Part shown: positions 1 through 64,000 of the stretch, one piece after another
How the letters are laid out: each line of letters starts with the position of its first letter
How positions within the stretch are numbered: the first letter of the stretch is position 1
Source of the DNA: Halorussus vallis
Lineage (GTDB): Archaea > Halobacteriota > Halobacteria > Halobacteriales > Haladaptataceae
Direction of reading: 5' to 3'
DNA: 64,000 bases
NCBI RefSeq assembly: GCF_024138165.1
Contig: NZ_CP100000.1
Coordinates: 1,736,001-1,800,000, forward strand
Notes under the pieces: generated by a model
Told to the model about the DNA's origin: nothing
Seen by the model: only the letters and a program-made list of their open reading frames with translations
Database searches by the model: none
Program-made: the position numbers and the translations under genes

Positions 1-237
1 CAATTGTCAATAGGTAATACCACTGTCCGAAAATGGCAGTCGAGTCTAGGTCGATACTGCGCAGAATTGGCGGAACGCGAAGTACCGAAAAATCGCCACG
101 GAGTACGCGCCCGCGCGTAGGCACGTAACGGAAGTCAACCCCCCGGGGGAGGGTACCGCCCACAGAATATCAGCGGTAGAGGCTCTGTCGCTGATTTGGC
201 GAGGACGAAACTATCTCGAGACAAACGGACACCGATC

Positions 238-552
238 TCAGTCCGCGATGGTGCGTTCGACAGTATCTGACGGTGACTCTGAAGCAGTAGTAGAAGGACG
301 AGCGATGGTGAGTCGGCCGAAACAGTGATCGTGAGAACACAGCGAGAACCGGCGAGATTCAGCGGCTAACGCAAGCCGGACGCGCATGTAATCACCGAGA
401 TTCCTCGACATCGCTCCGCCATCGGCTGCGGTCGCACATGCCGGAACCGGCGAATCCTCCGCGTACCGATGGATTGCGTAGGCACCGGTCGAGCGAGTTC
501 GCAATCCGTACTCTGGGAGGTCTGCGAGCGCGACCGTGAACAGGTCGGTCAT
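238..552 (-). CDS. Small Cys/His-containing protein of unknown function, coupled to AbrB-like gene
   Basis: A 104-residue protein that I do not recognise. Its ATG overlaps the stop codon of the upstream AbrB-like gene by four bases (ATGA), so the two are probably translated together. It contains Cys39, Cys72, His74, His76 and Cys77; the C-H-H-C cluster near the C-terminus could bind a metal, but the spacing is not a standard zinc finger. The C-terminal 25 residues are Ser/Thr-rich. The overlap with a SpoVT/AbrB-fold gene resembles a toxin-antitoxin layout, but nothing in the sequence identifies a toxin fold. Coding status rests mainly on the overlap and the shared strand. Confidence 0.55.
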   Translation of the reverse strand: MTDLFTVALADLPEYGLRTRSTGAYAIHRYAEDSPVPACATAADGGAMSRNLGDYMRVRLALAAESRRFSLCSHDHCFGRLTIARPSTTASESPSDTVERTIAD

Positions 553-866
553 CAGTCGCCTTCCATGGAGCTGGCGGTCGCCTGATCGCCGAGAACATCG
601 CGCTCACCCGGCGAGAGCTTACGCTCTCGCTCACGTTCGACGAGCGCTTCTTCTGAGGAGTTCGCCGTCCGGTTGTCGCCAACGTTGGGGATAGGTACCT
701 TCAGGACACCTTCTTCGTGGTCGTAGGAGACGAAGACGTGATAGTCATCGGTGAGTTCGCCTCCGTCGACGAGGCCGTTGTGTTCGAGAATTGCCTTCGG
801 AATGGTGATACCGGCGGTGAGATGGTCTTTGGTTCCACTGAGACGGCGGATTTTGACACGATGCAT
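552..866 (-). CDS. AbrB/SpoVT-like DNA-binding protein
   Basis: A 104-residue protein whose first 60 residues fit a swapped-hairpin AbrB/SpoVT domain: a basic first strand (residues 1-8), then ITIPKAILEHNGLVDGGEL (about residues 20-38), the usual 'IPK.ILE..GL..G' signature, then a beta-rich stretch ending near residue 60. The C-terminal 40 residues are charged and probably disordered. Such proteins bind DNA as dimers and often act as autoregulators or antitoxins. The start is supported by a TATA-like box centred about 26 bp upstream, which implies a leaderless transcript. It forms an operon with the overlapping downstream gene. Confidence 0.75.
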   Translation of the reverse strand: MHRVKIRRLSGTKDHLTAGITIPKAILEHNGLVDGGELTDDYHVFVSYDHEEGVLKVPIPNVGDNRTANSSEEALVERERERKLSPGERDVLGDQATASSMEGD

Positions 867-888
867 GGCACGGCGATATACCGTCTCG

Positions 889-896
889 TATAAAAT
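889..896 (-). promoter_or_regulatory. TATA box of the AbrB-like gene
   Basis: On the minus strand the stretch reads ATTTTATA and is centred about 26 bp upstream of the ATG at 866. That is the standard archaeal TATA-to-start distance, so the mRNA is probably leaderless. Confidence 0.5.
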
Positions 897-1495
897 GCTA
901 TGGGTCGGATAGATTCTGCCTATGGACGCGAGTGAGATGATTCTGTCCTTGTTTAAATATTTATATTTTTATAGGATTGAATCGGCTGCGCGCAATGTAG
1001 AGCGTGAATGTATCATGTCCGGTATTGACCCCCCACGGCTGGTAGAAACTGTGTACTGAATACAGGGCGCGTATCGGTCACACGGCTTTTCTGAGCTTGA
1101 TGGTACGGACAAGAAAACATGTAAAAAATATCTGAAGATACGGGCTTTGGTAGCGGGTGTCGCCCAGACCGTCCGGAATCAGTACACTTTTTATCGACCG
1201 AGCAGATTTTTCCGACGATTCGTTCTATGACCAGCCGGCTCGCGGTTCGTCCGGTGTTCGACCCCCTCTCGCCCCCCGCCGCGCGACGGGCCCGATAGCC
1301 GCAGCACTCGGGTTCGTTTCGCTACCTCCTCGGTAGTCGCACTCCCTCTCGATCAGATACGCATATGCCGACACCCACGGAGTCACCGGCCAATTGCCGG
1401 GGCTCGAACGATCACGTACCGACACGCGAACCGAAGTCAAACCGCTCACTCGAACCACTCGGCGGTGCGCTAACACCCCGCGGGGGTGGTCTTCG
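897..1495. other. Long intergenic region, AT-rich island
   Basis: About 600 bases between divergent genes. It contains an AT-rich run near 951-978 (TTTAAATATTTATATTTTT), which is conspicuous in this GC-rich genome and could be a promoter or an easily melted site. I see no convincing gene, repeat array or RNA here. Confidence 0.4.
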
Positions 1496-2791
1496 ATGAT
1501 TGCTGCCAAGCGCTTGCTGTGGCGTAACCGGGACTTCCGGCGCTTCTTTGCCGGGCAGTTCACTACGAACGCCGGAGATAGCCTCTACACGGTCGCGGTA
1601 CTCTGGCTCGCCTTCGAGCTGAGCGGGTCGACCCTCATCACCGGCGCCCTGAACGCGATACTGCTACTCCCGTGGCTGCTACAAGTGTTCGCCGGGCCAC
1701 TCGTCGACCGCCTGCCGCTTAGATCCATCCTCGTCGGGTCACAGGTGGTTCAGGGCGTTGTTGTGCTCGTCCTGCCGCTCGCAGCGGTGACTGGACATCT
1801 AAGCGTCGGCGTCCTGTTCGTCGTCGCCCCGGTTCTAATGCTTGCCACGCTCGTAATGGCGCCGATGGAGACCGCGCTACTCCCTCGTATCGTTGATGAC
1901 GAGCGACTCTCCGAGGCCAATTCCGCCATGGCGACGGTGACACTCGGGCTGGATATGGTGTTCGATGCAATCGGGGGCGGTTTCATCGCCGTCTTCGGAG
2001 CGACGATGCTGTTCTTCGCTGACTCAGTCACCTTCGCCGTCGCCGCGCTGCTATTCGCCGGTATCTCGCTGGGACCTCCCGGAAGTCCGGAAGAAACAGA
2101 GGAGACTGACGAATCCGAACCGACCGTCGAGTCAGTGCTCCGGTCGTACGTATCGGATCTACGGGCAGGTGTCGAGGTCCTTCATGGGACCCTCTTCATG
2201 GAATTGATGATGACGACCGCGGTGGCGAACTTCACGGCCGGGGTCACGCTGGCGATTCTACCGGCGTTCAGCGCCGGCATTGGCGGTCCTGCGATTTACG
2301 GCTTGCTGTTGGGAGCCCTCGGCATCGGTCGGCTCGTCGGGTCCATCGTCGGCCCATATGTAGAGGGTGTTCCCTACGGGATGGTTCTAATCTCGCAGGG
2401 GTTCGGCGCGGGTTGCTGGGTCGCGGCGGTGTTGGCGCCGTCGCCGGCGCTCACGATCGTTCTGTTCGGCCTCGCGTGGGTGCCTGCCGGCACATCGGGC
2501 GTGCTTACGGCGACGCTGAACCAGCGAGTGTTCCCGGCCGACATGCTCGGCCGGGTCTCCGCGACTAAGGGCACTGCCACGGGGGCGACGCTCCCACTGG
2601 GCTCACTCGTCGGCGGTATCGTCGCTGAAACGCTCGGAACGACGACGACTCTGGCGCTGGCCGCGAGCGGCTTCGGCTTCACGGCCGTCTACGTCCTTCT
2701 GCGGCCGCGGCTCCGACAACTCCCTGCTGTCACGGCCGCCGAGCCGGACGACTTTGACCTACAGACCGAGACGGAGCAACCGGCGGAGTAG
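1496..2791 (+). CDS. MFS transporter (DHA3-like drug exporter family)
   Basis: A 431-residue integral membrane protein with about twelve hydrophobic segments. It opens with RLLWRNRDFRRFFAGQFTT, a typical start of the MFS_3/DHA3 group, followed by a Gly-rich first helix and a loop ending PLVDRLPLRSILVGSQ that matches the conserved MFS loop 2-3 (D-R-x6-R type). A charged central loop, rich in Glu and Asp, separates the two six-helix halves. The predicted role is proton-driven export of a small hydrophobic compound; the substrate cannot be inferred. I chose the ATG at 1496 rather than the in-frame ATG at 1394 because the extra residues are basic and unlike a membrane protein N-terminus. Confidence 0.85.
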   Translation: MIAAKRLLWRNRDFRRFFAGQFTTNAGDSLYTVAVLWLAFELSGSTLITGALNAILLLPWLLQVFAGPLVDRLPLRSILVGSQVVQGVVVLVLPLAAVTGHLSVGVLFVVAPVLMLATLVMAPMETALLPRIVDDERLSEANSAMATVTLGLDMVFDAIGGGFIAVFGATMLFFADSVTFAVAALLFAGISLGPPGSPEETEETDESEPTVESVLRSYVSDLRAGVEVLHGTLFMELMMTTAVANFTAGVTLAILPAFSAGIGGPAIYGLLLGALGIGRLVGSIVGPYVEGVPYGMVLISQGFGAGCWVAAVLAPSPALTIVLFGLAWVPAGTSGVLTATLNQRVFPADMLGRVSATKGTATGATLPLGSLVGGIVAETLGTTTTLALAASGFGFTAVYVLLRPRLRQLPAVTAAEPDDFDLQTETEQPAE

Positions 2792-3052
2792 CGGGACCGC
2801 CCCGGTCTCAACCCGTCCCGTCTGCACATCCTTCGATAAGTCCGTACACCTACTGAACAACGGATTTACTCCAAATCAGGCGTAAGAGATGGGTCGAATC
2901 TACGGCATACATGCTCTGTATTCAGCACGGCCAGTTCCAAGTTACTTCGATCTGGTAGGAGCCACGTGGTGCATTCGCACCACATATTCCTCACACCACC
3001 GACTCTCAGTCCCGAAGAGTTTCAACAGGGCCACGATTCTGAGTCTGTCGCA
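2792..3052. other. Intergenic region without recognisable gene
   Basis: About 260 bases between convergent genes (the MFS gene and the predicted RHH repressor). I see no gene, hairpin with T-tract or repeat that can be supported. Confidence 0.4.
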
Positions 3053-3328
3053 CTATTCACTCCCAACAGACCAGCTGGTTTCTGCCTCTACCCGTAATTC
3101 CTCGGAGTCCAGGACGTCAGCGATCTCCTCCGGTGTCACAGACCCTTGTCGAACTGCGAGATCCATCAGCTCCTCGACCGCGCCAGTCGGGACTGCAGTC
3201 GTCCCGCCGCACATCTTCAGATAGTAGTCCGCCGCGGTGTCGAGTGCCGTCGACTTATGCCCCTTCCCGGTAGCCTCTTTCAGATTCTCCCATTTACGCT
3301 TTCGTGCATCGGTCGCTTCGATACGCAT
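3053..3328 (-). CDS. Predicted ribbon-helix-helix-type small regulator
   Basis: A 91-residue haloarchaeal protein. Residues 1-8 (MRIEATDA) can form a beta strand, followed by helix RKRKWENLKEATGKG and helix KSTALDTAADYYLKM, which is the strand-helix-helix order of a ribbon-helix-helix DNA-binding domain. The C-terminal half is acidic and probably helical. I start at the ATG at 3328; an in-frame upstream ATG would add 16 residues and cross an operator-like repeat. An 11-mer lies 3 bp upstream of the start and recurs twice further upstream, so autoregulation is a reasonable inference. RHH assignment is from predicted shape, not from a close family match. Confidence 0.7.
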   Translation of the reverse strand: MRIEATDARKRKWENLKEATGKGHKSTALDTAADYYLKMCGGTTAVPTGAVEELMDLAVRQGSVTPEEIADVLDSEELRVEAETSWSVGSE

Positions 3329-3330
3329 AT

Positions 3331-3341
3331 TCGTTGCACAA
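3331..3341 (+). promoter_or_regulatory. Operator-like 11-mer, copy 1
   Basis: TCGTTGCACAA, immediately upstream of the start codon of the predicted RHH regulator. The same 11 bases occur at 3457-3467, and inverted at 3483-3493. Confidence 0.5.
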
Positions 3342-3385
3342 CCTCCCCCGGAACCTAGTATTCTGCGGTCACTCAAACCGGGAGA

Positions 3386-3395
3386 GTATATAAGG
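3386..3395 (-). promoter_or_regulatory. TATA box of the RHH-like regulator gene
   Basis: AGTATATAAG on the plus strand (CTTATATACT on the minus strand), about 60 bp upstream of the start at 3328. It implies a leader of about 35 bases that contains the first operator-like 11-mer. Confidence 0.5.
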
Positions 3396-3456
3396 AGTGT
3401 ACGCGATTGAATCCAATTGCTTCGAGATTCGGGGGATCCTCGCTACTGTATGTTCC

Positions 3457-3493
3457 TCGTTGCACAATCAGATTCAGCGAAGTTGTGCAACGA
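3457..3493. promoter_or_regulatory. Operator-like inverted pair of the 11-mer (copies 2 and 3)
   Basis: TCGTTGCACAA at 3457-3467 and its exact reverse complement TTGTGCAACGA at 3483-3493, with starts 26 bp apart. Together with the copy at 3331 this gives three perfect copies within about 160 bp upstream of the regulator gene. Confidence 0.55.
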
Positions 3494-3596
3494 GCGAGAT
3501 TCGATTCTGTCGACGTACGACCCCTGGGCGGAAGACTGGGTGAGACACCTAATCGAGTTACAACCAAATACCGGCATTATCAGAATATGGCAAATT

Positions 3597-4676
3597 CTAA
3601 ACTAGTCCAATACCGTACAGAATCAAGATTATCCCGACTGTTTGAAGACTGAGAGAAATAGCAACGATAAGCAAGAGGTAATTAACCGAATCTCGGAGCG
3701 TATTTCCCACTATGCAGGCTTGTTTAAGAAGAGTCACAAGAACATCTTTTTGAGTTGTGATTCCTTCTGCAGGTTCATCAGGTACTGCAAGTTTGAAGTA
3801 ATCGCGGTATATTCTTTGAGGAGTTCTTTCGGTGAGACCACCGATAATAATGGGTCCAACAGTTCCACATACAGCGGATACAACCAGTAGTGTTGTTCCC
3901 GTAATCGTATACACATTTAGAAGATTCCCAATATTGTTTAGTTGTTGATTCAAGAGTATCGCAGCGAGAGAAATTAGAATACTTAGTGAAACTACCGTTG
4001 TTCGACCGAGACGAAAGCCAGCAGATTGGTAAAATCGACGTTGTTCTAGCAGATTGCTAATCTTCTCATTTGCTTCTGTTCTCAGCAATTTTAGGGAGCT
4101 TTCGTCAAGGTGTTCTGCTAAATCTTGAATGTCGGCTGTACTGTCAAATAGGTCCATGTCCTCAATTTGGCGTTTGAATTCTGGACGAGAAAATACAGAA
4201 AGAAATTGCTCGAATTGATTTCTAGACTCAAGTTCTTCTGGATTGGATATATCGGACTCGTAGATTTCCTGAATGACCGGATTCAAATCTACTTCAAAAT
4301 ATGATTTTACGGAAAATGAATCTCCCTTGGCGTCAACAACGTAAATCTGCCAGAAAACGCCATCAGTTAAGATTCCCATCTCTTCTGCGTCGCCATGGAC
4401 AAGATATTCATGAAGCTGTCTCTTCCCCGATTCGTAACTCTGCGGTGTTTTAGCCTCCCCGATTACGGTAATTGGTAGATTCGTAATGGTAAAATCAGGC
4501 CGTCTATAGGGATGTCCTGAGAGAATTGGTTCGCTCTTGAATTCAAGTCCTAATGCGTCTAACAGTGGGTATATAATAATCCGTATTCTGTCGACTTCAT
4601 ACATATCTTCATTTGGGATATCGTTGGAGATATCCTTGAGAGCTCTAAATACTTGTTCCCTATACCTACTATTCAT
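3597..4676 (-). CDS. Membrane-anchored HsdR-N/PD-(D/E)xK nuclease-like protein
   Basis: A 359-residue protein in an AT-rich stretch. Residues about 20-130 resemble the N-terminal nuclease domain of type I restriction R subunits: RRPDFTI (Asp61), then GEAK (Glu74, Lys76) gives the D-x12-ExK core, and QLHEY (Gln87, Tyr91) matches the QxxxY motif of RecB-like nucleases. Residues 150-215 are charged and helical. The C-terminal 130 residues hold three to four hydrophobic segments (about 228-242, 257-280 and 331-358). No helicase or methylase partner is nearby. A role in defence or nucleic-acid handling at the membrane is inference. Base composition is clearly lower in G+C than the chromosome, suggesting recent acquisition. 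Confidence 0.75.
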   Translation of the reverse strand: MNSRYREQVFRALKDISNDIPNEDMYEVDRIRIIIYPLLDALGLEFKSEPILSGHPYRRPDFTITNLPITVIGEAKTPQSYESGKRQLHEYLVHGDAEEMGILTDGVFWQIYVVDAKGDSFSVKSYFEVDLNPVIQEIYESDISNPEELESRNQFEQFLSVFSRPEFKRQIEDMDLFDSTADIQDLAEHLDESSLKLLRTEANEKISNLLEQRRFYQSAGFRLGRTTVVSLSILISLAAILLNQQLNNIGNLLNVYTITGTTLLVVSAVCGTVGPIIIGGLTERTPQRIYRDYFKLAVPDEPAEGITTQKDVLVTLLKQACIVGNTLRDSVNYLLLIVAISLSLQTVGIILILYGIGLV

Positions 4677-4836
4677 ATTACAGGTAGATATACCCTCTAT
4701 TAGTTATTTTCGCATCAGTTGAGAATCCGTACTCTCTACTTTCACTTCCGCTCTGTCCGTGGCAGACCTTCTTATCGCTACTCTCCGCACAACGCTACGT
4801 CGAAGCAACCACCACGATCTCCACAACAGACCTACC

Positions 4837-5418
4837 ATGCCCAAATTCAACACCAACTGGCCCATAGACGGTATCCTGACCGACGAAACACGCTCGAAGA
4901 TTCAGAGCGCCTACCGCCACAACCTCTCAACATCCGGTCCGGGCATCGAAGAGACGGAACTCACCGACGGGCTACCGCTCGACGTCGACGCTTTCCTCCT
5001 TAGCCGCTTCGAGGATAACTTCGTTCATGCGGAGGTCCACATCGTGTGCAAGGACCATCCGGAGCTGGTCGTCGACGTCGTGGAGGACTGTCCATACCAC
5101 GTCGACGGAGATCGACTTTCGACGCTGGCCGATTTGGGCGAGGAGTACGCCGACCTGGAGCAGGACCTCCTGGAGGTCTCGGCACTGATGTGTAATCTGC
5201 CGGAGTTCGAGGAGGAACTTCAGCAGTACGTCGTCGACCGCGTGGCGTTCCAGAGTCTGACGTGCTACGAGGGGCTGCTCACGTTCTCGTTCGGCTTCTG
5301 GGTCGCGGACGTGATCGTCCAGTCGTATCAGGACTTCGAGCACGAGCTGGGCGAACGAGTTGGGATTCCGATTGAGCCGTCGGTGGAGGAGTTGGTGGAT
5401 GCCAGAGAAGTTGAATAA
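4837..5418 (+). CDS. Hypothetical acidic protein
   Basis: A 193-residue acidic protein with no recognised family. It starts MPKFNTNWPIDGILTDETR; the ATG at 4837 is preferred over an in-frame ATG at 4759 because the extra residues are basic and uncharacteristic. The protein is predicted mostly alpha-helical, with a central Glu/Asp-rich helix-turn region (residues about 90-150) and no membrane segment. It is separated by 80 bases from the small zinc-ribbon gene downstream and divergent from the nuclease-like gene upstream, so it could belong to the same accessory module. Confidence 0.65.
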   Translation: MPKFNTNWPIDGILTDETRSKIQSAYRHNLSTSGPGIEETELTDGLPLDVDAFLLSRFEDNFVHAEVHIVCKDHPELVVDVVEDCPYHVDGDRLSTLADLGEEYADLEQDLLEVSALMCNLPEFEEELQQYVVDRVAFQSLTCYEGLLTFSFGFWVADVIVQSYQDFEHELGERVGIPIEPSVEELVDAREVE

Positions 5419-5497
5419 CTATCTTTTTTGTTCGCTTCAAAATACCAGAGATATTGAGTTAGACTATTGGCTAATTTGGTCGTTGTTGGTTTTGGAT

Positions 5498-5674
5498 ATG
5501 CCCAGATGTCCTCACTGTTCCCACGAAGATGACATCGAGAACTTCACGTACACACTTACAAACGACGGTAAACGAGGCCATGATATCGAGATGAGCAGTG
5601 TGACCTCTGCAACTCAATACCTCGTTTGTCCGGACTGCGATTCAATAATCGGTGGGGGTCATGTAATCGGATAA
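5498..5674 (+). CDS. Small zinc-ribbon protein
   Basis: A 58-residue protein that starts MPRCPHCSHEDD and carries CPDC near residue 45, so two Cys-x2-Cys knuckles are separated by about 40 residues. This is a classic zinc ribbon and would bind one zinc ion. The partner or target is unknown. A longer in-frame start exists at 5360, but those residues are not protein-like and overlap the upstream gene. Confidence 0.65.
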   Translation: MPRCPHCSHEDDIENFTYTLTNDGKRGHDIEMSSVTSATQYLVCPDCDSIIGGGHVIG

Positions 5675-5743
5675 AGATAACACGGTCAACGATTTTGCCG
5701 ACAAATTTTCATCCATTCCTTCACATTTAAGTACACCTGAGCG

Positions 5744-5956
5744 GTGAGTCGAGAACTTCTCCTGGAGGAACAAATTCCGATTGCGTCGAGTAGTAACGGC
5801 TACTACATCCTTGAAACCGAAGACGAGCTGAAGGAGTACGTGGACAACCTCGAAGGTCGGATGATGAAGATCGCCGACCTGAAGTACGCGATTCGTCGAG
5901 CGGCTCAGGACTGGGACGACGATATCGAACCGTCTGAAGATGCGGATTTACTCTAA
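5744..5956 (+). CDS. Small protein, possibly the C-terminal remnant of a winged-helix gene
   Basis: A 70-residue product from a GTG start, with a TGA in frame one codon earlier. The sequence EQIPIASSSNGYYILETEDEL followed by a helical tail with paired Arg/Lys resembles the segment that follows the recognition helix in phage and plasmid winged-helix proteins ('I.S....GYYI..T..E'). The expected N-terminal helix-turn-helix is absent, so this may be a truncated gene rather than an intact one. The C-terminus is acidic, as usual in haloarchaea. Confidence 0.45.
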   Translation: MSRELLLEEQIPIASSSNGYYILETEDELKEYVDNLEGRMMKIADLKYAIRRAAQDWDDDIEPSEDADLL

Positions 5957-6006
5957 CTAAATTTGAGAATCGGTGAAAGTAAGCCTCAGTGATTAATTTC
6001 TTCTCT

Positions 6007-6594
6007 ATGAGCGATAAACAAGGGTCAGCTGATAATGAAGTCCTTCGCTATGAATACGAAAGCGCAGTGGATACAATTGAAGCCCAAATTGAGGAAGCTA
6101 ACGAAGTTCGGGATCAATCACTAGGACTACTTCGCATTATATTCATTTTACTTGGGATTATTGGGACTGCGACGACATATGGTGTTAGTGAGGTTCTTTA
6201 TCAGGTCCTTGTAGTCCGTCCGTACTGCGCCCTCCATTTTCCGGTTTGTATCGGCACAGATCTCCTCGCCTACTGGTCGGTCTTTCTGCTATTTTTGGGT
6301 CTGATATTTATTCTCTTCTCCTCAATTGGGGGAGTAAGGAAATTCGGTGCAGCAACTCATAACGATATCTACGATACACTTTCTCAGGAATATACAGAAC
6401 GTGAATTCTTCGCCCGGCGGCTTTCAGCCCACCGAAACCGAATTGCTCACCTCGCAAACGAAATAAAAACGTCTCAAACAGCTCTTGCTACTGGGTCGAG
6501 TTTGCTTGGATGTAGTCTTTCGCTGCTGGTTCTTCTTGGTCTCACAATTGCGACCAGGGTGCAGTTAGAAGATGGATTGCGACCTCTTTGTTAG
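6007..6594 (+). CDS. Three-helix membrane protein with coiled-coil segments
   Basis: A 195-residue protein in low-G+C DNA. Residues about 10-40 form a charged helix likely to be coiled-coil. Hydrophobic segments follow: LLRIIFILLGIIGTATTYG, then WSVFLLFLGLIFILFSSIG, and after a soluble charged stretch (about residues 110-155, with ERE and RLSAHRNRIAHLANEI) a last one, SSLLGCSLSLLVLLGLTIA. I do not recognise the family. The helix-TM-TM-helix-TM layout is reminiscent of membrane effectors in defence systems, but this is only a layout similarity. Start: ATG at 6007; an upstream GTG at 5989 would add six residues. Confidence 0.6.
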   Translation: MSDKQGSADNEVLRYEYESAVDTIEAQIEEANEVRDQSLGLLRIIFILLGIIGTATTYGVSEVLYQVLVVRPYCALHFPVCIGTDLLAYWSVFLLFLGLIFILFSSIGGVRKFGAATHNDIYDTLSQEYTEREFFARRLSAHRNRIAHLANEIKTSQTALATGSSLLGCSLSLLVLLGLTIATRVQLEDGLRPLC

Positions 6595-6729
6595 GGGTTT
6601 CTCTTCTTCTGCTTCTTTTTAGTGTTCGGACGATTCGTCAGATGAGCCGAGCCATCTCCCGGGAAACCTAACAGTCGGTTTGCTTGTGTCAAAATACCTC
6701 AATAGGTCACTTTCGGTGCCCTTTGCTCG

Positions 6730-6741
6730 CTTTTATCTAAA
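6730..6741 (+). promoter_or_regulatory. TATA box of the orc1/cdc6 gene
   Basis: TTTTATCTAAAT, centred about 29 bp upstream of the ATG at 6765, consistent with a leaderless transcript. Confidence 0.5.
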
Positions 6742-6764
6742 TCCTGTTAGTACCAAGCAAACAG

Positions 6765-7769
6765 ATGATTACGGACGCTCGCGCCCTTCGCAAGTCCTAC
6801 GTCCCACAGGAACTCCATCACCGCGAAGGCCAAATTGATTATCTCTCTTCGGCTCTCCGGCCGATTACCGACGGCGATACCGGCGAGGATGCTTTCATCT
6901 TCGGACCTACTGGCACAGGGAAGACTACCATCGCCAAGTTCGTCCTCCGCCAGCTCGAACGCGAAGCCCTCGACGTTCGCTGGGGCTACGTCAACTGTAT
7001 CTCTGACGCCTCGAAAGCAGCAGTCCTCCACCGACTCGTCCGAAAAGCCGGATGCGGAGCGGACCTTCGCAAAGAGGGTACTGCCACGTCGACGTTCCTC
7101 GACCGTCTCCGCGACCTCGATAGCCAGTTCGTCGCCATCGTCGACGAGGTCCACGTCCTCGACGATATGGACACCTTGCTCGCGCTCTACGAGCTGGAGA
7201 ACGTCTCGATGGTCATGGTGACCCTCGATGAAAAGAGCCTCTTCGCAGAATTCGGCTCACAGCTCGAAAGCCGCCTTCGAAGTTCCCCGAAGGTCGATCT
7301 CGACAAATACGGGCAGGACGAGATGGTGGACATTCTCCAGGGGCGCGTTGAGGCGGGCCTGTCGCCCGGGTCAATCACCGACGAAGCAGTCGACTACATT
7401 GCGGACCTCGCTGCTGGAGATGCACGCCAAGCGATTGCTCTCCTCCGACGCTCAGCAAAGTACGCCATCAAGCACGGCGACGGCCCGATCTCCCCGGCGG
7501 TCGTCAGTCAGATTCGAAAGGACGCCCAGCGAGACATCCGGTCGTCTCGCATCGCTGAGCTGAGTACGCACCAACGATTGCTGTTCGACATTCTGAGGGA
7601 GGCAGGCGAGCTGTCGGCTGGGGAGTTGCATTCTCGGTACGAGGAGCAGGCGAACAATCCGAAGACGCGGAGTGCGCGACGGCGGTATCTCGGGAGTCTG
7701 GAGGACTACGAATTGATTACGTCGCGAGGAGCAGGGCGTGGGACGCGGTACGAATTCAGGACCAAATAG
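6765..7769 (+). CDS. Orc1/Cdc6-type AAA+ replication initiator
   Basis: A 334-residue AAA+ ATPase of the archaeal Orc1/Cdc6 family. Walker A is GPTGTGKTT at residues 47-55, Walker B is VAIVDE at 123-128, and GDARQAIALLR near 222 is the sensor-2 signature of this family. The last 80 residues form a winged helix (STHQRLLFDILREAGELSAGEL). Such proteins bind origin repeats and load the replicative helicase. At 334 residues it is shorter than many chromosomal paralogues (about 400), which is common for plasmid- or element-borne copies. Its place inside an accessory region suggests it served or serves a mobile replicon; no origin repeat array was recognised beside it. Confidence 0.9.
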   Translation: MITDARALRKSYVPQELHHREGQIDYLSSALRPITDGDTGEDAFIFGPTGTGKTTIAKFVLRQLEREALDVRWGYVNCISDASKAAVLHRLVRKAGCGADLRKEGTATSTFLDRLRDLDSQFVAIVDEVHVLDDMDTLLALYELENVSMVMVTLDEKSLFAEFGSQLESRLRSSPKVDLDKYGQDEMVDILQGRVEAGLSPGSITDEAVDYIADLAAGDARQAIALLRRSAKYAIKHGDGPISPAVVSQIRKDAQRDIRSSRIAELSTHQRLLFDILREAGELSAGELHSRYEEQANNPKTRSARRRYLGSLEDYELITSRGAGRGTRYEFRTK

Positions 7770-7809
7770 TCACCAAGAGATATAATAATCTCCTTTACAT
7801 TGATAGAGT

Positions 7810-8517
7810 ATGGAAAATGATGCCCGAAACCATAAATTGGTGATGTACGCTTCATCTGGATTAGTCGACCAGTATTTCAGACGGTACTCCGAGGATATAT
7901 CGAAAATCATCGAGCGTGAAAGCGAAACTTCGTGGAAGGAGCTTAGCGGGGGTATCAATGGGGTGCTTGCCTCCCTGAAGGGAGCGATGAGAAAGAAGTC
8001 GGGCAAAGAGTTGGTCAAAGAAATCAATTTAAATGACGACTATCGCCAGGTACGGGCTCTCATGAACGTATTTTCGAATAGTGGTCTTGTTTACCCCGTT
8101 GAGGCTTTGATGCAGGGTAAAGAGTCACCGACTGGTCTGTACCGATTCGACACAAACCTCCAATTGGTACAAACGGAGGACGCAGGGGAGAAGATGATTC
8201 GGGTGAGGGGAATTGAGAAAGAGGTCGACTTCACCGGACTTACCTCGGAAGAGAATTGGTCATCACGTAGTTTTGTCACCACCGCACGAGGTACTATCGA
8301 CCCCTTTCCGTTCGAAGGCGTGTTCATGCCGGTAGAGGCAAGCGAGAAGATGTATCGAGAGACTGAAAATGGGTTTGAACTTGAAACGCTAGAGCTTACT
8401 GTACAGTTTTTGTATATCCTCGCACCAGATACGGAAGACTACCTTAATTGGTCGAACTACCAGAAGCTAGTGCGGGATCACCCCCGCGATGTTGGCGAAT
8501 CTGGAATGGAGAAATAG
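7810..8517 (+). CDS. Hypothetical protein downstream of orc1/cdc6
   Basis: A 235-residue protein with no recognised family, 40 bases after the orc1/cdc6 gene and on the same strand. The N-terminus (HKLVMYASSGLVDQYFRRYS) and a Gly/Lys-rich helix GGINGVLASLKGAMRKKSG precede a mixed alpha/beta region that ends in a beta-rich stretch (ELTVQFLYILAPD). No catalytic motif, signal or membrane segment is visible. Base composition is as AT-rich as the neighbouring accessory genes. A function linked to replication or to element maintenance is possible from context only. Confidence 0.6.
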   Translation: MENDARNHKLVMYASSGLVDQYFRRYSEDISKIIERESETSWKELSGGINGVLASLKGAMRKKSGKELVKEINLNDDYRQVRALMNVFSNSGLVYPVEALMQGKESPTGLYRFDTNLQLVQTEDAGEKMIRVRGIEKEVDFTGLTSEENWSSRSFVTTARGTIDPFPFEGVFMPVEASEKMYRETENGFELETLELTVQFLYILAPDTEDYLNWSNYQKLVRDHPRDVGESGMEK

Positions 8518-8575
8518 GTTCTGAGTCCCTGATGTACACCATGACCAGATGGTCCTTCTATGTCTCTACTCCGTT

Positions 8576-8666
8576 CCGTGAATTTCTGTGAATCTCCTTT
8601 CACGGTTTGATTTCCCTAATTCCAGGCCTCTCATCGCTTTCCGGTTACTTACCGTGAATCTCCGCT
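8576..8666. repeat. CCGTGAA-type direct and inverted repeats
   Basis: CCGTGAAT at 8576-8583, TGTGAATCTCC at 8587-8597, the inverted TTCACGG at 8599-8605 and CCGTGAATCTCC at 8652-8663. The 8576 and 8599 copies form an inverted repeat. They lie in the intergenic region between the gene after orc1/cdc6 and the 29-residue gene at 8731, and may be operators or short iterons. Confidence 0.4.
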
Positions 8667-8717
8667 GTAGACTTTAGCGGTAGTCGTGAGCCACCTCCGA
8701 ATATGCGAAAGCACAGT

Positions 8718-8723
8718 AGGAGG
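8718..8723 (+). promoter_or_regulatory. Strong Shine-Dalgarno site
   Basis: AGGAGG seven bases upstream of the ATG at 8731. Full-strength Shine-Dalgarno sites are unusual in this genome, where most genes appear leaderless; it supports the very short gene that follows. Confidence 0.6.
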
Positions 8724-8730
8724 CGACGAT

Positions 8731-8820
8731 ATGTCGCATAATCGGTCAATTACGATTCAACAACCAGAGTGGGTCGAACCCCTTCTCCAGCAATTCGGCC
8801 TGCGGGGGTTGAAGCGATGA
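8731..8820 (+). CDS. 29-residue microprotein, translationally coupled to zinc-ribbon gene
   Basis: A 29-codon frame (MSHNRSITIQQPEWVEPLLQ, then nine more residues ending in LKR) with a perfect AGGAGG site at the right distance. Its TGA overlaps the ATG of the following zinc-ribbon gene (ATGA). Strong ribosome binding plus four-base overlap makes it likely to be translated, either as a functional peptide or as a leader that delivers ribosomes to the next gene. No family is recognised. Confidence 0.55.
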   Translation: MSHNRSITIQQPEWVEPLLQQFGLRGLKR

Positions 8821-9005
8821 CCGACGCCACGCCCGCGGATTCATACCCGTGGCGGTACCGGTGTCCGAACGGCCATAGTTCGTGGCGACCAGCAGGACCA
8901 GAGAAGTACGAGTGCAAGGCCTGTGGTGTTCGGTTCAGCAAGGAGGAGCGCCTCGATATGCTGGAGGATGATGTCGGTCCCGGAAATTTCGGAGAGGAGC
9001 AGTGA
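8817..9005 (+). CDS. Small zinc-ribbon protein
   Basis: A 62-residue protein with CPNGH (about residues 16-20) and CKACG (about 33-37), a compact Cys/His zinc ribbon, followed by a charged helix (KEERLDMLEDD). Similar small ribbons are common in haloarchaeal plasmids and proviruses. The start at 8817 is fixed by the ATGA overlap with the 29-codon gene; a longer frame to 8769 gives atypical residues. Confidence 0.65.
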   Translation: MTDATPADSYPWRYRCPNGHSSWRPAGPEKYECKACGVRFSKEERLDMLEDDVGPGNFGEEQ

Positions 9006-9037
9006 AGATGGGAAGTAGAGGCGTCGGCTATCCTAAC

Positions 9038-9319
9038 TCACTCACTTTCTTCGTCAAGAGTGAGTTCGCCTTCCAGGTAAGCACGGCCTCGCCATGTGAT
9101 GGAGTAGTAGCCGGGATCCTCACGCTCAACCAATTCAGCATCCCGAAGCTCACGACAGATTTGCCCGATGTAGTTACTATCCTTGTACCCTGCACTTCGG
9201 GCGAGACACTCTGGGGAGAGTCGCAACAGGTCAGAGCGAGAACTCGGGGGTGTTTCCAGCCCGAGCAGTTCGAGGACCGCCCTATGAGCGTCTGTCGGGC
9301 CGTCCTCCTCCAATGCCAT
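9038..9319 (-). CDS. Winged-helix DNA-binding protein (PhiH1-repressor-like)
   Basis: A 93-residue protein. RLSPECLARSAGYKDSNYIGQICRELRDAELVEREDPGYYSITWRG has the helix-turn-helix plus beta-wing pattern of haloarchaeal PhiH1-repressor-like regulators. It is transcribed divergently from the operon that begins at 9551, with both promoters inside the shared 230-base gap, so it is a good candidate regulator of that operon. I use the ATG at 9319; an upstream TTG would add five residues. A TAAATT box about 30 bp upstream supports this start. Confidence 0.7.
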   Translation of the reverse strand: MALEEDGPTDAHRAVLELLGLETPPSSRSDLLRLSPECLARSAGYKDSNYIGQICRELRDAELVEREDPGYYSITWRGRAYLEGELTLDEESE

Positions 9320-9411
9320 GGTCGCTCGTTTCAACTGTCAGGGTTTAATTTGCCCGATTCATCTAGCGGACAATGTAGGTGCAATTCTAACAACGTAGCT
9401 ACGTGGATAGA

Positions 9412-9417
9412 TTTAAG
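9412..9417 (+). promoter_or_regulatory. TATA-like box for the leader transcript at 9440
   Basis: TTTAAG within GATAGATTTAAGTTG. A start about 26 bases downstream would place the 5' end of the RNA near 9440, just before the first inverted-repeat arm. Confidence 0.4.
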
Positions 9418-9443
9418 TTGTGTCGGTTATCACGGGGGAAGTA

Positions 9444-9550
9444 ACGGAAGCAATGCGCGGACCCGTCGCTCCCCGATGGGTCCCTCTCAAAAGCGGACCA
9501 GTGGTGAGGCACTGGGTCCGCGGCTTGCTTCCGTATCAGGCTACGGAAGC
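9444..9550 (+). promoter_or_regulatory. Structured leader with mutually exclusive hairpins
   Basis: Arm A (9444-9464, beginning ACGGAAGCAATG) is complementary to arm B (9514-9534) over 21 bases with two mismatches. The end of arm B (9527-9535, GCTTCCGTA) is also perfectly complementary to 9542-9550 (TACGGAAGC), a 9-bp hairpin with a 6-base loop that ends directly before the ATG at 9551. GGGTCC at 9478-9483 is a third partner for the GGACCC end of arm A. The pairings exclude each other, as in RNA switches or attenuators. A mobile-element scar is an alternative. Confidence 0.5.
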
Positions 9551-10090
9551 ATGATGGAAGATGACTCACGGGGTCTTGAAGGCCCCGACAGACCAGTGGA
9601 AACGACGGACGACTACGCGGACTGCCCCAACTGCGGAGCGCAGATACTGGCGCTCGTAGCGCGCGGACCGTCTCGGCACTTCCTCGAACCCTGTGGATGC
9701 CGAGTGACGGCGATGACCGCACACGACCTCGTTGGCGATACCAAACAGTCGCGGGTGGCGACGGACGGCGGCATTCAGTTCACCGACCTTCACGCCTTCG
9801 AGCGCGATCTCCTCTATGCAGTCCGAACCCTCGAACGCGAGGATGAACCTCCGAAGGGCCTCGCAGTCAAGGAACACCTCGAACCCGACTACCGTGACCG
9901 GATTCACCACTCGCGGCTCTACCAGAATCTGAACGGACTCGTCGACCGTGGCCTGCTCGCGAAGGGCGAGAAGGACGGCCGGACCAGCGAGTACGAGACG
10001 ACCGACGAAGGCCGGCACCTGGTCGACCGCCGCGCGAAGCGCCTCGCCGAACGGGCCGGGTTCGCGGTCGAAGGCGGTGATGACCGATGA
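9551..10090 (+). CDS. Zinc-ribbon plus winged-helix regulator (PhiH1-like)
   Basis: A 179-residue protein. CPNCG near residue 26 and a later Cys pair (EPCGCRV, about residue 52) suggest a zinc-ribbon-like N-terminal part. Residues about 80-165 form a PadR/PhiH1-type winged helix: DLLYAVRTLEREDEPPKGLAVKEHLE, HHSRLYQNLNGLVDRGLLAKGEKDGRTSEYETTDEGRHLV. It begins a run of genes that overlap by one to four bases and end with the integrase, so it may control excision or maintenance of the element. The frame is open much further upstream, but the ATG pair at 9551/9554 gives the first haloarchaeal-looking N-terminus. Confidence 0.75.
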   Translation: MMEDDSRGLEGPDRPVETTDDYADCPNCGAQILALVARGPSRHFLEPCGCRVTAMTAHDLVGDTKQSRVATDGGIQFTDLHAFERDLLYAVRTLEREDEPPKGLAVKEHLEPDYRDRIHHSRLYQNLNGLVDRGLLAKGEKDGRTSEYETTDEGRHLVDRRAKRLAERAGFAVEGGDDR

Positions 10091-10392
10091 CCGGCTCGGT
10101 CCCCGTGGAATCGGTTGAAGCGGACACTGCAACGCCCGCCAGCGTCGACGCGCTCCCGGACGGCGGTGTTGCCGAACCGCCGGAGCTGTACCCGATGTCC
10201 GTCCGGGTCAAAGTCTCTGAGAAGGAAGTCACCTGGCACGCCAGCCACGCCACCTACGAACAACTGCACAACCACCCGAGCGGGAACCTCGTCGACGATA
10301 TCGAAGATGAGGCGATGGACCGCGACGGGTCGCTCTTCGACGTGATGGTGGCGAAGTCCGGCGCCTACTGGCTTCTGGAGGTGGATGACTGA
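10087..10392 (+). CDS. Hypothetical protein of integrase operon
   Basis: A 101-residue acidic protein that starts with an ATGA overlap with the upstream winged-helix gene. After a variable N-terminus, the part SVRVKVSEKEVTWHASHATYEQLHNHPSGNLVDDIEDEAMDRDGSLFDVMVAKSGAYWLLEVDD looks like a compact alpha/beta fold. The family is not recognised. The next start overlaps its stop codon, so it is part of a polycistronic unit. Confidence 0.65.
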   Translation: MTGSVPVESVEADTATPASVDALPDGGVAEPPELYPMSVRVKVSEKEVTWHASHATYEQLHNHPSGNLVDDIEDEAMDRDGSLFDVMVAKSGAYWLLEVDD

Positions 10393-10604
10393 TGGATGAC
10401 GAAGTTGGCGTCCCGACGTACACGGAAATCGTTCGGACCAGTGCGGCTGAACGCTTCGACGCCACTGCGAACCTGCTCTACCACCGCGCTCTGTACGCGC
10501 AAACCGGCTATCGGCAGAACATATATCTCAAACTCGCCCGGACCGCGGGCCGAATCGCCGAGCGACTTGACCCGGAGATGGACCTGCGAGGTGTTCGAGC
10601 GTGA
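10392..10604 (+). CDS. Small helical protein of integrase operon
   Basis: A 70-residue, mostly helical protein (TSAAERFDATANLLYHRALYAQTGYRQNIYLKLARTAGRIAERL). Its ATG shares a base with the stop of the preceding gene, and its stop overlaps the GTG of the J-domain gene. No family is recognised; the helix pair with Tyr and Leu heptads could mediate protein contacts, perhaps with the J-domain protein. Coding status is supported by the unbroken chain of overlaps. Confidence 0.6.
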   Translation: MDDEVGVPTYTEIVRTSAAERFDATANLLYHRALYAQTGYRQNIYLKLARTAGRIAERLDPEMDLRGVRA

Positions 10605-11200
10605 CGCAGGAACTCGACTGGCCGGCCGGCTTCGACCGCACCAACCCGGCCGACCGGACGCGGAACAACCGCTACGAAGCGACGCTCCGGGACTCCATCG
10701 ACGACCTCGAAGCGGAGCTCGGACGCGTCGGCGTCGACGATTGGCGACTCTCGACGGCCGCACGCCACCAGAAGCGGAATCCGAAGTACCCCTACGCCGA
10801 CGCGAATCCGAGTGACCCGAGTGCGGTCGTTCGGTGGTCCATGGACGGCGCGCAGTACGCGGTCGCCTGTGACGCCTACTCCCGACTTCGGGACAACGTC
10901 CGGACGCTCTACCTCTACGTCCGCGAGAAGCGCAAGATGGAGCAGCGCCCAGTGGTCACCGGGGAGAGCGAGTTCGCCAACGCGCGACTCCCGCCAGGCG
11001 ACTCGGAAGCCGACGCGGTGGTGGCCCGCCGACCGCCCCACGAACTTCTCGACGTCGCACCGGACGCCGCAGAGGACGTCGTGAAGGCGGCAGCGCGGCA
11101 GAAGCTGAAGGAACACCACCCAGACCGCGGCGGCGACCGGGAGGCGTTCCAGCGCGTCCAGGAGGCGAGAGAGGCCATGCTCTCCGATGGGGACCGATGA
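10601..11200 (+). CDS. C-terminal J-domain protein next to the integrase
   Basis: A 199-residue protein from a GTG start that overlaps the previous stop. Residues about 143-199 are a DnaJ-type J domain: PPHELLDVAPDAAEDVVKAAARQKLKEHHPDRGGD, with the HPD motif at 173-175 that stimulates DnaK ATPase. The N-terminal 140 residues are charged, helical and unrecognised. J domains normally sit at the N-terminus of DnaJ; C-terminal placement is typical of specialised co-chaperones. Its gene overlaps the integrase start by four bases. A role in recruiting host DnaK to an integration or replication complex is inference. Confidence 0.8.
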   Translation: MTQELDWPAGFDRTNPADRTRNNRYEATLRDSIDDLEAELGRVGVDDWRLSTAARHQKRNPKYPYADANPSDPSAVVRWSMDGAQYAVACDAYSRLRDNVRTLYLYVREKRKMEQRPVVTGESEFANARLPPGDSEADAVVARRPPHELLDVAPDAAEDVVKAAARQKLKEHHPDRGGDREAFQRVQEAREAMLSDGDR

Positions 11201-12234
11201 ACCGGGACGGTAGACCGGACCCCGCGGACATCCCGCCGCGCGAGGCCGTCCAGCGATACCTTCGACGTCGACGGTCCGACGCGACGGAAGCCAGCGTCGA
11301 TTCGTGGGCTTACCGGCTGAAAATCTTCGTCGAGTGGTGCGAGGGCATCGGCATCGAGCGCGTCGGCGATCTCCGGCCGTTCGACCTCGACGAGTACTAC
11401 GACATCCGGAGCGGGACGGTCGAACCGTCGACCCTCGAAGGCGAGATGTGGACGCTCAAGAAGTTCGCCGAGTACGTCGACCAGCTCGGCGCTGCCGACA
11501 ACTTGGCGGACGCCGTCCGCATTCCCGACGTCGACCCGGAAGACCGCTCGGACGAGACGCTCCTGGAGGAGTCGCCGGCGCTCAAGCTAATCGACCACTT
11601 CCGGCAGAGCGACCGCCTTCGGGGAACGCGCCGGCACGCGTTTCTCGAAATCGCCTGGCACACCGGCGCGCGGATGGGCGGCATCCGAGCATTGGACATC
11701 CGGGACGCCCATCTCGATGAGGATTATGTCGAATTCAAGCATCGGCCTGAGACGGACACGCCGCTGAAGAACAAGCAGAGCGGCGAGAGGCCGGTCGCGA
11801 TTCCGAGCGAGGTTTCGGACGTCCTTCGGGAATATCTCCGCGAGCACCGCTACGACGTCCACGACGGACACGGTAGGCAGCCCTTACTCGCCAGCAATCG
11901 GGGTCGCCCCGGAACGAACACGATTCGGGTCTGGTCGTACCTCGCGACCCACCCGTGTCTCTACTGTCCGTGTCCGCACGGCAAGGAGCGAGAGACGTGC
12001 GAGATGACGGAGTTCGCCCATGCCAGTAAGTGCCCGTCGAGTCGGTCTCCCCACCAGATTCGGACGGGCTCGATCACGTGGCAGCTGAACATCGGTATCC
12101 CGCCGGAAATCGTCGCGGAGCGGGTCAACGCCACCATCGAAGTCATCGAACAGCACTACGACAAGGAGTCGCCGCTGGAGCGCATGGAGCGCCGGCGACG
12201 GCAGTACGTTGAGCGAATGGAGAAACACGAATGA
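11197..12234 (+). CDS. Tyrosine site-specific recombinase (integrase)
   Basis: A 345-residue tyrosine recombinase. Residues about 14-100 form the SAM-like N-terminal DNA-binding domain. The catalytic domain shows HTGARMGGIRALD (Arg159), a Lys-containing beta-hairpin (191-193), HQIR (His286, Arg289) and the nucleophile Tyr321 in EQHYDK. The usual second His/Trp before the Tyr is Asn311 (ERVNAT). Between 254 and 279 there is an inserted Cys/His cluster (Cys254, Cys257, Cys259, His261, Cys268, Cys279), probably zinc-binding. The protein would catalyse integration and excision of the accessory element. It is the last gene of the overlapping operon, as integrases often are beside an attachment site. 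Confidence 0.9.
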   Translation: MNRDGRPDPADIPPREAVQRYLRRRRSDATEASVDSWAYRLKIFVEWCEGIGIERVGDLRPFDLDEYYDIRSGTVEPSTLEGEMWTLKKFAEYVDQLGAADNLADAVRIPDVDPEDRSDETLLEESPALKLIDHFRQSDRLRGTRRHAFLEIAWHTGARMGGIRALDIRDAHLDEDYVEFKHRPETDTPLKNKQSGERPVAIPSEVSDVLREYLREHRYDVHDGHGRQPLLASNRGRPGTNTIRVWSYLATHPCLYCPCPHGKERETCEMTEFAHASKCPSSRSPHQIRTGSITWQLNIGIPPEIVAERVNATIEVIEQHYDKESPLERMERRRRQYVERMEKHE

Positions 12235-12464
12235 CGCAAACCCCCAGCAGTGAGTCGTATCGCCCGACAATAGTTTCCGGCAGAGTTTTTCCCGGAATTA
12301 GATGTACCCTGCGCCGGCCCACTTCTCCCGCATTCTACTTCGGCGAGCAGTGCGTATCCCGTGAGTCACTACTGATTCGCCAACGACCTTTCCTGGGAAC
12401 GCGTTCGAGAAACGAGACGCGTTTCGCCAGAATCCACAAGAGGGCCGACGACATACTCGGCCCA

Positions 12465-13559
12465 ATGCGGGTGCGCCAGCACCTCTCCCAGCACGAGGCG
12501 GTCGAGGACCTGCCCTTACTCACCGAGTCGGCGGTCGTGACCGACGTCACGGCGATGGACCGCAACCGGACCGACGAGGTCCTCGCCGAACTCCGGGCGA
12601 CGCTCGACGAGCACGGCACGCCGGAGTGGCACCGCGAGCGCCCGCCGGACGACGAAGCCTGTGATGACTGGCTTGCCGAGCGACTCGCGCCGGTCGATCA
12701 CCAAAAGGGCGCGACGCCGCTGGGCCGGTTCCTCCCCGAGGACCGGCGGACGGACGACGTCGGCGGGAAACTCGCCGCGCTCCAGGGCCGGTTTCTCGAA
12801 CCGTACCCGTCGCTCCTGCGCGTCACCGTCGAGGCCGACGAACCGGTCGAGTTCCAACCCGGCCAGTACCTTTCGGTTCGCTACCGGGGCGTCAGCCGGG
12901 TGTACTCGATAGCGAGTTCGCCGACTCGCGACGAGATCGAGTTCTGCGTCCGGCGCGTTCCCGGCGGGCGGATGACCTCCGAGCTGGCGGTCAACCTCCG
13001 GGCGGGCGAAAGGGTGACCCTCCGGGGACCCTACGGCGACTTCCTGCTCGAAGAGCCCTCGCGCCGGGACCTCGTCTTCCTCGCGACCGGCACGGGCGTC
13101 GCCCCGCTCAAGAGCATGATCGACTACGCCTTCGAAACGGGGTTGGACCGCTACGAGGGCCGACCGCGGGACGTCTGGCTCGTCCTCGGCGGAGCCTGGG
13201 AGGACTCGCTACCCTACCACGAGACGTTCCGGTCGTACGCGAGCGAGCGGGCGAACTTCCACTACGTGCCGACGCTGAGCCGTGAGGTCTACCTGACCGA
13301 CTGGGACGGCGAAACCGACTACGTGCAGTTCTCGCTGATGAAGTACGTCGACGACGACGCGGTCGACCGGCGACGCCTGCCCTGGCGGTTCGAGTCCCAC
13401 CTGCGCGACCCGCCGGCGTACTCGATTCCGGCCCGCCTCGACCCGTCGAACCTCGAGGTCTACGCATGCGGGGTCAACGCGATGGTGTACAGCCTGGTCG
13501 ACGCGGTCGAGCACCTGGGCGTTCCGCCCGAGCACACGCAGTTCGAGGGGTTCGGGTGA
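12465..13559 (+). CDS. Ferredoxin-NADP reductase/flavodehydrogenase-like oxidoreductase
   Basis: A 364-residue protein. The first 100 residues are an unrecognised acidic extension. From about residue 110 follows an FNR-type module: FQPGQYLSVRYRGVSRVYSIASSP carries the R-x-Y-S FAD-binding motif, GPYGDF the phosphate loop, ATGTGVAPLKSMID the NAD(P)-binding Gly-rich motif, and VYACGVNAMVYSLV the C-terminal CG motif. It would transfer electrons between NAD(P)H and an acceptor through FAD; no 2Fe-2S domain is visible. It is the first chromosomal-looking gene after the integrase. The frame is open to 12231, but the sequence before 12465 is not protein-like. Confidence 0.85.
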   Translation: MRVRQHLSQHEAVEDLPLLTESAVVTDVTAMDRNRTDEVLAELRATLDEHGTPEWHRERPPDDEACDDWLAERLAPVDHQKGATPLGRFLPEDRRTDDVGGKLAALQGRFLEPYPSLLRVTVEADEPVEFQPGQYLSVRYRGVSRVYSIASSPTRDEIEFCVRRVPGGRMTSELAVNLRAGERVTLRGPYGDFLLEEPSRRDLVFLATGTGVAPLKSMIDYAFETGLDRYEGRPRDVWLVLGGAWEDSLPYHETFRSYASERANFHYVPTLSREVYLTDWDGETDYVQFSLMKYVDDDAVDRRRLPWRFESHLRDPPAYSIPARLDPSNLEVYACGVNAMVYSLVDAVEHLGVPPEHTQFEGFG

Positions 13560-13618
13560 GCGAAACGAGAGCGGGCCGAAAGGCGTATGCGGCGAACCGC
13601 CGGAACAGAGGGAACCGC

Positions 13619-14431
13619 ATGGACCGCCGTACGTACCTGCAACGTCTCGGGGCGAGCGTCGCCGTCGGCGGTACCGGGGTCGGAACGTCTTCCGGGGCCG
13701 GGTCCGACACCGTCGCCGAGGGCGGACCGGCGAATCGCGCCGACTGGACGCTCGCGTTCGAAGACCGATTCGACGACGGGTCGCTCGACACCGACGAGTG
13801 GTCCATCGGCTTCGGGTGGGGTCGAGAAACCGCGTCGTCGTACGAGCGAATCGTCGACCGGAACGTGCGGGTCGAAGACGGGCGCCTGAAACTGACCGCG
13901 ACCCACGACGGCGGGCCGGAGTCGGTGTACGCCGGCGGCGTCAACACCCGGAACAAACGTTACTTCGGCCCCGGTTCCTACTGGGAGGCCAAACTCCGGG
14001 CTCCGGACCGACGCGGCTGGCTGCCCGCGTTCTGGAGCGAGCCGAACAGCGGCGTGTGGCCCCCGGAGATCGACTTCTTCGAACTGCTCGGGAACGACCC
14101 CGGCATCTCGCACCACAACGTCCACTACGACGCCAGCGGCGAGCAGGGCGGAGCCCACGCCGAACTCGAACTGTCGTACCCCGGCGTCGTCTCGACCACC
14201 GACCCCCACGTCTACGGGTGCGTGTGGCGCGACGACCGGGTCGAGATGTACGTCGACGGCCGGCGGGTCGGCGTCCACGACGACCCGACGGCGATGGCGT
14301 CGCTCCGAACCGGCGCGCCGTTCTACATGATGCTCAACATCCACGTCGGGAAGACGGGCGAACCGGACTTCGGCGAACCGTGGGGCGAGGAGATGGCCGT
14401 GGACTGGGTGCGCGTCTGGGAACGGAAGTAG
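13619..14431 (+). CDS. Secreted GH16 family glycosidase (beta-glucanase-like)
   Basis: A 270-residue protein. DRRTYLQRLG at the N-terminus is a twin-arginine signal followed by a Gly/Ala-rich segment, so export by Tat is expected. The mature part is a GH16 jelly roll: the motif PPEIDFFELLG contains the catalytic E-I-D-x-x-E signature (nucleophile and acid/base Glu). WEAKLRAP, WPAFW-like and HVYGCVWRDDRVEMYVDG are typical flanking strands. The enzyme probably hydrolyses or rearranges beta-1,3/1,4-glucans or related polysaccharides outside the cell. Start at 13619 because the Tat motif begins there. Confidence 0.88.
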   Translation: MDRRTYLQRLGASVAVGGTGVGTSSGAGSDTVAEGGPANRADWTLAFEDRFDDGSLDTDEWSIGFGWGRETASSYERIVDRNVRVEDGRLKLTATHDGGPESVYAGGVNTRNKRYFGPGSYWEAKLRAPDRRGWLPAFWSEPNSGVWPPEIDFFELLGNDPGISHHNVHYDASGEQGGAHAELELSYPGVVSTTDPHVYGCVWRDDRVEMYVDGRRVGVHDDPTAMASLRTGAPFYMMLNIHVGKTGEPDFGEPWGEEMAVDWVRVWERK

Positions 14432-14496
14432 CGGGCGGCGACCCCGACGGCGGAACCGGCCGTGCGAGTTTCAAGCGGGACTCCCGAACGCACCGC

Positions 14497-15579
14497 ATGG
14501 TCACGGTATCGAAGCTAGAGGACACCGCGAGGCGCGTCTACTCGGACTTCTCGGAGAAGAACGTGACGTTCATGGCGGCGGGCATCGCGTACAACGCCTT
14601 CGTCTCGCTCGCGCCGACGCTCCTGTTGCTCCTGTTGGTCATCTCGGTCTTCGGCGGCGGCCTCGAAGTGCGCATCGTCGAGGTCGCGGGGAGTTGGCTC
14701 CCCCGCCCGATAGCGAACGTCGTCGAGCAGATATTTCAGGGCGAGTCGTCGGCCGCGAGCGTCTCGTTCGTCGGCCTCGTCGTGCTCGTCTGGGGGACGC
14801 TCAAGATATTCCGCGGCCTCGACACCGCCTTCTCCGAGATCTACGAAACCGAGGGCAAGAACTCCTTCGTCGACCAACTCAAGGACGGCGTGGTCGTCCT
14901 GGTCGCGCTCGTGGTCGCCGTCCTCGCGACGGTGGGCGTCACCGTCGTCTTCGCGCGGTTCTCCGATACGATTCCGTTCGTCGGGTTGCTGACGCCGCTG
15001 GTGCTGGTCGTCGGCCTCGTCGTCGCGCTCGCGCCGATGTACTACCGGTTCCCCGACACGGACCTCGGATGGCGCGACGTGCTTCCCGGAACCGTCTTCG
15101 CCGCGCTCGGCTGGGCGGCGCTCCAGGGACTGTTCCAGGTGTACCTCACGTTCCAGGACCCCAAGTCGGGCAGTTTCTTCGGCAGCGTCATCGTCGTCGT
15201 CACCTACCTCTACTTCTCGGGGCTGGTCCTGTTGCTGGGCGCGGTGGTCAACGCGGTCGTCGGCGGGCACTCCTCCGGCGCGCCGGGCGGCGTGGGCCGC
15301 GGCGCGACCGGGTACGAGACAGAGCGAGAAGAGCGGATGGACCGAGACGAGATCGCGGCGTACCTCCAGACCCTCCGCGAGGATCTCGGCGGTCGCTACC
15401 CGGGGATGCGGTCGGCCGACGCCGCGGCCGCGGACGAACCGGAGTACCCCCGGCCGACCGGCGACGTCGAGGTCGTCGAGCACACGTCGGTCGAAGACGG
15501 CCGGCGGCGACGGGCGGTCACGCTCCGCTGGGACGTGCCGACCGACGCCGACGACCGCGAGGGTTCGGGCGCCGACTGA
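14497..15579 (+). CDS. YihY/BrkB-family membrane protein
   Basis: A 360-residue protein of the YihY (formerly RNase BN) family. FSEKNVTFMAAGIAYNAFVSLAPTLLLLLL is the family hallmark near residue 20. About six hydrophobic segments follow up to residue 260, including FGSVIVVVTYLYFSGLVLLLGAVVNAVV. The C-terminal 100 residues are soluble, charged and typical of haloarchaeal members. Despite the old name it is not an RNase; transport or envelope function is suspected for the family. It lies 65 bases after the GH16 gene on the same strand. Confidence 0.85.
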   Translation: MVTVSKLEDTARRVYSDFSEKNVTFMAAGIAYNAFVSLAPTLLLLLLVISVFGGGLEVRIVEVAGSWLPRPIANVVEQIFQGESSAASVSFVGLVVLVWGTLKIFRGLDTAFSEIYETEGKNSFVDQLKDGVVVLVALVVAVLATVGVTVVFARFSDTIPFVGLLTPLVLVVGLVVALAPMYYRFPDTDLGWRDVLPGTVFAALGWAALQGLFQVYLTFQDPKSGSFFGSVIVVVTYLYFSGLVLLLGAVVNAVVGGHSSGAPGGVGRGATGYETEREERMDRDEIAAYLQTLREDLGGRYPGMRSADAAAADEPEYPRPTGDVEVVEHTSVEDGRRRRAVTLRWDVPTDADDREGSGAD

Positions 15580-15601
15580 CCGCCGGATTTAATCTGTCCG
15601 T

Positions 15602-15901
15602 CTACGGCCCTGCGCCGGCGTCCTCGGGCGTCTCCTCCAACAGCGTTTCTGCTCGCTCCCGTAGCGACTCGGGGAGTTCGCGATCCTCGACGAGCGCTTC
15701 GAGCCGGGTTCGACACTGGGGGTGCGCCAGACTCGACAACGCTTGTTCTCGGTACCGTTCGCCGATGTCGTCCATTCGGGCGAGTTCGACGAGCCTCGCA
15801 CAGTCGTTCGCGGTCCCGAGTTCGTTTATCGCTCGTTCTCGCGTCTCCGGGTCGTTCGACGAGTCGCTGGCGGTCTCGAGTTTCTCGGTTGGTGCGTTCA
15901 T
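15602..15901 (-). CDS. Small HEAT-like repeat protein
   Basis: A 99-residue acidic protein made of short helix pairs (DPETRERAINELGTANDCARLVELAR, RYREQALSSLAHPQCRTRLEALVE, PESLRERAETLLEE) that look like HEAT or Armadillo-type repeats. Such proteins act as protein-binding scaffolds; the partner is unknown. Start at the ATG at 15901, because upstream in-frame residues are Arg/Gly-rich and overlap the next gene's promoter. It is convergent with the YihY gene and divergent from the esterase. Confidence 0.6.
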   Translation of the reverse strand: MNAPTEKLETASDSSNDPETRERAINELGTANDCARLVELARMDDIGERYREQALSSLAHPQCRTRLEALVEDRELPESLRERAETLLEETPEDAGAGP

Positions 15902-16014
15902 CGAATCACCGCGAATTCGCCGTCCAGCAGGATACTCCTGTCGGCCGACGGGGACCCGGCCGAGTCGGGCACCCCGGCCGCAAGAGCGACGCACCCGGCG
16001 CGCTTACGCGACCC

Positions 16015-16656
16015 GTGCCCGACTTCCCGCTCGTTCACGTCAGCCGACCGCCCGCCGAACCCGCAGAACCCGCCGAGCGCGCCCCCGCGGTCGTCCTGCT
16101 CCACGGCCGCGGCGGCGACGAGTACAACATGATCGGCCTCGCCGACAACCTTCCCGACGACCTGCACGCGTTCGGTGTGCGCGCGCCGTACGAGGTCGGT
16201 TCGGGGTCCGGCTACGCGTGGTTCCCCGAATCGCCGCGGAGCCGCGGCGGATTCCGAAAGGCGGTCGACCGACTGGCGGCGTTCGTCCGGGGAGTCCCGG
16301 AGGCGTACAACGTCGACCCACAGCGCGTCGGCCTGTTCGGCTTCAGCCAGGGCGCGATAGCGGCGCTCGCCGCGCTCGTCGACTACCCCGACCGACTCCG
16401 CTGGGCGGCGGCGATGAACGGCTACCTCCCGGAGAGTCACGACGACCCCGAAGAGGTCGCCGACGCTCGCGGCAAGGCCGTCTTCGTGGCGGTCGGCGAG
16501 GACGACACCGTCATCCCTCCCCGGTACGGCGAGGCGTCGGCCGAACTGCTGGCCGAGGCGGGCCTCGACGTGACGTTCCGGGCGTATCCGACCGGCCACC
16601 GGATGATTCCCCGCGAGATTCGGGACCTCTCGGCGTGGCTCGACTCGCGGCGCTGA
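16015..16656 (+). CDS. Alpha/beta hydrolase (phospholipase/carboxylesterase family)
   Basis: A 213-residue serine hydrolase. VVLLHGRGGDEYNM is the oxyanion-hole strand, GFSQGAIAALA the nucleophile elbow (G-x-S-x-G), VGEDDTVIPPRYG carries the catalytic Asp, and GHRMIPRE the His. This pattern matches the family of carboxylesterases/lysophospholipases (Abhydrolase_2). It probably cleaves ester bonds of small or lipid substrates in the cytoplasm. GTG at 16015 is chosen because it directly precedes PDFPLVHVS, where similarity to the fold begins, and the upstream in-frame sequence is Arg/Gly-rich. Confidence 0.82.
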   Translation: MPDFPLVHVSRPPAEPAEPAERAPAVVLLHGRGGDEYNMIGLADNLPDDLHAFGVRAPYEVGSGSGYAWFPESPRSRGGFRKAVDRLAAFVRGVPEAYNVDPQRVGLFGFSQGAIAALAALVDYPDRLRWAAAMNGYLPESHDDPEEVADARGKAVFVAVGEDDTVIPPRYGEASAELLAEAGLDVTFRAYPTGHRMIPREIRDLSAWLDSRR

Positions 16657-16970
16657 GCGGAGCGACCGACGGCGCACGGCCGACGGTGACCGACGGTGAC
16701 TGACGACGGGCGAGGGCGACCGGCGATGCACGGCCGACGGCGGACGACCGAGTCGGGCCCGCCGACTGCCGGACGTGTTGACAGACTGATGAACTACCGC
16801 CGCGGGCGCATCGTCCGCCGCCGAGAGCCCGGAGACACCGGAATCAACGCGTTCGGAAAACGCGCGCCGGCCGAGTTGTTTTGTCTCCGAATATTCGGCC
16901 CTATTCCCGAATGACTGGTCGAGTATCGGCCACACAGAGGTTTAATCTACGAACCCGGCGAACAGCGGGC
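16657..16970. other. Intergenic region with short GACCGACGG repeats
   Basis: About 310 bases with imperfect short repeats of GACCGACGGYG and ACGGCCGACGG between 16670 and 16750. I see no gene; the repeats look like low-complexity GC DNA. The promoter of the following gene is probably within its last 50 bases (GAGGTTTAATCTACG, about 16937-16951). Confidence 0.35.
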
Positions 16971-18182
16971 ATGTCCTCATCGGGGAGCGAACGCGAGTCT
17001 GTACTGATACCGACGGGCTACGACCCGGGGTGTTACCCCTGCGTGTACTCGCTGGGCAAGCGCGGGGTCCACACTGTCGTCGCGTCCGAGAACGACGCCG
17101 TCCCGTCGTTCGCCTCGCGGTTCTGCGGGGAGACGGCCGTCCTCCCAGACCCGGACGACGACCTGCTCGCCTACAGGGACGCGCTGGTCGGCCTCGCCGC
17201 CCGGCCGGACGTGAAGACGGTGATACCGGTTCGAGAGCAGGACATCTACCTGTTCGCGAAGTACCGCGAGCGGTTCGAGCGCTACGTCTCGCTGGTCGCG
17301 CCCGACCTCGCCACGCTGGGGCGAGTCCACGACCGCAAGGAACTGTTCAAGGCCGCCGCGGCGGCGGGCGTGCCCGCCCCGGAAACCCGCCTGCTCTCGG
17401 CGGTCGACGACTGGTCGCCCAGACTGCTCGTGAAGTCGCGGTACAACCTCCTGGCCGACGAGTGGGTCGACGCCTACGCCCCCGAGGCGGCGTCGATAGC
17501 CGACGACATCACCCACCTCGAACCGGGCGAGACGCCCGACCTCGACGCCATCCGCGAGCGGATGGGCCACGACCCCATCGTCCAGGAGTTCGTGCCCAAG
17601 GCCGGCGAATACATGTTCGCGGCCATCTACGACCGCGGCGAACCGCTGGCGACGTTCCAGCACCGCCAGATTCGGGGTAACTCCTACCGCGGCGGCGGCG
17701 GCGTGTATCGAAAGTCCATCTACGACCCCGAACTGGAGGAGGTGGCGCGGGCACTCCTCTCGGAACTCGACTGGCACGGACTGGCCTGCATCGAGTACAT
17801 GCAAGACGCCGAGACGGGCGAGTACAAACTCGCCGAAATTAACCCCCGGATGTGGCAATCGCTGCCGGCGACCGTCCGTGCCGGCGCCGACTTCCCGCAC
17901 TACTACTGGTTGCAGGCGACCGGACGGGCCGGCGAAATCGACACCGGACCGCACCCCGGCTACGACCTCGGCGTCGGCAGCCACCTGCTGTACGGGGAGG
18001 TCGGCCACCTCCGGAGCATCCGCGGGCGGGACTCGCCCCTCGTCGAGCGCCCGTCGCTGGCCGGCACCGCCTGGGAGATACTCGTCTCCTGCTACGACCA
18101 GCCCCGCTTCGATTACCTCCACCTCGACGACCCCGGTCCCTTCCTGAGCGGGGTTCGACACGTGCTCCCGGTCGGAGAGTAG
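16971..18182 (+). CDS. ATP-grasp ligase, paralogue 1
   Basis: A 403-residue ATP-grasp protein. The N-terminal SVLIPTGYDPGCYPCVYSLGKRG is a pre-ATP-grasp Rossmann-like segment. The central domain binds ATP (RLLVKSRYNLLADEW, IVQEFVPKAGEYMFAAIYDRG), and the C-terminal metal-binding strand is LACIEYMQDAETGEYKLAEINPRMWQSL, with Glu and the E-I-N-P-R motif coordinating Mg-ATP. The family (carbamoyl-phosphate-synthase-like, PylC-like) joins a carboxylate to an amine through an acyl-phosphate. The substrate is unknown. A close paralogue lies at 19123-20331 with the same length and motifs, so the pair arose by duplication. Confidence 0.85.
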   Translation: MSSSGSERESVLIPTGYDPGCYPCVYSLGKRGVHTVVASENDAVPSFASRFCGETAVLPDPDDDLLAYRDALVGLAARPDVKTVIPVREQDIYLFAKYRERFERYVSLVAPDLATLGRVHDRKELFKAAAAAGVPAPETRLLSAVDDWSPRLLVKSRYNLLADEWVDAYAPEAASIADDITHLEPGETPDLDAIRERMGHDPIVQEFVPKAGEYMFAAIYDRGEPLATFQHRQIRGNSYRGGGGVYRKSIYDPELEEVARALLSELDWHGLACIEYMQDAETGEYKLAEINPRMWQSLPATVRAGADFPHYYWLQATGRAGEIDTGPHPGYDLGVGSHLLYGEVGHLRSIRGRDSPLVERPSLAGTAWEILVSCYDQPRFDYLHLDDPGPFLSGVRHVLPVGE

Positions 18183-18229
18183 GCCGCCGCTTCAAAGCGG
18201 TTATCCCCTTCGCATCCCTGGAACCACCA

Positions 18230-18961
18230 ATGAGCGAACCGACCGAGATGGACGTGGCCGACGCCGCCGACGCCGCCGAGCGACGCAACGAGCAAGTCGC
18301 GCGGGTCAAGGAACACGCCGGGCAGATCGCCCGCGAACTCGCGCTGTTGCAGGGCGGCGACTACGGCCAGCGGTCGTTCGACACCGACGGCGGCGAGTGG
18401 ACGCTGAAGTACGAGGCCGGGGCGCTCCAGTACCTCCGGTTCGCCCCGAAGTCGGGCCGGGAGGTCTACGTCGTCTCGACCAAACAGCCGCCGGACCCCG
18501 AGGAACTCGCGTCGGCGATGGAGGACTACGGCGCGTTCGTCCGGTCGTACAACGAGTACGTCGCGTCGCTCGACGGCGTCTTCGACGACGTGACGGTCGA
18601 GTTCCCCGAGGTGGCGTCGACCGACTCGGTCGTCGCCGAGCGCGACCGCATCCTCGGCCGCGTCGAGGACGCCGCGGACAGGATGGCCCTCGAACTCTCG
18701 CGGTACGACGGCGACGACTACGGGACGTTCGCGGCCCGGGTGTCGGGCACGCGCTGGGAACTCAAGTGGGACGGCGACGGCGCGTCGTACGTCCGGGTCG
18801 GCGGGCAGGGCGGCACCTACCTCGTCTCGCAGTACGAACCGCCGTCGGCGCCCGACGTCTGCAAGCACGCCGAGGCGTTCGGCGGATTCGTCGAGGCGTT
18901 CAACGACCACGTCGCGGACCTCGACGCCGACCTCGCGCAGGTCGAGTTCGGCGGCGACTGA
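18230..18961 (+). CDS. Internally duplicated haloarchaeal protein
   Basis: A 243-residue acidic protein formed of two similar halves. The first half has LALLQGGDYGQRSFDTDGGEWTLKYE and later YGAFVRSYNEYVASLDG; the second has ELSRYDGDDYGTFAARVSGTRWELKWD and FGGFVEAFNDHVADLDA. Each repeat is an alpha-beta-alpha unit of about 110 residues with no membrane segment or catalytic motif that I recognise. It sits 47 bases after one ATP-grasp gene and upstream of the second, on the same strand, so it may be functionally associated with them. ATG at 18230 follows the stop of the preceding gene directly. Confidence 0.7.
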   Translation: MSEPTEMDVADAADAAERRNEQVARVKEHAGQIARELALLQGGDYGQRSFDTDGGEWTLKYEAGALQYLRFAPKSGREVYVVSTKQPPDPEELASAMEDYGAFVRSYNEYVASLDGVFDDVTVEFPEVASTDSVVAERDRILGRVEDAADRMALELSRYDGDDYGTFAARVSGTRWELKWDGDGASYVRVGGQGGTYLVSQYEPPSAPDVCKHAEAFGGFVEAFNDHVADLDADLAQVEFGGD

Positions 18962-19122
18962 CGCGGAACCGTTCGAGCGACGACCGACCCGAGGTGACCG
19001 GGAGGTGACCATCTCGGGAACCGCGGTTCTCGGCCGGAGGCGGCCAGTAGGTCGCGCCTACTTCCGGCGAGCGATAGTATCAGGACCGTATATTAATGAC
19101 CGTCCGAGAAGTACGTCGGCGT

Positions 19123-20331
19123 ATGGCTGGGAAGGCTGGGGAACGAGAATCGGTCCTCATACCGACAGGGTACGACCCGGCGGCGTATTCGTGTCTGCGG
19201 TCGCTCGCCGAGCGGGGCATCTACACCATCGTCGCGTCGGAGAACGACGACGCGCCGGAGTTCGCTTCGCGGTTCTGCGACGAGACGGCGGTGCTCCCCT
19301 CTCCGCACGACGACCTGCTCGCTTACAAGGACGCGCTGGTCGGTCTCACCGCCCGGCCGGACGTGAAGACGGTGATACCGATTCGGGAGGAGGACGCCTA
19401 CGTCTTTGCGAAGTACCGCGAGGCGTTCGAAGAACACGCCTCGCTGGTCACGCCGGACCTCGAAACCCTGGAGCGGGTCCACGACCGCAAGCAGTTGTTC
19501 GAGGCCGCCGACCGGGCCGGCGCGCCGATTCCCGAGACGCGCCTGCTCTCGGGGGTCGACGACTGGACGCCCGAACTCATCATCAAGTCGCGGTACAACC
19601 TCCTGACCGACGAGTGGGGCGGGTCGGGGTCGCCCCGGCGCGCCGAGGAGGTCAAGACCGTAAAGCACCTCGAACCGGGCGAGACGCCCGACCTCGACGC
19701 CGTCCGCGAGGAGATGAAACACGAACCCATCGTTCAGGAGTTCGTGCCCAAGGACGGCGAGTACATGTTCGGCGGCATCTACGACCACGGCGAACCGCTC
19801 GCGACGTTCCAGCACCGCCAGATACGGGGCAACTCCTACACCGGCGGCGGCGGCGTCTACCGCGAGGCGATGTACGACCCGGAACTGGAGCAGGTCGCCC
19901 GCGACCTGCTTTCGGAACTCGACTGGCACGGACTGGCCTGCATCGAGTACATGCGAGACGCCGAGACGGGCGAGTACAAACTCACCGAGATCAACCCCCG
20001 GATGTGGCAGTCGCTGCCCGCCGCGGTGCGGGCGGGCGCCGACTTCCCCCACTACTACTGGTTGCAGGCGACCGGACAGGCCGACGAAATCGACGCCGGC
20101 CCGCATCCGGGCTACGAAGTCGGGAGTTCGAGCCACCTGCTGTACGGCGAGGTCGGCCACCTGCTCTCCGTTCTGCGCGACGAGTCGCCCCACGTCGAGC
20201 GCCCGTCGCTGGTCGGGACCGCCTGGGAGATTCTCTCGTCGTGCTACCACCGGCCGAACTTCGACTACCTCCGGGCCGACGACCCCGGGCCGTTCGTCCA
20301 GGGGGTCGGGCACATGTTCTCGAAGCGCTGA
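19123..20331 (+). CDS. ATP-grasp ligase, paralogue 2
   Basis: A 402-residue ATP-grasp ligase very similar to the one at 16971. It has the same ESVLIPTGYDP start, the same ATP-binding segment (LIIKSRYNLLTDEWG, IVQEFVPKDGEYMFGG) and the same metal-binding end (LACIEYMRDAETGEYKLTEINPRMWQSL). Differences are concentrated in the loop after DEW and in the C-terminal 60 residues, which could change substrate choice. Family activity is ATP-dependent ligation of a carboxylate to an amino or imino group; the actual substrate is unknown. The TATTAATG stretch at 19090-19097 lies only about 30 bp upstream and could serve as its promoter. Confidence 0.85.
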   Translation: MAGKAGERESVLIPTGYDPAAYSCLRSLAERGIYTIVASENDDAPEFASRFCDETAVLPSPHDDLLAYKDALVGLTARPDVKTVIPIREEDAYVFAKYREAFEEHASLVTPDLETLERVHDRKQLFEAADRAGAPIPETRLLSGVDDWTPELIIKSRYNLLTDEWGGSGSPRRAEEVKTVKHLEPGETPDLDAVREEMKHEPIVQEFVPKDGEYMFGGIYDHGEPLATFQHRQIRGNSYTGGGGVYREAMYDPELEQVARDLLSELDWHGLACIEYMRDAETGEYKLTEINPRMWQSLPAAVRAGADFPHYYWLQATGQADEIDAGPHPGYEVGSSSHLLYGEVGHLLSVLRDESPHVERPSLVGTAWEILSSCYHRPNFDYLRADDPGPFVQGVGHMFSKR

Positions 20332-20427
20332 CCAGGCGGTGACGACGCGAGCGGAAAACCGGATACCGCGCGGCGGTTCGTGTGATGCAACGTGTTCGAT
20401 TCACCTGGGGACGTAATCGACAGCGAA

Positions 20428-20664
20428 TCAGGGGTCGTTCTCTCGGCGATTCAGTTTTTCCACGACCCTGGAGCGAACGCCGCGGACCACATCCGTCCCC
20501 CAGAAAACTACGACAGCGACGCCGCCGAAGGCAAACAGGGAGAAGACGACGCGAGACAGGTATTCGAGTAGCGTAAGCTCGAAGCCGACGCCGCCGTGGA
20601 AGACGACGGCGGACGTCGGTGCTGCCCGTCGGACGAGCGGGCGTTCACCACCGTCACGTCGCAT
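20428..20664 (-). CDS. Small membrane protein, coupled to upstream gene
   Basis: A 78-residue protein with one clear hydrophobic segment (VVFSLFAFGGVAVVVFWG) between a short N-terminal part and a basic C-terminus (RGVRSRVVEKLNRRENDP), consistent with a single transmembrane helix with a cytoplasmic tail. Its ATG at 20664 overlaps the last 11 bases of the upstream membrane-protein gene, so the two are probably co-translated and may form a complex. No family is recognised. Confidence 0.6.
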   Translation of the reverse strand: MRRDGGERPLVRRAAPTSAVVFHGGVGFELTLLEYLSRVVFSLFAFGGVAVVVFWGTDVVRGVRSRVVEKLNRRENDP

Positions 20665-21151
20665 GCAATCCACGGTAGGCCATCACGACGCCGACGATGA
20701 AGACGACCGTCGCCAGGTAGATGGGGCCGAGATGGGTCACCCAATTGTGGGCGAACGCGTCCGAGGTGTAATGCATCGGCAGCGCGAGCGCGAGGCCGAC
20801 GACGGCAGCGACGACCGCCGTCGCCCACGCCCAGGTGAGCCGCTGGCGGACGCCGTACCACGAGAGGGCGGTGACCGCGATCCCCGTCGAGATGATGAAG
20901 GCGGCGGTCGCGACGTGCAGGTGGCTGATGTAGTACGCGACCGTCGGATTCAGGTCGGCCTTCGACATCCCGTCGAGGGTACTCACCCCGAGTTCGAAGC
21001 CGCTCCCCACGAAGTTCAACGCGAGGAAGACGATCCCGTATCCGACGAACGCGACCCCGGCCAGCGCCATCAGCAGGGAGCCGTTGCGTAACTGTGAGTC
21101 GATCTCGATTCGTTGCTGTTGTTCACGTGCGACTGGTTGTTCGGTTGCCAT
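20654..21151 (-). CDS. Four-helix membrane protein
   Basis: A 165-residue integral membrane protein with hydrophobic segments at about residues 28-50, 71-98, 105-125 and 138-158. Several His residues fall at membrane borders (SHLHV, PMHY, AHNW, THLG), which could be chance or could indicate heme or metal binding. I do not recognise the family. It is the first gene of a two-gene unit with the overlapping 78-residue membrane protein. Confidence 0.65.
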   Translation of the reverse strand: MATEQPVAREQQQRIEIDSQLRNGSLLMALAGVAFVGYGIVFLALNFVGSGFELGVSTLDGMSKADLNPTVAYYISHLHVATAAFIISTGIAVTALSWYGVRQRLTWAWATAVVAAVVGLALALPMHYTSDAFAHNWVTHLGPIYLATVVFIVGVVMAYRGLHAT

Positions 21152-21355
21152 GGTGGTTCACTGGTCTTTCAGCACGAATCCATACGACTCCGAATAGCAG
21201 ATAGGTAACTCGTGACACGTCGGCAACTGCTGTCGCCGTGGTCACGGAGTGACGATCCGGCAGCGACTGCCGGCCGCGCAGCCGATGAGTAGGCGTCACC
21301 GACTGCACGGGAGAACGACGACCCCTCCGGGCGTTCCTCCGACGCGTCCGTCTCG

Positions 21356-22162
21356 TCACTCTACGACCGTTTCGAGCGGCACCGTCGGCGCCCGACGCCG
21401 ATAGAGCGAGTACGTCGATTCCGCCCACCTGCGTGCGTCCCGCGAGTCGGTGTCGAGCAACACGCGGACCGTGACGCTGTCGAAGTCGTGGCCGCAGATC
21501 GCGATCCGGTGGTCGAAGATGCCGACACCGTACGGCGGGAGATCGTCGTACAGTTCGACGGTGAGATTGCCGCTCTCCAGGGTTCGGGAGGACAGCTCCG
21601 GATACGTCGAGCGGATGTACCGGGCCACGTTCGGCGAGTCGACGAGTTCCGCTCGCATGCCGTCGATGATCTGGCCGCAGAACTCCTCGCGACACGGTTC
21701 GAGGAGTGCCAGCGACGACCCGACGAACCGGAACGTGTCGGTTTCCCTGAGCAGGGTGAGGAATCGATTGATGGGAGCGTAGGGATTGTCGGCTTCGGCG
21801 ACCGTCACGACCGCATCTACACACATCTCGATCGTGAATCCGCTGTCTTCGTCCGGGAGCCACTGCCAGACGTCGCGGACCTTCCGCTCGGTTTCGACTC
21901 GCTCGATCAGGTCCGCCATCGCGGACGCGACGTACGCACCCAGCGGTGTCGCCTCGTACCGGTGTCCGACTCTGCGAATCCAGTTGCGGTCTTCGAACTC
22001 GCTCAGCGTCCGACGAATCGTCGACGACGAGACGCCGGCCGTCTCCTTGAGCTCGAATCGGTGACGGGGACGGACGGTCAGGGCGACGAGCGTCGGGGCG
22101 CGGTGTTCCGACCGCGCCAGATACGCGATGTCGTCGATCGGTGAACCCCTGCTCGAAGCCAT
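21356..22162 (-). CDS. Winged-helix transcriptional regulator (FilR1-like)
   Basis: A 268-residue regulator. Residues about 5-85 form a winged helix: AYLARSEHRAPTLVALTVRPRHRFELKETAGVSSSTIRRTLSEFEDRNWIRRVGHRYEATPLGAYV. The C-terminal 150 residues match the ligand-domain pattern of haloarchaeal and methanogen FilR1/DUF1724-type regulators (FVGSSLALLEPCREEF, LYDDLPPYGVGIFDHRIAICGHD). Targets are unknown; the neighbouring cupredoxin is a candidate. Start at the ATG at 22162, with a TTAATA box about 27 bp upstream; five extra residues would be added by an upstream ATG. Confidence 0.75.
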   Translation of the reverse strand: MASSRGSPIDDIAYLARSEHRAPTLVALTVRPRHRFELKETAGVSSSTIRRTLSEFEDRNWIRRVGHRYEATPLGAYVASAMADLIERVETERKVRDVWQWLPDEDSGFTIEMCVDAVVTVAEADNPYAPINRFLTLLRETDTFRFVGSSLALLEPCREEFCGQIIDGMRAELVDSPNVARYIRSTYPELSSRTLESGNLTVELYDDLPPYGVGIFDHRIAICGHDFDSVTVRVLLDTDSRDARRWAESTYSLYRRRAPTVPLETVVE

Positions 22163-22189
22163 GCGAACCGTACGCACGATTTCGTATTA

Positions 22190-22412
22190 ACGCTTCTCTG
22201 TGCGCCCGGACCACCGTCGAGTCGCGCCGGACTCGGGAGATTGAGAGAAATCGCGTGATGTGCTCGCCCACGAGTTCCGCATCGAAGTGACCGGCGGGAC
22301 GAACGAGTCCCGACGACGCCGCCTCGAATCGCTTCCCCGACAGCATCTCGCGTGCCGCCTCATCGATGTCCAACGCCGAGCGCAGCGCGTCTCGGGTCGT
22401 CTCACGGTTCAC
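22190..22412 (-). pseudogene. Possible truncated gene coupled to the cupredoxin gene
   Basis: A frame that begins with GTG at 22412, overlapping the last 11 bases of the cupredoxin gene, reads as a plausible haloarchaeal protein for about 60 residues (NRETTRDALRSALDIDEAAR, then a Leu/Gly/His segment ending HITRFLSI). It then runs without a stop into and through the regulator gene in a different frame, where it no longer looks like protein. The natural end therefore seems lost, which suggests a truncated or frameshifted gene. Evidence is composition plus overlap only. Confidence 0.3.
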
Positions 22413-23238
22413 GTACGCCCACCGTTCCTCGCATCCAGAGAACGTGCAGGAGACACAGGTACGGGTACTCTCCGGGAGTCTCGAAGGTGTGGACGAACGG
22501 TTCGTCGGGGAGAACGTCCCCTTCCCGCGCCCTTCTCCAGCCGTCCAGTGCGGCCTCCGCGGAGTCGAAGCCCCCGCTCGCGAAGTACTCCCCGTCTTCC
22601 GGGAACTCCCTGTTTGGGCCTTCGGGTACAACGTCGCCGCCGCTCTCGCCGGTGACCGAGTGGGCGATTCCCGTGCCGTTCACCCAACCGACGCTGTCGC
22701 CCGCGCGGATTCGCAGCGACTCCGGATAGTACTCGTGCACGCCCATCCTGACGACGTGGTCCGTATCGGGCTGGACCACCTCCGGTGGCGACGGAATCTC
22801 GCCGGACTCCGTCCGGACGACGATGGTTCCAGCCATGGTGTCCAAGTCCTCGTGTGGAAGACAGCAATAGTGGTAGTGTCCCGGCGTAGTGAACCCGTGT
22901 TCGAACCGGTCGCCCGATTCGAGAAGCCCCGCCCGCAGCTCCTCGCCCCGCGAGGCGGTTTCGGAGTCGAACCCGCCGCTCGCGAAGTAGTCCGCCTCGT
23001 CCGGAATCCGTTCTTCGTATGCGGTGACGGTGTGTCTAACGGATTCGTTGTTCCACCACGTTACCGTCTCACCCGGGTCGACGGCGAGGCGGACGGGGTC
23101 GAACGAGCGGTGTTTCAATTCGACACGTGGCTTCGGTGGTGGTAGGCGAAAGCGGGACGTCGAGCATCCTGCGACCCCGCCGAGTCCGATCGCGGCGGCG
23201 GCCCGGAGAACGGAACGTCTCGTCGACCGCCGTCTCAT
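22402..23238 (-). CDS. Secreted two-domain cupredoxin (blue copper protein)
   Basis: A 278-residue protein. RRRSTRRSVLRAAAAIGLGGVAGC is a twin-arginine signal with a lipobox-like AGC, so it is probably a membrane-anchored lipoprotein. Two cupredoxin domains follow. Domain 1 has His in VRHTV and Cys-x-x-x-His in YCCLPHED with Met in DTMAG. Domain 2 has His in IAHSV and CLLHVLWM. Each thus carries the His-Cys-His-Met type-1 copper set. The protein probably carries electrons at the cell surface. A TTTAAT box about 26 bp upstream of the ATG supports a leaderless mRNA. Confidence 0.82.
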   Translation of the reverse strand: MRRRSTRRSVLRAAAAIGLGGVAGCSTSRFRLPPPKPRVELKHRSFDPVRLAVDPGETVTWWNNESVRHTVTAYEERIPDEADYFASGGFDSETASRGEELRAGLLESGDRFEHGFTTPGHYHYCCLPHEDLDTMAGTIVVRTESGEIPSPPEVVQPDTDHVVRMGVHEYYPESLRIRAGDSVGWVNGTGIAHSVTGESGGDVVPEGPNREFPEDGEYFASGGFDSAEAALDGWRRAREGDVLPDEPFVHTFETPGEYPYLCLLHVLWMRGTVGVREP

Positions 23239-23318
23239 GCGTAACGTGTAGCAGTACTGAATTAAATCCGTTGGGGTGACTCGACCGAAACCGTCCTGTT
23301 CAGCGGCGACCGAGCGCG

Positions 23319-24515
23319 CTACTCCCCCGACAGAATCTCCCGCACTCCTTGTGTCAGTATCTCGCGGCCCAGCGCGGCGTCGTCGAGGTCGACGTGTTCG
23401 TCGGTCGTGTGCGCCTGCGAGAGACTGCCCGGTCCCCACACTATCGCGGGCGTGCCGTCGGCGACGAACTCCCGGGCGTCGGTCGCGGCCTCCATCCCCC
23501 ACGGTTCGTCGGGAGCGTCGGCGCGCTCGGCGGAGAGACGCCGGAACCGCGCGGCTAGCGGGTGGTCGTCGGCGATGGCGGCCGAGGCGTAGTGCATCAC
23601 GAGCGAACGGTCGGTGGCGACGCCCGCCTCGCGCTCGACCGACTCGAAGAGGTCGTCGAGTTCGCGTTCGACGTCCTTGTACTCCTCGTCGGGGAGGATG
23701 CGCCGGTCGAGCAGGAACTCCGCGCGTTCGGGGAGCACCGCCATGTTCGAGTTGGTACCCGCCTCGAACTCCGTGACGGTCGCGTAGGCCCGGCCGCAGA
23801 GGTCGTCCTCGCGTTCGCGGAGTCGGACGTCGTAGTCGTCTATCGCGTCGAGGACCGGCCGGGCCTCGTCTATCGCGTTCGTCCCCTGGTCGGGGTGGCT
23901 GGCGTGGGAGGCGTCGCCCGCGACGCCGACCCGGTAGGTGGCGACGCCCTTCGCCCGGGTCGCCACCCGGAAGTCGGTGGGTTCCAGGACGACCGCCATA
24001 TCGCCGCCGTACCCCGCCTCGACGAGCGTCCGGGTGCCGGGGTCGCCGGTCTCCTCGCCCATCGCGGCGTGGACGACCAGCGACCCTTCCAGGTCGCCCG
24101 ACTCGATTTCGGGCGCGAGGTCGCGGGCGGTCAGCATGGCGAGCGCGAGGCCGGTCTTCATGTCGGCGCTCCCCCGGCCGTACAGCGTTCCGTCCTCGAT
24201 AGCGCCCTCGTAGGGGTCGTGGGTCCACTGGTCGGGGTCGCCGGCGGGCACCACGTCGAGGTGGCCGTTCAGCACGAGCGTCGGGCCTCCGGAGTCTCCC
24301 GAAGCGCGCTCCTCGTCGGCGCGGTCGCCGACGACGGCGACCGCGCTGGGCCGGTCGGAACCGGGCGTCTCGACCAGTCGGGCGTCGACGCCCTCGCCGT
24401 CGAACCACTCCACGACGAACTCCGCGCCCGGCCGTTCGTCGCCGGGCGGGTTCTCGGTGGGGATTCGAACGAGGTCGGCCGCGAGGTCGGCGAGTTCGTC
24501 GCGTCGGGTCGTCAT
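23319..24515 (-). CDS. M20-family metallopeptidase/deacylase (ArgE/DapE-like)
   Basis: A 398-residue protein of the M20 dinuclear zinc family. GHLDVVPAGD (metal-binding His and following Asp), GRGSADMKTG (bridging Asp), GEETGDPGT (catalytic Glu-Glu) and the C-terminal SQAHTTDEHVD (last metal His) are in the usual order, with a dimerisation domain between residues about 185-300. The family removes acyl groups from amino acids or succinyl/acetyl intermediates; ArgE, DapE and related enzymes cannot be told apart here. It stands alone between the cupredoxin and the glycosyltransferase. Confidence 0.85.
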   Translation of the reverse strand: MTTRRDELADLAADLVRIPTENPPGDERPGAEFVVEWFDGEGVDARLVETPGSDRPSAVAVVGDRADEERASGDSGGPTLVLNGHLDVVPAGDPDQWTHDPYEGAIEDGTLYGRGSADMKTGLALAMLTARDLAPEIESGDLEGSLVVHAAMGEETGDPGTRTLVEAGYGGDMAVVLEPTDFRVATRAKGVATYRVGVAGDASHASHPDQGTNAIDEARPVLDAIDDYDVRLREREDDLCGRAYATVTEFEAGTNSNMAVLPERAEFLLDRRILPDEEYKDVERELDDLFESVEREAGVATDRSLVMHYASAAIADDHPLAARFRRLSAERADAPDEPWGMEAATDAREFVADGTPAIVWGPGSLSQAHTTDEHVDLDDAALGREILTQGVREILSGE

Positions 24516-24542
24516 CGTGACGGGCGTTGGACGCCGGCCGTG

Positions 24543-25478
24543 TTAGTTCCCCTCGGTCCGACCGAACAGTCGGTCGACCGCCGCCGCGCCCGGCCGGCCG
24601 AACGCCGATCCCAGACACATCGCGGCGTGGTACGCCAGGTCGTCGGGCGTGTGGTAGGCCGCCCGGGCGTGGGCCAGCGTCGCGCGGGGCGACCACCACC
24701 GCTCGTGGAGGTGCTTCCTGCCGATCTGGTAGTACGTCTCCCGGAGCGCCCGGTCCCGGACCTGGTCGGGGTACGCCTCGTACAACTGGGCGTACGTCTC
24801 CAGTATCTCCATCCGGCCGTCGAGGTAGCCCCAGGAGTCCGACAGCGACTCACCGGTCCGGCCCCGGACCACCAGCGGTTCGTCGACGTAGTCGAACTCA
24901 GTCTGGAGCGCGAGGTCGACCTTCATCCCGGTGTCGTCGGCCCCGTGGCGGTGCCGAAGCGGGAGCACTCGGTCCAGTGCTTCGCGGTCGATTAGCATCG
25001 TCGAGTTGATGCAGGGGAACGTCCGCATCTCCAGGGCCCTCTCGATGACGTCGCCGCGGACGGCCGGATTCGGGCGGAACTCCCCGCGGGCCTCGTCGAC
25101 CATCCCGCAGTAGACGACCCCGACGTTGTCGTCGGCTTCGAGTTTCGCCACCTGCGTTCGCAGTTTCGCCGGTTCAAGTCGGTCGTCGTCGTCGAGGAAC
25201 TGGACGTACCGCCCGGAGCATCGGCGCGCGCCGATGCTTCGGGCGGCCTGGGGTCCCTCGTCGCGGCGCTGGTCGACGTAGGTCGCGCCGAACGCCTCGA
25301 CCACCGGCCGGGCGTGCCCGTCGTCGGAACCGTCCACGACGAGGACCTCTATCGGTTCGTACTCCTGGGCGTAGACGCTTTCGAGCGCCCTGCGGAGTCG
25401 GTCGTTCCGGTAGTGGGTCGGCACGACGACCGACACCAGTCCGCCGGAGTCGGAGTCGGAGTCGGAGTTCGAGAGCAT
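24543..25478 (-). CDS. Family 2 glycosyltransferase
   Basis: A 311-residue GT-A glycosyltransferase. After an Asp/Ser repeat near the N-terminus comes VSVVVPTHYRNDRLRRALESVYAQ, the nucleotide-sugar-binding strand, then EVLVVDGSDD and YVQFLDDDDRLEP with the metal-binding D-x-D type cluster. The C-terminal half is alpha-helical and specific to a haloarchaeal subfamily. It would transfer a sugar to a lipid, protein or glycan acceptor in the cytoplasm. No other glycosylation genes are nearby. ATG at 25478 is used; the longer frame to 25580 adds unlikely residues. Confidence 0.82.
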   Translation of the reverse strand: MLSNSDSDSDSGGLVSVVVPTHYRNDRLRRALESVYAQEYEPIEVLVVDGSDDGHARPVVEAFGATYVDQRRDEGPQAARSIGARRCSGRYVQFLDDDDRLEPAKLRTQVAKLEADDNVGVVYCGMVDEARGEFRPNPAVRGDVIERALEMRTFPCINSTMLIDREALDRVLPLRHRHGADDTGMKVDLALQTEFDYVDEPLVVRGRTGESLSDSWGYLDGRMEILETYAQLYEAYPDQVRDRALRETYYQIGRKHLHERWWSPRATLAHARAAYHTPDDLAYHAAMCLGSAFGRPGAAAVDRLFGRTEGN

Positions 25479-25590
25479 TGGTGGGCGGTGGGCGTACGCC
25501 GTGAGTGGGGAAAGTCGCGCTGGCAGCCACCACGGACTTCGGCGTCTTAGAACATCGACGACCTCATTTTGCGTTTCCACATCTTGTTGA

Positions 25591-25735
25591 CATCCTCCCC
25601 GCCCCGAAGGGTGAGGATTTCTGAGGGTTGAGATATTACGGTTTGCAACCCGCCAGTTCGCTCGGTGCGAAACGCCCCGAGGTTTGGTTGAACAGGTAGG
25701 CTACTGGCCGTGCCAAACGACCGTTACTCATATCC
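25591..25735 (-). ncRNA. Predicted TnpB guide RNA region (reRNA/omega RNA)
   Basis: In IS605-group elements the guide RNA covers the 3' end of tnpB and the right end of the element. Here that corresponds to the end of the tnpB frame and the GC hairpin near 25592-25616. The call is by position and family knowledge; the exact RNA cannot be drawn from the sequence. Confidence 0.35.
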
Positions 25736-26904
25736 TCCGTCGGAGGATTCTGAGTTATCTTTTTGCGAATATTCACCGCACCGTTCACGTCCGCGTTCAT
25801 TGTCGCACCGCATGACTCACAGACGTACAACCCACGCTCCACACGATTCGCGTCACACTTCCGACCACAGCACGAACACGTCTTACTCGTATCTCGCTCG
25901 CTCTTACGGTCAACGAGAATGCCGTGTTCCTCGGCCTTGTATTCGAGCAGGTTCGTGAAGCGGTCGAACTCCCACCCGTGGAGTTTTTTGTTCCCCCTCC
26001 GACCCCAGTTCCGAGAGTCACCGTTCTCGTCCTCTCGAATCTTGCTCAAGTCACCAATAGCGATGCGACCGACTTCACGGTCAATGCACTGCTCCACGAT
26101 GTGTCTGGCAAGGGCGTGCAAAAAGTGGTCTTTCCGCCGAGATAGCTTTTGTCGCACGCGAAGGGCACGACGAGACGGGCCGTATTTGCCTTCGGTATCG
26201 TACTCGTCGCGGGTGAAGTAGTGTTTATCCTGTTTTAGAGTGTTCCCCGGATACAACTCGGTATCACCATCGTCGTAGGCGATGGCAAGGTAGTTCTTGA
26301 TACCGAGGTCGATACCTGCTGTCTTATCGCCGGAAGTGTCCTCGGAAGGGATTTCAACGTTACATACCAGGTGGAGTTCCCAATGGTCGCCGTTCCAGAC
26401 GGCTCTGACTTGCGGGATATTCTCCACGTTAACATCCGGTCGCATCTTGTACTCTGCGAGGATGAAGTCCGAACGATGCTGTTTGAGGTTGAATCCTTTG
26501 CTCAGGCGGATTCGGTTGTGCTTGGGATCGTGTTTGATACCGTTCTGTTTCCACGTCACGGTGGAGCGCGGGTGGTTGTCGCCTCGCTTGCGGTAGCCAG
26601 GTGGGTTCGCGTCGGTGTCGCCGTTGTTGCGCTTTTTGAACCAGCTAGTGAACGCCTCAGCGAGTTCTTCAAGAACTCGCTGACTTGACTGAGAATGCAG
26701 GTCATTGTAGCGTTCGTGGTTTTTTAATTCACGCTTGAGGTCGGCTTCGGACGGAATCTCGCCGGTGTCGTCCCATTCTTGTTGGGCATGGTAGCGGGCG
26801 ACATTCCACAGTTTCGACGCCGAAAACCCGCACTCATCAAGTTCGTCGCTCACCTGTTGGTGGTTAACAATTTTCGCTCGATAGGTGCGGGTTGTCTTCA
26901 GCAT
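25636..26904 (-). CDS. tnpB: TnpB RNA-guided endonuclease-like protein
   Basis: A 422-residue TnpB from the ATG at 26904. The N-terminal OrfB helix-turn-helix region is followed by the RuvC core: GIDLGIKNYLAIA (catalytic Asp, about 199), IAIGDLSKIRED, and NADVNGAVNI (catalytic Asp, about 372). A zinc ribbon (CSCCGRKC and CESCG) lies between them. In the second motif the usual catalytic Glu of 'I.VED L' is Gly, so the active site is either rearranged, with Glu supplied elsewhere, or inactive. TnpB uses a guide RNA from the element end to cut DNA and help keep the element. Base composition differs from flanking genes. Confidence 0.88.
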   Translation of the reverse strand: MLKTTRTYRAKIVNHQQVSDELDECGFSASKLWNVARYHAQQEWDDTGEIPSEADLKRELKNHERYNDLHSQSSQRVLEELAEAFTSWFKKRNNGDTDANPPGYRKRGDNHPRSTVTWKQNGIKHDPKHNRIRLSKGFNLKQHRSDFILAEYKMRPDVNVENIPQVRAVWNGDHWELHLVCNVEIPSEDTSGDKTAGIDLGIKNYLAIAYDDGDTELYPGNTLKQDKHYFTRDEYDTEGKYGPSRRALRVRQKLSRRKDHFLHALARHIVEQCIDREVGRIAIGDLSKIREDENGDSRNWGRRGNKKLHGWEFDRFTNLLEYKAEEHGILVDRKSERDTSKTCSCCGRKCDANRVERGLYVCESCGATMNADVNGAVNIRKKITQNPPTEDMSNGRLARPVAYLFNQTSGRFAPSELAGCKP

Positions 26905-27067
26905 CGGACTGTGTCCATAATCACCTATGGTGTGGTGTGCGTTAAATTTTAACACTCGGTTTGGAGTATCCGGCTTTGCTGTCGAACGTGGTTAATGGTA
27001 GAGTTGTCGGCTGTATCCCCGCCCTTCAGGGCAGGAGGTTAGCCTCGTAACTTCTATAAGACGGTAG

Positions 27068-27083
27068 TGTCGTAAGTACGACA
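27068..27083. promoter_or_regulatory. Palindrome at the kinase start
   Basis: TGTCGTAAGTACGACA, two 6-bp arms around a 4-base centre, ends seven bases before the ATG at 27090. A TATA-like TTCTATAAG lies at about 27052-27060. The palindrome would span the transcription start and could be an operator. Confidence 0.45.
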
Positions 27084-27089
27084 ATCGAG

Positions 27090-27617
27090 ATGACCGACAC
27101 CGACACCGCCGACGCCCGGACGCCGACCGCGGTCGTGGTCTGCGGCCTGCCGGGCGTGGGCAAGACCACCGTCGCGGAGGCCGTCGCCGACCGGGTCGGC
27201 GGGCGACTCCTCCGGACCGACGTGGTCCGCAAGGAGATACTCGCGGACCCCGAGTACACCGACGAGGAGTCCCGGATTGTGTACGACGCGGTGTTCGAGC
27301 GGGCCGAGGCGACGCTCGAATCCGGGCGGTCGGCGGTGCTCGACGGGACGTTCAAGGCGGCCGACCTCCGCGAACGAGCGCGAACGCTCGCCGACGCGAC
27401 CGGCGCGGCGTTCCGCCTCGTCAGGGTCGAGTGCGATAAGTCGGACGTGCGCGAGCGCATCGCCGCCCGCGAGGACGACGCGAGCGACGCCGACTTCGCG
27501 GTCCACGCCCAGTTCCGCGAGGAGTTCGAACCGCTCGCGCGCGACCACGTCACGGTGGACAACTCCCGCGGCATCGCCGAAACCAGGCGGCAGGTCGCCG
27601 ACCACTTCCCCGAGTAG
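27090..27617 (+). CDS. P-loop kinase-like ATPase (AAA_33 type)
   Basis: A 175-residue P-loop protein with Walker A GLPGVGKTT near residue 19, RTDVVRKEI about 25 residues later, and a C-terminal REDDASDADFAVHAQFREEFEP stretch. This pattern matches the AAA_33/gluconate-kinase-like group, which includes small-molecule and nucleic-acid kinases and zeta-toxin relatives. The substrate is unknown. The gene starts directly after the TnpB element; its TATA box and a 6-bp palindrome remain between element and start codon. Confidence 0.8.
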   Translation: MTDTDTADARTPTAVVVCGLPGVGKTTVAEAVADRVGGRLLRTDVVRKEILADPEYTDEESRIVYDAVFERAEATLESGRSAVLDGTFKAADLRERARTLADATGAAFRLVRVECDKSDVRERIAAREDDASDADFAVHAQFREEFEPLARDHVTVDNSRGIAETRRQVADHFPE

Positions 27618-27625
27618 CGGTCGGG

Positions 27626-27710
27626 AGGGCGGGGGTTCGCCCGCGACGAGGTCCAGGGGCAAGGTTCGCCCGCGGCGGTAGGCTGCCGCGGGCGAACCCC
27701 CGCCCTTTTT
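27626..27710 (+). terminator. Alternating hairpins with T-tract between kinase and nucS
   Basis: 27626-27645 is a perfect 20-base inverted repeat of 27687-27706, followed by five T. A second copy of the core, GGTTCGCCCGCGGC at 27663-27676, is perfectly complementary to 27685-27698. The first arm and the middle copy therefore compete for the same 3' arm. The T-tract fits an archaeal terminator for the kinase gene, and the competing arms resemble an attenuator or antiterminator. Confidence 0.6.
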
Positions 27711-27739
27711 GATGCAGAACTGAGCACCGGCCAAAGAGA

Positions 27740-28492
27740 ATGGTGGTCGAGAAACTCAACGCGCCCGGACCCGAGGCGGTCGTGGACGCCGCAAAAGCGG
27801 CCGCCCGGGACGGCGCGATGCTGACGGTGGAGGCGCACTGCGAGGTGGAGTACGAGGGCCGCACCAGCGGCTACCTCGGGCCAGGCGACCGCGTGCTGGT
27901 TGCCAAGCCCGACGGCACCTTCCTCGTCCACCAGCCCACCGGCCATAAGCCCGTCAACTGGATGCCCGGCGGCGGCCGCGTGTCGGCGCGCGTCAGCGAA
28001 GGTGAGGCGGTCCTGCTGGCCCGCCGTACGAACCCGAGCGAACGCGTGGAGGCCCGTATCCGAGAGACGTACGGCCTGACGCGGTTCGACGCCACCGACG
28101 GAGCGACCTACGAGGAGTCGGGCACCGAGGCCGAGATGCACGAGTACATCGAGGCCAACCCGGAGGTGCTGGAGGAGGGCCTGCGAATCGTCGAACACGA
28201 GCGCGAGAGCAAGTACGGCTTCATCGACTTCTACGCGGTCGACTCGGCGGGGACGCCGGTCGTCGTGGAGGTAAAGCGCATCCAGGCGACGCTGAACCAC
28301 TTCGACCAACTCCAGCGGTACGTGTCGTTGTACGAAGAAACGAACGACGACGTGCGGGGGATGCTCGTGGCGCCGTCCGCGTCCGAGCGCGTCAAGCGGG
28401 CCTGCCGGGACAACGGTCTGGAGTTCGTGGCGCTCTCGGAGTTCGCGACGGACGCGAAAGGTGCCACGGAAGCGAAGCTGACCGATTTCTAG
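27740..28492 (+). CDS. nucS: Endonuclease NucS (EndoMS mismatch-specific endonuclease)
   Basis: A 250-residue protein with the full NucS layout. The N-terminal beta-sandwich DNA-binding domain includes LVHQPTGHKPVNWMPGG near residues 62-78. The C-terminal RecB-like nuclease has Asp163 (GFIDFYAVD), Glu177 and Lys179 (VVEVKR), and Gln190/Tyr194 (QLQRY). NucS/EndoMS cuts both strands at mismatches and starts repair in archaea and actinobacteria. The very C-terminus (TEAKLTDF) resembles a PCNA-interaction peptide, which fits the known clamp-dependence of the family. Confidence 0.92.
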   Translation: MVVEKLNAPGPEAVVDAAKAAARDGAMLTVEAHCEVEYEGRTSGYLGPGDRVLVAKPDGTFLVHQPTGHKPVNWMPGGGRVSARVSEGEAVLLARRTNPSERVEARIRETYGLTRFDATDGATYEESGTEAEMHEYIEANPEVLEEGLRIVEHERESKYGFIDFYAVDSAGTPVVVEVKRIQATLNHFDQLQRYVSLYEETNDDVRGMLVAPSASERVKRACRDNGLEFVALSEFATDAKGATEAKLTDF

Positions 28493-28995
28493 TCGCTGGT
28501 TCTTCTGTGGCGGTCAGTCGGTCGGGCTTCGACGCGAAGGTATCGAATACGGCAGGGCAACCGAATCGAACAGCACAACCAGCGACGGGGTACACGGGAA
28601 GAAGCGCTAGCTACTCCCAACTCCTCTAAGGAACCGCAGCCACACCTCCCCAGCCGATTCGCTCGTTCGCTCCGCTCACTCGCTCATCCACCGTCGGAGC
28701 GAAGCTCCGACGAGCCTGCACTCGCTTTGCTCGTGCAGACCTCGCGCGAATTGTCGCGGCATGAAGCCGCGACTGCGCGCGCCACGACCTGGACGAGGCT
28801 TTCGCGCATCTCCACACAACCGGCATGGCGCGCGCGGCGGGCGGTGCGGTCACTCAGTTGGGTCGTGCGAGTGGCGGTCTGCGTTTCGGTTGCGGTCGCT
28901 GTCACGGTCGCGTTTGCAATCCGGTTACTTGTTCGTAGGTTTCCCCGCCAACTAGCCCCGCGCGCTTTTCCCGCTGACCGTCGAACCCGTACCAC
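28493..28995. other. Intergenic region with three hairpins
   Basis: About 500 bases without a supportable gene. It holds three consecutive hairpins: 28692-28712 (CGTCGGAGC, GAA loop, GCTCCGACG), 28716-28738 (CTGCAC/GTGCAG) and 28753-28773 (GTCGCGGC, loop of five, GCCGCGAC). Short repeats of CGCTC precede them (28658-28685). These could be terminators or dispersed extragenic repeats. Confidence 0.5.
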
Positions 28996-30081
28996 ATGCC
29001 AGACGACCTCCTGATCTACGGGGCGTACGGCTACACGGGGGAACTGATTACGGAACGAGCGCTCGACGAGGGACTCCGCCCCGTCGTCGCGGGGCGGGAC
29101 GCCGAGAAGGTCGAGGGGTTGGCGACCGACCTCGGCCTCGACCACCAGGTGTTCAGCCTCGAACACCCCGACATCGTCGAGGCCGAGGTCGGCGACTTCG
29201 CGGCGGTGTTGAACTGCGCGGGACCGTTCTCGAAGACCGCCCGACCGCTCTACTCGGCGTGCCTCGACGCCGAGACGGACTACCTCGACATCGCCGGCGA
29301 AATCGACGTGTTGGAGGGTATCGCCGGGCGCGACAGGGAGGCCGAAGCCCAGGACGTCACCCTGTTGCCGGGGGTCGGGTTCGACGTGGTGCCGACCGAC
29401 TGCCTGGCGGCCCACCTCCACGGGCGACTGGAAGGCGCGACCCGACTCTCGCTGGCCATCGACGGCCTCGGGACGTACTCGCCGGGCACCGTCAAGTCGA
29501 TAATCGAGGGGATGGGCCGGCCCGGCGCGGTTCGAGAGGACGGCCGGATTCGTACCGTCTCGGCCGCCTGGAAGACCCACCAACTGGACTTCGGACAGGG
29601 GCCCAAGCCCGCAGTGACGATTCCCTGGGGCGACGTCTCCTCGGCGTACTACACCACCGGCATCCCGAACATCGAAACCTACGCCACGGTGCCCGAGTAC
29701 GCCGCGAAGGTGATGGCGAAGACCGGGCCGCTGTCGGCGGTGCTGGGCCTCGGCCCGGTCCAGACGGGACTGAAGAAACTGGCCGACGCGGTGGTTTCGG
29801 GACCGAGCGCCCAGGAGCGCGCGAAGAGCGTGACGCGGGTGTGGGGCGAAGTCGTCGACGACGCGGGTAATCAGGTCGCCGCGCGTCTGAAGACGCCCGA
29901 CACCTACAGCCTGACCGCCGAAACCGCGGTCGCGTGCGCCCGGCGCGTCCTCGACGGCGAGGTCGGCGCGGGCTTCCAGACACCCGCCTCGGCGTTCGGG
30001 CCGGACTTCGTCCTGGAGTTCGAGAGCGTCGAGCGCGAGGACGTGAGCGCCGACGCGGCCGTGGCCGCGAGTCAGCGATAG
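28996..30081 (+). CDS. Saccharopine-dehydrogenase-like NAD(P)-dependent reductase
   Basis: A 361-residue protein. LLIYGAYGYTGELITERALDEGL is a Rossmann Gly-rich motif at the N-terminus; VLNCAGPFSKTARPLYSACLDAETDYLDIAGE and LLPGVGFDVVPTDCLAAHL are hallmark segments of the saccharopine dehydrogenase/trans-acting enoyl reductase family. In other organisms members act in lysine breakdown or lipid reduction; here the substrate is unknown, although lipid-type reductases are plausible. No hydrophobic anchor is seen. It is followed after 76 bases by a methyltransferase gene on the same strand. Confidence 0.82.
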   Translation: MPDDLLIYGAYGYTGELITERALDEGLRPVVAGRDAEKVEGLATDLGLDHQVFSLEHPDIVEAEVGDFAAVLNCAGPFSKTARPLYSACLDAETDYLDIAGEIDVLEGIAGRDREAEAQDVTLLPGVGFDVVPTDCLAAHLHGRLEGATRLSLAIDGLGTYSPGTVKSIIEGMGRPGAVREDGRIRTVSAAWKTHQLDFGQGPKPAVTIPWGDVSSAYYTTGIPNIETYATVPEYAAKVMAKTGPLSAVLGLGPVQTGLKKLADAVVSGPSAQERAKSVTRVWGEVVDDAGNQVAARLKTPDTYSLTAETAVACARRVLDGEVGAGFQTPASAFGPDFVLEFESVEREDVSADAAVAASQR

Positions 30082-30157
30082 CATCCGGTGGAACGACTCT
30101 TCGGTTCGGACGACGGTCGAGGAAAGTGGTATCTTGATACACGGCGAAGCGTCGAAC

Positions 30158-30811
30158 ATGGGTTTCCTCACCGACGCCGAGTCGGGTCGACGGTGGTTCT
30201 CGCTCGTCGCACCGACGTACGACCAGGTCGTCTCGCCGGTGTTCTGGCCCGAGCGACTCCAGCGGGAGGGTCTCGACCGACTCGCCCTCGAACCCGATGA
30301 CCGCGTCCTCGACATCGGTTGCGGAACGGGAGAGACGCTCGCAGGCGTCGACGATGGCGAAACGCCGTCCCACGGACTCGACGTGAGTCGACCGCAACTC
30401 AAAACGGCCTCGAAGAAGAGCGACCTGCGCGGCGCGCAGTTCGTGCAGGGGGACGCCCATCGGCTACCCTACGTCGACGGCGTCTTCGACGCGGTCGTGT
30501 CCGTCGGCTCGATTCTCTACTGGTCGGACCCGGCCGCAGTGCTCCGAGAGGCCCGCCGGGTCACGACCCCGGGCGGTCGAATCCTGGTGATGGGATTCAA
30601 CCGTCGGCCGCCCTCGATGTGGAACCCGGTGGAGAACGTCCAGGACGCCATCAACGAGACGCTCTTCTTCCGGTACGGTCCCGAGGAAGCGAGCGCGCTC
30701 TTCCGGGACGCCGGATGGACGAGCGTCGAGAACAGCATCACCGGTCCGAGTTGGAGCCCGACCCTGGTCATCAGTACGACCGCGAAGAAGCCCGACGACG
30801 GCGAGACGTGA
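30158..30811 (+). CDS. Class I SAM-dependent methyltransferase
   Basis: A 217-residue methyltransferase. VLDIGCGTGETLAGV is SAM-binding motif I, GLDVSRPQL the acidic end of strand 2, and VQGDAHRLPYVDGVFDAVVSVGSILYWSDP motifs II-III. The pattern matches small-molecule or quinone methyltransferases (Methyltransf_11). The conserved N-terminal helix GRRWFSLVAPTYDQVVSPVFWP resembles haloarchaeal family members. Substrate unknown. The ATG at 30158 is chosen because the upstream in-frame ATG at 30134 adds residues not seen in such proteins. It is convergent with the hydrolase at 30832. Confidence 0.8.
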   Translation: MGFLTDAESGRRWFSLVAPTYDQVVSPVFWPERLQREGLDRLALEPDDRVLDIGCGTGETLAGVDDGETPSHGLDVSRPQLKTASKKSDLRGAQFVQGDAHRLPYVDGVFDAVVSVGSILYWSDPAAVLREARRVTTPGGRILVMGFNRRPPSMWNPVENVQDAINETLFFRYGPEEASALFRDAGWTSVENSITGPSWSPTLVISTTAKKPDDGET

Positions 30812-30831
30812 CGTCCGGCGGGCCGGGAGAC

Positions 30832-31848
30832 TCAGCCGTCGGCGTGTTCGTCGAAGAACTCGACCAGCGACTCGTTGACCGTCTCGAACTCCTCGAAGAA
30901 GACGAAGTGCGAGCCCCCGTCGACGGGCGTGTATCGAGCGTTCGGTAGCCGGTCGGCCAGGATGCGCCCGTTCTCGACCGGGACGACCGTATCCGCCGTC
31001 CCGTGCAACACGTGGACCGGAATCCGGACCTCGTCGAGTCGACGCCCGACGTCGAACCCGCTCGCCGCGACCGCCTGGAGGAACCGTCCCGCCGGCGTCG
31101 CGTCGCACTCCTCTCGCCAGTCGACGATGCGCTCGACCAGCGCGGGACGCGACGCGACGAACTCGTCCGACATCGCGACGCGCGTCCGTTCGCGCACCGC
31201 CGCCCGGCTCAGCCGCCGACCGGCCCCGGAAACCGCCAGCCGGCGGACGCGGGCCGGCGGGTCGGCGGCCGCCGACCCGCCGGGCGTCGAACCGAGGAGC
31301 GACAGCGTCTTCGCCCGGTCGTACTCGATGGCGTACCGGAGCGCGATCATGCCGCCCATGCTGGCGCCGACCACGTGGGCCTCCCGGACGTCCTGAGCGG
31401 CCAGGACGGCCTCCAGGTCGCCCGCCATGTCCGAGATGGTGTACGGCTTGTCGACGGGCACAGCCCACTGCATCCACGGGGCGACCGCGGGCGGCCACCA
31501 GAGCGACAGACAGTTCGCCCACCACCTGCCGGTGCGCTCGGCGAACAGTTCGGGGAGGTTCCGCGGGCCGGCCGGCGTGTCGGACCGACCCGTCCCGCGG
31601 TTGTCGGGGAAGATCGTCCGAAAGCGGTCCGGAAGCGCGCGGCGTTGGCGCCGCCACATCCAACGTCCGGTGCCCCACCCCTCGACGAAGACGACCGGGA
31701 CGCCGTCGGGGTCGCCCGCGGTTTCGTAGTAGATGGACAGACCGTCGTTCTCGACCTGTCCGGATTCGCCCGCTCTCGGCGGAAGCGTTCGCACACCCTG
31801 GTCGGCCGAGTCCGTGAGTGCGTCCGACCGCTCGCTCGCCTGACTCAT
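30832..31848 (-). CDS. Alpha/beta hydrolase fold protein
   Basis: A 338-residue hydrolase. VVFVEGWGTGRWMWRRQ replaces the usual HG oxyanion motif with EGWG, PDNRGTGRSDTPAGP is the strand-4 D-N/x-R-G-x-G-x-S signature, VVGASMGGMIALRYA the nucleophile elbow with the catalytic Ser, HGTADTVVPVENG the Asp and GGSHFVFFEE the His. It belongs to the epoxide-hydrolase/haloperoxidase-like branch, but the reaction is not determined. The insert between strand 6 and helix D, rich in Trp and Pro, would form the lid. Confidence 0.8.
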   Translation of the reverse strand: MSQASERSDALTDSADQGVRTLPPRAGESGQVENDGLSIYYETAGDPDGVPVVFVEGWGTGRWMWRRQRRALPDRFRTIFPDNRGTGRSDTPAGPRNLPELFAERTGRWWANCLSLWWPPAVAPWMQWAVPVDKPYTISDMAGDLEAVLAAQDVREAHVVGASMGGMIALRYAIEYDRAKTLSLLGSTPGGSAAADPPARVRRLAVSGAGRRLSRAAVRERTRVAMSDEFVASRPALVERIVDWREECDATPAGRFLQAVAASGFDVGRRLDEVRIPVHVLHGTADTVVPVENGRILADRLPNARYTPVDGGSHFVFFEEFETVNESLVEFFDEHADG

Positions 31849-31913
31849 TACGCCAGAGACGATTCATATGCGTATTGTTATACGGCACCTAAGTGAACGA
31901 CCCCCACAATCCG

Positions 31914-31943
31914 GGGGAGCGCCGGGCGTGCCCGGCGCTCCCC
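31914..31943. terminator. Perfect GC hairpin downstream of the peptide ABC operon
   Basis: GGGGAGCGCCGGGC at 31914-31927 pairs perfectly with 31930-31943, leaving only GT in the centre. It lies about 165 bases after the last gene of the peptide importer operon (minus strand) and 65 bases upstream of the hydrolase start. It lacks a T-tract, so termination is only one possible role. Confidence 0.4.
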
Positions 31944-32106
31944 GTCTACGGAACGCCGGAGCGAAACGGTCGCAACGGTCGGCGGAAGGGCGGCGGAAAA
32001 AGGACGCCGCGTTCGGCGGGTCCGACGGGACCGAGAGAAACGACAGGGGTTCGACGGAACCGAGAAAAACGGCGACGGCGCCGCCGAAACCGCGACGGCC
32101 GACGCC

Positions 32107-34284
32107 TCAGTCGTCGGAGTGCGCTCTCCCGGTGTCTGACCCGGCCTCGGCGTCGACCTCGAAGTCGCGTTCGCTCATCTCCTCGACCGAGAGGTGACAC
32201 GAGATTTCGTGGCCGGTGCCGGCCCGCTTCTCTTCGAGTTCCGGGACCTCGCGCTCGCACACCTCGCCGATCTTCTTCGGACAGCGCGTGTGGAACCGAC
32301 AGCCCGACGGCGGGTTTATCGGACTCGGCACCGACCCTTCCAGCAGGATGCGGTCGGTCTCCCGCTCGGGGTCCGCGTGGGGCACCGCCGACAGCAGGCT
32401 CTCGGTGTAGGGGTGATACGGCGGGCCGAACACCTGCTCGACCGTGCCGATCTCCGCGATGGTGCCGAGGTACATCACCGCGACCCGGTCGCAGATGTGG
32501 CGGACCACCCCGATGTTGTGCGAGATGAACAGGAACGAGATGCCCCGCTCGGCCTGGATGTCGTTGAGCAGGTTGAGAATCTGGGCCTGCACCGACACGT
32601 CGAGCGCCGAGACGGGTTCGTCGCAGACGATGAGCTTCGGTTCGACCGCCAGCGCGTGGGCGATGGCGACCCGCTGTTGCTGGCCGCCCGAGAACTCGTG
32701 GGGGTACTTCTCTGCCGCGTCGCGCGAGAGGCCCACCCGCTCCAGCAGGTCGCGCACCCGTTCGTCCTTCTCCTCGCCGGAGGCGATGCCGTGCTTCTTC
32801 ATCGCCCGGCCGACGATCTGGCCCACCGTCTTGCGCGGATTCAGCGAACTCTGGGGGTCCTGGAAGATCATCTGCATCTCTCGACGCAGGCTCCGGACGT
32901 CCGAACTCCCCATCTCGTGGACCGGTTCGCCCTCGAAGTACACCTCGCCGTCGGTGGGTTCGAGCAGTCGGAGCGCGGTCCGGGCGACCGTCGACTTCCC
33001 GCAACCGGACTCGCCGACCAACCCGAGCGTCTCGCCCGGGTAGATGTCGAAGCTCACGCCGTCGACCGCCTTGACGTACCGGCGCTCGAGGCTGGGCACC
33101 CCGTCGTCGAACGAGAGGCTGAGGTTGCCGAGGACGCCGTCGCCCGCGCTGAAGTACTTCTTCAGGTTCCGGACCTCGAACACCGGGTCGCCGGACCGGT
33201 CGACGTCGGAGCGTCCCGCGCCGGTTTCGGGGATATCGCTCTCCGAGAGGTCGAGTTCCTCGGCGTGGATGCAGGCCGCCCGCGAGTCGGTGCCGGCCAC
33301 CGGTTCGAGCGGCGGGTCGCCGCCTTCGGTGCACGCCTCGGTGGAGTACGGACACCGCGGGGCGAAGTTACAGCCCTCGGGGAGGTCGGCCAGGTCGGGC
33401 ATCGCCCCGTCGAGGGTGGGCAGTTCGTCGTAGTCGGCGTCGACCTCGGGAATCGAGTCGATGAGCGCCCGGGTGTAGGGGTGCTGGGGTTCGGCGAACA
33501 ACTGGTCGAGTTCGGCGGTTTCGACGAGGTTGCCGGCGTACATCACGCCGACGTGGTCGCACGTCTGGGCGACCACCCCGAGGTTGTGGGTGATCATCAG
33601 CACCGCCATCCCCATCTCCTCCTGGAGGTCGTTCAGCAGGTCGAGTATCTTCGCCTGCGTGGTCACGTCGAGCGCGGTGGTCGGTTCGTCGGCGATGATG
33701 AGGTCGGGTTCGCAGGACAGGCCGATGGCCAACAGGACGCGCTGGCGCATCCCGCCCGAGAACTCGTGGGGGTAGTCGTCGATGCGGGTTTCGGCGTCCG
33801 GAATGCCGACCTCCCGCATCGCCTCGATGGCGCGCTCGCGGGCGGCGTCCTCGCCGACGCCCTGGTGGTGCTCGATGGTTTCGGTTATCTGGGACCCCAC
33901 CGTCAGCACGGGGTTGAGCGACGACATCGGGTCCTGGGGGATGAGCGCGATGTCCTTGCCCCGGACCCCCTGCATCTCAGCCTCGGTGTACTCCAGCAGG
34001 TCCTCGCCGTCGAACAGCACCCGCCCGCCGGTTATCTCGCCGGGCGAGTCGATGAGTCGCATGATCGACCGGGCGGTGACGCTCTTTCCGGCCCCCGACT
34101 CGCCGACGAGACCCATCGTCTCGCCGCGGTCGAGCGTGAACGACACCCGGTCGCTGGCGACGATGCGCCCCTGTCCGGTCCGGAACTCCGTGCGAAGGTC
34201 GCGGACGTCTAGCAGGGGTTCGTTCTCGGCCGACGACGACGCGACCGCGGTCGCATCGTCGTCTGGTGGCGTGTGCGTACTCAT
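32107..34284 (-). CDS. Peptide/nickel ABC transporter, fused double ATPase (DppD-DppF)
   Basis: A 725-residue protein with two complete ABC ATPase modules. The first has Walker A GESGAGKS near residue 60, signature FSGGMRQRV and Walker B LIIADEP. The second has GESGCGKS near residue 430, signature FSGGQQQRV and LIVCDEP. Each ends with the Cys-rich oligopeptide_HPY tail (PRCPYSTEACTEGG and TRCPKKIGEVCERE). Most bacteria encode DppD and DppF separately; here they are one polypeptide, which would guarantee heterodimer formation. It powers import through the two permeases encoded upstream in the same operon. The gene follows the permease by four bases. Confidence 0.9.
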   Translation of the reverse strand: MSTHTPPDDDATAVASSSAENEPLLDVRDLRTEFRTGQGRIVASDRVSFTLDRGETMGLVGESGAGKSVTARSIMRLIDSPGEITGGRVLFDGEDLLEYTEAEMQGVRGKDIALIPQDPMSSLNPVLTVGSQITETIEHHQGVGEDAARERAIEAMREVGIPDAETRIDDYPHEFSGGMRQRVLLAIGLSCEPDLIIADEPTTALDVTTQAKILDLLNDLQEEMGMAVLMITHNLGVVAQTCDHVGVMYAGNLVETAELDQLFAEPQHPYTRALIDSIPEVDADYDELPTLDGAMPDLADLPEGCNFAPRCPYSTEACTEGGDPPLEPVAGTDSRAACIHAEELDLSESDIPETGAGRSDVDRSGDPVFEVRNLKKYFSAGDGVLGNLSLSFDDGVPSLERRYVKAVDGVSFDIYPGETLGLVGESGCGKSTVARTALRLLEPTDGEVYFEGEPVHEMGSSDVRSLRREMQMIFQDPQSSLNPRKTVGQIVGRAMKKHGIASGEEKDERVRDLLERVGLSRDAAEKYPHEFSGGQQQRVAIAHALAVEPKLIVCDEPVSALDVSVQAQILNLLNDIQAERGISFLFISHNIGVVRHICDRVAVMYLGTIAEIGTVEQVFGPPYHPYTESLLSAVPHADPERETDRILLEGSVPSPINPPSGCRFHTRCPKKIGEVCEREVPELEEKRAGTGHEISCHLSVEEMSERDFEVDAEAGSDTGRAHSDD

Positions 34285-34288
34285 GGTT

Positions 34289-35197
34289 TCAGTGTTCCTC
34301 CGTGTCGACCTTCGGGTCGAGGACGTCGCGCAGGCCGTCGCCGAGCATGTTGAACCCGATGACGGTGATGCCGATGGCCAGCCCCGGGAAGACGATCATC
34401 CACGGGGCGGTTTCGATGAAGCCCCGGCCGGTGTCTATCATCAGCCCCCACGACGGCGTCGGCGGCTGTGCGCCCAGGCCGAGGAACGAGAGGCTGGCCT
34501 CGGCCAGGATGGCGAACGAGATGTTGAGCGACCCCTGGACGAGCAACGGCGCCGTGCAGTTGGGCAGCACCTCGCTGAAGACGATGCGGGTGTTCGACTC
34601 GCCGCGCGCGACGGCGGCCTCGACGTACGCCTCGTTGCGCTCGGTCAGCGCCGCGCTCCGGGCGACCCTGGCGATGTAGGGCGTGTAGACGAACGCCAGC
34701 GCCAGGATGACGTTCCGGAGTTCGGGGCCGAGGACGACCAGCAGCGTCAGCGCGAGCAGCACCGGCGGGAACGCCATCGCGGCGTCCATCACCCGCATCA
34801 GTATCTCGTCGGTGAGGCCGCCGGAGTAACCCGCGATGACCCCGATGAGCGTCCCGGCCGCGAGCGCCGCGCCGATGGCCTGAAGACCGACCTCCAGCGA
34901 GATGCGAGTCCCCATCACGACCCGGCTGAAGATGTCGCGGCCGAGTTCGTCGGTCCCGAACGGGTGTTCGAGCGACGGCGCCTCGGTCCGCTCGCTGATG
35001 TTCGTCTCCGAGATGGAGTAGGGCGCGATGAGCGGCGCGAAGATGGCGACCACCACCAGCGTGAGGACGATGGCGAGGCCGACCTTCGCCTTGGTGTTGT
35101 TGCGGAACTTCCGGACGAACGTCGAGATGCGCTCGCGCTGGGAGTCCGAGATGGTGAGGCGGGCCCGGAGCGTGTTGCCGGGTTCGGCGGACATCAC
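34289..35197 (-). CDS. Peptide/nickel ABC transporter permease (DppC type)
   Basis: A 302-residue permease with an N-terminal soluble stretch, one early helix (VGLAIVLTLVVVAIFAPLIAPY), the OppC_N segment HPFGTDELGRDIFSRVVMGTRISL, and five more helices. The EAA loop NEAYVEAAVARGESNTRIVFSEVLPN contacts the ATPase. It pairs with the DppB-type permease whose stop codon overlaps its start (ATGA). Together they form the membrane channel of the importer. Confidence 0.9.
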   Translation of the reverse strand: MMSAEPGNTLRARLTISDSQRERISTFVRKFRNNTKAKVGLAIVLTLVVVAIFAPLIAPYSISETNISERTEAPSLEHPFGTDELGRDIFSRVVMGTRISLEVGLQAIGAALAAGTLIGVIAGYSGGLTDEILMRVMDAAMAFPPVLLALTLLVVLGPELRNVILALAFVYTPYIARVARSAALTERNEAYVEAAVARGESNTRIVFSEVLPNCTAPLLVQGSLNISFAILAEASLSFLGLGAQPPTPSWGLMIDTGRGFIETAPWMIVFPGLAIGITVIGFNMLGDGLRDVLDPKVDTEEH

Positions 35198-36153
35198 TCC
35201 TCACCCCCGTAGCGGATGCGCGGGTCGAAGTAGGCGTACAGCAGGTCGGCGGCGAAGTTCGAGAGCATGTATATCATGGCGACCACGATGATGCACCCCT
35301 GAATCAGGGGGATGTCGCGGCTCTGGATGGCGGTCAGCGTCAACTGGCCGATGCCGGGCCACGAGAACACCTCCTCCAGGACGACCACGCCGCCGAAGGC
35401 GTAGCTGAACTGGAACGCCACGACCGTGATGACCGGGATGATGGCGTTGCGGAGCGCGTGGCGCAGGACGACGACCCGCTGGGTCATCCCCTTCGCGCGA
35501 GCGAGTTTGATGTACTCCTCGCTCAGCACTTCGAGCATCGACGACCGGGTCATCCGCATGATGTAGGCCGTCAGCGCGAATCCCATCGACGCCGCGGGCA
35601 ACACGAGGTGTTTGAGCGCGCCGATGGGCGACTCCATCGGCGAGACGTAGCCGCCGGTCGGGAAGAGGTTCAGCCAGACGGCGAACACCAGGATGAATAT
35701 CAGCCCCCACAGGAAGATGGGGACCGAGATGCCGACGAACGCGAACAGCGAGGACGCCACGTCCGAGGGTTCGTTCTGGTGGACCGCCGAGTAGACCCCG
35801 AGCGGAATCGACAGCGAAACCGCGACGAACGTCGCGGCGAACGCCAGCAGTAGCGACCGGGGCAGTTTCTCCATGATGAGCGCGGCCACGGGTTCGTCGA
35901 AGCGGAGCGACGTGCCCATGTCGCCCTGGAGCAGTCCGACCACCCAGTCGACGTACTGGAGGTACAGCGGTTGGTTGAGACCCATCTGTGCTTTCAGCGC
36001 CTGAATCGACTCGGCGGAGGCGTTCGGCCCCAGGATGACCAGCGCGACGTTCCCGGGGAGGACGTTGGTGACGCCGAAGGCGATGACCGTCACCAGAAAC
36101 AGCGTCACCGCGATGAACGCCGCCCGCCGAGCCACGTAGTTGTACATCGACAT
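35194..36153 (-). CDS. Peptide/nickel ABC transporter permease (DppB type)
   Basis: A 319-residue permease beginning MSMYNYVARRAAFIAVTLFLVTVIAFGVTNVLPGNVA, typical of DppB/OppB. Six hydrophobic segments are visible. The conserved loop before the fourth helix, SEEYIKLARAKGMTQRVVVLRHALRNAIIPVITV, contains the EAA-type motif that docks on the ATPase. It is placed between the substrate-binding protein (24 bases upstream) and DppC, which is the standard gene order. Confidence 0.9.
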   Translation of the reverse strand: MSMYNYVARRAAFIAVTLFLVTVIAFGVTNVLPGNVALVILGPNASAESIQALKAQMGLNQPLYLQYVDWVVGLLQGDMGTSLRFDEPVAALIMEKLPRSLLLAFAATFVAVSLSIPLGVYSAVHQNEPSDVASSLFAFVGISVPIFLWGLIFILVFAVWLNLFPTGGYVSPMESPIGALKHLVLPAASMGFALTAYIMRMTRSSMLEVLSEEYIKLARAKGMTQRVVVLRHALRNAIIPVITVVAFQFSYAFGGVVVLEEVFSWPGIGQLTLTAIQSRDIPLIQGCIIVVAMIYMLSNFAADLLYAYFDPRIRYGGEE

Positions 36154-36177
36154 TGGTTGGAAAGAGAGCGCCGTCTA

Positions 36178-37821
36178 TCAGCGGTCGAGCCAGTTGTTCT
36201 GGAAGCGGAGCGTCGAACCGTCGGGCGCACCCATGTCCCCCTTGTACGCGTTGACTCCGGCGTAGAGGTTGGCCTGCCACCAGAGGAAGAGGTGACCCGC
36301 CCGCTCCCGGTGGAGGATCTCGGTCGCCTTGTGGTACTTCTCGGCGCGCTTCTTCTCGTCGTACATGTGGCGGGCCTCCTCGACCAGCTTGTTGTACTTC
36401 TCGTTCGTCCACCCGGTGAAGAAGAACGCGCCCTCGGGGTGGAGGAACTTGTAGAACGAGACGTCCGGGTACCACAGCGCGAGGTACGAACTCGTCGTCG
36501 CCTGGAAGTTCCGCTTCGAGTAGACGTTCGAGAGCCAGCTATTCCAGGTAATCTTCTGGATTTTCAGGTTGATGCCGACGTCGCTGGCCTGGTCGGAGAT
36601 GACCTTCGCGGCCTGGACCTGGGTCGGGTACGACTGGGGAATCTTGAACGTCGCGGAGTAGCCGTCGGGCATGCCCGCCTTCTTCAGGTGTTCCTTGGCC
36701 TTCTGCTTGTTCCGCGGCCGGGGTTTCACGTCGGGGTTGACCCACGGACTGCCGGGCGTCGCGGGCGTCGCCGTGGGCTTGCCGGTGCCGTACAGCGCCG
36801 CCTCGGCGATCTGCTTCTTGTCGAGCGCGAAGTCGAGGGCGAGGCGGGCGTGCTTGTTGTCGAACGGTTTGCGCTTGCAGTTCAACCCGAGATAGACCAG
36901 CGACTTCGGGAACTGCTTCTCGAACCGGGCGCTGTTCATCTGCTTGACCGTCTGGACGTCCTTGGGCGCGACGCCGTTGATGAAGTCGTACTCGCCCGCC
37001 TGGAACGACTGGAGCCGGACGCTCGGGTCGGTGATCTCGCTCTTGACGATCTTGTCGATGTACGGCCCGTCGCTGCCGCCCCCGTCCCAGTAGTCGTCGA
37101 ACTTCGTCATGGTGAACGAGGTGTCGATCTCGCGGCTCTCGAACTGGTAGGGACCGGTGCCGACCGGCTTGCCGACCTCCTTCTTCTGGGCTTTCTTCTT
37201 CGGCATGATGGCGAGTTCCGCGGTCGCCATCTTCGCGATGAACGGCGCGAACGGCTTCTTGAGTTTGACCTCGAAGGTGTGCTTGTCGGGCGCGTTCAGG
37301 CTCTCGACGAACTTGAAGAAGCCGGTGGCGAGGTAGTCGCCGTTCTCGACCCGCTTGTAGCTCGCCATCACGTCCTCGGAGGTCATCTCGGTGCCGTCGT
37401 GGAACTTCACGCCCTCCCGGAGCTTCATCGAGAGCAGCGTGTCGTTCTCCTTCTTCTCCAGCGTCTTCGCGAGATGGGGTTTCAGCGAGTAGTCGGGCTG
37501 GAGCTGGACCAGTTCCTCGTAGATGTTCTCGAGCACGCGCTTGGACGCGGCCGAACTGTCGAGGTGCGGGTCGAGTCCCTGCACGGGGACGGCGCCGCCC
37601 CACTTGAGGGTGCCGCCGGACTTGGCCGACCCGCCGCTTCCGCCCTGGGTGGTCCCCTGGCCGCCGCTTCCGCCGCCTCCGCCGTTCCCGTCGCCGCTAC
37701 TCGTACACCCCGCGAGCGCGAGCGGCACCGACGTCCCGACCGCGCCGACGAACTGCCGCCTGTTGAGCGGCAACCCGGTGCCGGAGTCGCTCCCGTCGCT
37801 TCTCTTGCTATCTTTTGGCAT
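36178..37821 (-). CDS. Peptide/nickel ABC transporter substrate-binding lipoprotein (DppA/OppA family)
   Basis: A 547-residue family 5 solute-binding protein. LNRRQFVGAVGTSVPLALAGC combines a twin-arginine motif with a lipobox Cys, followed by a Gly/Ser-rich linker, as in haloarchaeal lipoproteins. GTLKWGGAVPVQGLDPHLDSSA, ADYSLKPHLAKTLE-like and LREGVKFHDGTEMTSEDVMAS are hallmark segments of SBP_bac_5. It captures peptides or related amphipathic ligands outside the cell. A TATA box about 28 bp upstream of the ATG at 37821 fixes the start. It heads the operon that continues with both permeases and the fused ATPase. Confidence 0.9.
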   Translation of the reverse strand: MPKDSKRSDGSDSGTGLPLNRRQFVGAVGTSVPLALAGCTSSGDGNGGGGGSGGQGTTQGGSGGSAKSGGTLKWGGAVPVQGLDPHLDSSAASKRVLENIYEELVQLQPDYSLKPHLAKTLEKKENDTLLSMKLREGVKFHDGTEMTSEDVMASYKRVENGDYLATGFFKFVESLNAPDKHTFEVKLKKPFAPFIAKMATAELAIMPKKKAQKKEVGKPVGTGPYQFESREIDTSFTMTKFDDYWDGGGSDGPYIDKIVKSEITDPSVRLQSFQAGEYDFINGVAPKDVQTVKQMNSARFEKQFPKSLVYLGLNCKRKPFDNKHARLALDFALDKKQIAEAALYGTGKPTATPATPGSPWVNPDVKPRPRNKQKAKEHLKKAGMPDGYSATFKIPQSYPTQVQAAKVISDQASDVGINLKIQKITWNSWLSNVYSKRNFQATTSSYLALWYPDVSFYKFLHPEGAFFFTGWTNEKYNKLVEEARHMYDEKKRAEKYHKATEILHRERAGHLFLWWQANLYAGVNAYKGDMGAPDGSTLRFQNNWLDR

Positions 37822-37844
37822 AGTCACTGGTTCAGGTTTCCAGG

Positions 37845-37854
37845 TCATAAAACT
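37845..37854 (-). promoter_or_regulatory. TATA box of the peptide importer operon
   Basis: AGTTTTATGA on the minus strand, centred about 28 bp upstream of the ATG at 37821; implies leaderless transcription. The remaining gap to the divergent amidohydrolase contains a second strong TATA, AGTATATAAATA at 37985-37996. Confidence 0.5.
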
Positions 37855-38113
37855 TCTGGAGATGAACTTATTCGCCAGTTAATCCTACTTGTGTGACCGA
37901 AACCCTAACTTGGACCTACATTTGTCGAAATGAGAACGGCGAATCGAGAGGGAACCACCGGTCCCCGGCTGTAAGAAAGGCCACAGTATATAAATAAGAG
38001 AAATCGGAGAACCGAAACCGACGAATTCGGCCGTCTCCGGCGCTCGTCGAGAATGAAAATCCCGTTAGTGAGTAACAATCAAGTACCGTTCCGTGAAACG
38101 AGGCGTATCGAAC

Positions 38114-39364
38114 ATGGACGTACAGCAAACGCGACTCCGCGACGACCTCGAAGCCAACGCCGAGTTCGGGGCCGTCGCGGTCGAGGAGGGCCGGGGTCGG
38201 ACGGTGCTGACCGGGACGGCGGCCGACCGCGAGGCCCGCGAGTACCTGATGGAGCGACTCCGAGATGCCGGCCTCGACGTTCGGGTCGACGCGGTGGGCA
38301 ACGTCGCGGGGCGGTGGACGCCCGAGAGCGCCGACCCCGACGCCGCCCCGGTCGCCGCCGGGAGCCACCTCGACTCGGTGCCGGAGGGCGGCATCTTCGA
38401 CGGTCCGCTGGGCGTCTACGCCGCCCTCGAAGCGGTCCGGGCGATGCAGGACGCCGACTTCGCGCCCGCTCGGCCGGTCGAGGTCGTCTCGTTCACCGAG
38501 GAGGAGGGCCAGCGGTTCGCCGGCGGCCTCGTCGGGTCGAGCGTCGCGTCGGGCGACGTGGGCGTCGAGGAGGCCCTGGCGTTCGAGGACGACGACGGCG
38601 TCTCGCTCGAAACCGCGCTCGACGGCATCGACGCCCGGGGCGAGGGTCGCATCGACGCCGCCGACTGGCGCGCCTGGTTCGAACTCCACGTCGAGCAGGC
38701 CGAGCGACTCGAACGGGCGGGGGTCCCGGCGGGCGTCGTGACCACCATCACCGGCCTCTCACGGTGTCGCGTCGAGATTCGCGGCGAGGCCAACCACGCC
38801 GGGTCGACCGCGATGGACGAGCGCACCGACGCGCTCGCGGCCGCCTCCGAGTTCGTCCTCGACGTCGAGTCGGCCGCCGACGAGGTGGTCGCCGACGAGA
38901 GCGACACCGCGGTCGCCACGGTCGGAAAGTTGGACGTCCGACCGAACGCGCCCAACGTCATCGCCGACGCGGTGGAGTTGACCGTCGACGTGCGGGACGT
39001 GCGTCACGGGTCGGTCGACCGGATCGCCGAGCGGGCCCGCGCCAGCCTCGACCGACTCGAAGCCGAGCGCGGCGTCGAGACGACCCTCGAACGACCGTGG
39101 GACCGCGAACCCGTCCCGATGAGCGAGCGGTGCCGCGAGGCGCTTCACGAGGCGGGCGCGAGTGCCGGCATCGGGACGCTTGACCTCCACTCCGGGGCGG
39201 CCCACGACACGATGCACGTGGCGAACGTCACCGACGCGGCGCTCCTATTCGCCCCCTCCGAGGACGGCATCTCGCACAACCCGCGCGAGTGGACCGACTG
39301 GGAGGATTGCGCGGCCGCCACGCGGGTGCTCGCCGGCGCGATAGCGCGGTTGGCCGCGGAATAG
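38114..39364 (+). CDS. M20-type Zn-dependent N-carbamoylase/allantoate amidohydrolase-like enzyme
   Basis: A 416-residue enzyme of the HyuC/AllC family (M20). GSHLDSVPEGGIFDGPLGV carries the first metal ligands His and Asp, VVSFTEEEGQRFAGGLVGS the catalytic Glu pair, FELHVEQAERLERAG the His-Val-Glu-Gln signature specific to carbamoyl-amino-acid hydrolases, and LDLHSGAAHDTMHVA plus ISHNPREWT the C-terminal part of the site. It would cleave a ureido or amide C-N bond of an N-carbamoyl amino acid or similar compound. It is divergent from the peptide importer operon and followed by an IclR regulator on the same strand. ATG at 38114 is the last of two candidates. Confidence 0.88.
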   Translation: MDVQQTRLRDDLEANAEFGAVAVEEGRGRTVLTGTAADREAREYLMERLRDAGLDVRVDAVGNVAGRWTPESADPDAAPVAAGSHLDSVPEGGIFDGPLGVYAALEAVRAMQDADFAPARPVEVVSFTEEEGQRFAGGLVGSSVASGDVGVEEALAFEDDDGVSLETALDGIDARGEGRIDAADWRAWFELHVEQAERLERAGVPAGVVTTITGLSRCRVEIRGEANHAGSTAMDERTDALAAASEFVLDVESAADEVVADESDTAVATVGKLDVRPNAPNVIADAVELTVDVRDVRHGSVDRIAERARASLDRLEAERGVETTLERPWDREPVPMSERCREALHEAGASAGIGTLDLHSGAAHDTMHVANVTDAALLFAPSEDGISHNPREWTDWEDCAAATRVLAGAIARLAAE

Positions 39365-39668
39365 GGCGGGAATTTCTCTCCGTAGGTTGGGCGCGTCGAG
39401 TCGCCGCGGCCGCGGCGACCCGACGCGCTCCGAGAACGGGTTTCACGAAATGCGAACGCGGTCGATTCTTCGAGAACGAAGTCACCGAAACCACCTCGCA
39501 GGCCTCAGTGCGTCCCGGTTCTCCGATTTTGTCGGTCGAGGCTTCGATTCGACGTCCAACGGGTGGACCGCTTTCGGGCAAGTATCGCCGTCGTTCGGGG
39601 GCGACGGCCGAACTTCTCGGGTTCACGATACGCGAACACCTATGAACCTTCGGTGGATACGGACGGGT
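39365..39668. other. Intergenic region with a long near-perfect inverted repeat
   Basis: Between the amidohydrolase and the IclR gene. 39391-39409 (starting GCGCGTCGAG) and 39410-39428 (ending CGACGCGC) are inverted repeats of 19 bases with one mismatch and no loop. The rest shows no supportable gene. Confidence 0.6.
39391..39428. terminator. 38-bp palindrome after the amidohydrolase gene
   Basis: GCGCGTCGAGTCGCCGCGG followed directly by CCGCGGCGACCCGACGCGC. The inner 20 bases (39400-39419) are a perfect palindrome. It begins 27 bases after the stop at 39364. It could end the amidohydrolase transcript or act as a protein-binding site; no T-tract follows. Confidence 0.45.
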
Positions 39669-40484
39669 ATGTCCGAGGAGCACTCGGGGGAGTCGCCGCG
39701 CATCTTGAAGACCGTCTCGCGCGCGCTCCAGGTCGTCCGCGCGCTCGAAGAACTCGACGGGGCCACCGTCACCGAGGTGGCCGACCACCTCGACGTCTCG
39801 AAGAGCGCGGCGTACAACTACCTCATGACGCTCGAAGACCAGCGACTCGTGGTCAAGGAGGGCAACGACTACTCGCTGTCGCTCCAGTTCCTGATGCTCG
39901 GGGAGTACGTCCGCAACCAGAACGTCCTCTACGACACCGGTAAGGGCGAAATCGAGCGCCTCGCCGAGGAGACGGGCGAGTACGCCCACCTCGCGACCAT
40001 CCAGCACGGCCTCAGCGTCAACCTCTACAAGGTGAAAGGCGAGAAGGCGGTTGGCAGCGACTACCAGACCAGCAAACTCCAGAAGCCCGACTACCTCCAC
40101 TTCTCGGCGACCGGCAAGTCGATGCTGGCGTACCTCCCGCGCGAGCGCGTCGAGGAGATACTCGACCGCTACGGACTCGCCCGGAAGACCGAGAACACCA
40201 TCACCGACCGCGAGGAACTGTTCGACGAACTCGAACGGATTCGCGAGCGCGGCTACGCGTACAACGACGAAGAGGAGATAGAGGGGCTACAGGCCATCGG
40301 CGCGCCCATCCGCGACCGCGAGGGGTCGGTGCTCGGGGCGCTCAGCGTCTCCGGCCCGCTCCGCCGGATGAACGACCCCGACTACCACGACACCATCGTC
40401 GAGACGGTGACCAACGCCGCCAACGTCATCGAGGTCAACATCAACATGGCCGAAACCGACGACGACCTGCCGGACTTCGCCTGA
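39669..40484 (+). CDS. IclR-family transcriptional regulator
   Basis: A 271-residue regulator. The N-terminal winged helix is SPRILKTVSRALQVVRALEELDGATVTEVADHLDVSKSAAYNYLMTLEDQRLVVKEGNDYSLSL, and the C-terminal IclR effector domain includes GKGEIERLAEETGEYAHLATIQHG, FSATGKSMLAYLP and GLQAIGAPIRDREGSVLGALSVSGP. Regulators of this family commonly control catabolic genes and bind pathway intermediates. Its neighbours suggest it regulates the amidohydrolase and the divergent peptide-type importer, but no operator was identified. Confidence 0.88.
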   Translation: MSEEHSGESPRILKTVSRALQVVRALEELDGATVTEVADHLDVSKSAAYNYLMTLEDQRLVVKEGNDYSLSLQFLMLGEYVRNQNVLYDTGKGEIERLAEETGEYAHLATIQHGLSVNLYKVKGEKAVGSDYQTSKLQKPDYLHFSATGKSMLAYLPRERVEEILDRYGLARKTENTITDREELFDELERIRERGYAYNDEEEIEGLQAIGAPIRDREGSVLGALSVSGPLRRMNDPDYHDTIVETVTNAANVIEVNINMAETDDDLPDFA

Positions 40485-40753
40485 CGGTCGGTTCCCTCGA
40501 TTCTCCCCCTTTAGAGCGACGACGACTTCGGACCGACGGACGACGAGCGACGACAGTCGAGGAGAGAGTGAGAGACTGGGCGGGGAGCAGTATTACTCTC
40601 CAGGCGCAATATCGAGCAACACCGGTCGAGCGAACGGGGAGACGGTGACAAGCGACGACGAGACGCCCGCGGCGACCCGCGACTCTCGGTCGCCGCCGAC
40701 GGCCGTGTCAGGAACGCGAACGTTCAAGCGCCCCGGCGGAGAACGTAGCACAG

Positions 40754-41062
40754 ATGCCCACCGCCGCGTCGGAACCGCCGGTTTCGCGGATACGCCGAGC
40801 CCACGTGTTCGCGTACCTCTTCTTCCTGCAGGGCGGCGTCTTCGTCCTCGACAACGTCGCGTCGATGCTCGCCGACGGAGTGGTCGCGGCGACTGCCGCC
40901 GGCGCGTGTCTCGGACTGTTCGGCGTTCTCGCGGGCTTCCTCTCGCTGTTCAGACCCGAGGAGTACGGCGGCGGTACCGACCCAGCGTCTCGCGCGGTCC
41001 TCGCTCTCGCGACCGTCGCGACGGTCGCTTTCGCGTTCCTCGTCGTCAGCGCGCCGCAGTAG
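40754..41062 (+). CDS. Small three-helix membrane protein
   Basis: A 102-residue protein with three hydrophobic segments (AYLFFLQGGVFVLDNVASML, AAGACLGLFGVLAGFLSLF and AVLALATVATVAFAFLVVS) joined by short loops; a Pro-Glu-Glu-Tyr-Gly loop lies between the second and third. Family not recognised. It stands alone between the IclR gene and the ABC exporter. Confidence 0.6.
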   Translation: MPTAASEPPVSRIRRAHVFAYLFFLQGGVFVLDNVASMLADGVVAATAAGACLGLFGVLAGFLSLFRPEEYGGGTDPASRAVLALATVATVAFAFLVVSAPQ

Positions 41063-41181
41063 CGGCCGGAATCGGAGCGACAGCGAAGGAGGCGCGAGAG
41101 GCCCCGACCCGGCAGTGGTTGCCGGTTTTGTGCGAACGACGCACCAACGCCCTTAACGCCCCGACGCTCCTACGCCCGCCA

Positions 41182-42198
41182 ATGACTGCCGCCATCGAAG
41201 TCGAGGACTTGCGCAAGCGCTACGAGAACGTGCAGGCGCTCGACGGCGTCGACCTCACGGTGCCGGAGGGGAGCTTCTTCGGTCTGCTCGGCCCCAACGG
41301 CGCGGGCAAGACCACGTTCATCAACATCCTGGTCGGCCTCGTCCGGCGGTCCGGCGGCCGCGCGGCGGTGTTCGGCCACGACGTCGAAGACGACTACCGG
41401 CAGGCCCGGGACGCCATCGGCCTCGCGCCCCAGGAGTTCAACGTCGACCGGTTCTTCCCCATCCGGGAGGTCCTCCAGCACAAGGCGGGCTATCACGGAA
41501 TTCCCGCGGACGAGGCCGGCGAGCGCGCCGACGAAGTGCTCAGGCGCGTCGGCATATACGACAAGAGAGACACCCGTTTCGACTGGCTGTCGGGCGGGAT
41601 GAAACGGCGATTCGTGCTCGCGCGCGCGCTCATCACCGACCCCGACCTGCTTATCCTGGACGAGCCGACGGCGGGCGTCGACGTCCAACTCCGGCACGAG
41701 CTCTGGGAGCTCATCACCGAACTCAACGAGTCGGGAACCACCATCCTGCTCACGACCCACTACATCGAGGAGGCCGAGCGCCTCTGCGACGAGGTGGCCA
41801 TCCTCGACTCGGGCAGCGTCGTCACCGTCGCCACGCCCGAGGAACTGATGGACCGCGGCCCGGACAAGATTCGCGTCACGCTTCGCGACCCGCCCGCGAG
41901 CGCGCCGTCGCTCTCGCGCGGCGCGCTCGCGTCCGGCGCGGAGGACGCCCGGGTCGAGAGCGTCGAGATGGAAGGCGACCACCTGGTGGTCACCGCGACC
42001 AAGGGCGGACTGGTCGCGCCGAACCTCGTGCGCGAACTCGACCGCGAGGGCTACGAAATCGTCGACCTCGACATCTCGCGGACCTCGCTCGAAGAGGTGT
42101 TCGTCGAGATGACGCGGGCCGACGAGGGCGGCGAGGAGCGCGAGGGCGAAGCCGAGGACGGGACCGAAGCGGTCGCCACCGACGGAGGTGCGAGATGA
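41182..42198 (+). CDS. ABC transporter ATP-binding protein (ABC-2 exporter type)
   Basis: A 338-residue ATPase. Walker A is GPNGAGKTT near residue 38, the Q-loop sits in APQEFNVDRFF, the signature is LSGGMKRRFVLARAL and Walker B LLILDEPTAGVD, followed by the H-loop TTHYIEEAERL. The C-terminal 100 residues form the usual regulatory extension of DrrA/NodI-like exporters. It works with the permease whose ATG overlaps its stop codon. The exported compound is unknown; drugs, lipids or polysaccharides are typical for the family. Confidence 0.88.
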   Translation: MTAAIEVEDLRKRYENVQALDGVDLTVPEGSFFGLLGPNGAGKTTFINILVGLVRRSGGRAAVFGHDVEDDYRQARDAIGLAPQEFNVDRFFPIREVLQHKAGYHGIPADEAGERADEVLRRVGIYDKRDTRFDWLSGGMKRRFVLARALITDPDLLILDEPTAGVDVQLRHELWELITELNESGTTILLTTHYIEEAERLCDEVAILDSGSVVTVATPEELMDRGPDKIRVTLRDPPASAPSLSRGALASGAEDARVESVEMEGDHLVVTATKGGLVAPNLVRELDREGYEIVDLDISRTSLEEVFVEMTRADEGGEEREGEAEDGTEAVATDGGAR

Positions 42199-42980
42199 AC
42201 GTCGCCGCGGGCTGGACCGGCTTCAAGACCCTGACCAAGCGCGAGATTCTGCGGTTCATCCGGCGGCCGCGCAACACCTTCGTCCCGCCGTTCGTCACGA
42301 ACGTGCTGTACTTCTCGGTGTTCGGGGTCATCCTCGGCGACCGGGTCGGCGCCGTCAGCCTCGGAGGCGACCCCATCCCGTACATCCTGTTCATCCTGCC
42401 CGGCCTCGTGGTGCTCGGCGCCATCTCGAACGCCTTCGAGAACGCCTCGTTCTCCATCTTCCACGGCCGCTGGAACGAGTACATCGAGGAGACGCTGACC
42501 TCGCCGATGCCCTACTCCCGGATGGTCGCCGCCTACATCGTCGCGGGCGCGACCCGGGGACTGTTGGTCGGCAGTCTCATCGCGGTCATCGGCGCGTTCT
42601 TCACCGCGGTCACTGTCGCCCGGCCGTTCTACCTCGCGGCGTTCGCACTCGTCATCACGTTGCTGTTCTCGAGTTTCGGCGTGGTCGGCGGCCTCTGGGC
42701 CGACGACTGGGACAACCTGACGATGATGAACCAGTTCATCGTGCGCCCGATGGTGTTCTTCGGCGGCGTCTTCTACGCGGTCCGGGAACTCCCCTCGCCG
42801 TACCAGGAGCTCTCGCTGTTGAACCCGATGGTCTACATGGTCAACGGGGTCCGCTACGGCTTCCTCGGCGTCTCGGAGGTCGACCCGACGATCTCGCTCG
42901 CGGTGCTGTCGGCGCTGACCGCCGCCATCGTGGCGCTCGACGTCTACCTGTTCCAGCGCGGCTACGGCCTGACCGACTAG
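42195..42980 (+). CDS. ABC-2 type exporter permease
   Basis: A 261-residue membrane protein with six hydrophobic segments. NAFENASFSIFHGRWNEYIEETLTSPMPYSRMVAAYIVAGATRGL is the conserved ABC2_membrane region, and VRPMVFFGGVFYAVRELPSPYQELSLLNPMVYMVNGVRYG its C-terminal signature. It forms the channel for the ATPase encoded just upstream (ATGA overlap). Confidence 0.88.
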   Translation: MNVAAGWTGFKTLTKREILRFIRRPRNTFVPPFVTNVLYFSVFGVILGDRVGAVSLGGDPIPYILFILPGLVVLGAISNAFENASFSIFHGRWNEYIEETLTSPMPYSRMVAAYIVAGATRGLLVGSLIAVIGAFFTAVTVARPFYLAAFALVITLLFSSFGVVGGLWADDWDNLTMMNQFIVRPMVFFGGVFYAVRELPSPYQELSLLNPMVYMVNGVRYGFLGVSEVDPTISLAVLSALTAAIVALDVYLFQRGYGLTD

Positions 42981-42998
42981 TCGCGCGCTCGGACGGCG

Positions 42999-43180
42999 CA
43001 CCGATTTGCGCGGCTGATTCTCGACGCCAGCGTGGGACGGCGAGCCGATTCTACGAGAACTACGGCTTCGAGTTAGAACGGTGCGTCGACGTCGAGGCGT
43101 TCGGCGAGCGGTTCGACCTCGCACTGCACCGAGAACGGAAGGACGACCGACGACGCTCCGGCGTGCCGCGATGTCGGGAG
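42999..43180 (+). pseudogene. Remnant of a GNAT acetyltransferase gene
   Basis: In one frame RFARLILDASVG is visible, and after a one-base frameshift TASRFYENYGFELERCVDVE continues. Together these match the C-terminal part of GNAT N-acetyltransferases ('L.LDAS....A..FYE..GFE'). The N-terminal and acetyl-CoA-binding parts are missing, and no start codon fits. It therefore appears to be a truncated, frameshifted remnant. It lies between the ABC exporter and the end of the PTS operon. Confidence 0.6.
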
Positions 43181-43184
43181 CGAG

Positions 43185-43652
43185 TCACTTCAGCAGACCG
43201 CGGAGGCGACCGAACACGCCCACCTCCGCGGGGCCGTCCGCCTCGCCATCGTCCGTCTCATCGTCGTTTGCTCCTTCGGTATCCGGCGCGTCGTCGGTCA
43301 CCGTCTCGTCCGACTCGTCGTGAGGGCGAACGGTTTCGCCCTCGCCCGCTTCGGCCAGCGCGATGGCGCGCTCGACCAGCGCCTCGGGGTCGGAGACGGC
43401 CTCGCGGACCGGCACGGCGACCGTCGGGAGGTCCGCGAACCGGCGCTCGTCGACGCGGACGTCGGCGGCGACGATGGCGGCGTCGGCCCGTTCGAGGTCG
43501 GCGGCCGCGAGTTCGTTCTCCGTACCCATCGCGCCCTGGACCTCGACCTCGATGTCGTGGCCAGCCGCGGTCGCGGCGCGTTCGAGCGACTCCGCGCCCA
43601 TCTGACTGTGGGCGATGCCGGTCGGACACGCGGTCACTGCGACGAGGTTCAT
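43185..43652 (-). CDS. ptfB: PTS fructose-specific EIIB component
   Basis: A 155-residue protein. MNLVAVTACPTGIAHSQMGAESLERAA contains the phosphorylated Cys of EIIB-fructose. The domain covers about 100 residues, followed by an acidic, disordered tail that is unusual for bacterial EIIB but common as a haloarchaeal extension. It accepts phosphate from EIIA and passes it to fructose during import through EIIC. It is the last gene of the five-gene PTS unit and overlaps the EI gene by four bases. The gene symbol follows Haloferax volcanii, which has the same gene order. Confidence 0.88.
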   Translation of the reverse strand: MNLVAVTACPTGIAHSQMGAESLERAATAAGHDIEVEVQGAMGTENELAAADLERADAAIVAADVRVDERRFADLPTVAVPVREAVSDPEALVERAIALAEAGEGETVRPHDESDETVTDDAPDTEGANDDETDDGEADGPAEVGVFGRLRGLLK

Positions 43653-45286
43653 CGTCCCTCCGTGAGCAGCGCGGTCACTTCATCGTTCGTACTCGCCGCG
43701 GCGGCGGCCGCCGCGCGCGCGGCGGCCGCCTCGCGGTCGAGGCCGTCGAGTCGCCGCTTCACCGCCGGGACGGCGTCCGGGGCGACGCTCATCTCGGTCA
43801 CGCCGAACCCCGCCAGCAGCGCCGCCAGTTCGGGGTCGGCCGCCATCTCCCCGCAGCACCGAACGGGCACCCCCGCTTCGGTCGCCGCCGTCACCGCCCG
43901 CTCGATGGCCCGGAGGACGGCCGGTTCTGTCGGGGAGACGTCGGCGTCGCGTTCGACCCCGAGCACGTACCGGGCGAGGTCGTTGGTGCCGAGCGAGAGC
44001 GACGAGACGCGGGCCGCAAGGTCGGCCGCGAGTTCGACCGCGGCGGGCGTCTCGACCATCGCGGCGAGGCGCGGCCGAGCGTGCGGGACGCCGGCGTCGG
44101 TGAGGTCGGCGACGACCGCGTTCAGGCGGTCGCGAACCGCGGTCACCTGTGACGTCCGGGTCACGTGCGGGAGCACCACCGAGAGTTCGCCGTCCGCCCG
44201 CCCGGCGGCGCGGCAGGCGGCCCGGAGTTGCGTCGCCAGCAACTCGGGCGTGTCGAGCGACCGCGCGACGCCGCGGGGACCGTCGCCCTCGAGCAGTGGC
44301 TTGTCGCCGCCGAAGTCGAACGTGCGGACGGCGACGCGGTCGTCGGGGAACGCCGCGAGCGCCCGGGCGTACGCCGCGGCCTGCTCGTCCTCGTCGGGAA
44401 TCCGGCCGAGTCGGAACGCGAGCACCTCGCTCCGGAACAGTCCGACGCCGTCGGCGCCGCGTTCGTCCGCCGTCTCGGCCTCCCGGCCCGACCCGACGTT
44501 CGCCGTCACCGCCAGCGTCGCCCCGTCGCGCGTTTTCGGCGGTTCGGGGACCGCCTCGGGGGGGTCGGGGGCGAGACGGTCCGGGTCGGGGTCGACCGTC
44601 ACTCGACCCTCGGTGGCGTTCACCGCGACCCTGGTGGCCGTCTCGACGGCTTCCAGGCCGTCGCCCACCCCGACCACGGTCGGGACGCCCCGCGACCGGG
44701 CGACGATGGCGGCGTGGCCGATGGGACTGCCCGCGACGCTGGCCGCGCCCGCGACCCGCTCGGGGTCGAGTCGAACCGCCTCCCGGGGCGTCAGTCGCTC
44801 GGCGATCACCACCGCGCCGTCGGGGGCGTCCTCGACCGACCGGTTCCGCCCGCCGACGAGTTCGGCGAGGAGGCGCTCGCGAACGTCTCGCAGGTCGTCC
44901 GCGCGGGCCGCGGTGCGTCCCCCGCGCTCCTCGAACTCGTCTATCCACGCGCCGAACGCGCGGCGGACCGCGCGTTCGGCCGGTGCGCCCGCGTCGAGGG
45001 CCTCCTCGACGCGTTCTTCGAACGCGGGGTCCGACAGCAACACCTCGTGGGTGGCCAGCACCTCCGCGCCGGCGTCGCCGACCGTGGCCGACGCGAACTC
45101 GCGCTCGGTGCGGAGCGATTCGACCGCGCGCGAGCGTGCGCGGTCGAATCGCTCGCGTTCCACCTCCGGGGACCGGTCGGCGTCGGGCGAGGGAGTCGCC
45201 GCCTCGGTCGGGGCGGCCCGTCCGAGCCAGAACGCCGGCCCGACAGCGACGCCCGACCCGACCCCGTCGCCGCGGAGACCGGTCAC
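43649..45286 (-). CDS. ptsI: PTS enzyme I (phosphoenolpyruvate-protein phosphotransferase)
   Basis: A 545-residue enzyme I. The phosphorylated His lies in GSPIGHAAIVARSRGVPTVVG (usually GGxxSHxAI). The C-terminal PEP-binding barrel has GADGVGLFRSEVLAF (Glu and Arg ligands), RVAVRTFDFGGDKPLL, VVLPHVTRTSQV and LSLGTNDLARYVLGVERD, all diagnostic. The enzyme transfers phosphate from PEP to HPr. It overlaps the HPr gene upstream (ATGA) and the EIIB gene downstream. Confidence 0.9.
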   Translation of the reverse strand: MTGLRGDGVGSGVAVGPAFWLGRAAPTEAATPSPDADRSPEVERERFDRARSRAVESLRTEREFASATVGDAGAEVLATHEVLLSDPAFEERVEEALDAGAPAERAVRRAFGAWIDEFEERGGRTAARADDLRDVRERLLAELVGGRNRSVEDAPDGAVVIAERLTPREAVRLDPERVAGAASVAGSPIGHAAIVARSRGVPTVVGVGDGLEAVETATRVAVNATEGRVTVDPDPDRLAPDPPEAVPEPPKTRDGATLAVTANVGSGREAETADERGADGVGLFRSEVLAFRLGRIPDEDEQAAAYARALAAFPDDRVAVRTFDFGGDKPLLEGDGPRGVARSLDTPELLATQLRAACRAAGRADGELSVVLPHVTRTSQVTAVRDRLNAVVADLTDAGVPHARPRLAAMVETPAAVELAADLAARVSSLSLGTNDLARYVLGVERDADVSPTEPAVLRAIERAVTAATEAGVPVRCCGEMAADPELAALLAGFGVTEMSVAPDAVPAVKRRLDGLDREAAAARAAAAAAASTNDEVTALLTEGR

Positions 45287-45609
45287 GGTTCGTCCCCCTT
45301 CGACAGCGCGGCGGCGACCGCCTCGACGGCCGCCGCGGCGTCGGGTCCGGTCGCGCTCACCGCCACCTCGTCGCCGCGGGCGGCGCCGAGCGCGGTGAGT
45401 TCGAGGAGGCTGGCGGCCCGGGCCGACTCCTCGCCGAACGCGACGGTCACGTCGGCGTCGAACTCGGCGGTGGTCGTGACGACGTCCCGGGCCGGACGGG
45501 CGTGGAGACCGGCGTCCCGTTCGACGACGACCCTGCGGTCGACCGTCTCGCGGCCGTCGGTCGCGTCGGGGGCGTCCGTCGCCGGCCGGTCGTCGCGGCG
45601 GTCGGTCAC
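45283..45609 (-). CDS. ptsH1: PTS phosphocarrier HPr
   Basis: A 108-residue HPr from a GTG start that overlaps the EIIA stop (GTGA). The active-site His is in ERDAGLHARPARDVV, matching the HPr consensus GLHARPA. SARAASLLELTALGAARGDEVAVSATGPDAAAAVEA is the conserved C-terminal half. An acidic 25-residue N-terminal extension precedes the domain. No Ser46-type regulatory kinase is expected in archaea. It carries phosphate from EI to EIIA. Confidence 0.88.
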   Translation of the reverse strand: MTDRRDDRPATDAPDATDGRETVDRRVVVERDAGLHARPARDVVTTTAEFDADVTVAFGEESARAASLLELTALGAARGDEVAVSATGPDAAAAVEAVAAALSKGDEP

Positions 45610-46070
45610 GACATCGCCTCCCGGACGGCGTCCACGACCGTCCGCTCGGAGCGTGCGTCGGCGAGTCGCGCGCGGAAGTTGGGGTCCACGAGCGACCGCG
45701 AGAGGCGACTCAGCGTCGAGAGGTGGTCGGCGTCGCCGTCCGCGGGGACGAGCAGACAGAACAGGAGCGTCGCGGGGTCGCCGTCGGGCGCGCCGAAGTC
45801 GACGCCGCGGTCCGACCGCGCGAACGACACCGTCGGCCGCGCGACGGCGGCCGTCCGCGCGTGCGGAATCGCCACCCCGTTCCCCATCCCGGTCGGGGCC
45901 GACGACTCCCGGTCGAGCAGCGCGGCCCTCGCCGCGTCGCGGTCGGTAACGCGGCCGGCGTCGACCGCGAGGTCGAGGAGGAAGTCGATGCAGGCCCGCC
46001 GCTCCGCGGGCGGTTCGGCCAGCGTGACGAGGTCGGGGGTGAGGAGATGTTCCGAGCCCATTGCAGTCAC
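45606..46070 (-). CDS. ptfA: PTS fructose-specific EIIA component
   Basis: A 154-residue EIIA of the fructose/mannitol (PtsN-like) type. The phosphorylated His is in GMGNGVAIPHARTAAV, and LLFCLLVPADGDADHLSTLSRLSRSLVDPNFR is the conserved C-terminal part. It takes phosphate from HPr and passes it to EIIB. Its ATG overlaps the EIIC stop by four bases. Bacterial FruA proteins often fuse A, B and C domains; here they are separate, as in Haloferax. Confidence 0.88.
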   Translation of the reverse strand: MTAMGSEHLLTPDLVTLAEPPAERRACIDFLLDLAVDAGRVTDRDAARAALLDRESSAPTGMGNGVAIPHARTAAVARPTVSFARSDRGVDFGAPDGDPATLLFCLLVPADGDADHLSTLSRLSRSLVDPNFRARLADARSERTVVDAVREAMS

Positions 46071-47167
46071 TCTCCCGGGGCCGTTCCATCGGTATCAACC
46101 CTCGGTCTTCGGAGCGTCGCGACCGTCGCGGTGACGGCCGCGCCGAGCGCGACGCATCCGAGGAATCCGACGGGTTCGTTCGACAGCGGCACCACGAGGA
46201 CGCCGCCGTGGGGCGCGGGCATGGTGACGCCCAGGCCCATCGAAGCGGCGCCGCCGACCACGCTCCCGAGGACGCACGCCAGCGTCGTCCGACTCGTTCC
46301 CCCGGTCGTGTACGCCAGCGCGCCCTCGGTCACGAACGAGAGGCCGCCGACCACCGCGGTCTTGGCCTGGTCGCGGTCGGCGTCCGGGTACCGGCCGGGC
46401 GAGAGCGCGTGGGAGGCCGCGAGGCCGAGCGGCGGCGTCATCCCGGCTACCATCACCGCGGCCATGGGTCTGAACAGCAGTTCCGGCAGAAGTCCGACCG
46501 CGAACACGTAGGCGACCTTGTTGAGGGGCCCACCCATGTCGGCGGCCATCATCGCGCCGAGGAGGCCGCCGAACGCGACCATGACCGGCAGCGACGCCTC
46601 TCGGAGGAGAAACTCCACGTAGTTCGTCGTCAGCGCGAGCGGAACCCCGAGGACCAAGACGACCGGCGCGAGGACGGCGGTGACCGTCACTGGCAACACG
46701 AGCACCGGCAACAGCGGTTCGACGGTGGCCGGAACGTCGATGCGCTTCGCGAAGTTCACCGCGACGCCCGCGAGCAACCCCACGATGAGCGCACCGAGGT
46801 AGCCCGCCTGGGCGTCGCCGGTGTTCACTCCGAACAGGACCGCTGTCGTCTGGACGAGGCGGGCGTCCTGGACGAGTGCGGCGAGCACGAACCCCGGCGC
46901 GAGGCCAGGCCGGTCGGCCACGCCGTACGCGACGAATCCGCCCAGCACCGGGACCATGGCGCTGAGCGCGATAGAACCGACGGTGACGAGGTACCACGGC
47001 AGCGTGCCGAGGTTCCCGCCGATGGTCGTGGAGGCGCCGAGCGTGTACCCCGCCGCCTGGAAGACGCCGGCCACGGTGACGAACGGAATCATGTAGGTGA
47101 CGCCCGTCATGAGATCGGCGCGCACGCGGCCGAGCGCCCCGCGTTCGTCGGCCAGTCCATCCTCCAT
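46067..47167 (-). CDS. ptfC: PTS fructose-specific EIIC permease
   Basis: A 366-residue membrane permease with about nine hydrophobic segments. LMTGVTYMIPFVTVAGVFQAAGY opens the domain, NPxx-type loops are seen in ALTTNYVEF, and GGLLGAMMAADMGGPLNKVAYVFA is the family signature for the sugar-binding region. It imports and phosphorylates fructose to fructose 1-phosphate with EIIB. I favour the ATG at 47167; the one at 47182 lies only 17 bases from a TTTTTAA box and would precede the likely transcript start. Two GAACGTT repeats lie just upstream. Confidence 0.88.
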   Translation of the reverse strand: MEDGLADERGALGRVRADLMTGVTYMIPFVTVAGVFQAAGYTLGASTTIGGNLGTLPWYLVTVGSIALSAMVPVLGGFVAYGVADRPGLAPGFVLAALVQDARLVQTTAVLFGVNTGDAQAGYLGALIVGLLAGVAVNFAKRIDVPATVEPLLPVLVLPVTVTAVLAPVVLVLGVPLALTTNYVEFLLREASLPVMVAFGGLLGAMMAADMGGPLNKVAYVFAVGLLPELLFRPMAAVMVAGMTPPLGLAASHALSPGRYPDADRDQAKTAVVGGLSFVTEGALAYTTGGTSRTTLACVLGSVVGGAASMGLGVTMPAPHGGVLVVPLSNEPVGFLGCVALGAAVTATVATLRRPRVDTDGTAPGE

Positions 47168-47190
47168 GGTATACTCCCACATGTACGAAC

Positions 47191-47217
47191 GAACGTTAAA
47201 AATGTTTTCTGAACGTT
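47191..47217. promoter_or_regulatory. Direct repeats GAACGTT in the ptfC promoter
   Basis: GAACGTT at 47191-47197 and again at 47211-47217, exactly 20 bp (two helical turns) apart, on either side of the likely TATA element. The related AACGTTC is found upstream of the CUT1 sugar-binding protein gene. Confidence 0.4.
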
Positions 47218-47242
47218 TTCGTTTCTGACCGAAATTACCCGT

Positions 47243-48151
47243 TCAGTGGGACTGGACCGGCAGTCGCCGAGCGTCCTCGCAGACGTCCGAGAGCGACGGC
47301 ACCGTCGTCCCCGGCGCCTCGACCGCGCGGGCGGCGACCGCCACGCCGTACCTGAGCGTCGCCCGCGGCGAGTGACCCTCCGCGAACCCCGTCAGCACGC
47401 CGGCCAGCAGCGCGTCGCCCGCTCCGGCGGTGTCGACCACGTCCGCGTCGGGCGCGGGAACGTACAGAACGTCGTCCCCCGCGGCCAGCACCGCGCCGTC
47501 GGAGCCGAGCGACGCGACTACTCGGTCGAAGCCTTCCGACCCGAGTCGGCGGGCGGCCGCACAGCACTCCTCGACGGTGTCGGTCGGCATCCCCGTCGCG
47601 GTCGCCAGTTCGGCCCGGTTCGGCTTGCAGAGCGCGTAGGGCACCCTGAGCCGGTCGAGGAGCGTCCCCTGGAGGTCGACGACCGTGTCCCAGTCGCCCG
47701 CCGACGCGATGCGGTCGACCGTCGCGGCCCCGAGGCCGGGGGGCAGACTCCCGGCGATGACGACCGTGTCCGGGTCGTACGCGCGTATCTTCTCGACGAT
47801 GACCCGGACGCTTCGACGCTTGACCCGGTGGCCCGACTGGTTTATCTTGTACTCTCCGTCCGGCGAGAGGATGGTCGTGTTGAGCCGGGTGCAACCGGAC
47901 ATCTCCACGAAGTCGTGGCATATCTTCGTCCGGGAGAGTTGGCGCTCGACGAAGTCGCCGAACAGGCCGCCGACGAGTCCGGTGGTGACCGTCTCGACGG
48001 CGAGGGCGTCGAGGTACTTCGAGACGTTGATGCCCTTGCCGCCCGCGTCGTACTGGTCGATGCCGGCGCGGTTCACCGCGTCGGCTTCGAGCGGGCCGTC
48101 GAGTTTGATGGTGTGGTCGACCGCGGGGTTCAGCGTGACCGTCAGAATCAT
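47243..48151 (-). CDS. pfkB: 1-phosphofructokinase (PfkB family)
   Basis: A 302-residue ribokinase-fold kinase. MILTVTLNPAVDHTIKLDGPLEADAVNR is the typical FruK/PfkB start; GGKGINVSKYLDAL is the N-terminal signature and VVDTAGAGDALLAGVLTGF the C-terminal one with the catalytic Asp. The enzyme phosphorylates fructose 1-phosphate, the product of the PTS, to fructose 1,6-bisphosphate. It overlaps glpR by four bases and lies directly upstream of the PTS genes, matching the organisation shown to control fructose use in Haloferax volcanii. Confidence 0.9.
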   Translation of the reverse strand: MILTVTLNPAVDHTIKLDGPLEADAVNRAGIDQYDAGGKGINVSKYLDALAVETVTTGLVGGLFGDFVERQLSRTKICHDFVEMSGCTRLNTTILSPDGEYKINQSGHRVKRRSVRVIVEKIRAYDPDTVVIAGSLPPGLGAATVDRIASAGDWDTVVDLQGTLLDRLRVPYALCKPNRAELATATGMPTDTVEECCAAARRLGSEGFDRVVASLGSDGAVLAAGDDVLYVPAPDADVVDTAGAGDALLAGVLTGFAEGHSPRATLRYGVAVAARAVEAPGTTVPSLSDVCEDARRLPVQSH

Positions 48152-48912
48152 TCGCCGACCTCGTCGACGTCCACACCCGCCGTCTCGAACGCCTCGCGGA
48201 GGTCGCCCTCGACGACCGCGTCGGTGATGAGGAGGTCGACCGTCTCGAGGTCGGCGAACTGCACGAAGCTCTTCCGACCGAACTTGGTGGCGTCGGCCAC
48301 GAGGACCACGCGCTGGGCCTTCTCGCACATCAACTGCTTCATCCGCGCTTCGTCCTCGTTCGGCGTCGTGAGTCCCGCGTCCGGGGCGACGGCGTTGGTC
48401 CCGAGGAACACCTGGTCGAAGTTCGTCCGCTCCATGAACGCCTCGCCGGTCGGGCCGACGAGCGCCCGCGTCTGCTGGCGGAGCGTCCCGCCGGTCACCT
48501 TCACGTCCTGGCCGTTGTCGGCCAGTTCGAGCGCGAGTTGCGGGGAGTTGGTCGCCGCAATGAACCGAACGTCGCCGGGTGCGCGCTTGGCCACCTCCAT
48601 CGTCGTCGTCCCGGAATCGAAGAAGACCACCTGGTCGTCCTGGAACTCCTGGCTGGCGCGCTCGGCGATGGCGCGCTTGGCGTCGAGGTTCTGCACGCCG
48701 CGCTGGCTGTAGGACTGCTCGCTCGCCACGGTTCGGACGGGGAGCGCACCGCCGTGGGAACGCTCGATGAGCCCCTCGTCTTCGAGGTCGCGGAGGTCGC
48801 GGCGAATAGTCGCCTTCGAGACGTCGAGCAGTTCTGCGAGTTCGGCGACCGAACAGCCCTCCCGTTCGGTCACCGTCTCGACGATCTCGCGTTTGCGTTC
48901 GGCTGGGAGCAT
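48148..48912 (-). CDS. glpR: DeoR/GlpR-type transcriptional repressor
   Basis: A 254-residue regulator. MLPAERKREIVETVTEREGCSVAELAELLDVSKATIRRDLRDLEDEGLIERSHGGALP is the DeoR helix-turn-helix, and the C-terminal DeoRC sensor domain includes VFFDSGTTTMEVAKRAP, LTGGTLRQQT-like and ALVGPTGEAFM. In Haloferax volcanii the orthologue represses the fructose and glucose kinase genes. Here it is encoded first in a unit with pfkB. The ligand is probably a phosphorylated sugar. Confidence 0.9.
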   Translation of the reverse strand: MLPAERKREIVETVTEREGCSVAELAELLDVSKATIRRDLRDLEDEGLIERSHGGALPVRTVASEQSYSQRGVQNLDAKRAIAERASQEFQDDQVVFFDSGTTTMEVAKRAPGDVRFIAATNSPQLALELADNGQDVKVTGGTLRQQTRALVGPTGEAFMERTNFDQVFLGTNAVAPDAGLTTPNEDEARMKQLMCEKAQRVVLVADATKFGRKSFVQFADLETVDLLITDAVVEGDLREAFETAGVDVDEVGE

Positions 48913-48981
48913 GCGTGAGTCTGTTCGCTACCGTCGTGGATGGGACCGGGGACCTTTTTGTTTTCGCTCGCGGCGGTCCGT

Positions 48982-49161
48982 TCAATCGAGGAGAACGAAC
49001 GCGAACGTCAGGACGGCTCCGATGCCCGCCAGCATCGAACCGCCGTACGTCGATGTAGCGTAGTTGAAGACCGACAGCGCCGTCAGCCCCGCGCCGAGCG
49101 CGAACAGGACAGCGTCCGACCCCTCCACGCTCACGCGCGCGTCCGGCACCGTCACGCTCAC
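48982..49161 (-). CDS. 59-residue membrane protein at the end of the sugar ABC operon
   Basis: A short frame of 59 codons from GTG at 49161, which overlaps the stop of the ABC ATPase gene (GTGA). The product has two hydrophobic segments, AVLFALGAGLTALSVFNYA and GSMLAGIGAVLTFAFVLL, joined by TSTYG, so it probably forms a helical hairpin in the membrane. Size, overlap and hydrophobic pattern make chance unlikely. It could be an accessory subunit of the importer; the family is not recognised. Confidence 0.65.
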   Translation of the reverse strand: MSVTVPDARVSVEGSDAVLFALGAGLTALSVFNYATSTYGGSMLAGIGAVLTFAFVLLD

Positions 49162-50318
49162 ACCTCGCTACCGTCGACGACCGTCTCGCCGTCCGACTCG
49201 GCCGCCGCGGGAGCGTCCGTCTCCGACTCCGCTTCCTCGACGAACGTGAGACACTCGCCGGTCGAGGCGTCGAAGTAGTGGACCGAGTCGCGGTCGAACT
49301 CGACGCTCGCGTGGTCGTTCGTCTCCACCGGCACGCCGGGGTCGACGGAAGCCTTGATGGTCTGGTCTTCGAGGCCGAGTTCGAGGACCGTCTTCTCGCC
49401 CTGCGGTTCGACGACGTTCACGGTCACCGGCACTCCGTCGGGCCGGAGCGTGACGTGTTCGGGTCTGACCCCGATCACCACCCGCTCGCCGTCGCGGCCC
49501 GCGAGGTGTTCGCGGTACTCGGCGGGCACCTCGTGTTCGATGGGGCCGACGTCGAGGACGAGTCCGTCCTCGCGCCGTTCGAGGTCACCTTCGAGGAAGT
49601 TCATCGAGGGGCTGCCGAGGAAGTCGGCGACGAACATGTTCCGGGGGTTGTCGTAGACGAACGTGGGCGGGCCGACCTGCTGTATCTCCCCGGCGTCCAT
49701 CACCGCGATCTGGTCGGCCAGCGTCATCGCCTCGATCTGGTCGTGGGTGACGTACACCGTCGTGGTGTCGAGTTCGTCGTGGAGTTTGTTGAGTTCGGCG
49801 CGCATCTGAACGCGGAGCTTCGCGTCGAGATTGCTCAGCGGTTCGTCCATCAGGAACACGTCGGGGTCCCGGACGATAGCGCGGCCGAGCGCGACCCGCT
49901 GTTGCTGGCCGCCCGACAGTTCCGAGGGTCGCCGGTCGAGCAACTCCCCGATTTGGAGGAGTTCGGCCGCGTCGGCCACCCGCTCCTCGATGACATCCTC
50001 GTCGGTGCCTTGCTGTTCGAGGCCGAAGCGCATGTTCTCCTCGACGGTCTTGTGGGGGTACAGCGCGTAGTTCTGGAACACCATCGCGATGTCGCGCTCG
50101 TACGCCCGCCGGTCGTTGACCACCTCGTCGCCGATGGCGATGGTGCCATCGGACGCGCGTTCGAGTCCCGCCACCAGCCGCAGGGTGGTGGTCTTGCCAC
50201 AGCCCGACGGTCCGACCAGCACCGTGAAGCTCTCGTCGGGCACGTCGAGCGAGATGCCGTCGACCGCGACCACGTCGTCGAACTTCTTGACCAAGTCGGT
50301 GAGAGTGACTTCAGCCAT
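49158..50318 (-). CDS. Sugar ABC transporter ATP-binding protein (UgpC/MalK type)
   Basis: A 386-residue ATPase of the CUT1 class. Walker A is GPSGCGKTTTLRLVAGLE near residue 36, the signature is LSGGQQQRVALGRAI and Walker B VFLMDEPLSNLDAKLR. The C-terminal TOBE/MalK regulatory domain spans about 235-350. The last 30 residues are acidic. It energises the two permeases encoded upstream (33 bases apart). Haloarchaeal homologues serve glucose, xylose or other sugars. Confidence 0.9.
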   Translation of the reverse strand: MAEVTLTDLVKKFDDVVAVDGISLDVPDESFTVLVGPSGCGKTTTLRLVAGLERASDGTIAIGDEVVNDRRAYERDIAMVFQNYALYPHKTVEENMRFGLEQQGTDEDVIEERVADAAELLQIGELLDRRPSELSGGQQQRVALGRAIVRDPDVFLMDEPLSNLDAKLRVQMRAELNKLHDELDTTTVYVTHDQIEAMTLADQIAVMDAGEIQQVGPPTFVYDNPRNMFVADFLGSPSMNFLEGDLERREDGLVLDVGPIEHEVPAEYREHLAGRDGERVVIGVRPEHVTLRPDGVPVTVNVVEPQGEKTVLELGLEDQTIKASVDPGVPVETNDHASVEFDRDSVHYFDASTGECLTFVEEAESETDAPAAAESDGETVVDGSEV

Positions 50319-50351
50319 CGATACCTCCGTCGGTAGTCGTGAGTTCCGAAT

Positions 50352-51275
50352 TCATTCTTTGACAGCTCCTTGGGTGAGTCCGCTGACGATGTAGCGCTGG
50401 AAGAACAGGCCGAAGAGGATGCCCGGCAGCGCCGCGATTATTCCGCCGGCCGCCAGGTGGGCCCAGTCGACGAAGTCGTCGGCCACGAACAGCGACACCG
50501 CGATGGGCAGCGTCTGGGCCTGTTCGGACGACGTGAGCACGAGCGCGAACACGAACTCGTTCCACGAGAAGATGAACGCCAGGATGGCGGTCGCCGCGAT
50601 TCCCGGTTTCGCCACCGGCAGGACGACCTTGAAGAAGCCCTCCCAGCGCGAACAGCCGTCGACCTGAGCCTGCTCGTCGAGGCTCTCGGGCACGCCGTCG
50701 AAGTAGTTCTTCATTATCCACACCGCGAACGGGAGGTTGAAGAACGTGTACGTCAGGATCAGTGCGATCTTCGTGTCGTAGAGGCTCCCGGTGAATCCGC
50801 CGATGAGCGGCGGGTTGCTCATGATCGAGAAGAACGGCACGATGAGCGCGATCGGCGGAATCATCCGCGCGCCGACGATCGAGAGCAACAGCGCCTTGTT
50901 CCCCAGGAAGTTGTACCGCGAGAACGTGTAGCCCGACAGCGTCCCCAGCGTCACGCAGACAACCGTCGTGGTCGTCGCGACGATGACGCTGTTGAGCGTG
51001 TACGCCTCGAACGGCCGGTTGGCGAAGATGTCGACGTAGTTCTGCCCGGTCGCCTGCTGGGGCAGGAAGTTGACGGGGAGGGAAAGCACCTCCGAGGTCG
51101 GCTGGATGCTCGTGATGAAGATGTAGTAGATGGGGAACCACACCACGAACACGTACACCGACAACAGTCCGTAGGCGACGAGTCGCTCCCGTCGCACCGC
51201 GGACCACTCGTCCGTCTCGGCGTCGACGCCGAACGGTGCGACGAGTCGGTCGAGGGTTGAACGTTTCGTGCTCAT
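50352..51275 (-). CDS. Sugar ABC transporter permease (MalG type)
   Basis: A 307-residue permease with six hydrophobic segments. VYVFVVWFPIYYIFITSIQPTSEV is the first, and VPESLDEQAQVDGCSRWEGFFKVVLPVAKPGIAATAIL the EAA loop plus following helix. Its start overlaps the stop of the partner permease by four bases. It forms half of the sugar channel. Confidence 0.9.
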   Translation of the reverse strand: MSTKRSTLDRLVAPFGVDAETDEWSAVRRERLVAYGLLSVYVFVVWFPIYYIFITSIQPTSEVLSLPVNFLPQQATGQNYVDIFANRPFEAYTLNSVIVATTTTVVCVTLGTLSGYTFSRYNFLGNKALLLSIVGARMIPPIALIVPFFSIMSNPPLIGGFTGSLYDTKIALILTYTFFNLPFAVWIMKNYFDGVPESLDEQAQVDGCSRWEGFFKVVLPVAKPGIAATAILAFIFSWNEFVFALVLTSSEQAQTLPIAVSLFVADDFVDWAHLAAGGIIAALPGILFGLFFQRYIVSGLTQGAVKE

Positions 51276-52201
51276 GTCTCGTAGGGAGTTTCGCCGAATA
51301 CCTTGTACAACACCGCGACGATGCCGAACGTCACCGCGAGCATCACGACGCCGAGCGCGGCGCCCTCACCGGGTTTCGCGAAGACCTGCGCGGTTCGATA
51401 CAGCCAGGAGGCCCACACCTCCGTGCTCTTGCCCGGGCCGCCCTGAGTCATGACCCAGACGAGGTCGAGCGCGCGGATGTCGAAGATGATGCGGATGGTC
51501 AGCGCGACCAGAATCGACGGTTTCAGGAACGGGTACGTGACGTTCCGGAACCGCGACCATCGGCTCGCGCCGTCGACCTCGGCGGCGTCGTAGAGTTGCT
51601 CGGGCACGTTCTGGAGGCCCGCGAGCAGGATGATGATGATGAATGGCGTGAACACCCACACGTCGGCGATGATGAGCGCCATCATCGCGAGCGTCCCGTC
51701 CGAGAGGAACGCGATCTTACTCCCGATTAGTCCGGACTGGACGAGCACACCGTTGATGGCGCCGTACTGAGTCTGGAACATCCAGCGCCACATCAGCCCG
51801 CTCATCACGTACGGCAGAATCCACGGCACGATTACCGCGGTCCTGAACCAGCCCCGGCCCGCGAGGTCCTTGTCGAGTAGGATGGCGATGCCGAGGCCGA
51901 GCAGGAACGAGATGGTAACGCTGAACCCGACGTAGACGACGGTGTGCCAGGTGTACGATATGAATTCGGGGTTGAAGGTGCCGAGCCACCCGCCGGACTG
52001 CAACAGCAGTCGCTCGAAGTTCCGGAGGCCGACGAACTCCCTGGCGCCCGTGATGGGGTTGGTCCAGAATAGGCTGGACCAGAACAGCTTCGCCGTCGGA
52101 TAGACGATGATGCCGGCTATCCACAGCAGCGTCGGCCCGACCGTAAGCGGGACGAACAGTCTGTCTAACAACCGTCGCGTCGAACGTTCTGTCTGTGTCA
52201 T
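51272..52201 (-). CDS. Sugar ABC transporter permease (MalF type)
   Basis: A 309-residue permease with six hydrophobic segments. WIAGIIVYPTAKLFWSSLFWTNP marks the first helix and VPEQLYDAAEVDGASRWSRFRNVTYPFLKPSILVAL the EAA loop that docks on the ATPase. It follows the substrate-binding protein gene by 39 bases and pairs with the MalG-type permease. Confidence 0.9.
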   Translation of the reverse strand: MTQTERSTRRLLDRLFVPLTVGPTLLWIAGIIVYPTAKLFWSSLFWTNPITGAREFVGLRNFERLLLQSGGWLGTFNPEFISYTWHTVVYVGFSVTISFLLGLGIAILLDKDLAGRGWFRTAVIVPWILPYVMSGLMWRWMFQTQYGAINGVLVQSGLIGSKIAFLSDGTLAMMALIIADVWVFTPFIIIILLAGLQNVPEQLYDAAEVDGASRWSRFRNVTYPFLKPSILVALTIRIIFDIRALDLVWVMTQGGPGKSTEVWASWLYRTAQVFAKPGEGAALGVVMLAVTFGIVAVLYKVFGETPYET

Positions 52202-52240
52202 CAGTGAAGTGAGAGACGTTAGTGCGGCGATACCGGCCGA

Positions 52241-53590
52241 CTACAGGATGCCGATGTCCTGATAGAGGCGCTTGATGTTGTCCCGGGCCTTCGTGAGCGC
52301 CGCCTGGGGGTCCTTGTTGCCCAGGAGCGCCGGCGTAATCTGCTCGGAGAGGTAGTCGTCGACCTGCGGTTGGGCGAGGTAGGTTTCGCTCTTGGCGTGT
52401 TCGAGGTTGAACTTCATGTCGTCGAGCAGCCACGAGGGGTACTTCGACCGGAGTTCAGAGTCCTCGTAGACTGCCGGGACGACGGCCGGGTTACCCTCCA
52501 CGAGCATGTTCGTCTTCGAGGACTGCTGGGTCGTCATGAACTTCGCGAACTTCTTGGCGGCGTTCTTGCGCTTCGAGAACGCCGACACCGAGATGCCGTT
52601 GGTGTCCTGGAACGTGGCGCGCGACCCGCCGGGACCTTTCGGCGGCTTGGCGCTGCCAAGTCGCTTCTTCCCCCAACCGTCGGCGTCGAGCGCCCGGGAG
52701 CCGAGCGGCGTCCACGACTCGACGGTGGCGTACTGGCCGGCGATGAACGCGTCGCCGACGCCGCCCTCGCCGAGGCTCGAGATGCCGTCCGGCAAGACGC
52801 CCGCCTTCCGGAGGTCGGTGAAGAAGTTGAGTACCTTCGTCCCGTTCTCGACGAACGTCGGCTTGTAGCTGTCGTCGAACAGTTGGCCGCCGGCCTGGTA
52901 GAGGTACTGCTTGAACGAGAAGACGTCCTTGTTGCCCCACGTGAACGCGAACCCGGACTTGTCGCCGCCCGACAGCTGTTTACCCATCTTCAGCACGTCG
53001 TCCCACGTGTCCGGCGGCGAGTCGAACCCCTTCTGCGAGAGGTACTTCTTGTCGTAGAGGTACGTGCCCCACTTGCCGAACTCGGGGGCCATGTACGTCT
53101 GGCCGTCGAACGTGACGAGGTTGGCGAGGTTGTCGGGGAACTTCTTCATGTGGGCGTCGCCGAGTCCCAGGGGTTCGAGCCACCCCGAGCGCACGAAGTC
53201 GGCGAGCCACCAGGTCGGCCCGTTGAATGCGTCGACCTTGCTCCCCTTGTTCCGCCAGATCGTGGTGAGGCTCGTCTTGAGGTTGTTCCAAGGGACCTCG
53301 TTGACCTCGACCTTGATGCCAGTTTCGTCCTGGAACCGCTGGATGTTCTTCTTCGTGCCGGGGTCGTACTGGAGACTCCCCGCGTTGTAGAACACGATTT
53401 TGTCGGCCATCTCGCCGCTGGACTTCGTGTTCCCGACCGTGGTGCCGCCGCCACCGGAACCGGACTCGGTGGTGGACTCGGTCGTCGAGGAATCGTTGTT
53501 CGTCCCGCTGCAGCCAGCCAGGGCGGCGACGCCGGCCGTTCCGGCGCCCGTGATGAATCGCCGCCGCGTGTGTGAACGCTTGTCTGCCAT
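52241..53590 (-). CDS. Sugar ABC transporter substrate-binding lipoprotein (CUT1 family)
   Basis: A 449-residue family 1 solute-binding protein. SHTRRRFITGAGTAGVAALAGC is a twin-arginine signal with lipobox Cys, followed by a Ser/Thr/Gly-rich linker. IVFYNAGSLQYDPGTKKNIQRFQDETGIKVEVNEVPWNN and KFMTTQQSSKTNMLVEGNPAVVPAVYED are typical SBP_bac_1 segments. It captures a sugar outside the cell and delivers it to the two permeases downstream. Linkage to glpR, pfkB and the PTS suggests fructose or a related sugar, but binding specificity is not readable. A TTTAAATA box about 32 bp upstream supports the ATG at 53590. Confidence 0.88.
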   Translation of the reverse strand: MADKRSHTRRRFITGAGTAGVAALAGCSGTNNDSSTTESTTESGSGGGGTTVGNTKSSGEMADKIVFYNAGSLQYDPGTKKNIQRFQDETGIKVEVNEVPWNNLKTSLTTIWRNKGSKVDAFNGPTWWLADFVRSGWLEPLGLGDAHMKKFPDNLANLVTFDGQTYMAPEFGKWGTYLYDKKYLSQKGFDSPPDTWDDVLKMGKQLSGGDKSGFAFTWGNKDVFSFKQYLYQAGGQLFDDSYKPTFVENGTKVLNFFTDLRKAGVLPDGISSLGEGGVGDAFIAGQYATVESWTPLGSRALDADGWGKKRLGSAKPPKGPGGSRATFQDTNGISVSAFSKRKNAAKKFAKFMTTQQSSKTNMLVEGNPAVVPAVYEDSELRSKYPSWLLDDMKFNLEHAKSETYLAQPQVDDYLSEQITPALLGNKDPQAALTKARDNIKRLYQDIGIL

Positions 53591-53617
53591 GGACGTTCCA
53601 AACACCGAGCAGTAGCT

Positions 53618-53643
53618 ATTTAAAATTTGTGCATAAACGTTCA
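53618..53643 (-). promoter_or_regulatory. Promoter of the CUT1 sugar importer operon with AACGTTC motif
   Basis: TTTAAATA around 53618-53626 is the likely TATA box; AACGTTC on the plus strand at 53637-53643 lies directly upstream, at an activator position. GGACGTTCC at 53591-53599 overlaps the expected transcription start. The AACGTTC core is shared with the ptfC promoter. Confidence 0.4.
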
Positions 53644-53801
53644 ACTTCAGTCGTAAACATGCAATCGAAACGCCGTATTTGACCGATAATGCTCGCCGTC
53701 CGCCGGCACGAAGACAGGCGCGTTCACGTCGCGAGCGAAACAGGCAGTCGGGCCTCGCGGCAGGGCCGTGGACGCCCTGCCGGGCCACCGCCGAACCAGC
53801 G

Positions 53802-54296
53802 TCACGGCCGCCGCGACCGGTCACGGCCGCCGCTCACGTCGCCGTCCATGGGTCGCGCGAGCAGGCGCTCGGGTGCGAGTTTCGTCGCGGCGAAGTACGC
53901 CCGCTGCCGGCGGTTCCTCCCGAGCAGGCCGACGGGAGGTCGTCCCACAGGTGCTCGGGGTCGCCGTCCTCGTTCCGGCGGACGTAGGGAGCGACCGCGC
54001 TGTGGAGAACGCCGCGACGTTTCAGTTCACGCCGACTCTCCGCCAGCGTCGCGCGGCGGGTCGAACGCCAGCCCGTAGGATCGGGCGTTCGGCCGCCGCG
54101 CGGTCGACGCGCCGAACCGGACGCGTTCGAGGTCGACGTTACCGAGCGAGACGCCGACGCTGGCGAACGCCGGGTGCGACGAGAGCGGCCACGGCGACGG
54201 GAGCCCCAGCACCGCCGTCGGCGTCGAGAACAGCGGTTCCGAACGCTCGACGCGGAATAGGACACGGTCGACGCCCGAGGCGACCGATTCGTTCAA
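53802..54296 (-). pseudogene. Frameshifted glyoxalase-like (VOC family) gene
   Basis: Three consecutive frames together read as one glyoxalase-like protein. The first gives DRVLFRVERSEPLF and LGLPSPWPLSSHPAFASVGV, up to about 54027. A second frame gives ELKRRGVLHSAVAPYVRRNE and GDPEHLWDDLP. The third continues VGLLGRNRRQRAYFAATKLA and ends at the TGA at 53802. The parts join in the expected order, with shifts near 54050 and 53930. An intact start is not seen. The gene appears inactivated by at least two small indels, although sequencing error cannot be excluded. Confidence 0.6.
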
Positions 54297-54368
54297 GCGC
54301 CCGGATTCGGCCCGCGGAGAAAAAGCGCTCCGGTCGACCGCAGTGGGTTCCAATTCGCAGCAGTTCGG

Positions 54369-55538
54369 TTACGCTCGCCGCGACCCGTTGACGTACGCCT
54401 TGCCGCCGTCACTCACGCTCAGCGAGGTAATCTCGCCCGAGAATCGGAAGGCGTCGCCGCCCCCGGCGGTGGCGCCGCGGACGGTCGACCCAGAGATGGT
54501 GTCCTCGGAATCGACGGTCACGTACTGGTCGTCGATGGGCGCGCCGCCCGCGCTCCCGTCCTTCTCGACCTCGCCGGAGACGGTGAATTCGTACTCGATG
54601 GTGTTGCTCCCGCCGCCGCCGAAGATGACCACGTGGTTCGAGAGCGGTTCGGACGCCTCGGTCGTCGTGGGTTGGTCGTCGGCCTCGGTCGTCGGTTCGG
54701 GCTCCTCCGTCTCGGTTTCCGTGGGTTGGTCGGTCTCCGTCGTCGGCTCCTCGGTTTCGGTCGCCGTCTCGGTGTCGGGAGCGTCCGACTGCTCGTCGGC
54801 GGGGTCGGCGGTTCGGGGTTGCTCGGCGCTCTCGGGGCTCTTCCGGAGGTTCGGCGACGCCCCGTCGCCGAGGTTCCACGGCCCGGCGAAGGGGTTCTCG
54901 GCGGTGTGGACCGCCGAGAGGCTCCCTTCCTTGTCGTAGAGTTCGACGGAATCGAGCGCGAAGGGCTTGTCCTCGTTCCAGGTCGGCGAGAGAGTCGCCT
55001 GGCCGCTGACGGACCCGAGCGAGCCGTAGTCGGTGCCCACGCCGTCTGCGTACATCGTGGTCGTGTGCGCCCGGACTTCGGCCCAGTCGCCCGAAACCCG
55101 GACGGTGCGGCCGTCGACGAAGGACATCGGGGTGCCGGCCGAGGCGTGCTGGCCGAACGCGTCGGGGGCGACCCGCCGGCCGTCGTCGTAGATTCGCACG
55201 GCGCCCGCCTCTCCGGCGCGGAGCGAGACGCCGAAGTTGATGACCTCGCCGGTGTAGCGGAAGGCGTCGGCGCCACCCGCGACGGTCCCCCGGACGATGG
55301 CGCCGTCCTGCAGTTTATCGTCGGGGTCGATGGTCACGTAGCGGTCGGCGACGGGGGAGTCGCCGCCGTCGCCGGTTTTCTCGATGGCGTCGCTGACGAC
55401 GACGAAGTACTCGACGGTCCGGTTCGGACCGCCGCCCGAGACGAGGAGGTGCTTGCGGGGTTGCGCGGCCGCGAGTCCACTACCGCCCAGTACTCCGGCG
55501 ACGCCGGTCAGGAACGCGCGTCGGTCGGTGTGCTTCAT
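54369..55538 (-). CDS. Secreted protein with duplicated beta-domain
   Basis: A 389-residue protein with the twin-arginine signal HTDRRAFLTGVAGVLGGSGLAAA. A first beta-rich domain (HLLVSGGGPNRTVEYFVVVS, DRYVTIDPDDKLQDGAIVRG, AGGADAFRYTGEVINF) is repeated at the C-terminus (HVVIFGGGGSNTIEYEFTVS, DQYVTVDSEDTISGSTVRG, AGGGDAFRFSGEITSL). Between them are a central domain with NEDKPFALDSVELYDKEGS and a Thr/Glu-rich linker typical of haloarchaeal surface proteins. The function is unknown. Start at the ATG at 55538 so that the Tat motif is N-terminal. Confidence 0.7.
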   Translation of the reverse strand: MKHTDRRAFLTGVAGVLGGSGLAAAQPRKHLLVSGGGPNRTVEYFVVVSDAIEKTGDGGDSPVADRYVTIDPDDKLQDGAIVRGTVAGGADAFRYTGEVINFGVSLRAGEAGAVRIYDDGRRVAPDAFGQHASAGTPMSFVDGRTVRVSGDWAEVRAHTTTMYADGVGTDYGSLGSVSGQATLSPTWNEDKPFALDSVELYDKEGSLSAVHTAENPFAGPWNLGDGASPNLRKSPESAEQPRTADPADEQSDAPDTETATETEEPTTETDQPTETETEEPEPTTEADDQPTTTEASEPLSNHVVIFGGGGSNTIEYEFTVSGEVEKDGSAGGAPIDDQYVTVDSEDTISGSTVRGATAGGGDAFRFSGEITSLSVSDGGKAYVNGSRRA

Positions 55539-55958
55539 TGCCTCCTCTCGTCGGACGGGAATGGAGAACATAAATGAGGGAAACCGTTCGTAACTTGAGT
55601 AGACCTCCTCTGAAACTCAGTGGGACGAGTAAACCCCACCTTAACCGACAGTAATTCCGTGAGGGAACGGACATCGTGCGGCAGAGCCCGGACGACCGGT
55701 ACGCCGGACGTTCGGGGCCCTCTCCGGAGGTGTGCTCCAAACAAATATGTTCGTTATCGGGGGCGTAAGTCCGACGGCGGCGGGTCGAATCGGCGAAGCG
55801 CTCGGGAAGTCGGGACGCGACCACTTGAGTCCTCGCGTCTCGCCGCACGGTCGTGATGAACGGTGTTACCGAACGACCCGCCGGTTCCGCCGGACGAACG
55901 ACCCGCCGGTTCCGCCGGAACGAAGCACCTTTTCGCGTCGCGCCGCGTGGTGGCGAGT
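55539..55958. other. Intergenic region with 25-bp tandem duplication
   Basis: About 420 bases between divergent genes. It includes two perfect tandem copies of a 25-bp unit at 55870-55894 and 55895-55919. I see no gene in the rest. Confidence 0.5.
55870..55919 (+). repeat. Perfect tandem duplication of 25 bp
   Basis: Both copies start CGAACGACCCGCCGG and end TTCCGCCGGA. The unit itself contains the inverted pair CCGGCGGAA/TTCCGCCGG. It lies 40 bp upstream of the NUDIX start, covering the likely promoter. Confidence 0.7.
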
Positions 55959-56570
55959 ATGCCCGACCGAGACGACGCCGATGGCGCCGAGGACGCCCAG
56001 CACGCCACGAGCGACGCTTCGACCGCCGACGACCCCCTGTCGTGGGAGACGCTCTCCTCGGAAGTCGCCTACACCTGCCCGGGGTTCGACGTCAAACACG
56101 AGGACGTGCGCCTGCCCGACGGCACCGAAACCGACTTCGACTACCTCAGCGAACCCCCGAGCGTCTGCGTCCTCCCGTTCACCCCCGACGGCGACGTGGT
56201 CGTCATCGAGGAGTGGCGGCAGGCCGTCAAGCGCGTCAACCGGAGCCTCCCGGTCGGCGGGATGGAACCCGAGGACGACGACCCGACCGCGGCGGCCCGC
56301 CGCGAACTTGCCGAGGAAACCGGCCACGAGGCCGGCGAGGTCGAGTTCATGACCAGCGTCGAACCTGCCAACGGCATCGCCGACAGCCTGATGCACTTCT
56401 TCGTCGCCCGGGACTGCGAACCGACCGCCGAGCAGGACCTGGACCACAACGAATCGATTCGCGTCGACACGACCACGCCGGAGGCCCTCCGGGAACACGT
56501 CGCGGCGAACGAGGTCCGAGACGGCCGGACGACCCTCGCCGTGCTCTATCACGAATTTTTGTACGAATGA
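55959..56570 (+). CDS. NUDIX hydrolase
   Basis: A 203-residue hydrolase. GGMEPEDDDPTAAARRELAEETGHEAGEVEF is the Nudix box (G-x5-E-x7-REU-x-E-E-x-G-U), which binds Mg2+ and the diphosphate of the substrate. VCVLPFTPDGDVVVIEEWRQAVKRVNRSLPVGG resembles ADP-ribose pyrophosphatases. It probably hydrolyses a nucleoside diphosphate linked to another moiety, such as ADP-ribose. Start at the ATG at 55959 after the tandem duplication; an upstream frame gives repeated, basic residues from the repeat. Confidence 0.85.
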   Translation: MPDRDDADGAEDAQHATSDASTADDPLSWETLSSEVAYTCPGFDVKHEDVRLPDGTETDFDYLSEPPSVCVLPFTPDGDVVVIEEWRQAVKRVNRSLPVGGMEPEDDDPTAAARRELAEETGHEAGEVEFMTSVEPANGIADSLMHFFVARDCEPTAEQDLDHNESIRVDTTTPEALREHVAANEVRDGRTTLAVLYHEFLYE

Positions 56571-56668
56571 CCTGTTTACCACACCATCTTTAATTTTGTT
56601 TGCGTTTTTACCCGTTTTGATGCAGAATAATAAAGTGGTTCTCCGCATAACGTCAGCGAACGATCTAG

Positions 56669-58084
56669 ATGGCGTATCCACATAGCCCGCTGGTCGCATT
56701 CGTGGTCGGCGTGTTGGCCGTGATCGTACTGCTCGTCAAACTCGATCTACCCGCCTTCCTCGGCCTGGTCATCGCGGCGATCACGGTCGGCCTGGTCGCG
56801 CCCGACGTGGCGCTGGCGAAGATTCCCTCGAAGATCGCCTCCGCGTTCGGCGAGGAGATGGCCGGCATCGGGATCGCGATCCTGATGGCCGCGGTCATCG
56901 GCAAATCGATGATGGAGAGCGGGGCCGCCGAACGCGTCGTCCGGGCGTTCACCTCGATAACCGGGCGCGACAACGCCGAGTTCGCGCTGTGGGGGAGCAG
57001 TTCGTTCCTCTCGATTCCGGTGTTCTTCGACAACGTATTCTACCTGATGGCGCCGCTCGCCCGGTCGATGCGCGCGCGCATCGGCGACAACTACGCGCTC
57101 TACATCGTGGTCGTCGGCGCGGGCGCGGCGACGACCCACGTGTTCGTCCCGCCGACGCCCGGCCCGCTCGCCGTCGCGAGCGAGATCGGCGTCTCGCTCG
57201 GCGTCACGATGCTCGTCGGCCTCGCGGTGGCGATTCCCTCGGCGCTGGTCGGCGGCCTCCTCTACGGCAAGTGGATAAACCGCCGCATCGACATCCCGCT
57301 CCGCGACTCCATGGACACCTCCGGCGAGGAGCTCACGGAGCTCGCAGAGCGCTCGACCGCCGAGCTCCCCGGCGTCTTCGAGTCGCTGCTACCCATTCTG
57401 GTCGCCGTGGTGCTGGTCGGCGCCAACACCGTGATGACCACGCTCGGCGACAACTACGCCGACCTGCCGGGGACGTTCACCGCGACCGTCTCGCGGGCGA
57501 CCGTCGGCGACCTGCGTGCGGTCACCGACTTCGTCGGCGCTCCCACCTTCGCGCTGACGCTGGCGGCGATGACGGCGGCCGTGACCTACCTCCGGTGGAG
57601 CGACCTCGACCGCACGGAGTGGTCCGAGGAACTCACCGACGCGCTTCGCAACGGCGGTAACATCGCGGCCATCACCGCGGCCGGCGGTGCGTTCGGCGCG
57701 ATGCTCGCCGCGGCCGGCGTCGGCGACTACATCGCGAACGGACTCGACGACATCGGCCTGGGACTGCTGGTCACCGCCTGGACCATCGCCGCCGCGATTC
57801 GGGTCGCCCAGGGGTCGGCGACGGTGGCGATGCTCACCACCGCGGGCATCGTCGCGCCGCTGACGAGCCAACTCGCCGTCCACCCCGCCTACCTGGTGAT
57901 GGCCATCGGCGCGGGCGGCAACGTCTTCTCGTGGTACAACGACAGCGGCTTCTGGCTGGTCAAGGAGATCGCCGGCCTGACCCAGGCGGAGACCCTGAAG
58001 ACGTGGACCGCGTTGACGACCATCGTCTCGGTGACGGGGCTGATAACCGTCCTCGTCCTCTCGTCGCTGTTCCCGCTGGCCTGA
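56669..58084 (+). CDS. GntP-family permease (gluconate/sugar acid transporter)
   Basis: A 471-residue membrane protein with about twelve hydrophobic segments. [22 protein letters not shown] and [18 protein letters not shown] are diagnostic GntP signatures, as are the C-terminal [20 protein letters not shown] and [20 protein letters not shown]. Members import gluconate, glycerate or similar sugar acids with protons or sodium. No sugar-acid catabolic gene is adjacent. A TATA-like AATAATAAAG lies about 35 bp upstream of the ATG. Confidence 0.9.
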
Positions 58085-58137
58085 GCGCCCCACGGCGCTC
58101 GCCGTTCCCGACCGTTCGTCGCACCCGACCGTTCGTC

Positions 58138-58175
58138 GTTCCCGACCGCTCGCCTGCAGGCGAGCGGTCGGGAAC
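58138..58175. terminator. 38-bp perfect palindrome between gntP-type gene and tgtA
   Basis: GTTCCCGACCGCTCGCCTG at 58138-58156 is followed without loop by its exact reverse complement at 58157-58175. It is preceded by two imperfect copies of CCCGACCGTTCGTCG (58106-58140). It ends 37 bases upstream of the tgtA start, so it may end the permease transcript, act as an operator for tgtA, or both. Confidence 0.55.
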
Positions 58176-58212
58176 GGAACCCTTACCCCGATTCTCCGGT
58201 TACCTCGGGCCA

Positions 58213-59691
58213 ATGACCAGAGAGCACTTCGAGATACGCGACCAGGACGCGCTGGGTCGCATCGGCGAACTGACGGTCCCGCGGGCGGGCGTGACCGTCG
58301 AGACGCCCGCGCTCCTGCCGGTGGTCAACCCCCACGTCAGGACCGTCGAACCCGCCCGGATGCGTTCGGAGTTCGGCGCCGAGATTCTCATCACCAATTC
58401 CTACATCTTCTACGGGAGCGACGACTACCGCGACGCCGCCCTGGAGCGCGGACTCCACGACGTTCTGGACTTCGACGGCGCCATCATGACCGACTCCGGT
58501 TCCTTCCAACTCGCGGAGTACGGCGAGATAGACGTGACCACGCCCGAGATTCTCGAGTTCCAGCACGACATCGGTAGCGACATCGGGACCCCGGTCGACA
58601 TCCCGACCCCGCCGGACGTCCCCCGCGAGCGCGCCGAGGAGGAACTCGCCACGACCCAGGAGCGCCTCGAAGTCGCCGAGGGCGTCGACGTCGGCGAGAT
58701 GCTCGTCAACGCGCCGGTCCAGGGGTCGACCTACCCCGACCTCCGAGAGACGGCGGGCCGCCACGCCGACGGGACCGACCTCGACGTGTTCCCGGTCGGC
58801 GCGGTGGTTCCGCTGATGAACGACTACCGCTACGGCGAGATGGTCGACGTGGTCGCGGGCGCGAAGCGGGGCCTGGGCGTCGACGCGCCGGTCCACCTCT
58901 TCGGTGCGGGCCACCCGATGATGTTCGCCCTGGCGGTGGCGATGGGCTGTGACCTCTTCGACTCGGCGGCCTACGCGCTGTACGCCCGCGACGACCGCTA
59001 CCTCACCGTCAGGGGCACCGAACAGCTAGACGACCTCGACTACTTCCCCTGCTCGTGTGCGGTCTGCGCCGACCACACGCCCACGGAGTTGCGGGAGTTG
59101 GCCGACCGCGAACGCGAGGAACTGCTGGCCGAGCACAACCTCCACGTCACCTTCGAGGAGATGCGCACGGTCAAGCAGGCGCTCCGCTCCGGAAACCTGC
59201 TCGAACTGGTCGAGAACCGCGCCCGCGCCCACCCGGCGATGCTCGACGGCTACCGCGCGCTGGTCGGCCACGCCGACCAACTCGAACGCGAGGACGCGGC
59301 GTCGAAGGGCGCGTTCTTCTACCTCTCGGGCGAGAGCGCCCGGCGACCCGAGGTGGTGCGCCACCACCGCCGACTCGACCGCCTCGACCTCGACCCCGGC
59401 GACCGGGTGCTCCTGACCGAGGGCAGCCCGAGCGACCGCTACGACGAGTCGTGGAACGTCGTCGCCCCGTTCGGACCGTTCCCGAGGGCGCTCTCGGAGA
59501 CCTACCCCCTGACCGCCGAGGTGCCCGAGCGCATGGACGCCGAGGGCTACCGGGCGGCGGCCCGCGGCGTGGCCCGCCTCGCCGAATCGAACCCCGAGAC
59601 GGCGTTCACGCTGGCCCACCACGGCTGGCCCGCGAGCGCGCTGGAACTCGTGCCCGAGGACGTGGACGTTGTGGACCTGAGCGCCGAGTAG
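58213..59691 (+). CDS. tgtA: tRNA-guanine(15) transglycosylase
   Basis: A 492-residue archaeal TGT. The catalytic barrel has [14 protein letters not shown] with the catalytic Asp, [14 protein letters not shown] and [18 protein letters not shown], and the zinc site [18 protein letters not shown] with a later His (EEHNLH region). It exchanges guanine-15 in tRNA D-loops for preQ0, the first tRNA step of archaeosine synthesis. The C-terminal 130 residues include the domain of unknown role seen in archaeal TgtA. ArcS, the next enzyme, is encoded 1 kb downstream. Confidence 0.93.
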
Positions 59692-59896
59692 CGAGTTAAT
59701 CCGACCGGAGCCATCGCGGTCGAAGAGCCTCGCGCCACGGACCGGTTCGGTCGGAAACGTCTGAGGCCATTCGTCTCCCCCGTTCGAACGTCCGGAAAGT
59801 AGAACCTTCGTTCCCGTGACACTCCGGGTCGATTAATCCTTGCATGTGCAAGGAACCGTCGCCAACTTCTATAACCCGCTTCGTGGTAGCCGACCC

Positions 59897-60562
59897 ATGA
59901 GCACCATCGTCCAGTTGGGCGTTCCCGCCGAGGAGTTCGCGCTCCGGGAGACGCTCCCGAAGGTCGGCGACGTGGAGGTCCAGGCCGAGCGCGTCGTCGC
60001 CCACGACCGCGAGTCGGTGATGCCGTTCTGCTGGGCGACGGGCGAGGACCTGGACGCGTTCGAGGACGCGATGGCCGACGACCCGACGGTGGAGAACGAG
60101 CGCCGGCTTTCGGAGCTTCAGGACGGTCGTTTCTACCAGATGGAGTGGGTCGACGAGGTCGACGTGCTGATTCACTCGATAACCGAACACGGCGCCGCCA
60201 TCCTCAAGGCTCACGGCGAGGGGAACCGCTGGCACCTCCGCATCCTCTTTCCGGACCGCGAGTCGTTCTCCCAGACCCACGACTACTGCCAGGACCGCGG
60301 GTTGGACGTGAACATCGAGCAGGTCCACGAACTCAGCACCTCCGGAGACGTCAGTCAGTACGGGCTGAGCGAACAGCAGTACGACGCGCTGACGACGGCG
60401 CTGGAGGAGGGCTACTACGAGGTCCCCCGCGACGCGTCAGCCCGCGACCTGGCCGAGGCCCTCGGCATCTCCCACCAGGCCATCTCCGAGCGCCTGCGCC
60501 GTGGGCACCAGAACCTCGTGTCGAACGCGCTGGTGATGGACAAGGAGTCCGAAGAGGAGTGA
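59897..60562 (+). CDS. HTH_10 (bacterio-opsin activator-like) transcriptional regulator
   Basis: A 221-residue haloarchaeal regulator. The C-terminal LSEQQYDALTTALEEGYYEVPRDASARDLAEALGISHQAISERLRRGHQNLVSNAL is the HTH_10 domain first noted in bacterio-opsin activator proteins. The N-terminal 150 residues form the variable sensor part found in this family, with no recognised ligand. It is located between the two archaeosine genes on the same strand, so it might regulate them. ATG at 59897 is used; the longer frame adds residues from the promoter region. Confidence 0.85.
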   Translation: MSTIVQLGVPAEEFALRETLPKVGDVEVQAERVVAHDRESVMPFCWATGEDLDAFEDAMADDPTVENERRLSELQDGRFYQMEWVDEVDVLIHSITEHGAAILKAHGEGNRWHLRILFPDRESFSQTHDYCQDRGLDVNIEQVHELSTSGDVSQYGLSEQQYDALTTALEEGYYEVPRDASARDLAEALGISHQAISERLRRGHQNLVSNALVMDKESEEE

Positions 60563-60570
60563 ACCGAGGC

Positions 60571-60608
60571 GGCTCGGCGGCCCTCGCGGCCGCGAGGGCC
60601 GCCGGGCC
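60571..60608. terminator. GC palindrome after the HTH_10 gene
   Basis: GGCGGCCCTCGCGG at 60576-60589 is followed by its exact reverse complement at 60590-60603, with five more pairs outside (one G-U type). It starts nine bases after the stop codon at 60562. It may end or stabilise the upstream transcript. Confidence 0.5.
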
Positions 60609-60701
60609 GCGGGATCGCAACTGCGGGGACGTCCGCCGTGACTGCGGGAACGCCGGCCGGCGTTCGCAAGATAGTTGCCCCTCCCTGCCCGACCGAAGGG
60701 T

Positions 60702-62453
60702 ATGACCGATTACTTCGAGGTTCACCGCCGCGACGGCCCGGCCCGCGTGGCCGAGTTGCGGCTATCGGAGTCGGTGACCACGCCCGCGATAGCCGACGGC
60801 GTGCTCGCCGACGCCGGAAGCCTCTGGACCGCAGACCGCGAGGTTCCCGAGGGGAGCGACGACGTCCTGACGGTGCTTCCCCACCGGGCGTTCCCGAGCG
60901 GCACCGACGAAGAGGTGATGGACTCGTTCGCGCCCGAGTACCCCGACGTCGACTACCCGAGCGCGGCCGTCGTCGCGCCCGAAACTGCGGGCGACTACGG
61001 CGCCGACGCCTACGTCCTCTCGGGCGCCCAGGGGTTCGTCGGCCACGGCGCGGGCTTCCGGGAGGCCATCGTCGAAACCCGCGAGGCGATTCCGGCCGAC
61101 AGCGCGCTCTACCTCCCGGGCGTCGCCACGCCCGCGAACGTCGCCACGCTTGTCTCCGCTGGCGTGGACCTCGTCGACACCGACAAAGCCGTGGTCACCG
61201 GCACCGAGGGCAAGTACCTCACCACCGAAGGGAGCCACTACCTCGAAGACCTCTCGGAGTTGCCCTGCGCCTGCCCGGCCTGCCGAAAGCCCGTGTCGGA
61301 GTTCACCCGCGAGGACTGCGCCGAGCACAACGAGAACGCCCTCCGGGCCGAACTCGGCATCGTCCGCGAGCGCATCCGGGCGGGCCGCCTCCGTGATTAC
61401 ATCGAGGGGCAGGCCCGCCACGAGCAGTGGCTCACCGCCGCGTTCCGGGAGTTCGACCAGCAGTGGGCCTACGTCGAGGAGCGCACGCCCGTCATCCGGG
61501 ACGCCGAACTCGCCGCGGCGACCGAGGACACCCTCCGGCGGGTCGAGATACAGCGGTTCGCCGACCGGGTGACCGGGCGCTACCGCAACCGGTTCGACAA
61601 CCCCCTCGTCCTCGTGCCCTGCTCGGCGAAGAAGCCCTACAGCGAGTCCCAGAGCCACGGCCAGTTCCACGACGCCATCCAGTTCCGGGGCCACACCGTC
61701 TCGATGACCTCGCCCATCGGCGTCGTCCCCCAGGAACTCGAACTCACCTACCCCGCTCAGCACTACGACTCGGTGGTGACGGGACGGTGGTCCGAGGACG
61801 AGAAGCAGTTCGTCGCCGCGGTACTCCGACGCTACCTCGAACGCAACGACTACCCGCGAGTCATCGCCCACGTGCCCGAACACGGCTACCGCGACGTCTG
61901 CGAGCGCGTCGAGGCCGAACTCGGCATGGAGTTCGAGTACACGGTCGAGGACCACCCCACGACCACCGAATCGCTGGGCAACCTGATGCGGACCCTCGAC
62001 GGCGAACTCAAGTACGGCAAGCGCGAGCGCCAGCACAACACCGTCAAGGCCATCGCCGACTACCAGTTCGGCGACGGCGCCGGCGACGCCCTGTTCGCCG
62101 ACGTGCAGACCGAGAGCCGCTACCCGAAACTCCGGGTGCAGGACGCCGAGGGCACTCAGCTAGCCGCGATGGTTCCCCAGTACGGCGTGCTCTCGTTCAC
62201 CCTCGAAGGTGGCCGCCACTGGGTCGAGTCCGACGCCCCGACCAAGCGGGTCGAGATCGACGATTTCGCACCCCACGGGAGCGTGCTCGCGCCCGGCGTG
62301 ATCGACGCCGCCGACGACATCCGGGTCGGCGACGAGGTGGTCGTCGAGGGGCCGAGCGCGTTCGCGGTCGGTCGCGCGGAGATGACCGGCCCGGAGATGG
62401 CCGAGAGCACCCGCGGCATCGCGACCACGGTCCGCCACGTCGAGGAGAAGTGA
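60702..62453 (+). CDS. arcS: Archaeosine synthase subunit ArcS (tgtA2-like)
   Basis: A 583-residue protein. The N-terminal part is a degenerate TGT barrel; CACPACRKPV with nearby Cys/His marks its zinc site. The central segment LVLVPCSAKKPYSESQSHGQFHDAI is the PCSAKKPY motif diagnostic of ArcS, the family that adds lysine or ammonia to preQ0-tRNA on the way to archaeosine. The C-terminal 80 residues are a PUA RNA-binding domain (VLAPGVIDAADDIRVGDEVVVEG). It acts after TgtA. No radical-SAM partner RaSEA gene is present in the window. Confidence 0.93.
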   Translation: MTDYFEVHRRDGPARVAELRLSESVTTPAIADGVLADAGSLWTADREVPEGSDDVLTVLPHRAFPSGTDEEVMDSFAPEYPDVDYPSAAVVAPETAGDYGADAYVLSGAQGFVGHGAGFREAIVETREAIPADSALYLPGVATPANVATLVSAGVDLVDTDKAVVTGTEGKYLTTEGSHYLEDLSELPCACPACRKPVSEFTREDCAEHNENALRAELGIVRERIRAGRLRDYIEGQARHEQWLTAAFREFDQQWAYVEERTPVIRDAELAAATEDTLRRVEIQRFADRVTGRYRNRFDNPLVLVPCSAKKPYSESQSHGQFHDAIQFRGHTVSMTSPIGVVPQELELTYPAQHYDSVVTGRWSEDEKQFVAAVLRRYLERNDYPRVIAHVPEHGYRDVCERVEAELGMEFEYTVEDHPTTTESLGNLMRTLDGELKYGKRERQHNTVKAIADYQFGDGAGDALFADVQTESRYPKLRVQDAEGTQLAAMVPQYGVLSFTLEGGRHWVESDAPTKRVEIDDFAPHGSVLAPGVIDAADDIRVGDEVVVEGPSAFAVGRAEMTGPEMAESTRGIATTVRHVEEK

Positions 62454-62515
62454 GAGCATAACGCCGCCTTATCCGGGCAATAACCTTGGGCGGCGACGGC
62501 GTAGCGAACACCGAC

Positions 62516-63352
62516 ATGGGGACACCCCGACTGGAGTTCGAAAGCGACGTCGAAAGTCGCATCTACCGCTACGTCGAGCGCCGCGGTGCCGCCACCCGCG
62601 AGGAGGTCCGGGACGCGGTCCGCATCGAGGAAACCGACGGGGCCAAACCGCCCCGGTCGGGCACCGAATCCGCGGCCAGGCTCTCGGTCGCCGACTTCAA
62701 CGAGTACATCGACGAACTGCTCGGCTCGGGACCGCTGACCGAGCGCGACGGGAAACTATACGTCTCGCCCGACGCCGAACCCGCGACCCACGAGACGGAC
62801 GGGTTCGAGTACACCGTCCGGCCGGCCGACGAGTCCGACCGCGACGAGGTCGCCGAACTCATCCGCGAGATCGCCGCCGAGGGCGCCATCGTCGTCGACG
62901 AGCGGGTGGCCGACGCTATCGAACGCGACGACGCGCTGGTCCGACTCAACGAGCGCGAGTCCCGGATGGTGTTCGTCGCCGAAATCGCGGGCGAGGACGC
63001 GGACAGTGAAAGCGAGGGGAGCGACGAGGGCGACGACGCCGACCGCGAGATAATCGGCTGGGTCCACGTCCAGGGATTCGAACTCCCGGCCCGGGACCAC
63101 ACCGCCGAACTCACGGTCGGCGTCGCGCCGGAGTACCGCGAGCGCGGCGTCGGCGGGACGCTGCTCGAACGCGGCGTGGCGTGGGCCGACGAGGAGGAGT
63201 GTCTCAAGGTCTACCAGAGCCTCCCGGCGACCAACGAGGATGCGCTGGAACTGCTCGACGAGTACGGCTGGGAGCGCGAGGCGACCCGCGCCGACCACTA
63301 CAACGTCGACGGCGACCTCGTCGACGAAGTCCAGATGGCGAAGCGACTTTAG
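62516..63352 (+). CDS. GNAT family acetyltransferase with N-terminal extension
   Basis: A 278-residue protein. The first 90 residues, FESDVESRIYRYVERRGAATREEVRDAV, have a winged-helix-like pattern and may bind nucleic acid. From about residue 100 follows a GNAT fold (YTVRPADESDRDEVAELIREI, IIGWVHVQGFELP, ELTVGVAPEYRERGVGGTLLERGVAWADEEECLKVYQSLPATNEDALELLDEYGW) with the acetyl-CoA motif R-x-x-G-V-G/G. An acidic insert (about 165-180) separates strands. Substrate unknown. It starts 62 bases after arcS on the same strand. Confidence 0.85.
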   Translation: MGTPRLEFESDVESRIYRYVERRGAATREEVRDAVRIEETDGAKPPRSGTESAARLSVADFNEYIDELLGSGPLTERDGKLYVSPDAEPATHETDGFEYTVRPADESDRDEVAELIREIAAEGAIVVDERVADAIERDDALVRLNERESRMVFVAEIAGEDADSESEGSDEGDDADREIIGWVHVQGFELPARDHTAELTVGVAPEYRERGVGGTLLERGVAWADEEECLKVYQSLPATNEDALELLDEYGWEREATRADHYNVDGDLVDEVQMAKRL

Positions 63353-63479
63353 CCGGTTCGGGCGTACACTCCCCGCCGCGACGTTCGATTCGGCTGGAAC
63401 GTTTATCTACAGCGTAGGACGATTCTCGGGTCTTTATCCGCCGAATAAGGAAATATTGGTTCGTCCACCGACTAGTCGC

Positions 63480-64000
63480 ATGTCCAACTACAACCGGCGG
63501 GCGTTCCTGAGCGCTGCTGCCGCGGCGGCAGCGCTCGACGGGACGGGAGTCGTGACGAGTACGGACTCGCAGTCGGGCGCGTCGGCCACGCGCGGGCAGT
63601 TCCAGTTCGACGCGGCCAACACCGGGTACGCGCCGGACCGCGTCGGTCCGAAGCGATATCTTGCCCAGCAGTGGAAATTCGAAGGGTCGTGGGCCGGCGT
63701 CCGCGGTGCCCCCGCCGTCGTCGACGGGACGATATACCTCGCCATGGTCCAGAGCGACATCCAGTCGGGGAAGGGAGCCGCCTACGCCGTCGACGCCGAG
63801 ACGGGGCGACCGCGTTGGAAGACGGAACTGACCGGGATGGCGCGTTCGGCGGCGGCCGTCGCCGACGGCACCGTCTACGTCGGCGACGAGCGAAACGTCC
63901 ACGCGCTCGACGCAGACACGGGGGACGTCCAGTGGTCGGTCGACCACGGCACGACCACGTCACCGACAGTCTCCGGCGACGCGGTGTACGTCAGCACCGA
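63480..64000 (+). CDS. Secreted PQQ-type beta-propeller protein, 5' part
   Basis: An open frame from ATG at 63480 to the window end (173 codons seen, no stop). NRRAFLSAAAAAAALDG is a twin-arginine signal. The mature part contains PQQ-like beta-propeller blades: GAPAVVDGTIYLAMV, GAAYAVDAETGRPRWKTEL, AAAVADGTVYVGDERNVHALDADTGDVQWSV, SPTVSGDAVYVST. Haloarchaea encode many such surface proteins, often of unknown role; a quinoprotein dehydrogenase or a purely structural propeller are both possible. The rest lies outside the window. Confidence 0.75.
   Translation, partial: MSNYNRRAFLSAAAAAAALDGTGVVTSTDSQSGASATRGQFQFDAANTGYAPDRVGPKRYLAQQWKFEGSWAGVRGAPAVVDGTIYLAMVQSDIQSGKGAAYAVDAETGRPRWKTELTGMARSAAAVADGTVYVGDERNVHALDADTGDVQWSVDHGTTTSPTVSGDAVYVST

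Follow-up and report, generated by a model that had tools for sequence, protein, structure and literature searches.

Positions 9442-9550 of the window, by which we mean the whole 64 kb stretch of DNA analysed, hold a structured leader that is well supported in both its structure and its position. We read it as a leader of the phiH T1 type that heads the early operon of an SNJ2-like provirus and that, together with an antisense RNA resembling T(ant), controls this integrase operon; to this reading as a whole we give an even chance. The existence of an antisense RNA in the window, and its action, we infer. More than 40% of the haloarchaeal genomes examined have the covarying leader, in a constant place between the gene of the lysogeny repressor and the integrase operon, and it would rank among the commonest regulatory RNAs of haloarchaea. 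The mRNAs of haloarchaea are largely leaderless, and to our knowledge few conserved cis-regulatory RNAs have been described in Archaea. The leader looks like a control point for the exit of the virus from the host chromosome. Phage leaders that are structured and may be under antisense control are known as a kind; the novelty appears to lie in this family, in how widely it is spread and in the covariation of both helices. No earlier report of such an RNA was found in the open literature, which is no proof of absence, and none of an SNJ2 leader RNA in a search that did not cover the NAR 2018 and NAR 2023 regulation papers.

Gene setting, promoter and fold of the leader

By gene content and order, the window contains an SNJ2-like provirus. 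Its Orc1/Cdc6-like gene lies at 6765-7769, and a divergent gene for a winged-helix repressor of the SNJ2 Orf4 / phiH1 Imm type lies at 9038-9334 on the reverse strand (phrog_2440 transcriptional regulator, E 1.4e-12; matched by SNJ2 gp4). The leader is followed by a PadR-like, phiH1_295-like regulator with a CPxCG zinc motif (9551-10090, forward strand; Pfam PadR, E 5.9e-7). A match to phrog_4278 (E 5.9e-28) and protein comparison, in which it was similar to a phiH1 protein and to SNJ2 gp3, agree with the initial annotation, which had called this regulator phiH1-like; its best plasmid matches are from Halorussus. Small ORFs separate it from the gene of a DnaJ-domain protein (10601-11200, forward strand; Pfam DnaJ, E 7.7e-8; phrog_9210, E 3e-64), which is followed by an SNJ2-type tyrosine integrase gene (11197-12234, forward strand; Pfam Phage_integrase, E 1.3e-6; SNJ2 integrase matches, E 6e-69). 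The integrase is the last gene of the operon, ending at 12234, and the leader was rightly placed at its head. The DnaJ-domain protein (phrog_9210) was seen again in several relatives.

The betapleolipovirus SNJ2 shares with the window the element itself and the order Orc1, repressor, PadR-like gene and integrase; its operon is orf3-orf2-int, with Orf4 as the repressor and Orf8 as the Orc1-like protein. The window differs from SNJ2 in the presence of the DnaJ-domain gene and in a longer PadR protein. The SNJ2 repressor Orf4 reportedly represses int, and Orf7 together with the Orc1-like Orf8 is said to relieve this repression. It is reported that orf4-orf10 form the lysogeny region of SNJ2 and that orf1-3 are co-transcribed (PMC13107129). 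Among 80 aligned copies of the element, a divergent, opposite-strand Orf4-like gene lies about 200-500 nt upstream in 74, and a PadR-like, DnaJ-like or integrase gene lies within about 2 kb downstream in 62. In several relatives (e.g. L057, L064 and L073) the ORF after the leader has just 30-37 codons, and an N-terminal stretch equal to this short ORF is fused to the PadR protein in other elements. At locus L034 (NZ_CP035122.1), the plasmid table has no annotated gene for a PadR-like coding region at 6001-6324.

A palindrome, a TATA box and then the folded leader lie between the divergent genes (9038-9334 and 9551). The palindrome ACGTAGCTACGT (9391-9402, without strand) is immediately upstream of the TATA box and is a candidate repressor operator. 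Of 79 relatives, 17 have a palindrome at p<=0.05 in the interval 5' of the TATA box, versus about 4 expected; the window's own has p 0.08. The TATA box TTTAAG of the operon promoter (9412-9417, forward strand) is where it had been annotated, and the promoter matrix from the relatives gives 11.3 bits for a start at 9441 and 7.9 bits for a start at 9442. In 79 copies the forward TATA box lies 24-30 nt 5' of arm A in a fixed register, and because of this fixed distance the RNA should start at arm A, for which 9441-9442 on the forward strand is the predicted position. The initial annotation had expected a start there and not at or after 9545; the TATA spacing in the relatives agrees with it, and the sole mapped homologous start, that of phiH1 T1, falls at arm A, on the equivalent base. 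For SNJ2, the sense transcript is predicted to begin at the TAACGCGAG arm.

The base pairings described earlier are all correct on direct reading of the sequence. Positions 9444-9464 (ACGGAAGCAATGCGCGGACCC) are complementary to 9514-9534 (GGGTCCGCGGCTTGCTTCCGT) with two mismatches, 9527-9535 (GCTTCCGTA) are perfectly complementary to 9542-9550 (TACGGAAGC), with the ATG at 9551, and GGGTCC is at 9478-9483. The sequence ACGGAAGCA occurs three times in the 64 kb window, every time in the leader. The RNA of 9438-9575 folds with -65 kcal/mol (z -4.46), which none of 200 shuffles equalled, and among 300 dinucleotide shuffles of the window's leader, one attained the three-arm layout.

The conserved fold is a closing helix P1 of 9-10 bp (9444-9453 with 9525-9534) that encloses two hairpins, P3 and P4, all on the forward strand. 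Arm A (9444-9453), supported by A:B covariation, is the 5' strand of P1. Hairpin P3 (GGACCCGTCG / CGATGGGTCC, 9459-9483) has 94.8% standard pairs and double changes in 6 of 7 pairs among 79 distinct sequences, and hairpin P4 (GCGGACC-AGTG / CACT-G-GGTCCGC, 9493-9521) has 99% standard pairs. Arm B (9525-9535) is the partner of both A and C, and arm C (9542-9551), a partial repeat of A, lies immediately 5' of the start codon. The initial annotation had described A:B as a stem of 21 bp. Its pairing stands, but the 21-bp extension is an alternative to P3 and P4 with weaker comparative support, and it was rejected as the main fold. An upstream ORF (9453-9553) runs from an ATG beside arm A through the leader to a TGA overlapping the main ATG; this ORF is probably incidental, because its ATG is absent from most relatives. 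No Rfam family scored above its gathering score in the window; the only match seen was a chance one to SmY (E 0.72).

Covariation among relatives and spread in Halobacteria

RNAalifold on the leaders of nine relatives recovered A:B and the two inner hairpins unaided. The larger alignment has 80 copies, mostly picked among the better-scoring matches, of which 79 are distinct in sequence. Standard pairs fill 96.2% of its helix cells, versus 88.5% when shuffled and 29-44% when slid, and 20 of 26 pairs have changed on both sides. Beyond chance, the 80 aligned relatives share the structure while differing in sequence. Because the alignment had been fitted to the structure, we ran a tree-based null in which substitutions were replayed on the tree at the observed column rates, in 60 replicates. 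Among all column pairs, 6-131 in A:B ranked first, 98-110 in P4 second and 131-147 in B:C third, and each of the three was reached by none of the 60 null alignments. The A-C pair 6-147 follows by transitivity from 6-131 and 131-147. Most other column pairs were singly below significance against this null.

The B:C pairing was no part of the covariance model. It is paired in 87.1% of its cells, versus 78.3% when shuffled and 27-40% when slid, with double changes in 6 of 9 pairs, and columns 135-143, a pair specific to B:C, covary. Since A:B and B:C both covary and have arm B in common, both helices are under selection. Column 131 in arm B covaries with column 6 in A and column 147 in C, so that the two partners first given to arm B on paper are also its partners in evolution, and changes in the arms of homologous leaders were found to be compensated. 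The structured 5' leader of the initial annotation is therefore upheld, with a fold beyond shuffles and helices covarying in relatives. The window has the features of the new leader RNA family, namely P1, P3, P4 and the covarying B:C, ending at the ATG; as the model includes this ATG, part of its invariance comes from the model itself.

A covariance model (R1), built from seven relatives with the window left out, finds 9442-9553 of the window at 71.6 bits (E about 2e-15). It has matches in at least 172 of 391 Halobacteria genomes and at least 55 of 86 genera, with up to nine copies in one genome. A second model with a stricter threshold (R2) has matches in at least 170 of the 391 Halobacteria genomes and in none of 164 genomes of classes outside Halobacteria; across the phylum, R2 gave 19 matches, all from the window's own order. 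With few candidates scored in each genome, these counts are minimum values. No second copy was found in the window's own genome. SNJ2 carries the element between gp4 and gp3 (126 bits with R1), and it is also carried by the pleolipovirus HRPV9 and by one Halorussus aquaticus plasmid.

Starting from relatives of the PadR-like gene, we arrived at SNJ2 and at several genomes with leaders alignable to that of the window. The window's own PadR protein found no relatives as a query against the genome contigs and viral contigs, so whole-genome searches and searches with the RNA models supplied the wider set. At locus L003, which has the closest PadR protein (65%), the upstream region differs, yet the element is present elsewhere in that genome. 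Divergent leaders were seen at L032, L033, L034 and L017, with quite different arm sequences, the A-B-C order kept, and low model scores.

Likeness to phiH and the proposed antisense lock

Stolt and Zillig (1993, PMID 7683366) described the T1 leader of halovirus phiH and its antisense RNA T(ant), which are annotated in MK002701. According to a 2014 review (PMC4284463), T(ant) renders T1 susceptible to host RNases. In the phiH1 record, both starts are annotated from experiment: T1 begins at L037:2748, and T(ant) at 2898, one base 5' of the ATG that opens the PadR-like gene. The sequence AGAGCAGG, whose first base is the T1 start, pairs with CCTGCTC close to the leader end, and CAGAGC stands before the ATG, so that the order of A, B and C equals that in the window. 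Between phiH1 and phiCh1, arms A and B show a compensatory change from GAGCAGG/CCTGCTC to GAGCAAG/CTTGCTC.

phiH and the window also have in common a divergent small repressor or immunity gene, a PadR-like first gene, a long leader from arm A to the ATG with arm B near its 3' end, and an ORF start with the same G-N-K spacing. On the other hand, phiH is a myovirus with no integrase among the following genes in the stretch compared, its leader of 151 nt is missed by the models, and its T(ant) is shown, whereas that of the window is predicted. The phiH1 and phiCh1 leaders were not found by R2 even with filters off, and the three-arm score of phiH1, taken by itself, falls short of significance (84 of 300 shuffles were as good). 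Since the models miss phiH1, its homology is argued from gene order, the mapped starts and where the arms lie. With model-level similarity absent, we suggest that the window leader works like phiH T1, and membership is not claimed.

Inside the ORF start, at a constant distance from the ATG, lies a further inverted repeat, P5 (CGGGGTCTTGAAGGCCCCG, 9569-9587, forward strand), which at +19 to +37 from the ATG is outside the covariance model. Its GGGG and CCCC stand on either side of an A-A pair at +29/+30; this pair is almost invariant, with A at +29 in 79 of 79, although the amino acids vary (GLE, GHK, GEK, GNQ and others). At codon 10 the ratio of NAA to NAG is 71:6, versus 333:640 elsewhere in the ORFs, and this preference shows a nucleotide-level constraint at P5. 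Pair 23-33 of P5 was also seen to covary in the 79 relatives (G-C 46, A-T 14). The near-palindrome could be a hairpin, an operator of the PadR-like protein or a piece of an antisense promoter.

A candidate antisense TATA-like box lies inside P5 (9573-9581, reverse strand), with a predicted antisense start at 9550/9551. When the forward TATA matrix from the 79 copies was scanned on the other strand, the best average among 170 registers was at the one predicted from T(ant), and the peak spans 0 and +1 relative to the start that corresponds to T(ant). The candidate box is weak on average, with 1.2 bits versus 7.5 for the forward box, and has -2.3 bits in the window; the average is similar to the level of the working phiH1 T(ant) promoter and low in absolute terms. 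When the scan was widened, an equally high score was reached by 3 of 264 other register triples.

If the leader has such an antisense partner, RNA would start at arm A once the divergent repressor (9038-9334) is off, and arm A would pair with arm B, closing the leader upon itself around P3 and P4. A T(ant)-like antisense RNA would start opposite the start codon. Its 5' end would be the complement of arm C, able to pair with the complement of arm B, and the sense and antisense RNAs would be complementary across the whole leader. In a lysogen, the antisense RNA may pair with stray leader RNA and cause its processing or a translation block, which would be a second lock on integrase expression. 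In our view, a lysogeny lock stands behind the repressor, and the RNA half of this lock is the leader. More tentatively, B would hold the 5' end of the mRNA (A:B) and its complement the 5' end of the antisense RNA (B':C') until the strands anneal; this two-strand arrangement would lock the integrase operon in lysogeny and would have been retained by proviruses across most haloarchaeal genera, which we regard as possible but rather doubtful. Antisense control of the phiH type was reported for a single virus in 1993 and not taken up again; it may be a mechanism that proviruses use generally. SNJ2 has genetics and allows a direct test.

Strand evidence and competing explanations

In A:B, P3 and P4 there are 154 cells with G.T mismatches versus 30 with A.C, or 59:18 by independent gains, where composition leads one to expect about 2:1. 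This favours a sense strand folded as RNA over a DNA site. On the sense strand of B:C, 76 A.C mismatches and no G.T were counted (18 versus 0 by gains). This pattern fits a reading with sense and antisense RNA, but after correction for base composition the antisense-strand bias is no more than marginal, and the tree-corrected strand test for B:C, being weaker than the raw counts, was not leaned on. The commonest B:C mismatch, at columns 130-148, breaks the helix in 49 of 79 sequences.

An intramolecular RNA switch, as the initial annotation had it, we consider unlikely. A:B would free arm C and the ATG, and when A is displaced or cleaved, B:C would mask the start region, thus setting translation or processing of the operon. 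The covariation of column 131 with both A and C is what such a switch would leave, as are the excess of B:C pairing over shuffled alignments and the covarying B:C-specific columns 135-143, and the extended A:B stem would be a further alternative to P3 and P4. However, A.C mismatches without any G.U are the opposite of what is tolerated in a selected mRNA helix, and the mismatch at columns 130-148 breaks B:C in the majority of sequences. As A:B is longer and transcribed first, B:C needs a trigger, and none was found; the leader has no terminator-like U run, and no sign of a ligand was seen. Of the features of a switch or attenuator, the two mutually exclusive helices, both conserved, are present, and the B:C mismatches speak weakly against both forming in one RNA. 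A:B in the mRNA and B:C in an antisense RNA from the ATG, as in phiH, is a reading equally good as the one-RNA switch.

That arms A, B and C are repeated DNA sites for the repressor, the PadR-like protein or the integrase, with the hairpins a by-product, seems to us quite improbable. The arms are copies of one short sequence and change together, the repressor and accessory proteins are of DNA-binding types, and the accessory proteins of SNJ2 stimulate recombination (PMC8371274). However, P3 and P4 covary and are no copies of the arm site, the excess of G.T over A.C in A:B, P3 and P4 would be meaningless for double-stranded DNA, a separate palindrome occupies the expected operator place upstream of the TATA box, and the arms begin at the transcription start. 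A replication origin hairpin, like that at the rolling-circle origin of SNJ2, is very improbable and was rejected: the element is SNJ2-like with an Orc1/Cdc6 gene, and SNJ2 replication requires a DNA hairpin (PMC13107129), but the SNJ2 origin was mapped downstream of orf19, away from the leader promoter region.

Bacterial leader attenuators and riboswitches resemble the window in having a 5' leader with competing helices before the start codon. The window leader differs from them in that no terminator and no ligand-like conserved core were seen, and in having been found only in Halobacteria, tied to proviruses. Antisense control of plasmids, as by CopA/CopT, likewise has a structured target leader that a complementary RNA overlaps; the system of the window, with its predicted antisense RNA, would control a recombination operon and not copy number. 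The P4 loop has a YUNR-like start in 48 of the 80 copies.
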